This document shows, one piece after another, positions 1-31,669 of a stretch of 31,669 bases of DNA (position 1 is the first letter of the stretch; the number at the start of each line of letters is the position of its first letter). The translations under genes and the position numbers were made by a program. The notes beneath the pieces were generated by a model that saw only the letters and a list, made by a program, of their open reading frames with translations, made no database searches and was not told the origin of the DNA. Source of the DNA: a virus; the IMG/VR virus record IMGVR_UViG_3300037858_000055, positions 1 to 31,669 of that record; one strand, given 5' to 3'.

Positions 1-2
1 CG

Positions 3-47
3 GAAATTGACGGTGCAGATGCAGGGCAATACAGGATGGCGATATGA
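3..47 (+). CDS. C-terminal tail of a truncated upstream gene
   Basis: The first bases read as an open frame of 14 codons ending in TGA at 45-47, with the residues EIDGADAGQYRMAI. The stop overlaps the ATG of the next gene at 44-46 as ATGA, the same coupling seen between many genes of this window. This supports it being the real end of a gene that starts outside the window. Nothing can be said of its function from so few residues. Confidence 0.45.
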   Translation, partial: EIDGADAGQYRMAI

Positions 48-268
48 CCACACCGCGTATCATTACGGCACCGCGTCCGGTGCGGTGTTCGCGCCTCGAA
101 GCATTGGGACAACATCATTGGTATCTGTGCCACAGCAGGGGTTTTTCACGCTGGTGGTTCGAGTTTTACGGGACGAAGGTCACGGATGTGTACCCCGCCG
201 CTATACTGGCAATAGAAGCAGCGGAAGCGGCACTGGCAGCAGTGACCGGAGGACAGGACGAAGGATAG
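44..268 (+). CDS. Small hypothetical protein (74 aa)
   Basis: I do not recognise this protein. It starts at ATG 44 in an ATGA overlap with the preceding stop and ends with TAG at 266-268. The first half is rich in His, Trp, Arg and aromatic residues, including one pair of cysteines around HWYLCHSRG. The second half is a short Ala-rich helix (AAEAALAAV). There is no signal peptide or membrane segment. The longer open frame at 7-555 in another frame overlaps it and has the composition of a shadow. It is probably a small phage protein translated with its upstream neighbour. Function is unknown. Confidence 0.55.
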   Translation: MTTPRIITAPRPVRCSRLEALGQHHWYLCHSRGFSRWWFEFYGTKVTDVYPAAILAIEAAEAALAAVTGGQDEG

Positions 269-269
269 T

Positions 270-296
270 GCCCTGGCTGCTGATATCAGCCAGGGC
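270..296. repeat. Perfect 10-bp hairpin between genes
   Basis: The arms GCCCTGGCTG (270-279) and CAGCCAGGGC (287-296) are perfect inverse complements around a 7-nt loop, CTGATAT. It lies just after the 74-aa gene and about 55 bases before the next start. No T-run follows on either strand, so it is not a classic intrinsic terminator. It could be an RNA processing or pausing hairpin or a protein-binding dyad. Confidence 0.6.
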
Positions 297-353
297 CGGA
301 CGCACCGGACGGGTTCTTGTGCGCCCGTATTATTGTACGCGAAAGGGACGGGT

Positions 354-1187
354 ATGCTTGCAGTCCGAGTCGCGCTCTGGCCCAAGAGCGCAGTGTTGTT
401 TATCATCAGGGAGTACATCGAGCCTCTGGGCAACGGTGAGCGTCTGCTTATCGTTGCGACGTTTATGGCTTCGCTGGTCTCTGCGTATGGCGTTCAATCT
501 CATCTCGCCGGGGCGTATGTTCCGGCGGTCGGGTGGATCGGCGCAGCCACGTTAGAGATTGTCTACCTCGGTGCGGCATTGGCCGGGACATCTGTCCGGC
601 ACCGCTCACTGCATCAAACCATCGGCACCTGGCTGGTACTCATAGTTGCCGCCGCGCTTGCCATCATCTTCAATCTGGCTCATCAACAGGAGGCGCGCGG
701 CGCAATCTCGCGCTTTGCTGTGGCGGAGGCGGTCGGCTTTCCGGTCGTTGCGCTCTTGTGTGCGCTGGTTTCGCACGGCATGGCCGGGGAGCGCATTGCG
801 GAGACGCAGCGCCGGTCGGACCAGGTGGCCGACCGCGAACGTCAACAGGCAGACGATCTCTATCAGTTGCAGATGGACTACCGCCGCCAACAGGCCGAGA
901 TCGACCTGGAGCGCAAGCGCGCCGAACACGCTGAGGAAATACGGGCGTTGCGGGCAACGTTGCGAACGCAACGGCGTGACGACAGGATACCGCAGCAGGA
1001 CGCGGAACCATTACGCAACGATGCTACCTCGCGCAACGTTACGCAATCGGTTGCGCAACGGGTACGCGAGGCCTGGGAGGTTGATCGTGCGTTCAACCAG
1101 TCGGCACTGGCGCGGAACCTGGGGGTCCATAAATCCACGGTGAACCGGATTGTCAGGCAGTTGACCCAGGAGGACGGCAATGGTTGA
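354..1187 (+). CDS. Membrane-anchored helix-turn-helix protein (277 aa)
   Basis: ATG 354 is chosen because a purine-rich GGGACGGG lies just upstream; an in-frame TTG at 333 is the alternative. Four hydrophobic segments are visible, at about residues 30-47, 52-77, 90-110 and 121-144. A strongly charged coiled coil runs over 145-210 (runs of RRQQAEIDLERKRAEHAEEI type). A C-terminal helix-turn-helix at about 245-270 contains SALARNLGVHKSTVNRIVRQ. The order of four membrane helices, coiled coil and DNA-binding domain recalls DUF2637-type proteins of actinobacterial elements, by architecture only. It would tether DNA or a regulator to the inner membrane; that role is inferred. The stop overlaps the next start by 8 bases. 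Confidence 0.75.
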   Translation: MLAVRVALWPKSAVLFIIREYIEPLGNGERLLIVATFMASLVSAYGVQSHLAGAYVPAVGWIGAATLEIVYLGAALAGTSVRHRSLHQTIGTWLVLIVAAALAIIFNLAHQQEARGAISRFAVAEAVGFPVVALLCALVSHGMAGERIAETQRRSDQVADRERQQADDLYQLQMDYRRQQAEIDLERKRAEHAEEIRALRATLRTQRRDDRIPQQDAEPLRNDATSRNVTQSVAQRVREAWEVDRAFNQSALARNLGVHKSTVNRIVRQLTQEDGNG

Positions 1188-1485
1188 CCCGCACGATCGC
1201 GCCGTCCAGATACTCACGGTCTACTTCCGTCGCCTGGTTGAGGCGACGGGACATAGCTGGACCGAACGGAACGACCGACATATGTCGGAGTTGGCCGACT
1301 GCCTGATTGATGCGGCCTGTGAGCCGGACCCGCAGATCTTGGCGGGGTTTGCCGCAGAACTGGATCGGCCGTACACCGGCACGACGATCCGGCAGACGCG
1401 CCCGCTGACGCCGGATGACGACCCGCACTACCAGGCGTGGCTCCGGCAGCGGAACGCGAACGGAGGGCAACATGGACCAGGGTGA
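1180..1485 (+). CDS. Hypothetical phage protein (101 aa)
   Basis: ATG 1180 lies inside the end of the previous gene and is preceded by AGGAGGACGGCA, a strong ribosome site, so translation is probably coupled. The N-terminal 65 residues look helical (VQILTVYFRRLVEATG, MSELADCLIDAA) and the C-terminus is polar and probably disordered. No membrane segment, metal site or known motif is visible. It overlaps the following zinc-binding gene by 14 bases. I do not recognise the family. Its position between a membrane HTH protein and an exonuclease suggests an early or replication-linked role, by location only. Confidence 0.65.
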   Translation: MVDPHDRAVQILTVYFRRLVEATGHSWTERNDRHMSELADCLIDAACEPDPQILAGFAAELDRPYTGTTIRQTRPLTPDDDPHYQAWLRQRNANGGQHGPG

Positions 1486-1708
1486 TATGTTTGCAGCAGA
1501 GTTGCCCCATCCGGGTGAATACCCAATCCCACCCGGGGCGCGCCAATCGGCATGCGTTTCGTGCGGCGCGCCAATCGTCTGGGCACGGACGGAGCAGGGA
1601 CGGGCTATCCCGCTGGCGCTGTCCACAGCGCGGGACTGCGCCGGTCGGCGGGTAGCAATGAATCATTTCGTAGATTGCCCCCAGGGAAGAAAATGGAGGA
1701 GACGATGA
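1472..1708 (+). CDS. Small zinc-binding phage protein (78 aa)
   Basis: The start is ATG 1472, preceded by GGAGGGCAAC; an earlier in-frame ATG at 1415 lacks a ribosome site and would overlap the previous gene deeply. The protein carries C28-x2-C31 in ACVSCGAPIVWART, then HFVDCP with H65 and C69, plus C56. This CxxC...HxxxC layout, with G-x-IPL between the halves, is a recurrent small phage zinc-ribbon type. Such proteins are usually of unknown role and are thought to bind nucleic acid or partner proteins. The C-terminus is very basic (GRKWRRR). It overlaps the next start by four bases. Confidence 0.65.
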   Translation: MDQGDMFAAELPHPGEYPIPPGARQSACVSCGAPIVWARTEQGRAIPLALSTARDCAGRRVAMNHFVDCPQGRKWRRR

Positions 1709-2175
1709 GCGGGAAATACGCACAGAAAACGAGCGTCAACAAGGATGCGTCACTCGCGGAGATCGAACGCACGCTGACGCGCTACGGTGCCACCGGGTTT
1801 CTCTATGGTTGGTCAGGGACGGATGCGATGGTCGGGTTTGTGCTGCGCAACCGCCAGTTTCGTTTGATCATCCCGATGCCAGATCGGAACAGTCGGGAGT
1901 TTCTCAGGACACCGAAGCAGGGCCGATTACGGTCAAAGACGGCAGCACAGGAGGCGTATGACCAGGCGGTGCGTCAGCGCTGGCGTGCATTGGCGCTCTA
2001 CGTCAAAGCCGCGCTGGAAGCGGTCGAGGCAGGTATTCTTAGCTTTGAGGATGCATTTCTGGCGTATACCGCCCTGCCGGGTGGCCCCACAGTGGGACAG
2101 TGGATGCAGCCACAGTTGGAACGCACGTTGGAGCAGGGACAGATGCCGCCCCTGCTGCCGCTACCACAGGAGTAA
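1705..2175 (+). CDS. Conserved phage protein of unknown function (156 aa)
   Basis: ATG 1705 is preceded by GGAGGAGACG, an excellent ribosome site; upstream in-frame sequence is the shadow of the zinc-protein gene. The N-terminal half resembles an alpha/beta fold (ATGFLYGWSGTDAMVGFVL, FRLIIPMPDR). A helical C-terminal half contains RWRALALYVKAALEAVEAG, and it ends near the recognisable segment TVGQWMQPQLE. I recall this arrangement, with a YxxLPxGxTVGxWMxPQ-type C-terminus, as a family spread among phages and mobile elements with no established function. It may act in DNA metabolism, since the neighbour is an exonuclease, but that is only proximity. Confidence 0.65.
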   Translation: MSGKYAQKTSVNKDASLAEIERTLTRYGATGFLYGWSGTDAMVGFVLRNRQFRLIIPMPDRNSREFLRTPKQGRLRSKTAAQEAYDQAVRQRWRALALYVKAALEAVEAGILSFEDAFLAYTALPGGPTVGQWMQPQLERTLEQGQMPPLLPLPQE

Positions 2176-2178
2176 CCG

Positions 2179-2850
2179 ATGATTGCCCTTGATATCGAGA
2201 CGTTGGACTTCTTTTCGGATGACCGCATCAAGCGACTGCCACGGCCCATACAACTGTTGGCGATGCGGTTCGGCTGTGCGTACACGCTGGATATGGACAC
2301 CGGGGCATGGACTGGCTACTGGCCCGAAGATCCCGGCCTGCCCACTGAACAGGATGTGGTGAGCGGCCCGACCGCACTGCCGTGCCTGTGGCAGCACCTC
2401 ATCAATCAGACCATTGTCGGCTGGAACCTGTTCGAGTTCGACATCCCGTACCTGATGCTTCATCTGAACCGGCACTGCGACAACGACGGCGATCCCTGGC
2501 TGGACCCGATGCGCATTATTGACCTGATGGCAGTTTTGAAAACCGCCTCAAAACCATTCGGGAAAGAGCGCTGGTACAAGTTGGATGTGATCGCAGCGAC
2601 CAATCTGGGGCGCGGAAAATTGGGGAATGGGCAACAGGCGGCAACGTGGTTGCAATCAGGCGATCCGGCGCTGCTGCGCCAGGCGGCGGCGTATTGCCGG
2701 GAAGATGTACAACTGACGGCAGATCTGTTCCAGACTGCGCAAACGACCGGGCTGCTCTGCCCGGCACGACCGGAACGCAGTGAGGTCGGAGATCTGCGGG
2801 TGTGGCTCAATACCGACGGCGACCTGGTGGACTGTCGGCGGGAAGAGTAA
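2179..2850 (+). CDS. DEDD-family 3'-5' exonuclease
   Basis: The N-terminus has the exo I motif ALDIETLDF with D5 and E7. Exo II is IVGWNLFEFDIPYL with N83 and D88. Exo III is AYCREDVQLTADLF with Y172 and D176 (YxxxD type). These are the four acidic metal ligands and the tyrosine of the DnaQ/RNase H-like exonuclease superfamily, closest to the exonuclease domain of family-B DNA polymerases and stand-alone relatives. It would trim DNA 3' ends with two metal ions. At 223 aa it is a stand-alone enzyme without a polymerase domain. Start ATG 2179 follows CAGGAGTAACCG. No polymerase is present in the window, so the partner is unknown. Confidence 0.85.
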   Translation: MIALDIETLDFFSDDRIKRLPRPIQLLAMRFGCAYTLDMDTGAWTGYWPEDPGLPTEQDVVSGPTALPCLWQHLINQTIVGWNLFEFDIPYLMLHLNRHCDNDGDPWLDPMRIIDLMAVLKTASKPFGKERWYKLDVIAATNLGRGKLGNGQQAATWLQSGDPALLRQAAAYCREDVQLTADLFQTAQTTGLLCPARPERSEVGDLRVWLNTDGDLVDCRREE

Positions 2851-2852
2851 TT

Positions 2853-2884
2853 TTGCGCACAGATACTGCACACTGGTGTATAAT
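2853..2884 (+). promoter_or_regulatory. Possible promoter before the membrane-protein genes
   Basis: A perfect TATAAT lies at 2879-2884 in the 123-bp gap after the exonuclease gene. The best upstream hexamer, TTGCGC at 2853-2858, is 20 bp away, which is long. A small ACAC-TG-GTGT dyad at 2870-2879 overlaps the -10 edge. This is a plausible weak or activator-dependent promoter for the two membrane-protein genes. Confidence 0.35.
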
Positions 2885-2973
2885 CGACAGAGAGACCGGG
2901 CAGCGCGGCAACGCTCCCGGCGTGGCCACTGCGTATGTGCTATGCCGTGCGCCCTGGTCCAGGGAGAGCAAAG

Positions 2974-3459
2974 ATGAGTGTACGTTCAAGGCCATTGCCC
3001 AGGCAATCATCAGATCGCGGAGCAGCTATCGCCACTGGCGGCATGCTGTTGCTCTTTGGTGTTCCGCTCTGGCTTGTCGGTTCCCGCTATACACTTGACG
3101 GCTGGCTGACCGCGCTAGGTTGGCTACTGGCCTGGTTGGGTATACCGGTTACTATACCGGATATGCGATGGGGCTTTTTCATCGGAGGAATGGCGCTGCT
3201 TGGGCTTGGATATTCCTACGTTGAAATCCGTAGGCGTCCGGGGCCACAAACGGACGCACTTCTGTGGGCGATATGGCTTGTAGTTATCGCGACCGATGTC
3301 GGCAGTACATTCTTTGGGTTTCGCGGCGAGCAGACCAGCGAATGGCCGTTGATGGCATGGATGGCAGAGACGTGGCCGGTTGCAGCGGTGGTCGCCGCTG
3401 TGTTGACGTTTCTGCCGGAGTGGTTTATCACCGGCGGGTGGAAGCACCTGCGCGGATAG
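2974..3459 (+). CDS. Polytopic membrane protein (161 aa)
   Basis: ATG 2974 follows AGGGAGAGCAAAG, a good ribosome site; an upstream ATG at 2935 has none. A short basic N-terminus (RSRPLPRQSSDR) precedes four or five hydrophobic helices at about residues 18-36, 41-61, 66-83, 94-112 and 133-151. The third helix is followed by the basic stretch EIRRRPG. No enzymatic motif is visible. It is too large for a typical class I or II holin and lies far from the lysin on the opposite strand. Next to it is another membrane-anchored protein, so the two may form a membrane complex. Family not recognised. Confidence 0.7.
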   Translation: MSVRSRPLPRQSSDRGAAIATGGMLLLFGVPLWLVGSRYTLDGWLTALGWLLAWLGIPVTIPDMRWGFFIGGMALLGLGYSYVEIRRRPGPQTDALLWAIWLVVIATDVGSTFFGFRGEQTSEWPLMAWMAETWPVAAVVAAVLTFLPEWFITGGWKHLRG

Positions 3460-3474
3460 AAAGCGAGACGTGAC

Positions 3475-3978
3475 ATGGAAAACGTAACCCCGGCGATGCT
3501 GTTCCAACTGTTGTTTACCGTCTTGATTATCGCAATCATTGCGCGGTGGTGGGAAAACATACAGGCGTGGGGGTTGCGTCTTATGTCGCGTTATCAAGGT
3601 CCAGGCGATGCACCGGAAGAGGTTCAGGATGAGGACATTACGGCGGTTCTGAACGAACCGAACGAACCGGCGAACGGTGGTTCCGGCGCGTTCAGACGCG
3701 GAGAACCGTCCGGAACGCAGGGTTCCGTGCTGAACCTCACGGCGAATGAAGTTCGCGCTGTGCAGGTCATCATTCTGCGGCGTGAGCGGGAGGCAATGCA
3801 GGGGCGCAAGCTCTCAAAGTCGAAGGCGATTATGGCGGCCTTTGGGGTCAAGCGTGGCGGTACCTCCACGTATGAACGGGCCAGCGAGATCTACGACGCG
3901 CTCTTTACCCAGCCGAAAAGCACACGTTACATCACACTGGATGAACACCGTCAACCCGTTATGGAGGATGCATCATGA
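3475..3978 (+). CDS. Single-span membrane protein with DNA-binding-like C-terminus (167 aa)
   Basis: A single membrane helix at about residues 7-24 (FQLLFTVLIIAIIARWW) is followed by a low-complexity polar linker at 42-85 with a small NEPNEP repeat. The C-terminal domain at about 86-146 contains LTANEVRAVQVIILR, then KLSKSKAIMAAFGVKRGG and TYERASEIYDAL. The S/K-rich turn followed by xxFGVKxGGxxxY is like the helix-turn-helix tails of some phage and plasmid proteins; this is from memory, not from a search. The ATG at 3475 has only a weak purine stretch upstream. With the 277-aa protein at 354 it makes two membrane-tethered putative DNA-binding proteins in one operon. Confidence 0.65.
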   Translation: MENVTPAMLFQLLFTVLIIAIIARWWENIQAWGLRLMSRYQGPGDAPEEVQDEDITAVLNEPNEPANGGSGAFRRGEPSGTQGSVLNLTANEVRAVQVIILRREREAMQGRKLSKSKAIMAAFGVKRGGTSTYERASEIYDALFTQPKSTRYITLDEHRQPVMEDAS

Positions 3979-4000
3979 CCGACTAGCACCGCCCGGCATA

Positions 4001-4669
4001 TCAACTATTCTCCTGGCTTTTTCGCTCCGCCTCAGCTAACCGCTCGGCAATGCCTTGCTCAATCCTGGACAATAACTCTGATTGTCGCCGTGGTCCGTTC
4101 AGATCCTGCTGTTGCATATCTTCATCAAGCCTGGCCGTTACTCCCCGGATGCGGCTCCAGGCTTGATTTATATCATGCTCATTCTTCGCAATGGCATGAT
4201 CCATCCGCTCGATGACCGACAGTACCTCCGTCACACTGGGCATCTTCTGGATAAGCGCCCCGACCGCAACCTGTTGCTTCATCATTGTTGTTTGCATATC
4301 GGTGATGGCATTGCGCATGCTGGTCAACTCAGCCAGCATCTGTGCCTGCACCGCTATGTTTTGCTCATTCTGCTTCATCGAGACTTCAAGTTGGCTTTGC
4401 ATCCAGTTGAACACCTCACGGGTCATCTCTCGGTTTTCCCGTTGTGCGGTAAGCTCCTGCTCCAGCCGACGCTCGGTTATCAAGAGTTCTGAGGCCTGTT
4501 CTTTTTCGTGGAATTCCTGATTTTGCTGCACACGTTGGATCTCGAACTCGACCCGCCGTGCGACGTAGGGGGCCAGCCATTTGGCGGCCGCCCCGATCAT
4601 CAGGAGGATAATACCGAGCTGGCCGGGCCCACTGGCCAGCAGTGACCGGGCAAACTCGTCCCAGGTCAT
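4001..4669 (-). CDS. Membrane-anchored coiled-coil protein (222 aa)
   Basis: One hydrophobic helix lies at about residues 16-37 (GIILLMIGAAAKWLAPYVA). It is followed by about 180 residues of almost uninterrupted charged and Gln-rich helix (EFEIQRVQQNQEFHEKEQAS, RLEQELTAQRENREMTREV), ending in LSRIEQGIAERLAEAERK. The layout of one anchor plus a long coiled coil resembles spanin-like or receptor-stalk proteins, but no lipobox or catalytic motif is present. The start overlaps the receiver-domain stop by four bases, so the two are translationally coupled. It is the last gene of the leftward operon. It could be the output partner of the response regulator or a structural component of lysis. Both are inference. 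Confidence 0.65.
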   Translation of the reverse strand: MTWDEFARSLLASGPGQLGIILLMIGAAAKWLAPYVARRVEFEIQRVQQNQEFHEKEQASELLITERRLEQELTAQRENREMTREVFNWMQSQLEVSMKQNEQNIAVQAQMLAELTSMRNAITDMQTTMMKQQVAVGALIQKMPSVTEVLSVIERMDHAIAKNEHDINQAWSRIRGVTARLDEDMQQQDLNGPRRQSELLSRIEQGIAERLAEAERKSQENS

Positions 4670-5067
4670 GTCAATCCTGCTCGAATCGCAGCTAGTACAT
4701 CGTCAAAGCTGAACGGCTTGGTAAAGTACCAATCAATCAACTGTTTACCATTGACCGGGTGACGGGCCTGCTTCTCTACATCCGGTGTTCCAAACGCGGT
4801 GATCATGATAATGACCGTGTCTGGGTACGCTTCTCGGATCTTCGTCGCAAGCTCAAGCCCGTTCATGCTGGGCATGTTGTAGTCGGTAATGACAAGCCGG
4901 GCCGGATATTGCTGCATGGTGTTCCATGCAGCCAGGCCGTCAATGGCGACCAGGATTCGCTCATTCTTCCATTCAAGCTCGATGATGCGCTTGATGATGG
5001 TCAGGATGTCGGTTTCATCCTCGACCAGAAGTATCCCCTCCGGCGTCTGTTCGTTCTGTTTTCGCAT
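4666..5067 (-). CDS. Stand-alone response-regulator receiver domain
   Basis: This 133-residue protein is a complete CheY-like receiver with no output domain. The acidic pair is E16-D17 in ILLVEDETD. The phospho-acceptor is D62 in LVITDYNMPSMNG, the switch Thr is T90 in IIMITAFG, and the conserved Lys is K117 in WYFTKPFSFDDVL. The loop between T90 and K117 is 27 residues, about five longer than in CheY. All residues needed for phosphorylation are intact. The start ATG 5067 lies 53 bases inside the end of the holin-like gene, with AAAGGGG just upstream. It sits between lysis-type membrane genes, so phosphorylation by a host kinase could feed into phage lysis or behaviour (inference). Assignment to the family is secure. 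Confidence 0.92.
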   Translation of the reverse strand: MRKQNEQTPEGILLVEDETDILTIIKRIIELEWKNERILVAIDGLAAWNTMQQYPARLVITDYNMPSMNGLELATKIREAYPDTVIIMITAFGTPDVEKQARHPVNGKQLIDWYFTKPFSFDDVLAAIRAGLT

Positions 5068-5413
5068 ACCCCTTTATTTCCGGCGATAAGTCGGTTAGTC
5101 CGTGGTACACCTGATTCACGACCGGGGCCAGCAATGAGGTGCTTATAATTGTCCAGTATGAGTCATGTGTCATGTACGAAAGCGGAATAGCCAGCAGCGC
5201 CGCAATGACAATCGGGAAGACCATCGCTGTCTGGCGTGCATAGCGCGGCGCATGTAAGAGTTTGTACAACAGAACCAGGACTTTTCCTGGTTGTCGCTTC
5301 GGTGGCGGAAAGACGTTCTTTATCCGCTCAAACAGTAATGAGGCAATGACCCCGGCTCCGCTGAATGTGGCACCGTAACTCAGAACAGCGATGAGTTGTT
5401 CGTTGGGCATCAT
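5015..5413 (-). CDS. Holin-like membrane protein (132 aa)
   Basis: Three hydrophobic segments are visible: about residues 6-27 (LIAVLSYGATFSGAGVIASLL), 63-82 (AMVFPIVIAALLAIPLSYM) and 86-105 (YWTIISTSLLAPVVNQVYHG). The loop between the first two is basic (PPPKRQPGK) and the C-terminus is charged. It begins immediately downstream of the endolysin with a four-base overlap, the classical holin-next-to-lysin arrangement, and its size fits a holin. No holin family is recognised by sequence. The last 53 bases also encode the start of the receiver protein in another frame. An alternative is a small transporter-like or sensor membrane protein that partners the receiver. Confidence 0.6.
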   Translation of the reverse strand: MMPNEQLIAVLSYGATFSGAGVIASLLFERIKNVFPPPKRQPGKVLVLLYKLLHAPRYARQTAMVFPIVIAALLAIPLSYMTHDSYWTIISTSLLAPVVNQVYHGLTDLSPEIKGYAKTERTDAGGDTSGRG

Positions 5414-6855
5414 TGGACCTCTTTCAACGCCCTGCGTGCCCGATTCAAGATATTCATCCCATAAGCCAAATTATCATATGGCTCAGGTATCGACTGACCA
5501 GCATTGACAACTGCCCACTTTTGATGCAGATCGACCCACTTCGGAGCCGAGCCCCGGCCATGACTCTGGAGCAGCGGTCCCAGTCGAGGATTAGCATCTG
5601 CGATAGCCAGGAGGAATGATGTGTCGTCTTCCCGGTCAGCATAGTGATACAGATGGAGACATTGTACAAACACAGCTTCTTCAATGGTGCCAAATGCTTC
5701 GCCCCTGGCACCATCGTTTGTCGCGCCAATTCCGGCAACATTGTTGTATGTTTTGAATCGCTCTGATTGAAATCCTCCGGTTTCTTTGTCGGCCTGGTGC
5801 AACGCAATCCAGTTCGAGATGCCAAATAATTGGCTACAATAACCATAAGATATGGTTAGGGTTTCAGCCAGATCATCTGGCAATGATCGTTTTGTCATTA
5901 ACCAGCTTTTGATCTGTTGATTATCTACAAATGGACCTCCGATGATATCTGCACTATCCGGGATGCCCATGTCATCTTCTGGCTCTTTCTGGCGGTCTTC
6001 AACGAGAGTAAGAGCACTCATATGGATAAACCCCTCATTCCACTGCTGGTCAGGTACATAAGCCATATGTACCCACCTCTTTTCCCCTTGGATAGTCTCT
6101 CCGGATTCATCGTATTTGATGACATCAACAACAATTATACGCGGATTTTCTGTTGTCCCCGGCTTAATGTTCCGAACAACATCATAGTGACGTGATGGTC
6201 CGGTTCGTATCGTTGCTCGAATACCTTGCTTGACAGCATATCGTTGCATGGTCTTGAGTGGAGGATGCTCAACGACTGGCGTTTGTTTTATAAAACCACC
6301 GCTAGAGCGGTATTGTTTAACAGCTTCCATGAGTGGTGTGCCGGGGCAATATGCAGTTGTACCAAGTTCAACATGTCCAAGCACCTTTTGGCGTGGAATA
6401 TTGAATTCTTGACATAACGTATGGATAAGTGTAAGCATGCCTTGTTTCTGTTCGCCGGTCGGTTGCTGATACTGCATTGTTTTCTCATTTAGGCCAATTG
6501 GGACATGAATAGCAATCCCCTTCGGGTTTGCTTTGCTATGGCCACAATGCCACAGGCTTGATGTTAATTCTCTGGTTTGCAAGATTTCACCATTAGCGCC
6601 GATCACATAGTGATATTGCAGTCCATCAGCCCCGGACGGCACACCTGCCCACCCCTTCTGCATTTGCCAGTCTACGTCTATCCTCAACTGCTCCATCAGT
6701 CCCGGCATGGCAAGCCGGTTGGTAGCGACTGGCGGGCCGTTGAAGTGAGCCACGATATAGGAAATATCGGAAAGACGCCGCCATCCGATAGTCCAGCCTG
6801 CCCGTGGGAGTTGCGTGATGATATTACGTATTGGAAGGTCTGCGAGCTTACTCAT
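5410..6855 (-). CDS. Two-enzyme endolysin: amidase + SH3 + glucosaminidase-like
   Basis: Residues about 20-180 form an N-acetylmuramoyl-L-alanine amidase of the Amidase_2/PGRP type. H37 lies in SYIVAHFNG, WHCGHSKANPKGIAIHV is the histidine-rich strand, and GHVELGTTAYCPG carries H161 and C170; H37, H161 and C170 are the likely zinc ligands. Residues about 205-285 look like a bacterial SH3 domain (GIRATIRTGPSRHYDVV, GFIHMSAL). Residues about 320-475 match a glucosaminidase-type fold with LHQADKETGGF (candidate catalytic E358) followed by YNNVAGIG. The protein would cut both the peptide stem and the glycan of peptidoglycan. At 481 aa it is long for a phage lysin, consistent with two enzymes. It overlaps the SH3 gene and the holin-like gene by four bases each. 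No signal peptide is present, so a holin is needed for export. The region is AT-richer than the capsid genes. Confidence 0.85.
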   Translation of the reverse strand: MSKLADLPIRNIITQLPRAGWTIGWRRLSDISYIVAHFNGPPVATNRLAMPGLMEQLRIDVDWQMQKGWAGVPSGADGLQYHYVIGANGEILQTRELTSSLWHCGHSKANPKGIAIHVPIGLNEKTMQYQQPTGEQKQGMLTLIHTLCQEFNIPRQKVLGHVELGTTAYCPGTPLMEAVKQYRSSGGFIKQTPVVEHPPLKTMQRYAVKQGIRATIRTGPSRHYDVVRNIKPGTTENPRIIVVDVIKYDESGETIQGEKRWVHMAYVPDQQWNEGFIHMSALTLVEDRQKEPEDDMGIPDSADIIGGPFVDNQQIKSWLMTKRSLPDDLAETLTISYGYCSQLFGISNWIALHQADKETGGFQSERFKTYNNVAGIGATNDGARGEAFGTIEEAVFVQCLHLYHYADREDDTSFLLAIADANPRLGPLLQSHGRGSAPKWVDLHQKWAVVNAGQSIPEPYDNLAYGMNILNRARRALKEVQ

Positions 6856-7073
6856 TTATTTTCTCCTTCCAGGATAAGGTTGTTTCGATGGATATATCCC
6901 ACTCGTTCTGTGTTGTTTTTATGGTTATAGATCTTAATCTGTACCCATCCGGCATGTGGTCGATCCAGTGCATGACCAGAGACAATCACTCCTTCACGCA
7001 GTCGGAATAATGGTCTTCCGGCATGTGGCCCGGAATATACCGAGGTGTCGGGTTTTGTTCGGTAGGATGGCAT
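6852..7073 (-). CDS. Small SH3-domain protein (73 aa)
   Basis: The whole protein is one bacterial SH3-like domain. TSVYSGPHAGRPLFRLREG matches the usual N-terminal strand with a sxPs-G-x-L motif, followed by GWVQIKIYNH and GYIHRNNL as the last strands. Such domains bind cell-wall peptide or glycan. It lies directly upstream of the endolysin with a four-base overlap, and may be a wall-binding subunit that works with the lysin, which has its own SH3 domain. No signal peptide is present. A free SH3 protein coupled to a lysin is uncommon; it may be a detached duplicate. Confidence 0.7.
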   Translation of the reverse strand: MPSYRTKPDTSVYSGPHAGRPLFRLREGVIVSGHALDRPHAGWVQIKIYNHKNNTERVGYIHRNNLILEGENK

Positions 7074-7075
7074 GT

Positions 7076-7426
7076 TTATGGTGCCGTTTCAGAAGTACCA
7101 TCAGGCCATATTTTGTACAGAACATCCTCAACTGTCATGCCGCTATTTGCGTCTACAACGGTTTCCATAAATCCATGAACAGCATCTGTTGTTGCTGCTA
7201 ATGCCGCAGCGCGAGCAGCACTCATGGTTGTCCCGGGTAATGCATGGTCTGGTGTTGCTGCAGCCGCAATATCGTCTGCAATTGCATTCGCATGATACAT
7301 TCGTCGTGCTTTGGTTACTCGCTCAAGAATGCGTCGTGCGTCTTCAGTAAGTGCTTCGACTTCCTTGCGCCAATGTTCAATTGGTGAAGGCGTTGTTGTT
7401 GAACTTGTAACAATTGGATCTGACAT
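7076..7426 (-). CDS. Hypothetical tail- or lysis-region protein (116 aa)
   Basis: The chosen start, ATG 7424-7426, is preceded by TTAGGAGTGTGACT, a strong ribosome site; a longer reading up to 7513 would overlap the lectin gene without a ribosome site. The protein is largely helical: a polar Ser/Thr-rich N-terminus, a charged helix (EALTEDARRILERVTKARR), an Ala-rich middle (AAARAAALAATTD), and a C-terminus with MTVEDVLYKIWPDGT. No membrane helix or enzymatic motif is present. It may be a phage structural or chaperone-like protein for the preceding fibre genes. It is not recognised. Confidence 0.6.
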   Translation of the reverse strand: MSDPIVTSSTTTPSPIEHWRKEVEALTEDARRILERVTKARRMYHANAIADDIAAAATPDHALPGTTMSAARAAALAATTDAVHGFMETVVDANSGMTVEDVLYKIWPDGTSETAP

Positions 7427-7428
7427 AG

Positions 7429-8151
7429 TCACACTCCTAACAAAACACCATACTTGCTTGCGAAGTAGTTTTCCCACTCCTCGATGACCGAAATAATCGG
7501 AAGAGATGACCACAAGGCAGCTTCTAAAATATGTAGATGTACCGAATGTTTGTCACTTTTTCCGAGCATCCATTGCGATTCACTACTTGTGTATCGGTGC
7601 CCGAACACATAAATGTTCACCTGGTCAATTGGATCAATCCGATCTCCAGGTGATTGATCAACGCCATTGCGTCGTTGAATGATCTCTGGAGATGTATGAA
7701 ATGCTCCGGTATATCCATCATTGAAAAGGTAAGCGCGACTGCTATCATCGTGATACCGCCCCAGGCATGCACCATATCCCTGCCACTTTGTTGTTGGCGA
7801 ATACGCCACGGCAATCTGTGCAACGGCGGGGAAGTGTTGATAGGTACGAAGAGCAGCATGAAAATTATTATTTTCTTGACTGAAATATGATGCGTACCCG
7901 TTCACGCTTGAGCACGTAATGGGTCGGATACTCGATACCGGGAACATATGACGCTCATTCCCAGATATGTCATGCGCAATCTCAATTGCATCTCCCGGAG
8001 TTGCCGGAACGCCAAATCGTCTGTCGGAGAATGCATGTTCAGCGCTATACCATGCAAGAACATTGCTTGTATCGACTGCTGTGTTATACAAACGGCGCTC
8101 TCGCGTCCTATACGCCGGTCCCGAGCGCTGTGGAAAGGAATAAAATGTCAT
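7429..8151 (-). CDS. Lectin-like (LamG/ConA-type) adsorption protein A (240 aa)
   Basis: The N-terminal segment GPAYRTRERRLYN leads into LAWYSAEHAFSD, then PGDAIEIAHDISGNERH. These are the recurrent opening strands of concanavalin A/laminin-G-like phage tail domains (xxLxxWYsAd..., D.SGNG.H). The C-terminus IEEWENYFASKYGVLL matches the usual closing helix of the family. The protein is a paralogue of the neighbouring gene at 8148-8906, aligned over SD...GD.I....D.S.N...H. It likely forms part of the tail tip that binds host surface glycans; this is inferred. It overlaps the neighbour by four bases and is AT-richer than the head genes. A trimeric fibre tip is the alternative. Confidence 0.65.
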   Translation of the reverse strand: MTFYSFPQRSGPAYRTRERRLYNTAVDTSNVLAWYSAEHAFSDRRFGVPATPGDAIEIAHDISGNERHMFPVSSIRPITCSSVNGYASYFSQENNNFHAALRTYQHFPAVAQIAVAYSPTTKWQGYGACLGRYHDDSSRAYLFNDGYTGAFHTSPEIIQRRNGVDQSPGDRIDPIDQVNIYVFGHRYTSSESQWMLGKSDKHSVHLHILEAALWSSLPIISVIEEWENYFASKYGVLLGV

Positions 8152-8906
8152 ACAAAATACCTTTCCATCAGAACCTGTTCAATCCACTTGATAATCTCCT
8201 GGTCCATCGTTGACAGAAGAACTATTTCATAGATCAGTAAACTGCACACATAACGTTCGAGATCTGATGTTGCGCCAATTTCCCATGGATACACAGCCCC
8301 TGGATTGTGATGCCCAATCGTGGCAACACATGGGCGAGTTATATCGAAAATTGCGCAACTATCCGGCCATGCCTCCGATGAATTGGGAGATGGGTACCCC
8401 CTGCTTCGCAACAGCGGAATGCGTGAGGCGTGATCAAAGTGACCATACGCACCAGAAGGGAATAAATATGGACGAAACCCGTTATTTGAAAGATTCACTG
8501 CTCGTCCACATACGGCCCCATGCCAGGACCACGTATCACTCGGTGAGCGGAACGCAATGACCTGTGCTTGCGCCGGGAACGATTGCGCTGTCTTGACTTG
8601 ATAGTTAGAACTGCGGTGTGTTGATGTAGACAGTACTTCTATCGCAGGAAAACTATAATCGGTCACTGCGTTCAACGATGGATATGCTGCATCCCCAACA
8701 CAGTCATGTCCATTTCTGCTCAAATCCTCAACGACAAGAATAGTGTCGCCAGTATTCGGTCGTGTCGTCTTCGCACTATCAGACCATACTGCATCCGCCC
8801 GATAGTGGGCTAGAACTTCGGGCATACCAGAGATGCCGTGATTGAGTACACGGCGCTGCGAAAAATCATATTTCGGTCCGGGCCGCTTTGGTAACCCATG
8901 CCACAT
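8148..8906 (-). CDS. Lectin-like (LamG/ConA-type) adsorption protein B (252 aa)
   Basis: The protein aligns with its downstream neighbour over its first 80 residues: LPKRPGPKYDFSQRRVLNHG matches the corresponding region, then VLAHYRADAVWSD and NTGDTILVVEDLSRNGHD. Middle strands (PAQAQVIAFRSPSDTW, GAVCGRA, FRPYLFPSGAYGHFDHA) also match in order. It ends with a degenerate closing helix (QEIIKWIEQVLMERYFV). Sequence identity between the two is low, so the duplication is old or under diversifying selection. It starts with TAATG directly after the previous stop. A receptor-binding role is inferred from family and location. Confidence 0.65.
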   Translation of the reverse strand: MWHGLPKRPGPKYDFSQRRVLNHGISGMPEVLAHYRADAVWSDSAKTTRPNTGDTILVVEDLSRNGHDCVGDAAYPSLNAVTDYSFPAIEVLSTSTHRSSNYQVKTAQSFPAQAQVIAFRSPSDTWSWHGAVCGRAVNLSNNGFRPYLFPSGAYGHFDHASRIPLLRSRGYPSPNSSEAWPDSCAIFDITRPCVATIGHHNPGAVYPWEIGATSDLERYVCSLLIYEIVLLSTMDQEIIKWIEQVLMERYFV

Positions 8907-9313
8907 TAGACCGCATACTCCCCGGCAGTAATAAATATACTAACCTCTGCCCCGACCGAGATAGTTGTCTCCATTTTGATACTCAGTACAACCCCCGCTC
9001 CCAGGTGCATCTGAATATCGTACGGATCAAGCCACGTTAGTCGGCCTGGATCAAGGAAATTGACATGACGCACTGGCTCACTGGTCGTTGCTGCTGGAAT
9101 CATCAAACTGTCAACGAGTCCCGCAGACCCCCCGCTTGGAGTCCGAAGCAGCGTGATACGCCGAGCAACCGTATCGTTACTCGTGGCAGCTACAATTTTG
9201 ACCACAGCACCACCAGCAGGAACAGTAAACACCGGACGGATGTTTATACTGTCACTGTCTGTCAATAGCAGTTGTGGACTCAGGATTGTCTGGGCCCATT
9301 TTGGAAGTGACAT
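8906..9313 (-). CDS. Beta-rich tail/fibre protein (135 aa)
   Basis: The protein opens with LPKWAQTILSPQLLLTDSD and continues as regular beta strands (FTVPAGGAVVKIVAATSND, ITLLRTPSGGSAGLVDSLM), with PYDIQMHLGAGVVLSIKME near the C-terminus. The pattern resembles a small jelly-roll-like virion protein. It overlaps the lectin-like gene by one base (TAATG) and follows the fibre gene directly. No name is supported. It is probably a tail-tip attachment or fibre-assembly component. Confidence 0.55.
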   Translation of the reverse strand: MSLPKWAQTILSPQLLLTDSDSINIRPVFTVPAGGAVVKIVAATSNDTVARRITLLRTPSGGSAGLVDSLMIPAATTSEPVRHVNFLDPGRLTWLDPYDIQMHLGAGVVLSIKMETTISVGAEVSIFITAGEYAV

Positions 9314-9874
9314 CTACCAGAACCTTTCGGCCATCGTCAAAAGGGACGCGACCGTGACATACTCAGGAACGGACCCACCAGACCCGGCAGGCTGCGGCGC
9401 ATACGCTGTTCCGTTCCAGACCAGCACGTCATCAATGTCTGGTGCAGCACTCGACACCGGATGGCCCTGGATACTGGTCGCATCACCGCCCCCACCAGCA
9501 ACGAGATCCGGTTCATACTGACCTGTCGTCGCATTGAACACCAGCACCTGTCCATTCGTCGGAGCCGTTGTCGCAACAGGATAGCTCCGAATACTCTGTG
9601 CATCCCCGCCACCAGCAACGGCAATGACACCGCCACCGACATTTGTCAATGACCCGTCCGGGAACTGAAGCGTGTTGATGTTTGTAAAAGAGGTTCCATC
9701 TGGCTCCTCAACATTAATTGTCCGAACAGAATCTGGTATCCATCCAGGATCAATATCTCCAATCTCATCACCTCGCGGGATGCGATCAGCCGCAGGCGTG
9801 GTAGATACCTCTGATGCTTCAATAACATCCGACCACACCTCGCGCCCTGCCTGGATCGTCCGGGCTTTCTTCAT
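9314..9874 (-). CDS. Tail-fibre-like protein with internal repeats (186 aa)
   Basis: Two tandem copies of a repeat are visible. The first is DAQSIRSYPVATTAPTNG, then QVLVFNATTGQYEP. The second is DATSIQGHPVSSAAPDID, then DVLVWNGTAYAPQ. This xIxGxPVxxxAPxxxxVLVWN(g)xxYxPx repeat is common in phage fibre shafts. Glycine-rich linkers join the copies, and the C-terminus is short (VASLLTMAERFW). The N-terminus (RTIQAGREVWSDVIEAS) matches that of the neighbouring gene (RTIVNGKEVWRGV), suggesting a shared docking peptide. The stop is adjacent to the next start. Confidence 0.7.
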   Translation of the reverse strand: MKKARTIQAGREVWSDVIEASEVSTTPAADRIPRGDEIGDIDPGWIPDSVRTINVEEPDGTSFTNINTLQFPDGSLTNVGGGVIAVAGGGDAQSIRSYPVATTAPTNGQVLVFNATTGQYEPDLVAGGGGDATSIQGHPVSSAAPDIDDVLVWNGTAYAPQPAGSGGSVPEYVTVASLLTMAERFW

Positions 9875-10425
9875 GCCACAATCTCCGACGCTTTATGACA
9901 AACGAGATACATCTGAAACCAGGTATCGCCTACCTTGTCCACGCGCCCCAGGAACTGCTCGGCCTGGCCCACGGTTTCGGGCATGGTTTTTGTGACCGTC
10001 CCCTGGATTGTCGGGTGTGCATAGAGATACGTCCCTGCGGCTGCATCAGCAGCGACAATCCCTGTTGACCCAATAGGAAGGGTAATCAGCCCACCAAGTT
10101 GCACATTGACCGACTCGCCCGTATTCCCGCCTGTTCCGACATACCCGCTGACCTGTCTGGCAATTGTCCCCTGCCCCAGCTGCACCTTCGCGCCAGAACC
10201 CTGATACTGACTTACCAGACTTTGCGATGGGATATTTTCACCGGCTGTGACAGCAATAATACTCCCCTCACCGGACGCCGCATCAACTAAGCCAGCATTG
10301 ATTTTGCCGGTTGCCGGGTCAACGCCGACCGCTCTCCCGTAATCGGCTGATGTGCCGGTGGGGGTAACAAGGACTCCCCGCCACACTTCTTTGCCATTGA
10401 CAATCGTTCGATATTTATCTGCCAT
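9871..10425 (-). CDS. Virion fibre/decoration-like protein (184 aa)
   Basis: ATG 10425 is preceded by TAGGAGTGTAAG. The first residues KYRTIVNGKEVWRGV match the N-terminus of the downstream fibre gene. The rest is beta-rich, Gly/Val/Thr-rich: GEGSIIAVTAGENIPSQSLV, IARQVSGYVGTGGNTGES, GLITLPIGSTGIVAADAAAG. A last strand contains QFLGRVDKVGDTWFQMYL. The middle (VTAGENIPSQSLVSQYQG) is like the gated strands of phage capsid-associated or fibre proteins with a G-x-V-x-LGQGT pattern. No exact assignment is possible. It overlaps the fibre gene by four bases. Confidence 0.55.
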   Translation of the reverse strand: MADKYRTIVNGKEVWRGVLVTPTGTSADYGRAVGVDPATGKINAGLVDAASGEGSIIAVTAGENIPSQSLVSQYQGSGAKVQLGQGTIARQVSGYVGTGGNTGESVNVQLGGLITLPIGSTGIVAADAAAGTYLYAHPTIQGTVTKTMPETVGQAEQFLGRVDKVGDTWFQMYLVCHKASEIVA

Positions 10426-10426
10426 C

Positions 10427-11194
10427 TTACACTCCTACAAATGCGGTTGCTTTTTGAAGAACCACCATGCCGCGCGCAACGGTGGTACTGACCAATGACG
10501 TAATGACACCTAGCTGCTGCTCAATGCCCACGAGTGGCATGGTCATCGTGGCATAGCCCGGCGTACTACCGAGATAGAACGGGTGCAGCACCTGACTGCC
10601 CAAGATCAGCGGCAGATAGATATGCGAGTTCTGTCCATACGTGAAGATCTGTGCCATCTGCCCCACCGTGAAGCTATCGGTCACGAATCCGACTGCCGCT
10701 GTTTCCTCTGATGCGTTTGAGGCTGGCTCGCACAGCCCATCCGCGCGCATCGTGACGAACATCCCGGCATACAGCGGGACAGCCACCTCAGCGGTGATCT
10801 GGTGCGTCGTCAGGCGCATATCATCCGCCCGCACGACCTTGCTGGTACTATTTTCGCCGCTGGCCGCCACAGGCAGCCGCGCAAGCACGAACGTGCCAGT
10901 TGTCACCTGACTGGCATCTATCTCCAAACCGCTCGTACCTATGTCAAGATCGCTCAGGTCTGGCTTGTCGGCTATTTCGCTCCACCGCACGTACTGCGTC
11001 GGGTTACTCGTCTTAGCGACAAACAACGACCCGACGCCGTGGACAAACTGCGTTTTCGCCGCGTGTGCCGCAATGTCTGCGCTGATGGCGCTGTCCATCT
11101 CCGCTGCGATTGACGATGCCGCCGACGCGACCCGTTTATCTGCACTCGTTTTCAGCGCGTCTACAAGCCGACGTAATGCGATGTCTGTTGACAC
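10427..11194 (-). CDS. Tail-fibre/tip protein (255 aa)
   Basis: The start is GTG 11194, sharing one base with the tail-hub stop (TAGTG), with GGGAGGTGT upstream. The N-terminus is a helical segment (VDALKTSADKRVASAASSI), a typical fibre coiled coil. The middle carries the common fibre pattern SEIADKPDLSDLDIGTSGL followed by IDASQVTTGTF and LPVA. Residues 130-255 are a beta-rich tip domain (VPLYAGMFVTMRADGLCEPA). The protein probably forms part of the host-binding structure below the hub. Confidence 0.65.
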   Translation of the reverse strand: MSTDIALRRLVDALKTSADKRVASAASSIAAEMDSAISADIAAHAAKTQFVHGVGSLFVAKTSNPTQYVRWSEIADKPDLSDLDIGTSGLEIDASQVTTGTFVLARLPVAASGENSTSKVVRADDMRLTTHQITAEVAVPLYAGMFVTMRADGLCEPASNASEETAAVGFVTDSFTVGQMAQIFTYGQNSHIYLPLILGSQVLHPFYLGSTPGYATMTMPLVGIEQQLGVITSLVSTTVARGMVVLQKATAFVGV

Positions 11195-14100
11195 TACGAC
11201 ACCTCCCGCAGTGCAATCGCACCAATCGCCGTCAGCGTGGCCGGCACGTCAAGACTGGCCCACTGCGCCCCGTCGAATGTCGTCACCCGACTCGCCGTGT
11301 GCGCTGCGACGCCCCGATAGCGGCTCCCCGGCACGATGCGCACGTAGGTGTCATCGCCGCCAGCAGCGTATTGCGTTGATGCCGCACCGGTGATGTTCAG
11401 GATTTCCACAATCCCCGCTACCCCGCCACACGCGAACACACGCCCAGGCGACGCTGGCCCACACCACGCCACCGATGATCCGGCGCTGATCACGCCGACC
11501 GGCAGTGCGGCATTGTAATTCGCCGTGTAGCCGACGTTCGTACCCCACGTTGCCAGGTATGCCCGCCCACTAAGACCGTACCGACTGCGCGGCACATACG
11601 CTGATTCTCCGGCGTCCATCGCCGTGTGTGCAGATGTGCTGACCCGGCACATCTGTGTCGCCGGTCCAGGGTTCCAGGCCGGAAATTCAGTACGCGCTGT
11701 TGTGGCGTAGCCGACCAGTTCATCACCGTAGCCAGGGAGCAGGAGTGTTGCGAGAATGAAATCAGATGACACCGGCGCGGGATTTTTGATATGGCTGCCG
11801 TAGGTCGTTTGATACGAATTATTCGGCCCTGTCCCAAACGCAACGTAGGCCTGGTCGCTCCGGCCTGTGCCGTAGGCAGCGGTATAGCCAACACTGAGAC
11901 ACCATGTAGATCCGTCTCCGTTCCACGAGGCGGCACGGACACTGCGCCCTTGCAGACCGCTAGACGGATCGGGACAGTAGATCTGTGTCCAGTCTGCCCC
12001 GGCCGTGCCCGTCCAGTATGCCGCATTTGCCGACCAGATAATCCATTCGTTCGGGTTTGTCGGACGAATGACAAGGCCACTCCACGCCGCCCCAGCGACC
12101 GGCAATGCCACCGGCGTCCAACCAAGATCGGCCTTATGCCACCAGAGATAGTCCCCGGCTCCACTCACGCCGGAGGGGAGTAACAGTATCTCCCCTGGCG
12201 CAGCAGGATTTTGCGCCTGTCCGTAGCCGATGCGAAACACGCTCGTCGGTGTGTCTATCGGGAAGGCACTGCCGTGATTGACAACTTTCAATGCGCCGCT
12301 GTCTGTCGTTGTGGTGATTTCTTCCGCCGCGAACGCCCCGGCAGACGCCTGCGTGACCTTGAACAGCCGCACCCCGAGTGCGGTGGTTGCGGCATACGTG
12401 AGTTGCCCGAACAGCCCGTCGCGCACCAGATCCTGCGCCCCGCCGCCAGACGCGACAATGTAGCCCTCCGTGTATTGCCACGGCGTGACGGCGGCCAGGT
12501 CGAGCGGCGGATCTGTGACCCCAGACCAATCTATCGTGTACCCGGCTTCCTCGAATGCCCAGGCATCAGCAATGTCCAGGACGCCGGAAAAGACGACCAG
12601 ATGTCCCCACGCAGCAGACGCCACTTTTCGCGCCGTGCTGCCTGCCTCGCCGGTCACGAGTGCGGCAAAATCAGCGCCGTTATACGTGATATACAGCGTA
12701 TTGCCCGCACACACGCGCATCTCACCGAGTGCGACCGGACTCTGCTCGCAGTAGGTAATGTCGTCTACGAAATCGTAGACCGTTGCCCACGCCTCGCCGC
12801 CGTCGGTCGAGTAGTACAGCGTGCTGCCCGCAGCGACGAGGATGTGCTGTGGATTGCCCTCATTGACACTGATACAGCCAATAGATCCACTGAAATTGTG
12901 TAGAACGTCGGGAACTGTTGCTATATAATCATCAATTTTGTAGAGATCGCCGTTTGAAAAACCTGCGAACAGCGGCCCCTGGTCGTTGATCTGGGGCACT
13001 GCGGTGCAACTCCCGCCCGGATCGAACCCCCGCCAACCCTCTGGTGTCAGCACACGCAGCCCGTCCCCGCCAGCAGCCAGGGCCAGGCTACGGAGAAACC
13101 GTTCTGGGTCGGTCGGCGCAATGTTCTTTGTCTCCGTATCACCTTCGCCACTACTGCTCTCAACAACGAGTGTCGCGGTGGCTCCGTCCAGGGCTGGGTA
13201 GATGACAAGGGGATCTGTCTCGCTGCTGCTGCTGGGCGAGGGTTGGATCTCGCCAGGACAGGCGAACGTCCAGGCGCGGGAGGTGATGGTGAAGCCTGAT
13301 GGGTCGCTGCTGGCATCGGCAAACTGCACCACCGTGCGGGTCGCCATGATGCCAGCCAGCGAGACGGGCTGTTGCTCATACTGCGCCGTGAAATTGGCAG
13401 CAGGCGGCGGTATCAGCGTGATCTCGCCGTCTGCTGGCCGAGCGCCCACACTGAGCAGCAGTGTCATCGTGTCGTGGTTCGAGGTGACACCCAGCACAAT
13501 TGCTGGTGTGTTCGTTGCGTAGCCACACGACGATGACCTAAAGTAGAGACTATCGCCCGGCTTCAGTGTCGGATGCAGAACCGCATCAACGCTGACTTCT
13601 GTGCTCTGCCGGTTGCGCCGAACAATCTCTCGCTCTGCAATCGCCGAGGCGCACTCGTTCGTTTGTATCCACTCGTAGGACTCCTCAATCGCTTCTCCCG
13701 ACGCACCACTCACCGTGAACGTGGCGTCGGGAATGGTCATATCTGGACGCCGTGGGCCGTAGGCCTTGAACGATACCACGACACGTCTTGTCCCACCGAG
13801 GGTGCGCCCCGCGCCGAGGGTGCCAAACTCGCCGCCGGGCACGTCTGCATTGTACGCATAGGTGCGCGTCGGCGTTGTCTCCGGCCAGGCGGGATAGTCA
13901 ATGACGTTGATCGTCCCGTTCGTGCCGACAATGAGTTTTGTTCCGCCGAACGTCATGAGCGTGTCCAGGGCATCCTGGACAGATGTGCCTTTTTCAATGG
14001 TGATGGCGTAGGAGAGGCCGAGTGTGTAGTCGCTGCCCGGATCGTGTATCGTGCCGCGCTTCTCTGCCGCAAGGCCAGCGGCATCGAAAAGTGAGGTGAC

Positions 14101-14463
14101 AGCAGCGCTGAATGATGTATCCGACCAGACAATATCGCTCGGCACGTTCGTACTGAGGAGTCCGAGCGCATCTATCAGGAGGATGGCAAACCCCTCTGGC
14201 TCGTCCCGTACATCAATGCTATCCACAATGCCCGTGAAGATGACGTCGCTCTCGCCGTTGCACGTCAACGTGAGCGCCGCATCATCACCGGCGCTCACGT
14301 CAGGAAACGCGACCACCGGCACACGGCAGGTGCTGCGCTGCTGATTGAAGCCAAGCGAGAGACCGGGAAGATCGTCGCCGCACGGAATGGTCACGCCAGC
14401 AACAACCAGCGTGACAGACCAGGTAAGCGTTGTCGCCCGAAGGGTTGCATCACTAATCGCCAT
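11194..14463 (-). CDS. Tail hub protein with PKD-like and beta-propeller domains (1089 aa)
   Basis: ATG 14461-14463 follows GGAGGGGTAGCG; a longer reading starting at 14523 lacks a ribosome site. Residues about 1-340 are like the phage tail/baseplate hub or late-control fold: TWSVTLVVAGVTIPCGDDLP, FTGIVDSIDVRDEP, and KGTSVQDALDTLMTFGGTKL. Residues about 355-445 have a PKD-like pattern (ADASSDPSGFTITSRAWTF). The rest looks like a beta-propeller of glycosidase/BNR type, with one clear Asp-box at about 552-559 (STDGGEAW) and recurring strand groups. Hub plus propeller in one chain suggests an extended tail tip with receptor binding, possibly with glycan recognition; that part is inference. The size fits a tail-tip protein. 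Confidence 0.7.
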   Translation of the reverse strand: MAISDATLRATTLTWSVTLVVAGVTIPCGDDLPGLSLGFNQQRSTCRVPVVAFPDVSAGDDAALTLTCNGESDVIFTGIVDSIDVRDEPEGFAILLIDALGLLSTNVPSDIVWSDTSFSAAVTSLFDAAGLAAEKRGTIHDPGSDYTLGLSYAITIEKGTSVQDALDTLMTFGGTKLIVGTNGTINVIDYPAWPETTPTRTYAYNADVPGGEFGTLGAGRTLGGTRRVVVSFKAYGPRRPDMTIPDATFTVSGASGEAIEESYEWIQTNECASAIAEREIVRRNRQSTEVSVDAVLHPTLKPGDSLYFRSSSCGYATNTPAIVLGVTSNHDTMTLLLSVGARPADGEITLIPPPAANFTAQYEQQPVSLAGIMATRTVVQFADASSDPSGFTITSRAWTFACPGEIQPSPSSSSETDPLVIYPALDGATATLVVESSSGEGDTETKNIAPTDPERFLRSLALAAGGDGLRVLTPEGWRGFDPGGSCTAVPQINDQGPLFAGFSNGDLYKIDDYIATVPDVLHNFSGSIGCISVNEGNPQHILVAAGSTLYYSTDGGEAWATVYDFVDDITYCEQSPVALGEMRVCAGNTLYITYNGADFAALVTGEAGSTARKVASAAWGHLVVFSGVLDIADAWAFEEAGYTIDWSGVTDPPLDLAAVTPWQYTEGYIVASGGGAQDLVRDGLFGQLTYAATTALGVRLFKVTQASAGAFAAEEITTTTDSGALKVVNHGSAFPIDTPTSVFRIGYGQAQNPAAPGEILLLPSGVSGAGDYLWWHKADLGWTPVALPVAGAAWSGLVIRPTNPNEWIIWSANAAYWTGTAGADWTQIYCPDPSSGLQGRSVRAASWNGDGSTWCLSVGYTAAYGTGRSDQAYVAFGTGPNNSYQTTYGSHIKNPAPVSSDFILATLLLPGYGDELVGYATTARTEFPAWNPGPATQMCRVSTSAHTAMDAGESAYVPRSRYGLSGRAYLATWGTNVGYTANYNAALPVGVISAGSSVAWCGPASPGRVFACGGVAGIVEILNITGAASTQYAAGGDDTYVRIVPGSRYRGVAAHTASRVTTFDGAQWASLDVPATLTAIGAIALREVS

Positions 14464-14465
14464 CG

Positions 14466-14837
14466 CTACCCCTCCGGCCTGCTGAATGTGACCGTGCCGA
14501 TGTAGCCCGCTCCACCGCCCCACGAGTCGAGCGTGAGCGCATCGACGCGGGCCGTCCAGGTGGTGGTGCCGTCGCTCAACGGCGCGACCGTGCCAGCGGT
14601 GGAGGCGGTGCGGAGATTGCCCGCTTCCACCGCTGCGGTACTCCCGCCCTGGTCGTCATCAACCAGGATGATTGTGCCGGTCAGCGTCCAGTTTGTGCCG
14701 TGGATGCTGCGCTGTGTCCGGTTCGTTCCGGCCAACAGGTGGTCGGTGGCACGTACGTTCGGGTGCCAGGTCGGATCACGCAGCTCTGGCCGCTGGAACT
14801 GGAAGCAGATCGTGCCGTTAAACGTCCAGACGCTCAT
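14466..14837 (-). CDS. Distal tail-like protein (123 aa)
   Basis: The gene begins at ATG 14837 in an ATGA overlap with the tape-measure stop and ends just before the hub gene, in the position of a distal tail component. The sequence is beta-rich: MSVWTFNGTICFQFQRPEL, WTLTGTIILVDDDQGG, YIGTVTFSRPEG. This fits the short beta-barrel seen in tail-tip connectors. At 123 aa it is shorter than typical distal tail proteins. Assignment is mainly by order. Confidence 0.55.
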   Translation of the reverse strand: MSVWTFNGTICFQFQRPELRDPTWHPNVRATDHLLAGTNRTQRSIHGTNWTLTGTIILVDDDQGGSTAAVEAGNLRTASTAGTVAPLSDGTTTWTARVDALTLDSWGGGAGYIGTVTFSRPEG

Positions 14838-17800
14838 CCCAACCCTCCCGCAACAATGCGCTCCAGTGTCGCGCTCAGCCGGGCGTCGGCCTGGTCGAGA
14901 ATGGTGCTGGTCAACTCGTGGAGGCGGGCAGTGGTATCAACGACTGGATTTGTAATAGTGATTCCGCCCAGATTGACAGTCATACCTCCGGTATCGCCCG
15001 CCGTGCGTTCCGGTCTCAGGTCCGGACCAGGGCCGGGCGGCAATGCCGGTGTCACCATGCCGCCCTGTCCGCCCATCAGGAGATAGGTGCGCCCTCCGAC
15101 TCCCAGCAGTTCGGGCGCGCCGCCCTCGGTTACCTCATACATGCGGTTGGGCTCCACCGGGCCACCCAGCGCCCGGCGACCGGCCACGCCACCCCCGGCA
15201 ACGGTCGTCAGGTCGCCACGCGCTTCTTCACTCGGTATTTGCCGCGCCGTGGCCTCCTCGATGACCACGCGCTCGACTGTGGTGTGCGTGGTTACTATCT
15301 CGGTGGGTATTTTTGCGAGGGCGTTCCTGATGCCCTCAGCCGCCGCCTCTGCCTCGCCGGGGATTTCCATCAGGCGCGCCGCGTATTCGTCCGGGCCAAT
15401 TTTGCCCTGACGAAAATCCTCCGTCGCTTGCTCGGTCAGTTCTTTGATTTGGGCGTCAACTACCTCTTGTGTATGTACCGCACTGGTCTGGACATCCCGC
15501 AGATGACCGATGTACTCATCGGTATTTTCACCACCTTTGGCTGCCCACTCATCAATGCTTTGTGTCATCTGTCCGAATGAGCGGTCAGTCAGCGACTGCT
15601 GCACACCGAATTGCGATGCAATGTCGGCGGTCATCGCATCGAGTGCTTCCTGGCTGACCCCGTCTCGCCGTGCGCGGGCAACCGTGTAATTGATAAGCTC
15701 CTGGCCCAGATGGGCCATCTGCGCCGCTTGCTGGCGGGCATAGCTTTCAGCAGCCGCCAGTTCTTGCTCCTGGTAGCTTTGCTGTGCGGTCGTTAGCTTC
15801 TCGCGCTGTGCATCCTCCAGATTAACAATTTGTTGCTGGAGTTGCGCCCGCTCCTCCTCGGTTGTTGCGGCGGCAAGCTTTTGTGCTAACCCGGCACGCT
15901 GCTCATTGAACGTGGTAATCAGGTCGGCAACATTTGCCTGGTGCTCCCGTTGTGCATCCTCGCGTTCCTGGAGGAAATCGCGCTCCGTAGACACTGCTTT
16001 TCCGAACGCCTGCGCACCATTCTCGGCGGATCGCACAGCAGCATCACTGAGTGCCTCCATCTCTTCAGCGGTAAGGGCAGCCTGTACCCCTACTCCTGCG
16101 GTCGCCTCCGCCGTCGCCGTCGCCGCCCCGGCAGCGGCGGTCAGGTCGGCAGTGGCATCTTCAAGTGCTGCTTCGTATGTCAGGATACGTGCGGCATTTG
16201 CATCCCATATCGCGGGGTCTTTTTCGCCCCGCTCCGCCAGGTCGCCACGGATCTGGAGTTCCATTGCCAGAAGCGCCTGGAGGCCGCGCACCGCTTTCGC
16301 CTCAGACGCCACCGCTTCCTGGACACCGTCGCTGGCCTGTTCATAGTCGCGTATGGCATCCCGCGCTTCCAGCACGCTTTCGCGCTGGTTCAGCCACTGC
16401 TCGGCAGCCGCATCCCCCCAATCGTTGGTGCGGAGTGCATCCATGCCCCGCCCAATATCATTGAGTCGGGCAATGAACCAGGGCATAGTATCATTGGCAA
16501 GACCGAGCAAGCTGTCAGAAAGTGGAGTCAGGCCCTCGGTAAGCATCGCCTGGGTTTTCGCCGTGACCGCGGCGGAGAGTTGCCCCCAGTTTTCATACTG
16601 GATGGACATCTCCTCAATCGCCCGTCCGTTCGCATTCGCCCCGGCAACACTGTCGCCCAGGGCCAGCACCGCTTCTTCGCCCATATTCTCCCACAGACTG
16701 CGGAAATACAACACGCCGATTTCCTGGCGCTTCAGGGGATCTTCGATGGCGTTGAGGCCAGCGATAATCTGCTGGAACGCCTCGCCTTCGCTGATTTCGC
16801 CTGATGCGAGGCGCTGTTGGATAGACGCAAAGCCCGCGTCGAGTTTGCCGACCGCTTCGAGCACGGCAGGGTCTTTGAGGTTGACGCGGAACTCGTTAAG
16901 GCTATCACCGATCTTATCGGTGTTTATAAAGCCTGCTTGCAGGCCCTCATTCAATACCGACAGCGTGCCAGCGGCGGTTAGTCCCAATGCCGCAAAGTCA
17001 TCACTATATTCATTGAGGGTATCCTGAAGATCGCCAAAGCGATCCAGGTTCATCTGCTGCCCTTTTGCCATCAGCGTCAGCGCGGCTCCGGCCGACCCCC
17101 CGAACTCGTCGGACATGCGTGCGGCGGTGCGGAAACTCTCAGTGGTGTCAATTCCGAACGCCTGCTGAAGATACTGCCCCTGTTCGACAACGTCCTGGAG
17201 TTCATTGCCAGTCAGATCTCCAAACGCCCGGCGAGCTTCATTTGCCAGATCCCCCGTCTGCTTGATTGCAGCCCCGGCCCCGACAACCGCCCCGGTGAAC
17301 AGCGCCCAGGGACCAACCTGCTGAAGCGCGACGGTAAGGTTCTTGCCAATCGCGTCGCCAAGACCGGCAACGCGTTTCGTCTGGTGATCTGCCGCGTTCG
17401 CGGCCCGTTCCGCAGCCCGTGTCGCCGCTTGCTCCGCCCGGATCTTTTGCGTCAACAAGGTGTAGTAGCGCGTCGTGCCCTCGCTGGTGCCCTGGAGCGC
17501 TTGCTCCAGGATTTCGACCTTCTGTGCATGCGTAGCCGATGCCAGTGCTGCGCGGCGCTGCGCATCATCCAGGCGCTCAAACTCGCGCAATGACTGCGCG
17601 GTTGCCGTTGCAGCCTGACGGAGCGACCGTCCCAGGATCTCGCCGGTGGTGTGCGATGCCCCCGCCATGGCGGTGAACGTTCGCTCAACCCGTTGCCCAT
17701 CCGTGCGCACGGTCGACTGGAGTTGCACAAACGCGCGCTCCATTGCGCGCGTTTGGCGCTGCATCAGTGTGGCTGCACGCTCCAGTCCGGACAGATCGAT

Positions 17801-17839
17801 CCCGACCGTCCCGAAAGCAGAGCCAACATGTACGGGCAT
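14834..17839 (-). CDS. Tail tape-measure protein (1001 aa)
   Basis: This very long protein is mostly helical and Ala/Gln/Glu-rich. A short N-terminus (GTVGIDLSGLERAATLM) precedes coiled coils through the middle and C-terminal half. A hydrophobic segment at about residues 172-193 (LQQVGPWALFTGAVVGAGA) probably inserts into the host membrane. The last residues (TSTILDQADARLSATLERIV) form a terminal helix. The length scales with tail length. At about 1.5 angstrom per residue, a known rule of thumb, the tail would be about 150 nm long, which supports a siphovirus. Start ATG 17839 follows AGGAAGGATCGCACG. It sits between the tail chaperone and the distal tail gene, the normal order. Confidence 0.9.
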   Translation of the reverse strand: MPVHVGSAFGTVGIDLSGLERAATLMQRQTRAMERAFVQLQSTVRTDGQRVERTFTAMAGASHTTGEILGRSLRQAATATAQSLREFERLDDAQRRAALASATHAQKVEILEQALQGTSEGTTRYYTLLTQKIRAEQAATRAAERAANAADHQTKRVAGLGDAIGKNLTVALQQVGPWALFTGAVVGAGAAIKQTGDLANEARRAFGDLTGNELQDVVEQGQYLQQAFGIDTTESFRTAARMSDEFGGSAGAALTLMAKGQQMNLDRFGDLQDTLNEYSDDFAALGLTAAGTLSVLNEGLQAGFINTDKIGDSLNEFRVNLKDPAVLEAVGKLDAGFASIQQRLASGEISEGEAFQQIIAGLNAIEDPLKRQEIGVLYFRSLWENMGEEAVLALGDSVAGANANGRAIEEMSIQYENWGQLSAAVTAKTQAMLTEGLTPLSDSLLGLANDTMPWFIARLNDIGRGMDALRTNDWGDAAAEQWLNQRESVLEARDAIRDYEQASDGVQEAVASEAKAVRGLQALLAMELQIRGDLAERGEKDPAIWDANAARILTYEAALEDATADLTAAAGAATATAEATAGVGVQAALTAEEMEALSDAAVRSAENGAQAFGKAVSTERDFLQEREDAQREHQANVADLITTFNEQRAGLAQKLAAATTEEERAQLQQQIVNLEDAQREKLTTAQQSYQEQELAAAESYARQQAAQMAHLGQELINYTVARARRDGVSQEALDAMTADIASQFGVQQSLTDRSFGQMTQSIDEWAAKGGENTDEYIGHLRDVQTSAVHTQEVVDAQIKELTEQATEDFRQGKIGPDEYAARLMEIPGEAEAAAEGIRNALAKIPTEIVTTHTTVERVVIEEATARQIPSEEARGDLTTVAGGGVAGRRALGGPVEPNRMYEVTEGGAPELLGVGGRTYLLMGGQGGMVTPALPPGPGPDLRPERTAGDTGGMTVNLGGITITNPVVDTTARLHELTSTILDQADARLSATLERIVAGGLG

Positions 17840-17852
17840 CGTGCGATCCTTC

Positions 17853-18188
17853 CTACAATGCGTGTAATACCGCCAGTGGGACCGGGGTCAATGGCGGGGT
17901 TGTGCCGTTTGCGTGGGACGGCGCATCGGCGCGAGTTGCCAGCCATGCAATCGTCAGGTCGATCTGGTAATCATCCCAGTCACCCGTCAACAGGCTGCTC
18001 GGTCGCTGACCGTAGCGCCGGGCCAGTGTGTCCAGAGTACTCGCCGTTTGCGGATACGTCGCCAGGAAACATTGCCAGGGGCGCAACCCCCGACAGCGCC
18101 CAGTTAAAAATGTCCAGCTTATCCTCGGTGTCGATTTCGTCAATGCCCAGGGTGTCGTCCCCCGGCTCGTCACCCAGTATCGGGGCAA
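17853..18188 (-). CDS. Tail assembly chaperone, shifted-frame (T) part
   Basis: Read in the +1 frame relative to the upstream chaperone gene, this stretch contains LDTLARRYGQRPSSLLTGDW followed by DDYQIDLTIAWLA. That is the conserved C-terminal tail-chaperone part (RPSxLLGxxDxYxxDxA). The part before about 18080 looks like shadow, so the real product is probably made only after a shift and has no own start. The stop at 17853-17855 lies 13 bases before the tape-measure start. A fused protein of about 188 aa would result from a shift near 18080. The lambda gpG/gpGT pair is the known analogue, but there the shift is -1. Confidence 0.6.
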   Translation of the reverse strand: MPRYWVTSRGTTPWALTKSTPRISWTFLTGRCRGLRPWQCFLATYPQTASTLDTLARRYGQRPSSLLTGDWDDYQIDLTIAWLATRADAPSHANGTTPPLTPVPLAVLHAL

Positions 18189-18420
18189 CCATTACCGCCG
18201 CAACAACGATATTCAGGACATCGCGCATATCGCCGATATCCTTGAGCTGAAAGCGAAACGCCTTTTGTGTGATAAGTGCTTCCACCTGGCCCACCAGGGG
18301 CGCGGGGATGTCGCCGTGCTCGGCGAGGGTGAGTAGGGTCACCCGACGCACGGTGACGTGCAGGCCACTGGACAAAACAAGCTGCTGCTGGCGCTGCGCA
18401 CGCCATGTCTCGAGGTCCAT
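17980..18420 (-). CDS. Tail assembly chaperone, G-like (146 aa)
   Basis: The protein is helical and starts MDLETWRAQRQQQLVL, with LTLAEHGDIPAPLVGQVEAL and a middle rich in D/E and hydrophobic residues (KLDIFNWALSGVAP). It lies between the tail tube and tape-measure genes, the fixed position of this chaperone pair. It ends at 17980, while the useful C-terminal chaperone sequence continues in another frame. ATG 18420 follows TAGGAGTTCTGT. The tail chaperone coats the tape measure during tail assembly. The identity is based on position and on the second frame, which has the recognisable motif. Confidence 0.6.
   Translation of the reverse strand: MDLETWRAQRQQQLVLSSGLHVTVRRVTLLTLAEHGDIPAPLVGQVEALITQKAFRFQLKDIGDMRDVLNIVVAAVMVAPILGDEPGDDTLGIDEIDTEDKLDIFNWALSGVAPLAMFPGDVSANGEYSGHTGPALRSATEQPVDG
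18078..18110 (-). other. Candidate programmed frameshift sites
   Basis: Three homopolymer sites sit where the chaperone frames overlap. A five-T run at 18106-18110 (codons ATT TTT AAC) would allow a -2 slip. A five-G run at 18087-18091 (TCG GGG GTT) would allow a +1 slip. A four-C run at 18078-18081 (GCG CCC CTG) allows a +1 slip of tRNA-Pro from CCC to CCC, entering the frame that encodes WQCFLATYPQTAS. The CCC-C site is the simplest +1 candidate. None was tested. Confidence 0.45.
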
Positions 18421-18429
18421 ACAGAACTC

Positions 18430-18978
18430 CTACGAAGTTGCTAATGCTGCTGCGGTTTCCTTTTTGGTGAAGGTCACAATCTTACTGCTGTTCCCGGTAT
18501 CGCGGACGGCAACCCCGCCAAGCTGCGGCCCCGGAAACTGTCCATACTGCATATTGGCCTGCACGTTGTTCGTGACTTTGGCCTTCCAGATTTTTACCTC
18601 CAGGTCATCACCCAGCTCGGAAATCGCCCGGCCTTCAATGATGACATAGGGCACCCCGACAGCATTCGTTGTGGCGGCAATGATGTCAAGGGTCAGGGTT
18701 TGATCCGGAGTGGTCCCCGCTTCGGTTGCGGTCAGCCCCAGCATTGCCGCCAGGACATCCATCGGCAGGCCTACGAGATTGGTTGACCACTCGGCTCCGA
18801 TAATTTTGGACACCACCGAGAGGATACCGACGGTTGCTTCAGCCCGGCCCGATTGGAGCAGGAGGCTGATATTAAATTGGGTAGTTTCCGGGAGGTCGAT
18901 GACCTGTGGGGTTGCATCAAACGTAGTAATGCGCACCTGGTCAATGCTGAAGGGAAAAATCTTAGGTGAGAGCGGCAT
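18430..18978 (-). CDS. Major tail tube protein
   Basis: The protein has the beta-rich fold and size (182 aa) of siphovirus tail tube proteins. The N-terminus PLSPKIFPFSIDQVRITTF is followed by QFNISLLLQSGRAEATVG, with the last strands GRAISELGDDLEVKIWKAK and SKIVTFTKKETAAAL. It stands between the tail terminator and the tail chaperone, the usual location. Start ATG 18978 has GGAGTATTCTCT upstream. The assignment is mostly by order and general fold. Confidence 0.65.
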   Translation of the reverse strand: MPLSPKIFPFSIDQVRITTFDATPQVIDLPETTQFNISLLLQSGRAEATVGILSVVSKIIGAEWSTNLVGLPMDVLAAMLGLTATEAGTTPDQTLTLDIIAATTNAVGVPYVIIEGRAISELGDDLEVKIWKAKVTNNVQANMQYGQFPGPQLGGVAVRDTGNSSKIVTFTKKETAAALATS

Positions 18979-18990
18979 AGAGAATACTCC

Positions 18991-19401
18991 TTATATGCGC
19001 CGCAGGCCGCTCCAGCGACTGATTTGAAGCGCGGCCTTTAGCGTTGTATCTTCGGCATGCAGGACTGAACCTGCATCCATCAAGAGCCATGCGACATCAG
19101 GAATATGCGTATGGTACAGAAGCGCGTGTATCCGCAGACGTGCGCTGTCTATGGTCACCTCCCCTGAGCGCTGATAGAGATAGATCGCAATATCCAGCCT
19201 GTTCGCTACGCGGTTACGAGGAACATCCCCCGTGAACGCCACCAGCGCACAGGGAAGAATCTCTTGGTCGCTATCAAACGCTGCGGGCGTGGACTGGCGA
19301 CTGATTACCCCGACTGCGGTTGCGTCGTAGATCCCCCCGGGGAGCAATCCGACCAGGGCGGCATCGCTCTGCAGATAGGTCAGTATTGCCGGACCCATCA
19401 A
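18991..19401 (-). CDS. Tail terminator/completion-like protein (136 aa)
   Basis: The protein begins with the helix GPAILTYLQSDAALVGLLPGG, then IYDATAVGVISRQSTPAAFD. This matches the DUF3168/tail-completion pattern (short helix, then LL.GGI.), and beta strands follow (LDIAIYLYQRSGEVT). The gene lies between the gp10-like and tail tube genes, and overlaps the gp10-like gene by four bases. It likely caps the tail tube. The identification is moderate: pattern and order, no direct hit. Confidence 0.6.
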   Translation of the reverse strand: MMGPAILTYLQSDAALVGLLPGGIYDATAVGVISRQSTPAAFDSDQEILPCALVAFTGDVPRNRVANRLDIAIYLYQRSGEVTIDSARLRIHALLYHTHIPDVAWLLMDAGSVLHAEDTTLKAALQISRWSGLRRI

Positions 19402-19736
19402 AAAATCTCCTGTAGCCGCTGTTCAATGTCGGGTATTTTTTGGCTAATTGTCGGCCAGATCACAGCGAAGCGTTCGGCATGGTTCAGTTCGAGATATCGG
19501 CCGTAGTCGATATCCTCGCCGTGGCTGAGAAAAACCGTTACTATATCTTCGGCCACGTCCACCGTAGCAAGCAATGCACGGCGTGCATTGCCGGTACGGT
19601 CCTGCCAGGGTGCGTCGCGCCGTGCCGTCGCCTCCAGATCATCTCGTATCAGATCGGCAACCACCGTAACTGCATAACGTACCTGCTGGACATAGGCCAG
19701 CAGGCCCGGTGTCAACGTGTCGTTCCAGGCGGTCAT
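19398..19736 (-). CDS. HK97 gp10-like tail/neck component (112 aa)
   Basis: The motif DAPWQDRTGNARRALLATVD is the well-known APxxTGxLRxSi-like signature of HK97 gp10-type proteins, followed by VTVFLSHGEDIDYGRYLELN. The usual Y-x-x-Y-x-E segment of the family is present as YGRYLELNH. The N-terminal helix (LLAYVQQVRYAVTVVADLIRD) fits. The gene lies between the head-tail closure and terminator genes, with overlaps of four bases on each side. It probably belongs to the tail or neck structure. Confidence 0.7.
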   Translation of the reverse strand: MTAWNDTLTPGLLAYVQQVRYAVTVVADLIRDDLEATARRDAPWQDRTGNARRALLATVDVAEDIVTVFLSHGEDIDYGRYLELNHAERFAVIWPTISQKIPDIEQRLQEIF

Positions 19737-20053
19737 TGCCGGACCTCGATGGCCGCTACGGTCAACACATCCCGATCCGGCCAGACGTAGACAACCTCAT
19801 ACACCGATCCGACATAGGTCAGCCGGTCGCCCTGGGCAATATCCATATCATGTCGCCCATAGAGGCGGAGTTGCCCGGTGGCTGCCTCGCCTCCGTCGGA
19901 ACGCCCCTGCGATACAGACGATGGGTCTATATAGACTGACTGTGTGGTCAATGCCGCAGTGCCCCGCCGCAGTACCACAGGCATCGTTAGCGACCGTGCA
20001 TTGATATCGCGTAACTGCACAACGGTCGCGCTGTTGAGTAGCGGTGTACTCAT
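19733..20053 (-). CDS. Head-tail joining/closure protein (106 aa)
   Basis: The protein is beta-rich, with VVQLRDINARSLTMPVVLRR, GQLRLYGRHDMDIAQGDRL and TYVGSVYEVVYVWPDRD. The GRHDMDIAQGDRL...G..YEV pattern recalls phage head-tail closure proteins, which carry an xxxGDxxxxxGxxYxV strand pair. It lies between the connector adaptor and the gp10-like gene, in the standard place. The start overlaps nothing; 36 bases separate it from the adaptor stop. Confidence 0.6.
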   Translation of the reverse strand: MSTPLLNSATVVQLRDINARSLTMPVVLRRGTAALTTQSVYIDPSSVSQGRSDGGEAATGQLRLYGRHDMDIAQGDRLTYVGSVYEVVYVWPDRDVLTVAAIEVRQ

Positions 20054-20089
20054 GCGTATAACCCTCGATCATAGCCAGCCGCCACTGCG

Positions 20090-20434
20090 TCACCTCATCT
20101 TGTTTTTTGTCCCGGCCGCAATATGACCAATCCGTGCCCCACGTCCCGATGTGGGAGTGGGCGACTGAGCGGCAATGCGGTTCCATTGGGCAAGTCGCTG
20201 AGACCACGACACACTCAGACCGCTCGGCAGTGTCACCCGATCCGGTTGACTGGCGAATTGTGCCGCCAGTCCCGCCGCCAGGTTGCGCAGTGCTGCCTGT
20301 TCATTATTGCTGTGCAATGCAAGCGAGGCTGCATAGTCCTCATCCTGAAGCATTCCCGGATCTACGGTATCGCCCAGGGCAAAGCGCAGTCGGTCCTTTG
20401 CAGTTGTTCGGGACTGGTCATAGCTGAATGCCAT
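20090..20434 (-). CDS. Head-tail adaptor (connector) protein (114 aa)
   Basis: The protein is a helical adaptor: SYDQSRTTAKDRLRFALGDT, then MLQDEDYAASLALHSNNEQA and AALRNLAAGLAAQFA. It ends in a polar tail with GARIGHIAAGTKNK. The pattern of D..L.DeeY, then a long helix with many Ala/Leu, is like gp6-type phage adaptors (small helical subunits that bind under the portal). It lies right after the major capsid gene, the normal position. Eight bases separate them. Confidence 0.6.
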   Translation of the reverse strand: MAFSYDQSRTTAKDRLRFALGDTVDPGMLQDEDYAASLALHSNNEQAALRNLAAGLAAQFASQPDRVTLPSGLSVSWSQRLAQWNRIAAQSPTPTSGRGARIGHIAAGTKNKMR

Positions 20435-20442
20435 TGCCGCTC

Positions 20443-21585
20443 CTAGGTCAACACCGGCTCGGTTGTCGGAATAGTATCAGTGAACGATCCCACGGTCAGG
20501 CAGGCCGACGCCGCCTTGCGATGCAAGCGCGGAAAGCCGCGCGCCACACCCCAGTAGGTCACGTTCGGCGGGTTCAGGTCCGGACTGGCCGTCGTGTAGG
20601 CAATCGGGCCACGCTGCCGCCCTCCAAGATCGCCAGATGAGGTCTGTGCCAGGCTTGCGACGACACTTTCTGTCACGATGCCGTTGGCAAAGTCGGCTAC
20701 CGCTGGATCGTCATCATCGTTCGTGCTACTCAAGATGACGTTCGTAATCGGCAAAAACGGAGCATTTGCCACCGCCCCGGCGGGGGTTTGATACCAGTAG
20801 CGTGCGTCGTACAACTCGATTTCCATTGCGAGTAGGCGCGAGGCGAGATCCTGCATCTGGCCCAGCGCGGCGGTGCTTAAATTGGTGAAGCTCAGTCCGG
20901 CGGTCAGCAATGCCGTGGCCTTGTCCTGGAACTCGGTTGTGGCGATCATATAGCGGAATGCCTGTGTGCTCATCGTGACGCGGTTGTAGACCACGCCGTA
21001 GCGCACCCGGCCAATCAGCACCGCATTGAGGATGTCAGCCACTGGCGTGGCAGTGGCTGCCGTGTCCCAGGCGACATTGGTCGTAATCGTCAGGTCGGAC
21101 GGCCTGCCCCACGAAACGTTCGTCAGCGTGATGCCTAATCGGTCATAGCTCAGACTGCCGACGTGCATGGCGATAATCAGCGCCTCCATACGCTGCCGCA
21201 GGCCCAGCAGCACAGCATCCAGCGTGCGGGTTTCCCAGTCCAGGAACATCGCCCGGTCGTCAGTCATCGCCATACTCATCGTCAGAGCCAGTAGCTGGTT
21301 CAGCATGTCCTGGTTCATCGCTACGCCGATTTTCAGGTTCGGAACCGCCGTACTCTCCAGGGCGAACCTCCCGGCGTTGTACGTTACCGCCTGGGCATCG
21401 TCGGCAATCAAGTCGGCGATGTAGGCGTAGCCGGTGTACGATGCCATAATCTCATTGTCCATCGCCGGAACCACCGGCGTGCGGTTGAGGAACAGCAGAT
21501 CATCCGGCAGCAGGCGCACATCCTGGAGTTGCTGCATGATTGCATTGACACGCGCGGCGCGCAGCATCTGAAGTGATGGTGTCAT
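20443..21585 (-). CDS. Major capsid protein (Phage_cap_E-like)
   Basis: The 380-residue protein has the length and domains of HK97-fold capsids of the E family. FLNRTPVVPAMDNEIMASYT opens the E-loop region, and DMLNQLLALTMSMAMTDDRA lies in the spine-helix region. The C-terminal SPDLNPPNVTYWGVARGFPR, then ASACLTVGSF, matches the characteristic family ending (W.v...lP.l......vg.f). The gene is flanked by the decoration and adaptor genes. Start ATG 21585 is preceded by a purine-rich TAGGAGACCACC. Confidence 0.75.
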   Translation of the reverse strand: MTPSLQMLRAARVNAIMQQLQDVRLLPDDLLFLNRTPVVPAMDNEIMASYTGYAYIADLIADDAQAVTYNAGRFALESTAVPNLKIGVAMNQDMLNQLLALTMSMAMTDDRAMFLDWETRTLDAVLLGLRQRMEALIIAMHVGSLSYDRLGITLTNVSWGRPSDLTITTNVAWDTAATATPVADILNAVLIGRVRYGVVYNRVTMSTQAFRYMIATTEFQDKATALLTAGLSFTNLSTAALGQMQDLASRLLAMEIELYDARYWYQTPAGAVANAPFLPITNVILSSTNDDDDPAVADFANGIVTESVVASLAQTSSGDLGGRQRGPIAYTTASPDLNPPNVTYWGVARGFPRLHRKAASACLTVGSFTDTIPTTEPVLT

Positions 21586-21594
21586 GGTGGTCTC

Positions 21595-22380
21595 CTAGCC
21601 CGCGTAGCGGATGCGCGGGAATGCCGCTTCAAATGCCGTCCATGATGGCTCGGTACCGGCCCCCAGTGGCACGATGTTATCGCCGCCGACCCGCAGTCGG
21701 TCCTTCCAGACGGTGCCGCCGTCAAACACGTCGGGATGTGCCGATGGCGCGGCAATCAGACCGCCCCCCGGCGTTTCCAGCAGGCTTTCGTTCAGGATGT
21801 AGGCATACCCCCGGCGGAGGAATTGCCGACCGTCGGTAGCGGCGCTGTCATACGGTCCGTACCCACCGACAGCCGCACCTTCCGTGACCGTTGCAACGGC
21901 GGCGGTTCCGGCCCCGCCGGTCAGATTGGTTGCATCGGTCGTGACCGCAGCGACATTCCCTGCCCCCAGCGGGTAGGTCAGGGTGTAGACGCCGGTATCC
22001 TCCGTAACCTCCACCCCGGCGTACGCTCCGCCCAGTCCGCGAATGGCCGCCTGTGCATCCGCCGCGCTAACGTTGTATGCCAGCGCCGCTGTTGTCGTGC
22101 CATTGGCGGTGACGGTGAATGTCCCGCCGGTCGCATCAATGGTGATTGTCTCGACGTTTTGAATACCTTTGGCACACAGGACAGCACCAAAAGGGATGCC
22201 CTTCTTGCCGATTTCGATAACCGTGCCGTCGGCCAGGGTCAGATTGGCCCCGCTCACCGCGTTGACCGTGGTCCAGTCAATGGTTATCCCGCCCACGGCC
22301 CAGTCCACGCCCTGGTGGTGCGCCAGCACCTGGATCGGACGTCCCGTCTCCGCCAGTACCTGCCGTCCATAGGTTGCCAT
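21595..22380 (-). CDS. Decoration-like capsid protein with inserted Ig-like repeat (261 aa)
   Basis: N- and C-terminal parts (WTTVNAVSGANLTLADGTV, then DGRQFLRRGYAYILNESLL) look like phage head decoration proteins, which bind the capsid surface. Between about residues 73 and 168 sits an insert: NVETITIDATGGTFTVTANG, TTTAALAYNVSAADAQAAI, then a GVYTLTYP strand. I recognise this as the repeat unit often found in phage surface proteins (ATGGTFTLxFxGxTTxxIxY...AaxvQaAL). The insert would add a domain displayed on the capsid. The start shares one base with the protease stop. Confidence 0.65.
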   Translation of the reverse strand: MATYGRQVLAETGRPIQVLAHHQGVDWAVGGITIDWTTVNAVSGANLTLADGTVIEIGKKGIPFGAVLCAKGIQNVETITIDATGGTFTVTANGTTTAALAYNVSAADAQAAIRGLGGAYAGVEVTEDTGVYTLTYPLGAGNVAAVTTDATNLTGGAGTAAVATVTEGAAVGGYGPYDSAATDGRQFLRRGYAYILNESLLETPGGGLIAAPSAHPDVFDGGTVWKDRLRVGGDNIVPLGAGTEPSWTAFEAAFPRIRYAG

Positions 22381-22850
22381 CAGCGCACCTTCTTCCCGTT
22401 CTGGCGCTCGGCATAGCGCCGGGCGTGGTCGGCAGCCTCGTTAACATCGGCGTTTGCATCCGCCGGGGCGGGGGTCTGTACCGGATTGGTCTGCACCGTA
22501 AGCGTGCCGGTGCCGGTGCCCTCGACAGGGACACGCTCCTGGGTCAGCGCATGACCGGGTCGGGCGTGGACCGCCGCACGCAGCAACTCGACGCGGCTTT
22601 GCCCATCGCGCGGATGATCCGCATCGTCTCCGGCACAAACCCGATACAGCGCGATCAGGCTATCCCGTTCGCCGGGGAATGCCTTGTTCCCGTGTATCGC
22701 CTGCTCCACAAACGCAACGGCCTCGCTGTCGATGCGCTGTCGGCGCTCGGTTGCCAGTTGTTGGCGGAGTGCCACCAGCTCTGCCTCGGCCTGCGCCTGC
22801 TGTTCTGCGGCAGTGGCGTTCTGCGCCGCCGCAATAGGTTCTGTTCCCAT
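22380..22850 (-). CDS. Nested in-frame scaffold protein (156 aa)
   Basis: Within the protease gene, residue 282 is ATG 22848-22850 and is preceded by AGGAGGTTCCG, a consensus ribosome site with ideal spacing, better than that of many real starts here. Translation from it gives 156 residues. The start is Gln/Ala/Glu-rich helix (AAEQQAQAEAELVALRQQL), as in scaffolds, and the C-terminus is basic (YAERQNGKKVR), which is typical of capsid-binding tails. The lambda C-Nu3 pair is the known precedent. The internal start is inferred from sequence only. Confidence 0.65.
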   Translation of the reverse strand: MGTEPIAAAQNATAAEQQAQAEAELVALRQQLATERRQRIDSEAVAFVEQAIHGNKAFPGERDSLIALYRVCAGDDADHPRDGQSRVELLRAAVHARPGHALTQERVPVEGTGTGTLTVQTNPVQTPAPADANADVNEAADHARRYAERQNGKKVR

Positions 22851-23693
22851 CGGAACCTCCTGGATAAAAAAGTACGGGCGCGGCGTCAGCGCTGCCAGTA
22901 CCCCCTCATAACTACCAATCGCGTCGGCCATGCCCGCATCGACCGCGTGCCGTCCGACCAATACGCCCCCCTGCCCGAACCGCCCCATGACCGTCTCAAC
23001 GTCCACGCCCCGGTTACGGGCAACGCGGTCGATGAACACATCGGCCAGCGCGTCTAAGCGCGTCTGAATTTCGTCTCGCCCCTCATCGCTGCCAGGGTCC
23101 ACATGTTTTCGTGGCGACTGGCTGCTCCTGAATACAATGTCGCGACTACCGGTCCTGGCCGGGTCTCGCACGGCCATGAGCACGCCGATACTTCCCAGCA
23201 TCGCCGTGTCGTCAACGACCACCCGCTCCGCCGCCGCCGCCAGCCAGTAGGCAGCACTGGCCCCCAGGTGGCCGACATAGGCCGTTATCGGTTTGCGACT
23301 GCGCGCGGCGTAGATCATCTCTGCCGTTTCGTTAATGCCGTTGATCTCGCCGCCGGGACTGTCGATATCCAGGACAATGCCGGATATGGCCGGGTCGGTC
23401 AGGGCCGCATCAATATCCCGTGCCAGGACATCTATCGTTGCACCACCAGAGTAGCGCGTAAAAATGTTCGCATAGCGGAAAATCGGCCCCTGGATCGGAA
23501 TGGTTGCGACGCCGTCGCGCACGGTGACGGCCCGACTGTTCTCCAGGCGCGTGCCCAGGCGACGCTCTACCGCCTCCAGTGGGTCGTTCTCACGCAGGGC
23601 AATAGCGCAGAACAAATCAAGGTAGTCCGGGGTCATCGCCCAATCGAGCGACGTAATCAGGTTGAACGTCCGTTCGGCGGGCCGGTCACTCAT
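22380..23693 (-). CDS. S49 (ClpP/SppA-type) head maturation protease
   Basis: Residues about 55-260 form an SppA/S49 peptidase: GVATIPIQGPI, ISGIVLDIDSPGGEINGI, and GHLGASAAYWLAAAAERVV with candidate nucleophile S146. K196 in SQSPRKHVD may be the dyad lysine. The C-terminal third is charged and scaffold-like. The protein would cleave the capsid assembly core, and perhaps itself. The gene overlaps the portal stop by four bases (ATGA) and also encodes a nested in-frame scaffold at 22380-22850, as lambda C/Nu3 does. Length 437 aa fits the protease plus scaffold arrangement. Confidence 0.85.
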   Translation of the reverse strand: MSDRPAERTFNLITSLDWAMTPDYLDLFCAIALRENDPLEAVERRLGTRLENSRAVTVRDGVATIPIQGPIFRYANIFTRYSGGATIDVLARDIDAALTDPAISGIVLDIDSPGGEINGINETAEMIYAARSRKPITAYVGHLGASAAYWLAAAAERVVVDDTAMLGSIGVLMAVRDPARTGSRDIVFRSSQSPRKHVDPGSDEGRDEIQTRLDALADVFIDRVARNRGVDVETVMGRFGQGGVLVGRHAVDAGMADAIGSYEGVLAALTPRPYFFIQEVPMGTEPIAAAQNATAAEQQAQAEAELVALRQQLATERRQRIDSEAVAFVEQAIHGNKAFPGERDSLIALYRVCAGDDADHPRDGQSRVELLRAAVHARPGHALTQERVPVEGTGTGTLTVQTNPVQTPAPADANADVNEAADHARRYAERQNGKKVR

Positions 23694-25066
23694 TGTGCAT
23701 CCTCGTCTTCGTCGGGTACATCCTCCACCGGCACGGGCTGTACCTCCGCGTCCGTGGCCATGCGTGGCGGTAAATTGAGTAACTCATCAATCGCCGGGAA
23801 TTGCGACGGGTCGAGATAGTCCGTGCGGGCCAGCGCCGCCAGCGCTGTCCACATTACGGTGACATCCTGGGTTTCGGCATTGGCAAGCGTTGCATACGGG
23901 GTCAGTTGCCGCATCCCGTCGCCACGATTGGCAATGACTATCTGCTGTAAGACATCACGGCGAAACATGCGGGCAATGCCGCGCTTCGTCTGTCGAACGA
24001 GCGTCGCCAGGATCGACGCATGCACATCGCCCTGGGCCCGCGTGCCGTAGGTCGCCTCCTCCGTCGCCAGCGTCTGGTAGAGGATAGCCTTCGTGATCTG
24101 CTTGTCGAACAACTCGAATGCATGCAGAAACGGCGTGCCGTCGCCACTGCTCCCAAGGCTATCCAGCGTTGCCCCAGAGGGCAGCGCCAGTGCGGTCCCG
24201 TTGCGGAATTGGAGCAGGCGGGTCAACAGCGCCTCTTCCGGCGTCTGATATTCGCCGGTCGGATTACCGGCGGTATCGTAGACCGGCTCATCGGCTGCGT
24301 TCGGCGCGGTTGTGCCGACCAGCGATGGCGATGCGAATTGCGACAAATATTTCAGGTATTCTGGCCATGCCTGCATCTTCAGCCACCAGGCGTTATACGC
24401 CGGGCGCAGCAGCGATGTCCCGCGTGGGTCATTATTTGTTGGGCGAACGCTAAGGATAGCGAACTTGCTGCGCGGGATAATATGCGTCCGCTGTTCGTCA
24501 TTCAGGAGCTGCCCACGCAGGAGCTGCTGCCCCGGTTCATTTCCGATAAGGCCGACGACATTGCCGAAGGTATCCGTGACAAATGCAATGCTCGCGCGCG
24601 GCTTGACATTCAGCCGCCGCAGCACCAGTTCCGTGCGGCCCGTGTATGAGGCATCGTAGGCGTAGACCTCTTCCGCCACTCGATTGCCCAATGCCAGTGC
24701 GGAAAGCATATCCCAGAGCACATCGTCAAGCGGGGTCTCCAGGTCGTCGAGCTGCTGCTCGACCAGGCCGAGCAGCTCAATCGCCTGGTCGTAGCCGTCG
24801 GCGTCGGCGCTATCAACCGCTGGCCGGATACTCAGGCCGTCCTCCAGGATGCCCGTACGCAACACATCAATACATGCGGCGGACTGAGGATCGCGCAACA
24901 TGCGTTCATAGATGTCGTCGCCCAGTTCCGCCGTCAAATCGTCTATCGGGAGCGGCAGCGCGGTCAGGCGCTCGCGATAGGACGTATACCAGGAGACCAC
25001 CCCGCCTGCCACATACTCGCGGGTGGGGTCAACGGCGCGCATCGGTTGTGGGGCGGCAGTAGTCAT
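23690..25066 (-). CDS. Portal protein (DUF935-like)
   Basis: The protein resembles the DUF935/Mu gp29 type of portal, with helices and a beta-hinge: LRTGILEDGLSIRPAV, LETPLDDVLWDMLSALALGN, GTSLLRPAYNAWWLKMQAWP, then LSQFASPSLVG. A C-terminal helix (ITKAILYQTLATEEATYGT) fits the portal stem and wing. It forms the dodecameric ring through which DNA passes. ATG 25064-25066 is chosen; no ribosome site precedes it because a terminator-like hairpin with a T-run ends seven bases upstream. A TTG at 25093, in the hairpin loop, is a poor alternative. It overlaps the protease start by four bases. Confidence 0.8.
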   Translation of the reverse strand: MTTAAPQPMRAVDPTREYVAGGVVSWYTSYRERLTALPLPIDDLTAELGDDIYERMLRDPQSAACIDVLRTGILEDGLSIRPAVDSADADGYDQAIELLGLVEQQLDDLETPLDDVLWDMLSALALGNRVAEEVYAYDASYTGRTELVLRRLNVKPRASIAFVTDTFGNVVGLIGNEPGQQLLRGQLLNDEQRTHIIPRSKFAILSVRPTNNDPRGTSLLRPAYNAWWLKMQAWPEYLKYLSQFASPSLVGTTAPNAADEPVYDTAGNPTGEYQTPEEALLTRLLQFRNGTALALPSGATLDSLGSSGDGTPFLHAFELFDKQITKAILYQTLATEEATYGTRAQGDVHASILATLVRQTKRGIARMFRRDVLQQIVIANRGDGMRQLTPYATLANAETQDVTVMWTALAALARTDYLDPSQFPAIDELLNLPPRMATDAEVQPVPVEDVPDEDEDAQ

Positions 25067-25072
25067 GGCAAT

Positions 25073-25106
25073 AAAAAACGGCACAGACCTCAATGGGTCT
25101 GTGCCG
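25073..25106 (-). terminator. Intrinsic terminator-like hairpin just before the portal gene
   Basis: On the - strand, CGGCACAGACC (25106-25096) and GGTCTGTGCCG (25089-25079) form a perfect 11-bp stem with a 6-nt loop, CATTGA. TTTTTT follows at 25078-25073. This is a textbook intrinsic terminator. It lies seven bases upstream of the portal ATG, an odd place for a full terminator inside a head operon. Without antitermination it would block transcription into the portal gene. Confidence 0.85.
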
Positions 25107-25167
25107 GTGGCTCAATAAAGCGGTGGGCAGTTGATGGGTCTATGCCGGTCTGTTCCCGGCGGTTTAT
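25073..25167 (-). ncRNA. Candidate small RNA or attenuator leader (about 95 nt)
   Basis: A consensus promoter on the same strand ends about 7 bases upstream of 25167, and the transcript would reach the terminator T-run at 25073. It would contain a GC-rich hairpin (GCCGG, loop of 7, CCGGC at 25144-25160) and two near-identical 15-mers, CCGGCATAGACCCAT and CCGGCACAGACCCAT. Both can pair with the terminator 3' arm GGTCTGTGCCG, the first with one wobble. This permits alternative structures, as in attenuators. A compact sRNA is the other possibility. The ends are estimates. Confidence 0.5.
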
Positions 25168-25171
25168 GTCG

Positions 25172-25336
25172 TTATTGTACGCTGTTCGGCACTGTTTTGT
25201 CAACGGACTGCGTCGGGTGCGTCGTTTCAAGGGCAACAAGGGCACTCTTACAGCGCCGATGCACCTCCGAGCCACGCGGTTCGTCTTTGACAATGTCGCG
25301 CAATGCCTGGATTGCAATCGCTTTCGTGTTGGTCAT
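25172..25336 (-). CDS. Small hypothetical protein after the large terminase (54 aa)
   Basis: ATG 25334-25336 lies 7 bases after the terminase stop. An upstream in-frame extension would overlap the terminase gene deeply. The product is helical and charged, beginning MTNTKAIAIQALRDIVKDEP, with a middle EVHRRCKSALVALETTH. No metal site or membrane helix is present. The consensus promoter of the candidate RNA lies in its last codons. The family is not recognised, and it could be a leader or a small packaging accessory. Confidence 0.45.
   Translation of the reverse strand: MTNTKAIAIQALRDIVKDEPRGSEVHRRCKSALVALETTHPTQSVDKTVPNSVQ
25174..25203 (-). promoter_or_regulatory. Consensus sigma-70 type promoter
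   Basis: On the - strand TTGACA (25203-25198) is followed, 18 bases later, by TACAAT (25179-25174). It is the best -35/-10 match I found in the window. It points towards the terminator hairpin and the portal gene. It overlaps the end of the 54-aa gene. Confidence 0.65.
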
Positions 25337-25343
25337 GTTGGGA

Positions 25344-27029
25344 TTATCTGACACGGTAGCCCTCCACCTGGGGACGCTGACCCCCGGCCACTGCACGGGC
25401 AGGGCGAACAAACAGATAGTCCGGCGCACAGGCCAGCACACACCCATCGCCGTCGTCAGGACTCCGCCCGTCGTTGCGCTTCTTGAACTCCCTTTTGCTC
25501 TCTAATCGCCGTACGTCCTGTCCATGTACCTTCACCCAGTCGTAGACCCGTTCGCACAGATCACGCTCCAGTGCCGCCGGGCTCCGATCGAGCGCCAGCA
25601 CCTTTAGCGCTTCCGCCGTGTGCCAGTACATCTCGGTGCCCAGGTCTGCGAAGGCCTTCGGGTCATGCGGCACGCTATTGTTGTTTATCTCCAGCACCTG
25701 GAAATCGGCAAAGGCCCGCCGTAGTTCCATATCCCGCCGCACCTGGTCAACCACCCCGCCGCCAAACCCGCCGCCGCCGTCAACGCGGATATGCAATGAG
25801 GTGACACCCTGAGCGGCCAGGGGGAGTGCAGCCTGTTTAATTGCCTGGGCATAGACGGTCGTATCCATTCGGGTCAGCGCTGCCGCACGCCAGACGCGGC
25901 CATTATGCCGGATATAGATGGTCCCGGTATCGTTGCCCCAGCGCGCCACATCCACCCCGATCCGGGCAACGTGCGGGGTGTCCGGATCGGCAACGCGGTG
26001 CCGGGCAGCCCCGAACCGTCCCACCGGACAAAACGTATTGACCGTCATGCCGGTGGGGGCAATGCCCAGCACCCGAAACAGAAACTCCGCATCCGGTCGG
26101 TAGATGACACCGGGCCGCCAGGAAAGTTCAAAGGTATAGGCGTCGGGATCGTGGGCGGCCACGACTTCGCAGTGCTGGGCTTCACCGTCATCAATCATTG
26201 ACTCGACATAGGTCCGCTCCACCGCGCCGGGAATGAGCGGCCGGCCGGACAGGACATTGGGGTGATGGAGGCATGACAGGCGGAAGTTGGCGACGTTCGT
26301 TCCACTTGCCAGTCGGTGAAAGCGACTGGTCCGGGTGCGCGGGTTCGCCAGCATCACGACCATGACAATCCCCCCCGACGACATGCTTTTGATAGCATCA
26401 AAGACAAAGTCGGCCACACCCTCTGCCTCGTCAATCACAAACATCAGGTAGGGTCCGTGCTGGCCCTGAGCCCGCTCGGTGCCCTGGCCCCCGGCATTGT
26501 TCGTGGCCCGCCCCTTGACAAAATGTGCATCACTGAGCTGCAACCCCAGGTCAAGGATGCGCCCTGGCAGTCCCGTGCTTCGGCGCTGCTGTTTGATTTC
26601 CTTGAATAGCAGGTCGTGGATCTGTTCATAGGTCGGCGCAAAACAGTAGACAATCGACGGCGCAAAGCAGTCAAAGAAGTGGTTCACCATCCCGGCGGCC
26701 AGCGTGGTTTTGCCCACGCCATGGCCAGCTTCGACCCGAATGATGTGCCGAATCTGCTCCGCCTGGTCATCGCCGGGCGCTGCATCACGCCGCGCATGCT
26801 GCCGGCGCAGCGCCAGCGCATAGGCATCAAGGATCTCGGCCTGCCCTGGCGCATCGGGGCTGCCGCGCCAGGGCTCCCAGTGCAGGTTCTCGGTGATATA
26901 GGCGTACGGATCGAACTGGTAGCGCGCCAGGGCCGGGGCGGACGTCAGTCCCCGTCGGCGGCGTTCCAGTTCAGCCCGTGCCCGGACCCGCAGATGTGGC
27001 GAGGAGGACAGCAAGGGGGTCGTCTCCAT
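25344..27029 (-). CDS. terL: Terminase large subunit
   Basis: The N-terminal ATPase carries Walker A GHGVGKTT at residues 102-109, and Walker B YLMFVIDEAEG with D200 and E201. MVVMLANPRTRTSRF is the coupling motif. The nuclease domain carries IGVDVARWGNDTGT (D360), HIRVDGGGGFGGG (D417), and SPDDGDGCVLACA (D526/D528), the acidic metal ligands. The enzyme cuts concatemeric DNA and pumps it into the procapsid through the portal. At 561 aa the length is normal. Start ATG 27029 lies 59 bases inside the small terminase gene. Confidence 0.93.
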   Translation of the reverse strand: METTPLLSSSPHLRVRARAELERRRRGLTSAPALARYQFDPYAYITENLHWEPWRGSPDAPGQAEILDAYALALRRQHARRDAAPGDDQAEQIRHIIRVEAGHGVGKTTLAAGMVNHFFDCFAPSIVYCFAPTYEQIHDLLFKEIKQQRRSTGLPGRILDLGLQLSDAHFVKGRATNNAGGQGTERAQGQHGPYLMFVIDEAEGVADFVFDAIKSMSSGGIVMVVMLANPRTRTSRFHRLASGTNVANFRLSCLHHPNVLSGRPLIPGAVERTYVESMIDDGEAQHCEVVAAHDPDAYTFELSWRPGVIYRPDAEFLFRVLGIAPTGMTVNTFCPVGRFGAARHRVADPDTPHVARIGVDVARWGNDTGTIYIRHNGRVWRAAALTRMDTTVYAQAIKQAALPLAAQGVTSLHIRVDGGGGFGGGVVDQVRRDMELRRAFADFQVLEINNNSVPHDPKAFADLGTEMYWHTAEALKVLALDRSPAALERDLCERVYDWVKVHGQDVRRLESKREFKKRNDGRSPDDGDGCVLACAPDYLFVRPARAVAGGQRPQVEGYRVR

Positions 27030-27516
27030 GGGCTATGCGTTCGAGTTGCTCCGGACTGAGCTGTGATACATCCAGGTGCTTCAGCAGATCCGGAGTCTTA
27101 CCGAAGAGTTGGTGATGCTCACCCAGTTTCACCAGTGCGGCCTGTGCGTCATACATCTCGATCTCGGTGCCGTACTTCCCGATTTTTATCTTCTTGATCT
27201 GGTGAATCGCGCCGGTCTGCCGTGCCTTCTCCAGATCGAGGGTCCAGGTGTCCGGGTGGTCGCTATCAATACTGATAAAATCGGCGAGAGAGCCGCGTGC
27301 CTGAGCAGTCAGCCGAAGCAACACCTCGCCCGCGCTCATCGCCAGTTCATCCAGGGCATCCTGGATCGCGCCCTGAATGTTCACATTTGTTAACAATCTA
27401 CTCGCTTGCTGGCATGCGGTTTTATCGCTGTATCCGGCCCGCCGAGCTGCCTCGGTTCCATTCCAGCAAGCGAGGTAGTGATGAACGAACGCGCGCTGTT
27501 TTCCTGATAGGGACAT
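26971..27516 (-). CDS. terS: Terminase small subunit (Terminase_2-like)
   Basis: The N-terminus SLSGKQRAFVHHYLACWNG then TEAARRAGYSDKTACQQASR is the classic Terminase_2 HTH start (L...Q..F...Y....n...Aa..aGYs...a...a..ll). The C-terminal part is a coiled coil and tail (DLLKHLDVSQLSPEQLERIA). It recognises the packaging site. The overlap of 59 bases with the large subunit is larger than usual. Start ATG 27516 has GAGAGTTACCA upstream. A promoter-like -10 and a dyad lie about 50 bases upstream. Confidence 0.88.
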   Translation of the reverse strand: MSLSGKQRAFVHHYLACWNGTEAARRAGYSDKTACQQASRLLTNVNIQGAIQDALDELAMSAGEVLLRLTAQARGSLADFISIDSDHPDTWTLDLEKARQTGAIHQIKKIKIGKYGTEIEMYDAQAALVKLGEHHQLFGKTPDLLKHLDVSQLSPEQLERIAHGDDPLAVLLATSAGPGTG

Positions 27517-27563
27517 TGGTAACTCTCAGAGCAACGATCGGCGGACAGGACCGGCAGGGTGCA

Positions 27564-27581
27564 TGTGTTTATTGTAACACA
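27564..27581 (-). promoter_or_regulatory. Extended -10 promoter with overlapping dyad
   Basis: On the - strand TGTTACAAT (27579-27571) fits an extended -10 (TGn-TACAAT). A perfect inverted repeat TGTGTT (27564-27569) and AACACA (27576-27581) overlaps it around a 6-bp spacer, as an operator would. No good -35 is present. It lies 48-65 bases upstream of the small terminase ATG, so it is a candidate site for repression and start of packaging-gene transcription. Confidence 0.4.
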
Positions 27582-27627
27582 AAGGTTCGCAGTGCGACCG
27601 CAACGCAACCAGGGTAGCACATCAGTG

Positions 27628-27705
27628 TTACGGCAGTATTACTATGATATTTGCCATTTCCTGGCGCTTTTGTTCTGTTCCCCGCGCCTGGGCGTCGGCT
27701 ATCAT
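27628..27705 (-). CDS. Possible 25-codon mini-gene or duplicated start
   Basis: From ATG 27705 the - strand reads MIADAQARGTEQKRQEMANI and a short end, then stop TAA at 27628-27630. The first 25 bases are identical to 29295-29319 at the start of the 140-aa gene. GAGTAGGTAA lies just upstream of the ATG. It starts 4 bases after the DUF6610-like stop. It could be a decayed duplicate of that gene's start, or a small leader peptide. Confidence 0.35.
   Translation of the reverse strand: MIADAQARGTEQKRQEMANIIVILP
27681..27705. repeat. 25-bp perfect direct repeat, copy 1
   Basis: This 25-base element, beginning CCCGCGCCTGGGCG, recurs without mismatch at 29295-29319 on the same strand. Both copies contain the - strand start ATGATAGCCGACGCC. 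A 16-base part of it is present a third time at 29253-29268. Copy 1 lies in a mostly noncoding interval, so the identity is not required by coding. Confidence 0.85.
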
Positions 27706-27709
27706 TTAC

Positions 27710-28384
27710 CTACTCGCCTTTCCGGCCCTGCCACGCCGCCATAATATTCCGCATCGACAGATCGAACGCCGTATATGGCGCATCATGTTCGTCGCCCCAG
27801 CCTATCTCTCGCAAATTGACCCAGTGGCCTTTTGAACCTTTCTTCTGTCGCCAGAATGAAGCACGACTGGTCGCCATCTTGCTTGCCATATTTCCGTCGG
27901 CAGATACAACATCCATATAGTGCCATAATGTCATTTGCTTTTGCGGTGACCCGCCCAAAAGATGCACAGGCCAGTCCCCAAATTCCCAGATAGGCACACA
28001 CGTCCCACCAAATTTCGTGGGTACGCTATAGCCAAGGATGACATCAGCATCGCCTATTCGACGCGGCAGCAACTCAATAATGCCGCTGATTTTCGGAATA
28101 ATGATGACACATGCAACATATTGCGCTGCCTCCTCTGCCCAGTCGAGAACCTCATGCAATTGATCGCGTGTCTCCAGATCGAGCACCGTCGCCATTGCTG
28201 GGCGATGCTGTGCCAGTGCTGCCATATAGCGCTGGCGATCTGGTTTTTTCCAGTTCTGATCTGCAAACCAGACCGGGGCATACGTCGTACATGGCAGTTG
28301 CGCACCGTAGTGCCAGCCGTGATAGACAGCACTCTCCGCAAAGCGCTGATTGCCACCGGCGCACATGATGAGCGTCGGTGGCAT
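27710..28384 (-). CDS. DUF6610-like protein, possible TGT/DpdA relative (224 aa)
   Basis: The start is ATG 28382-28384, one base after the upstream stop, with GAGGGGGACGGCTGAT before it. The opening PTLIMCAGGNQRFAESAVY, YGAQLPCTTYAPVWFADQNW and KKPDRQRYMAALAQHRPAMA match what I remember of the phage DUF6610 family. So do ATVLDLE, ACVIIIPKISG, GYSVPTKFGGT and VHLLGGSPQKQ. The family is thought to be remotely related to tRNA-guanine transglycosylases and DpdA, which insert 7-deazaguanines into nucleic acid. I cannot confirm this here. D69 and the HLLGGSP loop (141-147) are candidate active-site elements. No queuosine-pathway gene is in the window, so the precursor would come from the host. Confidence 0.65.
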   Translation of the reverse strand: MPPTLIMCAGGNQRFAESAVYHGWHYGAQLPCTTYAPVWFADQNWKKPDRQRYMAALAQHRPAMATVLDLETRDQLHEVLDWAEEAAQYVACVIIIPKISGIIELLPRRIGDADVILGYSVPTKFGGTCVPIWEFGDWPVHLLGGSPQKQMTLWHYMDVVSADGNMASKMATSRASFWRQKKGSKGHWVNLREIGWGDEHDAPYTAFDLSMRNIMAAWQGRKGE

Positions 28385-28385
28385 A

Positions 28386-28760
28386 TCAGCCGTCCCCCTC
28401 CCCGCGCAATCCCGCTGGAACACGGTCAACTCCATAGTATTCCGGCTTACGTTTGTAGGCTTCCTGCTCAAATTCATCTGCAAACATTGGGTATCGCTTT
28501 TCAAGTCGTGCCCGTAACCGCTTGCGCCTGACTCGCTGCTTCGCTTCCAACGACCAGCGTTTTCCTTTGACTGGGGTCATATCAAACGCAATCGCCCACC
28601 CCGACCCATACCCTAACATCTCTTTCAGTTCTGTTATTTCCCGTGGGCATTCTCTGTTATCGGCTCCGACCTCACATAACACCCGTGGCTGACCATCAGG
28701 GGGGGCCTGATGTGGTAATCCCCACATTACAAACCAGCGAAACGGTTTTGCATTCTGCAT
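28386..28760 (-). CDS. Partner protein of the DUF6610-like gene (124 aa)
   Basis: ATG 28758-28760 follows GGAGAGAGCT. The protein opens QNAKPFRWFVMWGLPHQAPP, then LCEVGADNRECPREITEL and LGYGSGWAIAFDMTPVKGKR. It ends with a strongly basic helix, VRRKRLRARLEKRYPMFADE, and KRKPEYYG. I recall this arrangement near DUF6610 genes in phages, but have no proof. The basic helix suggests nucleic-acid binding. It is coupled to the downstream gene (one base gap), which supports a joint function. Confidence 0.5.
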   Translation of the reverse strand: MQNAKPFRWFVMWGLPHQAPPDGQPRVLCEVGADNRECPREITELKEMLGYGSGWAIAFDMTPVKGKRWSLEAKQRVRRKRLRARLEKRYPMFADEFEQEAYKRKPEYYGVDRVPAGLRGEGDG

Positions 28761-28810
28761 AGCTCTCTCCAAACCCGCTCTGCTCCCTCCGACTCCGGCG
28801 ATCGGGGGAG

Positions 28811-28847
28811 TGCTATGGGCAGCTTCTATGACAAGCTGCCCATAGCA
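28811..28847. repeat. 15-bp perfect hairpin between genes
   Basis: TGCTATGGGCAGCTT (28811-28825) and AAGCTGCCCATAGCA (28833-28847) are perfect inverse complements with a 7-nt loop. No T-run follows on either strand. It sits in the 154-bp gap before the DUF6610 partner gene, and otherwise I see only that gene's ribosome site there. It may be a processing or pausing hairpin, or an operator. Confidence 0.75.
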
Positions 28848-28914
28848 GAACCATGAGATGGTGGTTACGTTTTGGCTGTGGCATCCTGCTCCAGTGCCTT
28901 GCGTAGCTGCTCCT

Positions 28915-29337
28915 TCAGAACGATATTTCGCCTTTGTCTTCTTCAGGCACGCCTGACAGATCGCGGACAGCCAGCAGGATGAGGTCTTTCACTTGCTGTC
29001 TATCCGAGCTATCCGCATGGATCAACGTCTTCAAGACGCGGTTATCCGGCATAAACCGCTTCAGTATCCACGTTGCGTAGGCGCTATCGGAGAAGTAGAG
29101 CGCGTAGCTCCCGCCCTGGTACGAGAAGAAGAGCGCTGGAGTGCCGCCGCGCAAAACGTAGATCTCTCCCATCTCCAGCCACTCCACCCCCAGGTGTACC
29201 CCGATGCGCCGGGTCAACCCGGCAATCTTCTCCTGTTGGCGATATTCCAATTCCCGCGCCTGGGCGTCTTCCCGCCGGCGGGTGCGATCCACCTCCCGCG
29301 CCTGGGCGTCGGCTATCATCTGGTCTATATCATGCAT
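28915..29337 (-). CDS. Hypothetical protein with coiled-coil N-terminus (140 aa)
   Basis: Start ATG 29335-29337 overlaps the preceding gene by 8 bases; upstream in-frame sequence is the shadow of that gene. The N-terminal helix has two copies of DAQARE (IADAQAREVDRTRRRED, then DAQARELEYRQQEKIAG). A compact beta-rich C-terminal part follows (IGVHLGVEWLEMGEIYVLRG, LFFSYQGGSYALYFSD). It ends with KDLILLAVRDLSGVPEED. Its first codons share a 25-bp repeat with the region near 27700. Not recognised. Confidence 0.55.
   Translation of the reverse strand: MHDIDQMIADAQAREVDRTRRREDAQARELEYRQQEKIAGLTRRIGVHLGVEWLEMGEIYVLRGGTPALFFSYQGGSYALYFSDSAYATWILKRFMPDNRVLKTLIHADSSDRQQVKDLILLAVRDLSGVPEEDKGEISF
29295..29319. 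repeat. 25-bp perfect direct repeat, copy 2
   Basis: It is the second copy of the element at 27681-27705. In this position it encodes the MIADAQAR residues of the 140-aa gene. Its internal part recurs at 29253-29268 as the second DAQARE repeat. Confidence 0.85.
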
Positions 29338-29836
29338 GTTGCGCTCCTGGCTCCGGCTCCCACGACAGCTGCGGCAAACGGGAGAGGTTGCCATCGGAGC
29401 AGTCAATGACCTGTATATCACCATCACTATTGCGCGCCGCGACGGAACAGGCGTGTGCATAGCGCAGGTTCTGCGATGGTCCGGGAAACACCCCCGTCTG
29501 GTAGCCGTCCGGGATGTCGCGTACCGCTTGCGGCAGAATTGCCACCGCCTGCTGTGCAAAGCGCCGACCATCCGGCGAGACATAAGACCGGGTCTTGATA
29601 ATCTGATAGCGCGGCTCCGCTGAGTACCGCGCGGCTTTCCCGGCAAACTCCAGCGCGGTATCGGCCTCCTCGTGACAGATGCGCTTGCATTGCTCCAGCA
29701 ACTCGGCCTGCACCCGGTCAGGGCTTTCATCCGGCTCCAGGGTTGCCGTCAGTGTTACCGCCGGTTTGACATTGCTGTAGTCCGGCAAACTCTCGGTCAT
29801 GCCGTACGATACGGTTATCTCGGTGATACGGGCCAT
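29330..29836 (-). CDS. Conserved phage protein of unknown function (168 aa)
   Basis: ATG 29834-29836 is preceded by AGAGGAGCACGAAC, a strong ribosome site; the longer reading to 29929 has none. The opening ARITEITVSYGMTESLPDYS and VKPAVTLTATLEPDESPDRV is a recurrent phage pattern (ITEIxxSYGxTxxLPxYxNVxxxVTLxAxLExxExP). The middle helix contains AELLEQCKRICHEEADTALE. The C-terminus has YVSPDGRRFAQQAVAILPQ and a Cys-containing tail. Function is not established; similar proteins are found near DNA-metabolism or accessory genes. It overlaps the next gene by 8 bases. Confidence 0.65.
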   Translation of the reverse strand: MARITEITVSYGMTESLPDYSNVKPAVTLTATLEPDESPDRVQAELLEQCKRICHEEADTALEFAGKAARYSAEPRYQIIKTRSYVSPDGRRFAQQAVAILPQAVRDIPDGYQTGVFPGPSQNLRYAHACSVAARNSDGDIQVIDCSDGNLSRLPQLSWEPEPGAQHA

Positions 29837-29996
29837 GTTCGTGCTCCTCTCGAATACCAAACTCATTACGACTGGCAGCATCCCATCCGCGCGCATAGCC
29901 GCGCCGTTCCGCTGCCGCCAACCACTCACGCACCTGCCAGACGCACAGGCCCAGCAGGACCAGCGCGCCTGCTGCTGCTACCCAATCCATTTGCAT
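29727..29996 (-). CDS. Small single-span membrane protein (89 aa)
   Basis: The start ATG 29994-29996 is in a TGATG overlap with the upstream stop. The membrane helix is at about residues 3-22 (DWVAAAGALVLLGLCVWQV), followed by REWLAAAERRGYARGWDAAS, a repeated phage pattern of A..rGY..G.d. The remainder is polar. The C-terminal 37 codons overlap the next gene (29330-29836) by 110 bases, which is unusual, so the real end may be earlier or the tail may be dual-coded. A spanin- or anchor-like role is possible but not supported. Confidence 0.5.
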   Translation of the reverse strand: MQMDWVAAAGALVLLGLCVWQVREWLAAAERRGYARGWDAASRNEFGIREEHEHGPYHRDNRIVRHDREFAGLQQCQTGGNTDGNPGAG

Positions 29997-30205
29997 CACC
30001 CCCCAAATAGCGCCTGCCGTTGCGCCGCTGCAATTGCAGCGGCGGTCTGTGGCGTGCATTGCGATTGCAGCGTTTCCAGGAGATCCGTGATGTGCTGCAA
30101 CGCTATCAGGATGTGACCGATCTGCATCGACTGCACCGTGTATCCGGTGCCGTCCGCCTGCTCCAGGTGGTATCTGATTTCTTCAAGTGTTTCTGCCGGT
30201 GTCAT
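29996..30205 (-). CDS. Small helical hypothetical protein (69 aa)
   Basis: ATG 30203-30205 follows CCGGAGGGCAGC and overlaps the upstream stop as ATGA. The sequence is helical: TPAETLEEIRYHLEQADGTG, SMQIGHILIALQHITDLLET, then a Gln/Ala tail ending in FGG. No motif is visible. It is part of a chain of small overlapping genes upstream of the DUF6610 pair. Confidence 0.6.
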   Translation of the reverse strand: MTPAETLEEIRYHLEQADGTGYTVQSMQIGHILIALQHITDLLETLQSQCTPQTAAAIAAAQRQALFGG

Positions 30206-30399
30206 GCTGCCCTCCGGTGTGTCTTCCGTCGCGCATCCAGCGTGGGCACCTCGGCCATGTGCCACGTTGTACGTAGGGTCTGAAACCAGGTGCTGCCGTC
30301 GGTAAAACGGACATATGTCCCGTCGTCAACCACTGGCGCAGTCGGTGGATTGCGCTCCTGCCAGTGGCGGATGCGCACGGCTCGTTCCTGTCGTGACAT
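30202..30399 (-). CDS. Small hypothetical protein (65 aa)
   Basis: ATG 30397-30399 has GGGAGTATATC upstream. The sequence is basic at the ends and beta-like in the middle: SRQERAVRIRHWQERNPPTA, DDGTYVRFTDGSTWFQTLRT, then ARRKTHRRAA. It overlaps the next gene by four bases. Its function is unknown; the strand pair GTYVRF..GSTWF suggests a small barrel. Confidence 0.5.
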   Translation of the reverse strand: MSRQERAVRIRHWQERNPPTAPVVDDGTYVRFTDGSTWFQTLRTTWHMAEVPTLDARRKTHRRAA

Positions 30400-30460
30400 G
30401 ATATACTCCCTGAGGCGCGGTGGGGGAAGCTGCAATCGTTCCTGCCGCGCCGATGGAGGA

Positions 30461-30483
30461 CCGGGCCGGACTGTCCGGCCCGG
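30461..30483. repeat. 10-bp GC-only-rich hairpin with CGGCC tandem repeats
   Basis: CCGGGCCGGA (30461-30470) and TCCGGCCCGG (30474-30483) are perfect inverse complements with a 3-nt loop. They are followed by further CGGCC units to about 30493. No T-run follows. It lies between two small genes. Confidence 0.65.
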
Positions 30484-30498
30484 CCCGGCCCGGCTCTG

Positions 30499-30702
30499 CT
30501 AGATAACCCGACTGTTCGTAATCGTGGCGATTGCTGCCCAATAATCCCAATCAGCGGCGAAATCATCCAGGACTGTCTCTGTCAGGCTATGTGCTACATC
30601 CAGTGCCGCATCCAGCGACAACCCCTCCTCGCGGCACAGATCTGCCGCAATGTCCATCCACGCCAGGCGAATATCAGTATCATCATGCTCGATCGTTGTC
30701 AT
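30499..30702 (-). CDS. Small acidic hypothetical protein (67 aa)
   Basis: ATG 30700-30702 is preceded by AAAGGAACCGAC. The product is acidic and helical: TIEHDDTDIRLAWMDIAADL, CREEGLSLDAALDVAHSLTE, DDFAADWDYWAAIATITN. The same frame stays open upstream to TTG 30879, which overlaps the preceding stop as TTGA and would add 59 residues with GYPNRVAGFDADGSPLCDRN, a possible zinc-ribbon-like pattern. So a 126-aa fusion or a second small protein is possible. Confidence 0.5.
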   Translation of the reverse strand: MTTIEHDDTDIRLAWMDIAADLCREEGLSLDAALDVAHSLTETVLDDFAADWDYWAAIATITNSRVI

Positions 30703-30875
30703 GTCGGTTCCTTTCGTTCTCATTCGTAGATTTCGGTCACATAAGGGGCTACCATCGGCGTCGAACCCCGCCACCCTGTTTGGATACCCCTGCCGGCAGT
30801 TGCGGCGCTCCTGGGGCGTTCTGGCGGCTCTCAGGGGCATTGCGTGCTGGTTGTGCGCCGACTTCACGCAGGCGC

Positions 30876-31025
30876 TCAACCAGATAGTGCTATCTCCTCA
30901 ACCTCACCGACTACCTCCCAGTCGTACGCCACGAAGGTACCTGTTTCCAGGCGGTGAAAGACGCCGCGTGTCCAGATACACAGGATGCCGCGCACACAAT
31001 ACAACGCGTCGGGTCGGTATATCAT
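30876..31025 (-). CDS. Small hypothetical protein (49 aa)
   Basis: ATG 31023-31025 is preceded by AATGGAGGGCACC. The protein is beta-like: MIYRPDALYCVRGILCIWTR, then GVFHRLETGTFVAYDWEVVG and an acidic end. Two cysteines (C10, C16) are present. It starts just downstream of a 15-bp hairpin, so its translation may be structure-controlled. Function unknown. Confidence 0.5.
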   Translation of the reverse strand: MIYRPDALYCVRGILCIWTRGVFHRLETGTFVAYDWEVVGEVEEIALSG

Positions 31026-31039
31026 GGTGCCCTCCATTT

Positions 31040-31093
31040 GCCCGGCGTGCCTGGTCCCGGTTGGTCTCCGATCACCTGCCAGGCACGCCGGGC
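31040..31093. repeat. 15-bp perfect inverted repeat upstream of the 49-aa gene
   Basis: GCCCGGCGTGCCTGG (31040-31054) and CCAGGCACGCCGGGC (31079-31093) are perfect inverse complements across 24 bases. The lower arm ends 14 bases before the ATG at 31025, next to its ribosome site. No T-run follows. It may be a strong RNA hairpin that tunes translation or processing, or an operator. Confidence 0.75.
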
Positions 31094-31099
31094 GCGTCC

Positions 31100-31645
31100 T
31101 TACGCCGCCAGTTCCCGATCCGTCGTTTCCGCCTCCGCCGCTATCGCCTCCAGCGCCCGGCGCACAAGGTGCGCTGCCGCACGGTGGTAACACGGTTTCG
31201 GCTTCTCGGTCAGTGTGTATGCCTCACACTGGCATACCCCGTTGCTGTAGTAGACGATGCCGCCGCGCGAGGAGGGGAAGAACAGTGCGGTATCCCGTGC
31301 GCTCCAGCGGATCGTCTCCTGTTTTTTCAGCCAGTCCCGGCCTTTCCGTATCGCATTGTGCCACCGCACGGCGTCCGGGTTTGCCAGCGCAGTAGCCGCG
31401 ACCGCCGTGACGGTCTCGATAATCTCTGCGACCTGGATGACTTCAACGCCGGCCCCGCCCTCCGGCCCGTCACCGTCCGGCTCACCGTCCGGCTCACCGT
31501 TCGGGGTCAGCCGGTCGTAGATCAGGGTGTCCAGGATGCGCTCCGCGTCGGCGTACGTGGCCGCGTAGCCGATGAATTCGCCGTCCAGGGTCATCTCGAA
31601 GTCCCTGGTCTCACCGTCGTATTGGATGCGCTTCTGCGGTGTCAT
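31100..31645 (-). CDS. SWIM-type zinc-finger protein (181 aa)
   Basis: The C-terminal part carries the motif CxC-x11-CxH: C138 and C140 in GVCQCEAY, then C152 and H154 in PKPCYHRAAAHL. This is the SWIM signature, which binds zinc and mediates DNA or protein contacts. The N-terminal part (KRIQYDGETRDFEMTLDGEF, AATYADAERILDTLIYDRLT) looks like a small beta-alpha domain, joined by a Gly/Pro/Asp-rich linker encoded by a 12-bp tandem repeat. Start ATG 31643-31645 follows AAGGAGCTTGCA. It is the most upstream gene of the leftward run in the window. Confidence 0.75.
   Translation of the reverse strand: MTPQKRIQYDGETRDFEMTLDGEFIGYAATYADAERILDTLIYDRLTPNGEPDGEPDGDGPEGGAGVEVIQVAEIIETVTAVAATALANPDAVRWHNAIRKGRDWLKKQETIRWSARDTALFFPSSRGGIVYYSNGVCQCEAYTLTEKPKPCYHRAAAHLVRRALEAIAAEAETTDRELAA
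31471..31506. repeat. 12-bp tandem repeat in SWIM gene linker
   Basis: Two perfect copies of CACCGTCCGGCT (31471-31482, 31483-31494) and a partial third follow each other. They encode the NGEPDGEPDGDGPEGG linker between the N-terminal domain and the zinc finger. A slipped-strand origin is likely. Confidence 0.75.
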
Positions 31646-31669
31646 TGCAAGCTCCTTGCTGATGAATGC

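Follow-up and report, generated by a model that had tools for sequence, protein, structure and literature searches.

A response-regulator receiver encoded among phage lysis genes: a possible input from host signalling

A signalling protein encoded in the middle of a set of phage lysis genes raises the question of what it does there. It occurs in IMGVR_UViG_3300037858_000055, a virus record from IMG/VR with a length of 31,669 bases, and the window analysed here is that entire stretch of DNA. The late operon lies on the minus strand and runs through the terminase, portal, protease and other structural genes, which are named from their positions and from similarity among the terminase relatives, to a lysis end. 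The lysis end consists, in this order, of genes for an Amidase_2 endolysin, a holin-like protein, a receiver and a membrane-anchored coiled coil. Genes of the plus strand converge on it 22 bases beyond the coiled-coil gene. The features of the lysis end are as follows.

5410–6855, minus strand: endolysin, an N-acetylmuramoyl-L-alanine amidase (Amidase_2) of 481 amino acids (Pfam Amidase_2 4.2e-13; PHROG endolysin 8.8e-16)
5015–5413, minus strand: putative holin-like membrane protein of 132 amino acids with two to three hydrophobic stretches (weak PHROG holin match; homologue in L156; overlap with the endolysin gene)
5015–5067, minus strand: 53-base overlap of the 3' end of the holin-like gene with receiver codons 1–17, including the beta-1 strand ILLVED (both frames translated)
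4666–5067, minus strand: stand-alone CheY-like receiver of 133 amino acids (Pfam Response_reg 2.2e-20; alignment; trees)
4666–4669, minus strand: 4-base stop/start overlap, ATGA, of the receiver and coiled-coil genes, GTGA in the related record G001 (sequence of both records)
4001–4669, minus strand: membrane-anchored coiled-coil protein of 222 amino acids with one transmembrane segment, residues 18–36 (hydropathy and long-helix scan)

The first-pass annotation had described a complete CheY-like receiver situated between the two membrane genes and directly after the endolysin, and had proposed that its phosphorylation by a host kinase could gate lysis timing, membrane function or host motility. 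The coordinates bear out the position between the holin-like and coiled-coil genes. The receiver belongs to the same operon as the endolysin, but it is the second gene after it, with the holin-like gene in between.

The completeness of the receiver was confirmed by both profile and alignment. The protein matches the Pfam family Response_reg (PF00072) over profile positions 1–111 of 111, scoring 73.3 bits where the cut-off is 30.2, and the residues expected for phosphorylation (E16/D17, D62, T90 and K117) are invariant in the alignment with its cellular relatives. Y114, three residues before K117, occupies the position of the switch tyrosine of CheY. Judged by this full-domain match and by the complete set of phosphorylation residues, the protein is a member of PF00072. 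Single-sequence AlphaFold models of the receiver (pLDDT 58) and of the holin-like protein (pLDDT 46) were too poor for fold searches. At an E-value of 0.1, HATPase_c, the ATPase domain of histidine kinases, was not found in the window or in G001, both of which are possibly incomplete records. The two records thus hold a receiver and not a complete two-component system, which would include a cognate phage-encoded histidine kinase. As neither encodes a recognisable kinase, the phosphate for the receiver would have to come from the host.

The receiver gene is tightly coupled to its neighbours, and the overlaps of 53 and 4 bases reported earlier are both real. The longer one is forced, because the beta-1 strand of the receiver lies within it and no stop codon occurs earlier in the upstream frame; choosing another start codon does not remove it. 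The holin-like gene in turn overlaps the Amidase_2 gene by 4 bases (5410–5413), so that its product is a small membrane protein encoded beside an endolysin, as is usual for a holin. The label "holin-like" is nevertheless a weak assignment that draws on a PHROG 9407 holin match at 0.012, the hydrophobic stretches and a homologue, 33% identical, which is encoded beside another Amidase_2 gene in L156; Pfam gave no match. The coiled-coil protein is the sole product with a transmembrane segment plus a long helix among the 40 called genes of the window. Positive charges follow its transmembrane segment and, by the positive-inside rule, its long helix is probably cytoplasmic. With its long part placed inside the cell in this way, the protein is unlikely to be a spanin.

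Some other features of the record may be mentioned here. The gene of the endolysin and the two genes at 7429–8151 and 8148–8906 upstream of it, which together span 5410–8906, have a G+C content of 47–49% and a GC3 of about 0.42–0.45. The G+C content of the structural genes is clearly higher (60–63%), which suggests a separate origin of the stretch. A gene at 27710–28504 on the minus strand, upstream of the small terminase gene, gives a strong DUF6610 match (7.6e-39). PADLOC returned marginal matches only, which were given no weight. Relatives of the terminase were found in one Kouleothrix MAG and two other MAGs, as well as in IMG/VR records (45 loci). The phage probably infects Chloroflexota, and Chloroflexia is the probable host class.

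The gene arrangement is not confined to a single record. G001, an IMG/VR record of 39.9 kb that is about 96% identical to the window where the two can be aligned, keeps the whole arrangement, which is therefore not due to chance. Its receiver is identical to that of the window over 132 residues. A 3-base deletion removes the last receiver residue, and the stop and start codons have shifted together, converting ATGA into GTGA and leaving the 4-base overlap in place. The cassette of G001, at about 99% and along the lysis stretch 99–100% identity, is too similar to that of the window to inform on selection. G001 also encodes a protein that looks by its sequence like an integrase, and the phage group is thus probably temperate.

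The search for further phage relatives of the receiver, which had been proposed earlier, gave a divided answer: the same arrangement in G001 and otherwise no convincing relative in IMG/VR. The IMG/VR scans started from each of three proteins (receiver, holin-like and coiled-coil) and from alignments of the receiver and the holin-like protein, and they use short exact patterns that can miss distant relatives; essentially only G001 was convincing, and L170 gave a partial match of 31%. In INPHARED, matches to the receivers were mostly bacterial-looking records or full-length regulators, and the regions examined held kinase pairs, housekeeping genes or a larger multi-domain protein, and in no case a lysis cassette.

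The relatives defined by the terminase show what the lysis end looks like when the receiver is missing. In L042 and L043 the terminase is closely preceded by genes for a membrane coiled coil, a small membrane protein and an Amidase_2-type protein that is a relative of the endolysin of the window (28%, about 1e-20), and there is no receiver. The trio of L156, which is probably what remains of a prophage in a Chloroflexia genome, consists of a membrane coiled coil, the homologue of the holin-like protein mentioned above and an Amidase_2 protein, again with no receiver. Homology among the coiled-coil proteins was not found (best E-value 0.059); they are alike in architecture and in place. Since the trio exists without the receiver, the coiled-coil gene of the window plausibly belongs to lysis, and the receiver is an optional addition and not a core part of the lysis machinery. 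Conservation together with the lysis genes in relatives, which would mark an antiholin-like lysis regulator, is not seen for the receiver.

Whole-record searches of 37 further terminase-related virus records, many of them fragments, found receivers only in G033 and G034, and four more terminase-related records searched in the same way had none. Three terminase-related lineages (the window plus G001; G033; G034) thus carry receivers, which are 17–25% identical to each other. In G033 and G034 the acidic residues, the Asp, the Ser/Thr and the Lys are in place, as judged by eye. The receiver region of G034 (IMGVR_UViG_3300049075_000009; L196, 7466–10336) contains, in this order, a gene for a transmembrane segment plus coil, a gene for a 135-residue protein, a receiver with its own C-terminal transmembrane segment and, following the receiver directly on its strand, a GH19 endolysin (Pfam 2.5e-6; PHROG endolysin 1.7e-32). 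That of G033 (IMGVR_UViG_3300037484_000683; L123, 9410–10769) lies upstream of the terminase genes. A gene for a 96-residue protein with a transmembrane segment plus coil is followed there by two tandem receivers and shares a 4-base overlap with the first, and no endolysin was recognised near these receivers.

Genes of this membrane coiled-coil type are rare. Under one uniform rule, they amount to 1 of 40 genes in the window, 2 of 99 in G034 and, besides the receiver itself, 1 of 98 in G033, and in all three lineages one of them adjoins a receiver or lies two genes away. The rule was written after the cases had been seen, the number of lineages is three and the coil score is a rough measure, so that the recurrence is suggestive; it favours a role in the envelope or in lysis over that of a random passenger. 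Membrane genes lacking the receiver in related phages, which the first-pass annotation had named as evidence against its coupling idea, are in part provided by the three receiver-free trios; the unrelated receiver beside an endolysin in G034 speaks for the idea.

By combining these observations, it is possible to propose, tentatively and with somewhat less than even confidence, that the receiver is an accessory phosphorylation input which acts on lysis through the coiled-coil protein. The connection with lysis suggested in the first-pass annotation is partly supported: it is favoured by the intact site, the tight coupling within the late operon, the lack of a phage kinase, the case of G034 and the recurrence of membrane coiled-coil genes; the receiver-free trios speak against it, as does the kinship of the receiver with a chromosomal protein of the Chloroflexia.

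This kinship is well defined. Of 158 Chloroflexia genomes, 54 match the receiver at 1e-18, most of them with a single match, and the best matches are one particular stand-alone receiver of about 127 residues that is nearly identical across the class. The window receiver is 42–45% identical to these proteins in the best alignments. In the tree it groups with their family to the exclusion of the other sampled receivers (support 98/95), and the grouping persists after the longest branches have been removed and the rows thinned (98/94). The phage protein is not nested within the host group, and its branch is long (about 1.3 changes per site), which implies that the capture is old or that evolution has been fast. 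The beta3-alpha3 segment TDYNMPxMNGLxLA is nearly identical in the phage and host proteins. The alpha-1 helix and the alpha4-beta5 region have diverged, and the phage receiver has an insertion of five residues between alpha-4 and beta-5. The host protein, of which examples are found at L094 (1474–1857) and L106 (1474–1860), is an uncharacterised and strongly conserved signalling protein. In 19 of 30 loci it lies near a gene for an AEC-type transporter, so named from a look at the sequence and not from a family search.

The main alternative to a role in lysis control follows from this kinship. The phage protein might be a decoy of the Chloroflexia receiver, competing with it for a kinase or a target or draining phosphate, and its position among the lysis genes would then reflect late expression only. 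The match to a single conserved host receiver, the firm tree grouping and the shared beta3-alpha3 segment all agree with such a role, and binding of host two-component kinases by a phage protein is known from PIT4, an early gene product of the Pseudomonas aeruginosa phage LSL4 (PMC10714779). Close mimicry would, however, not keep the changes in alpha-1 and alpha4-beta5 or the insertion. The alpha-1 helix of receivers is important for the choice of kinase. A decoy also leaves unexplained why unrelated receivers recur near membrane coiled-coil genes in G033 and G034. We consider this explanation rather unlikely, while still the chief competitor.

A second alternative, distinctly less probable, is a moron-type gene, inserted close to where the late operon ends, that alters the physiology of the host or its behaviour (gliding, type IV pili or envelope stress) in lysogeny or infection. 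Accessory genes are often found at the ends of operons, most relatives are without the receiver gene, and the phage group is probably temperate. The receiver is not the last gene, however, since the coiled-coil gene follows it with a 4-base overlap, and the recurrent context speaks against a free-standing moron. As to motility, the 30 host receiver loci, with their transporter genes, showed no link to it, and this part of the earlier proposal has gained no supporting evidence. A functionless passenger captured from the host would fit the occurrence of the receiver in just two near-identical records, but it is very improbable, because all the catalytic residues are retained on so long a branch and the overlapping junction with the coiled-coil gene has been kept across the indel in G001.

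The preferred reading, a phosphorylation input to lysis, can be described as a sequence of events. Late in infection, host histidine kinases or small phosphodonors would determine whether D62 is phosphorylated. In one of these two states the receiver would then bind the helix that the coiled-coil protein extends into the cytoplasm, most likely through the changed alpha4-beta5 side. The coiled-coil partner would shift the threshold, up or down, for the holin-like protein to permit amidase action. Without the receiver the core lysis module would still work; the receiver would add a dependence on the state of the host. The observed basis of this scheme is the gene content, the intact active site, the coupling of the genes, the Chloroflexia kinship and the recurrence; from these we infer phosphorylation during infection, binding and an effect of the receiver on lysis. 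As a single compact cassette contains all four genes and one change, at D62, should abolish the effect, gating of this kind can be tested directly.

The phage receiver can be compared with several known systems. It shares with the Chloroflexia stand-alone receiver the extent of the domain, the intact phosphorylation site and a supported common branch, and differs from it in location, the host gene being chromosomal and often near the transporter gene and the phage copy lying in a lysis module. Dedicated phage lysis regulators include antiholins, such as lambda S107 and T4 RI/RIII. The receiver would resemble these as a small phage protein that is encoded with the holin and sets the timing of lysis. 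To our knowledge, no lysis regulator is a phosphorylatable receiver that takes a signal from a host phosphorelay. The cues to which phage lysis clocks are known to respond are the accumulation of holin, membrane energy, superinfection and quorum signals. The PhoP-like regulator of Stenotrophomonas phage Bhz63 also contains a phage-encoded receiver domain; in contrast, it is a full-length regulator with its own kinase-like neighbour gene and is not encoded beside lysis genes. PIT4, too, is a phage protein concerned with host two-component systems, on which it acts, but it is made from an early gene and binds kinases, and its abstract mentions neither a receiver nor a link to lysis (PMC10714779). 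The cREC proteins of jumbo phages, which are divergent receivers associated with NAD/ADP-ribose enzymes but in no case with histidine kinase systems (PMC7824862), have the receiver fold in common with the window protein, whereas the latter scores with the classical Response_reg family; as that family fits, a cREC identity is not preferred. No precedent for a receiver in a phage lysis module was found in the literature searched, which was mainly open access. Phage lysis modules with accessory control are already known.

Since at least one distant relative, G034, has an unrelated receiver in a similar position, phage lysis may listen to a host signalling system. A broader generalisation, which we regard as doubtful, is that some tailed phages in the clade defined by this terminase have, more than once, adopted host-type receivers to work with a membrane-anchored coiled-coil regulator of lysis. 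The state of a host phosphorelay would then decide when the cell is opened, in the manner of a lysis clock gated by phosphorylation. If the decoy explanation is right, the strongly conserved Chloroflexia receiver would be important enough for a phage to copy. If, on the other hand, the receiver is an input to lysis, it would tie lysis to host two-component signalling without a sensor carried by the phage.
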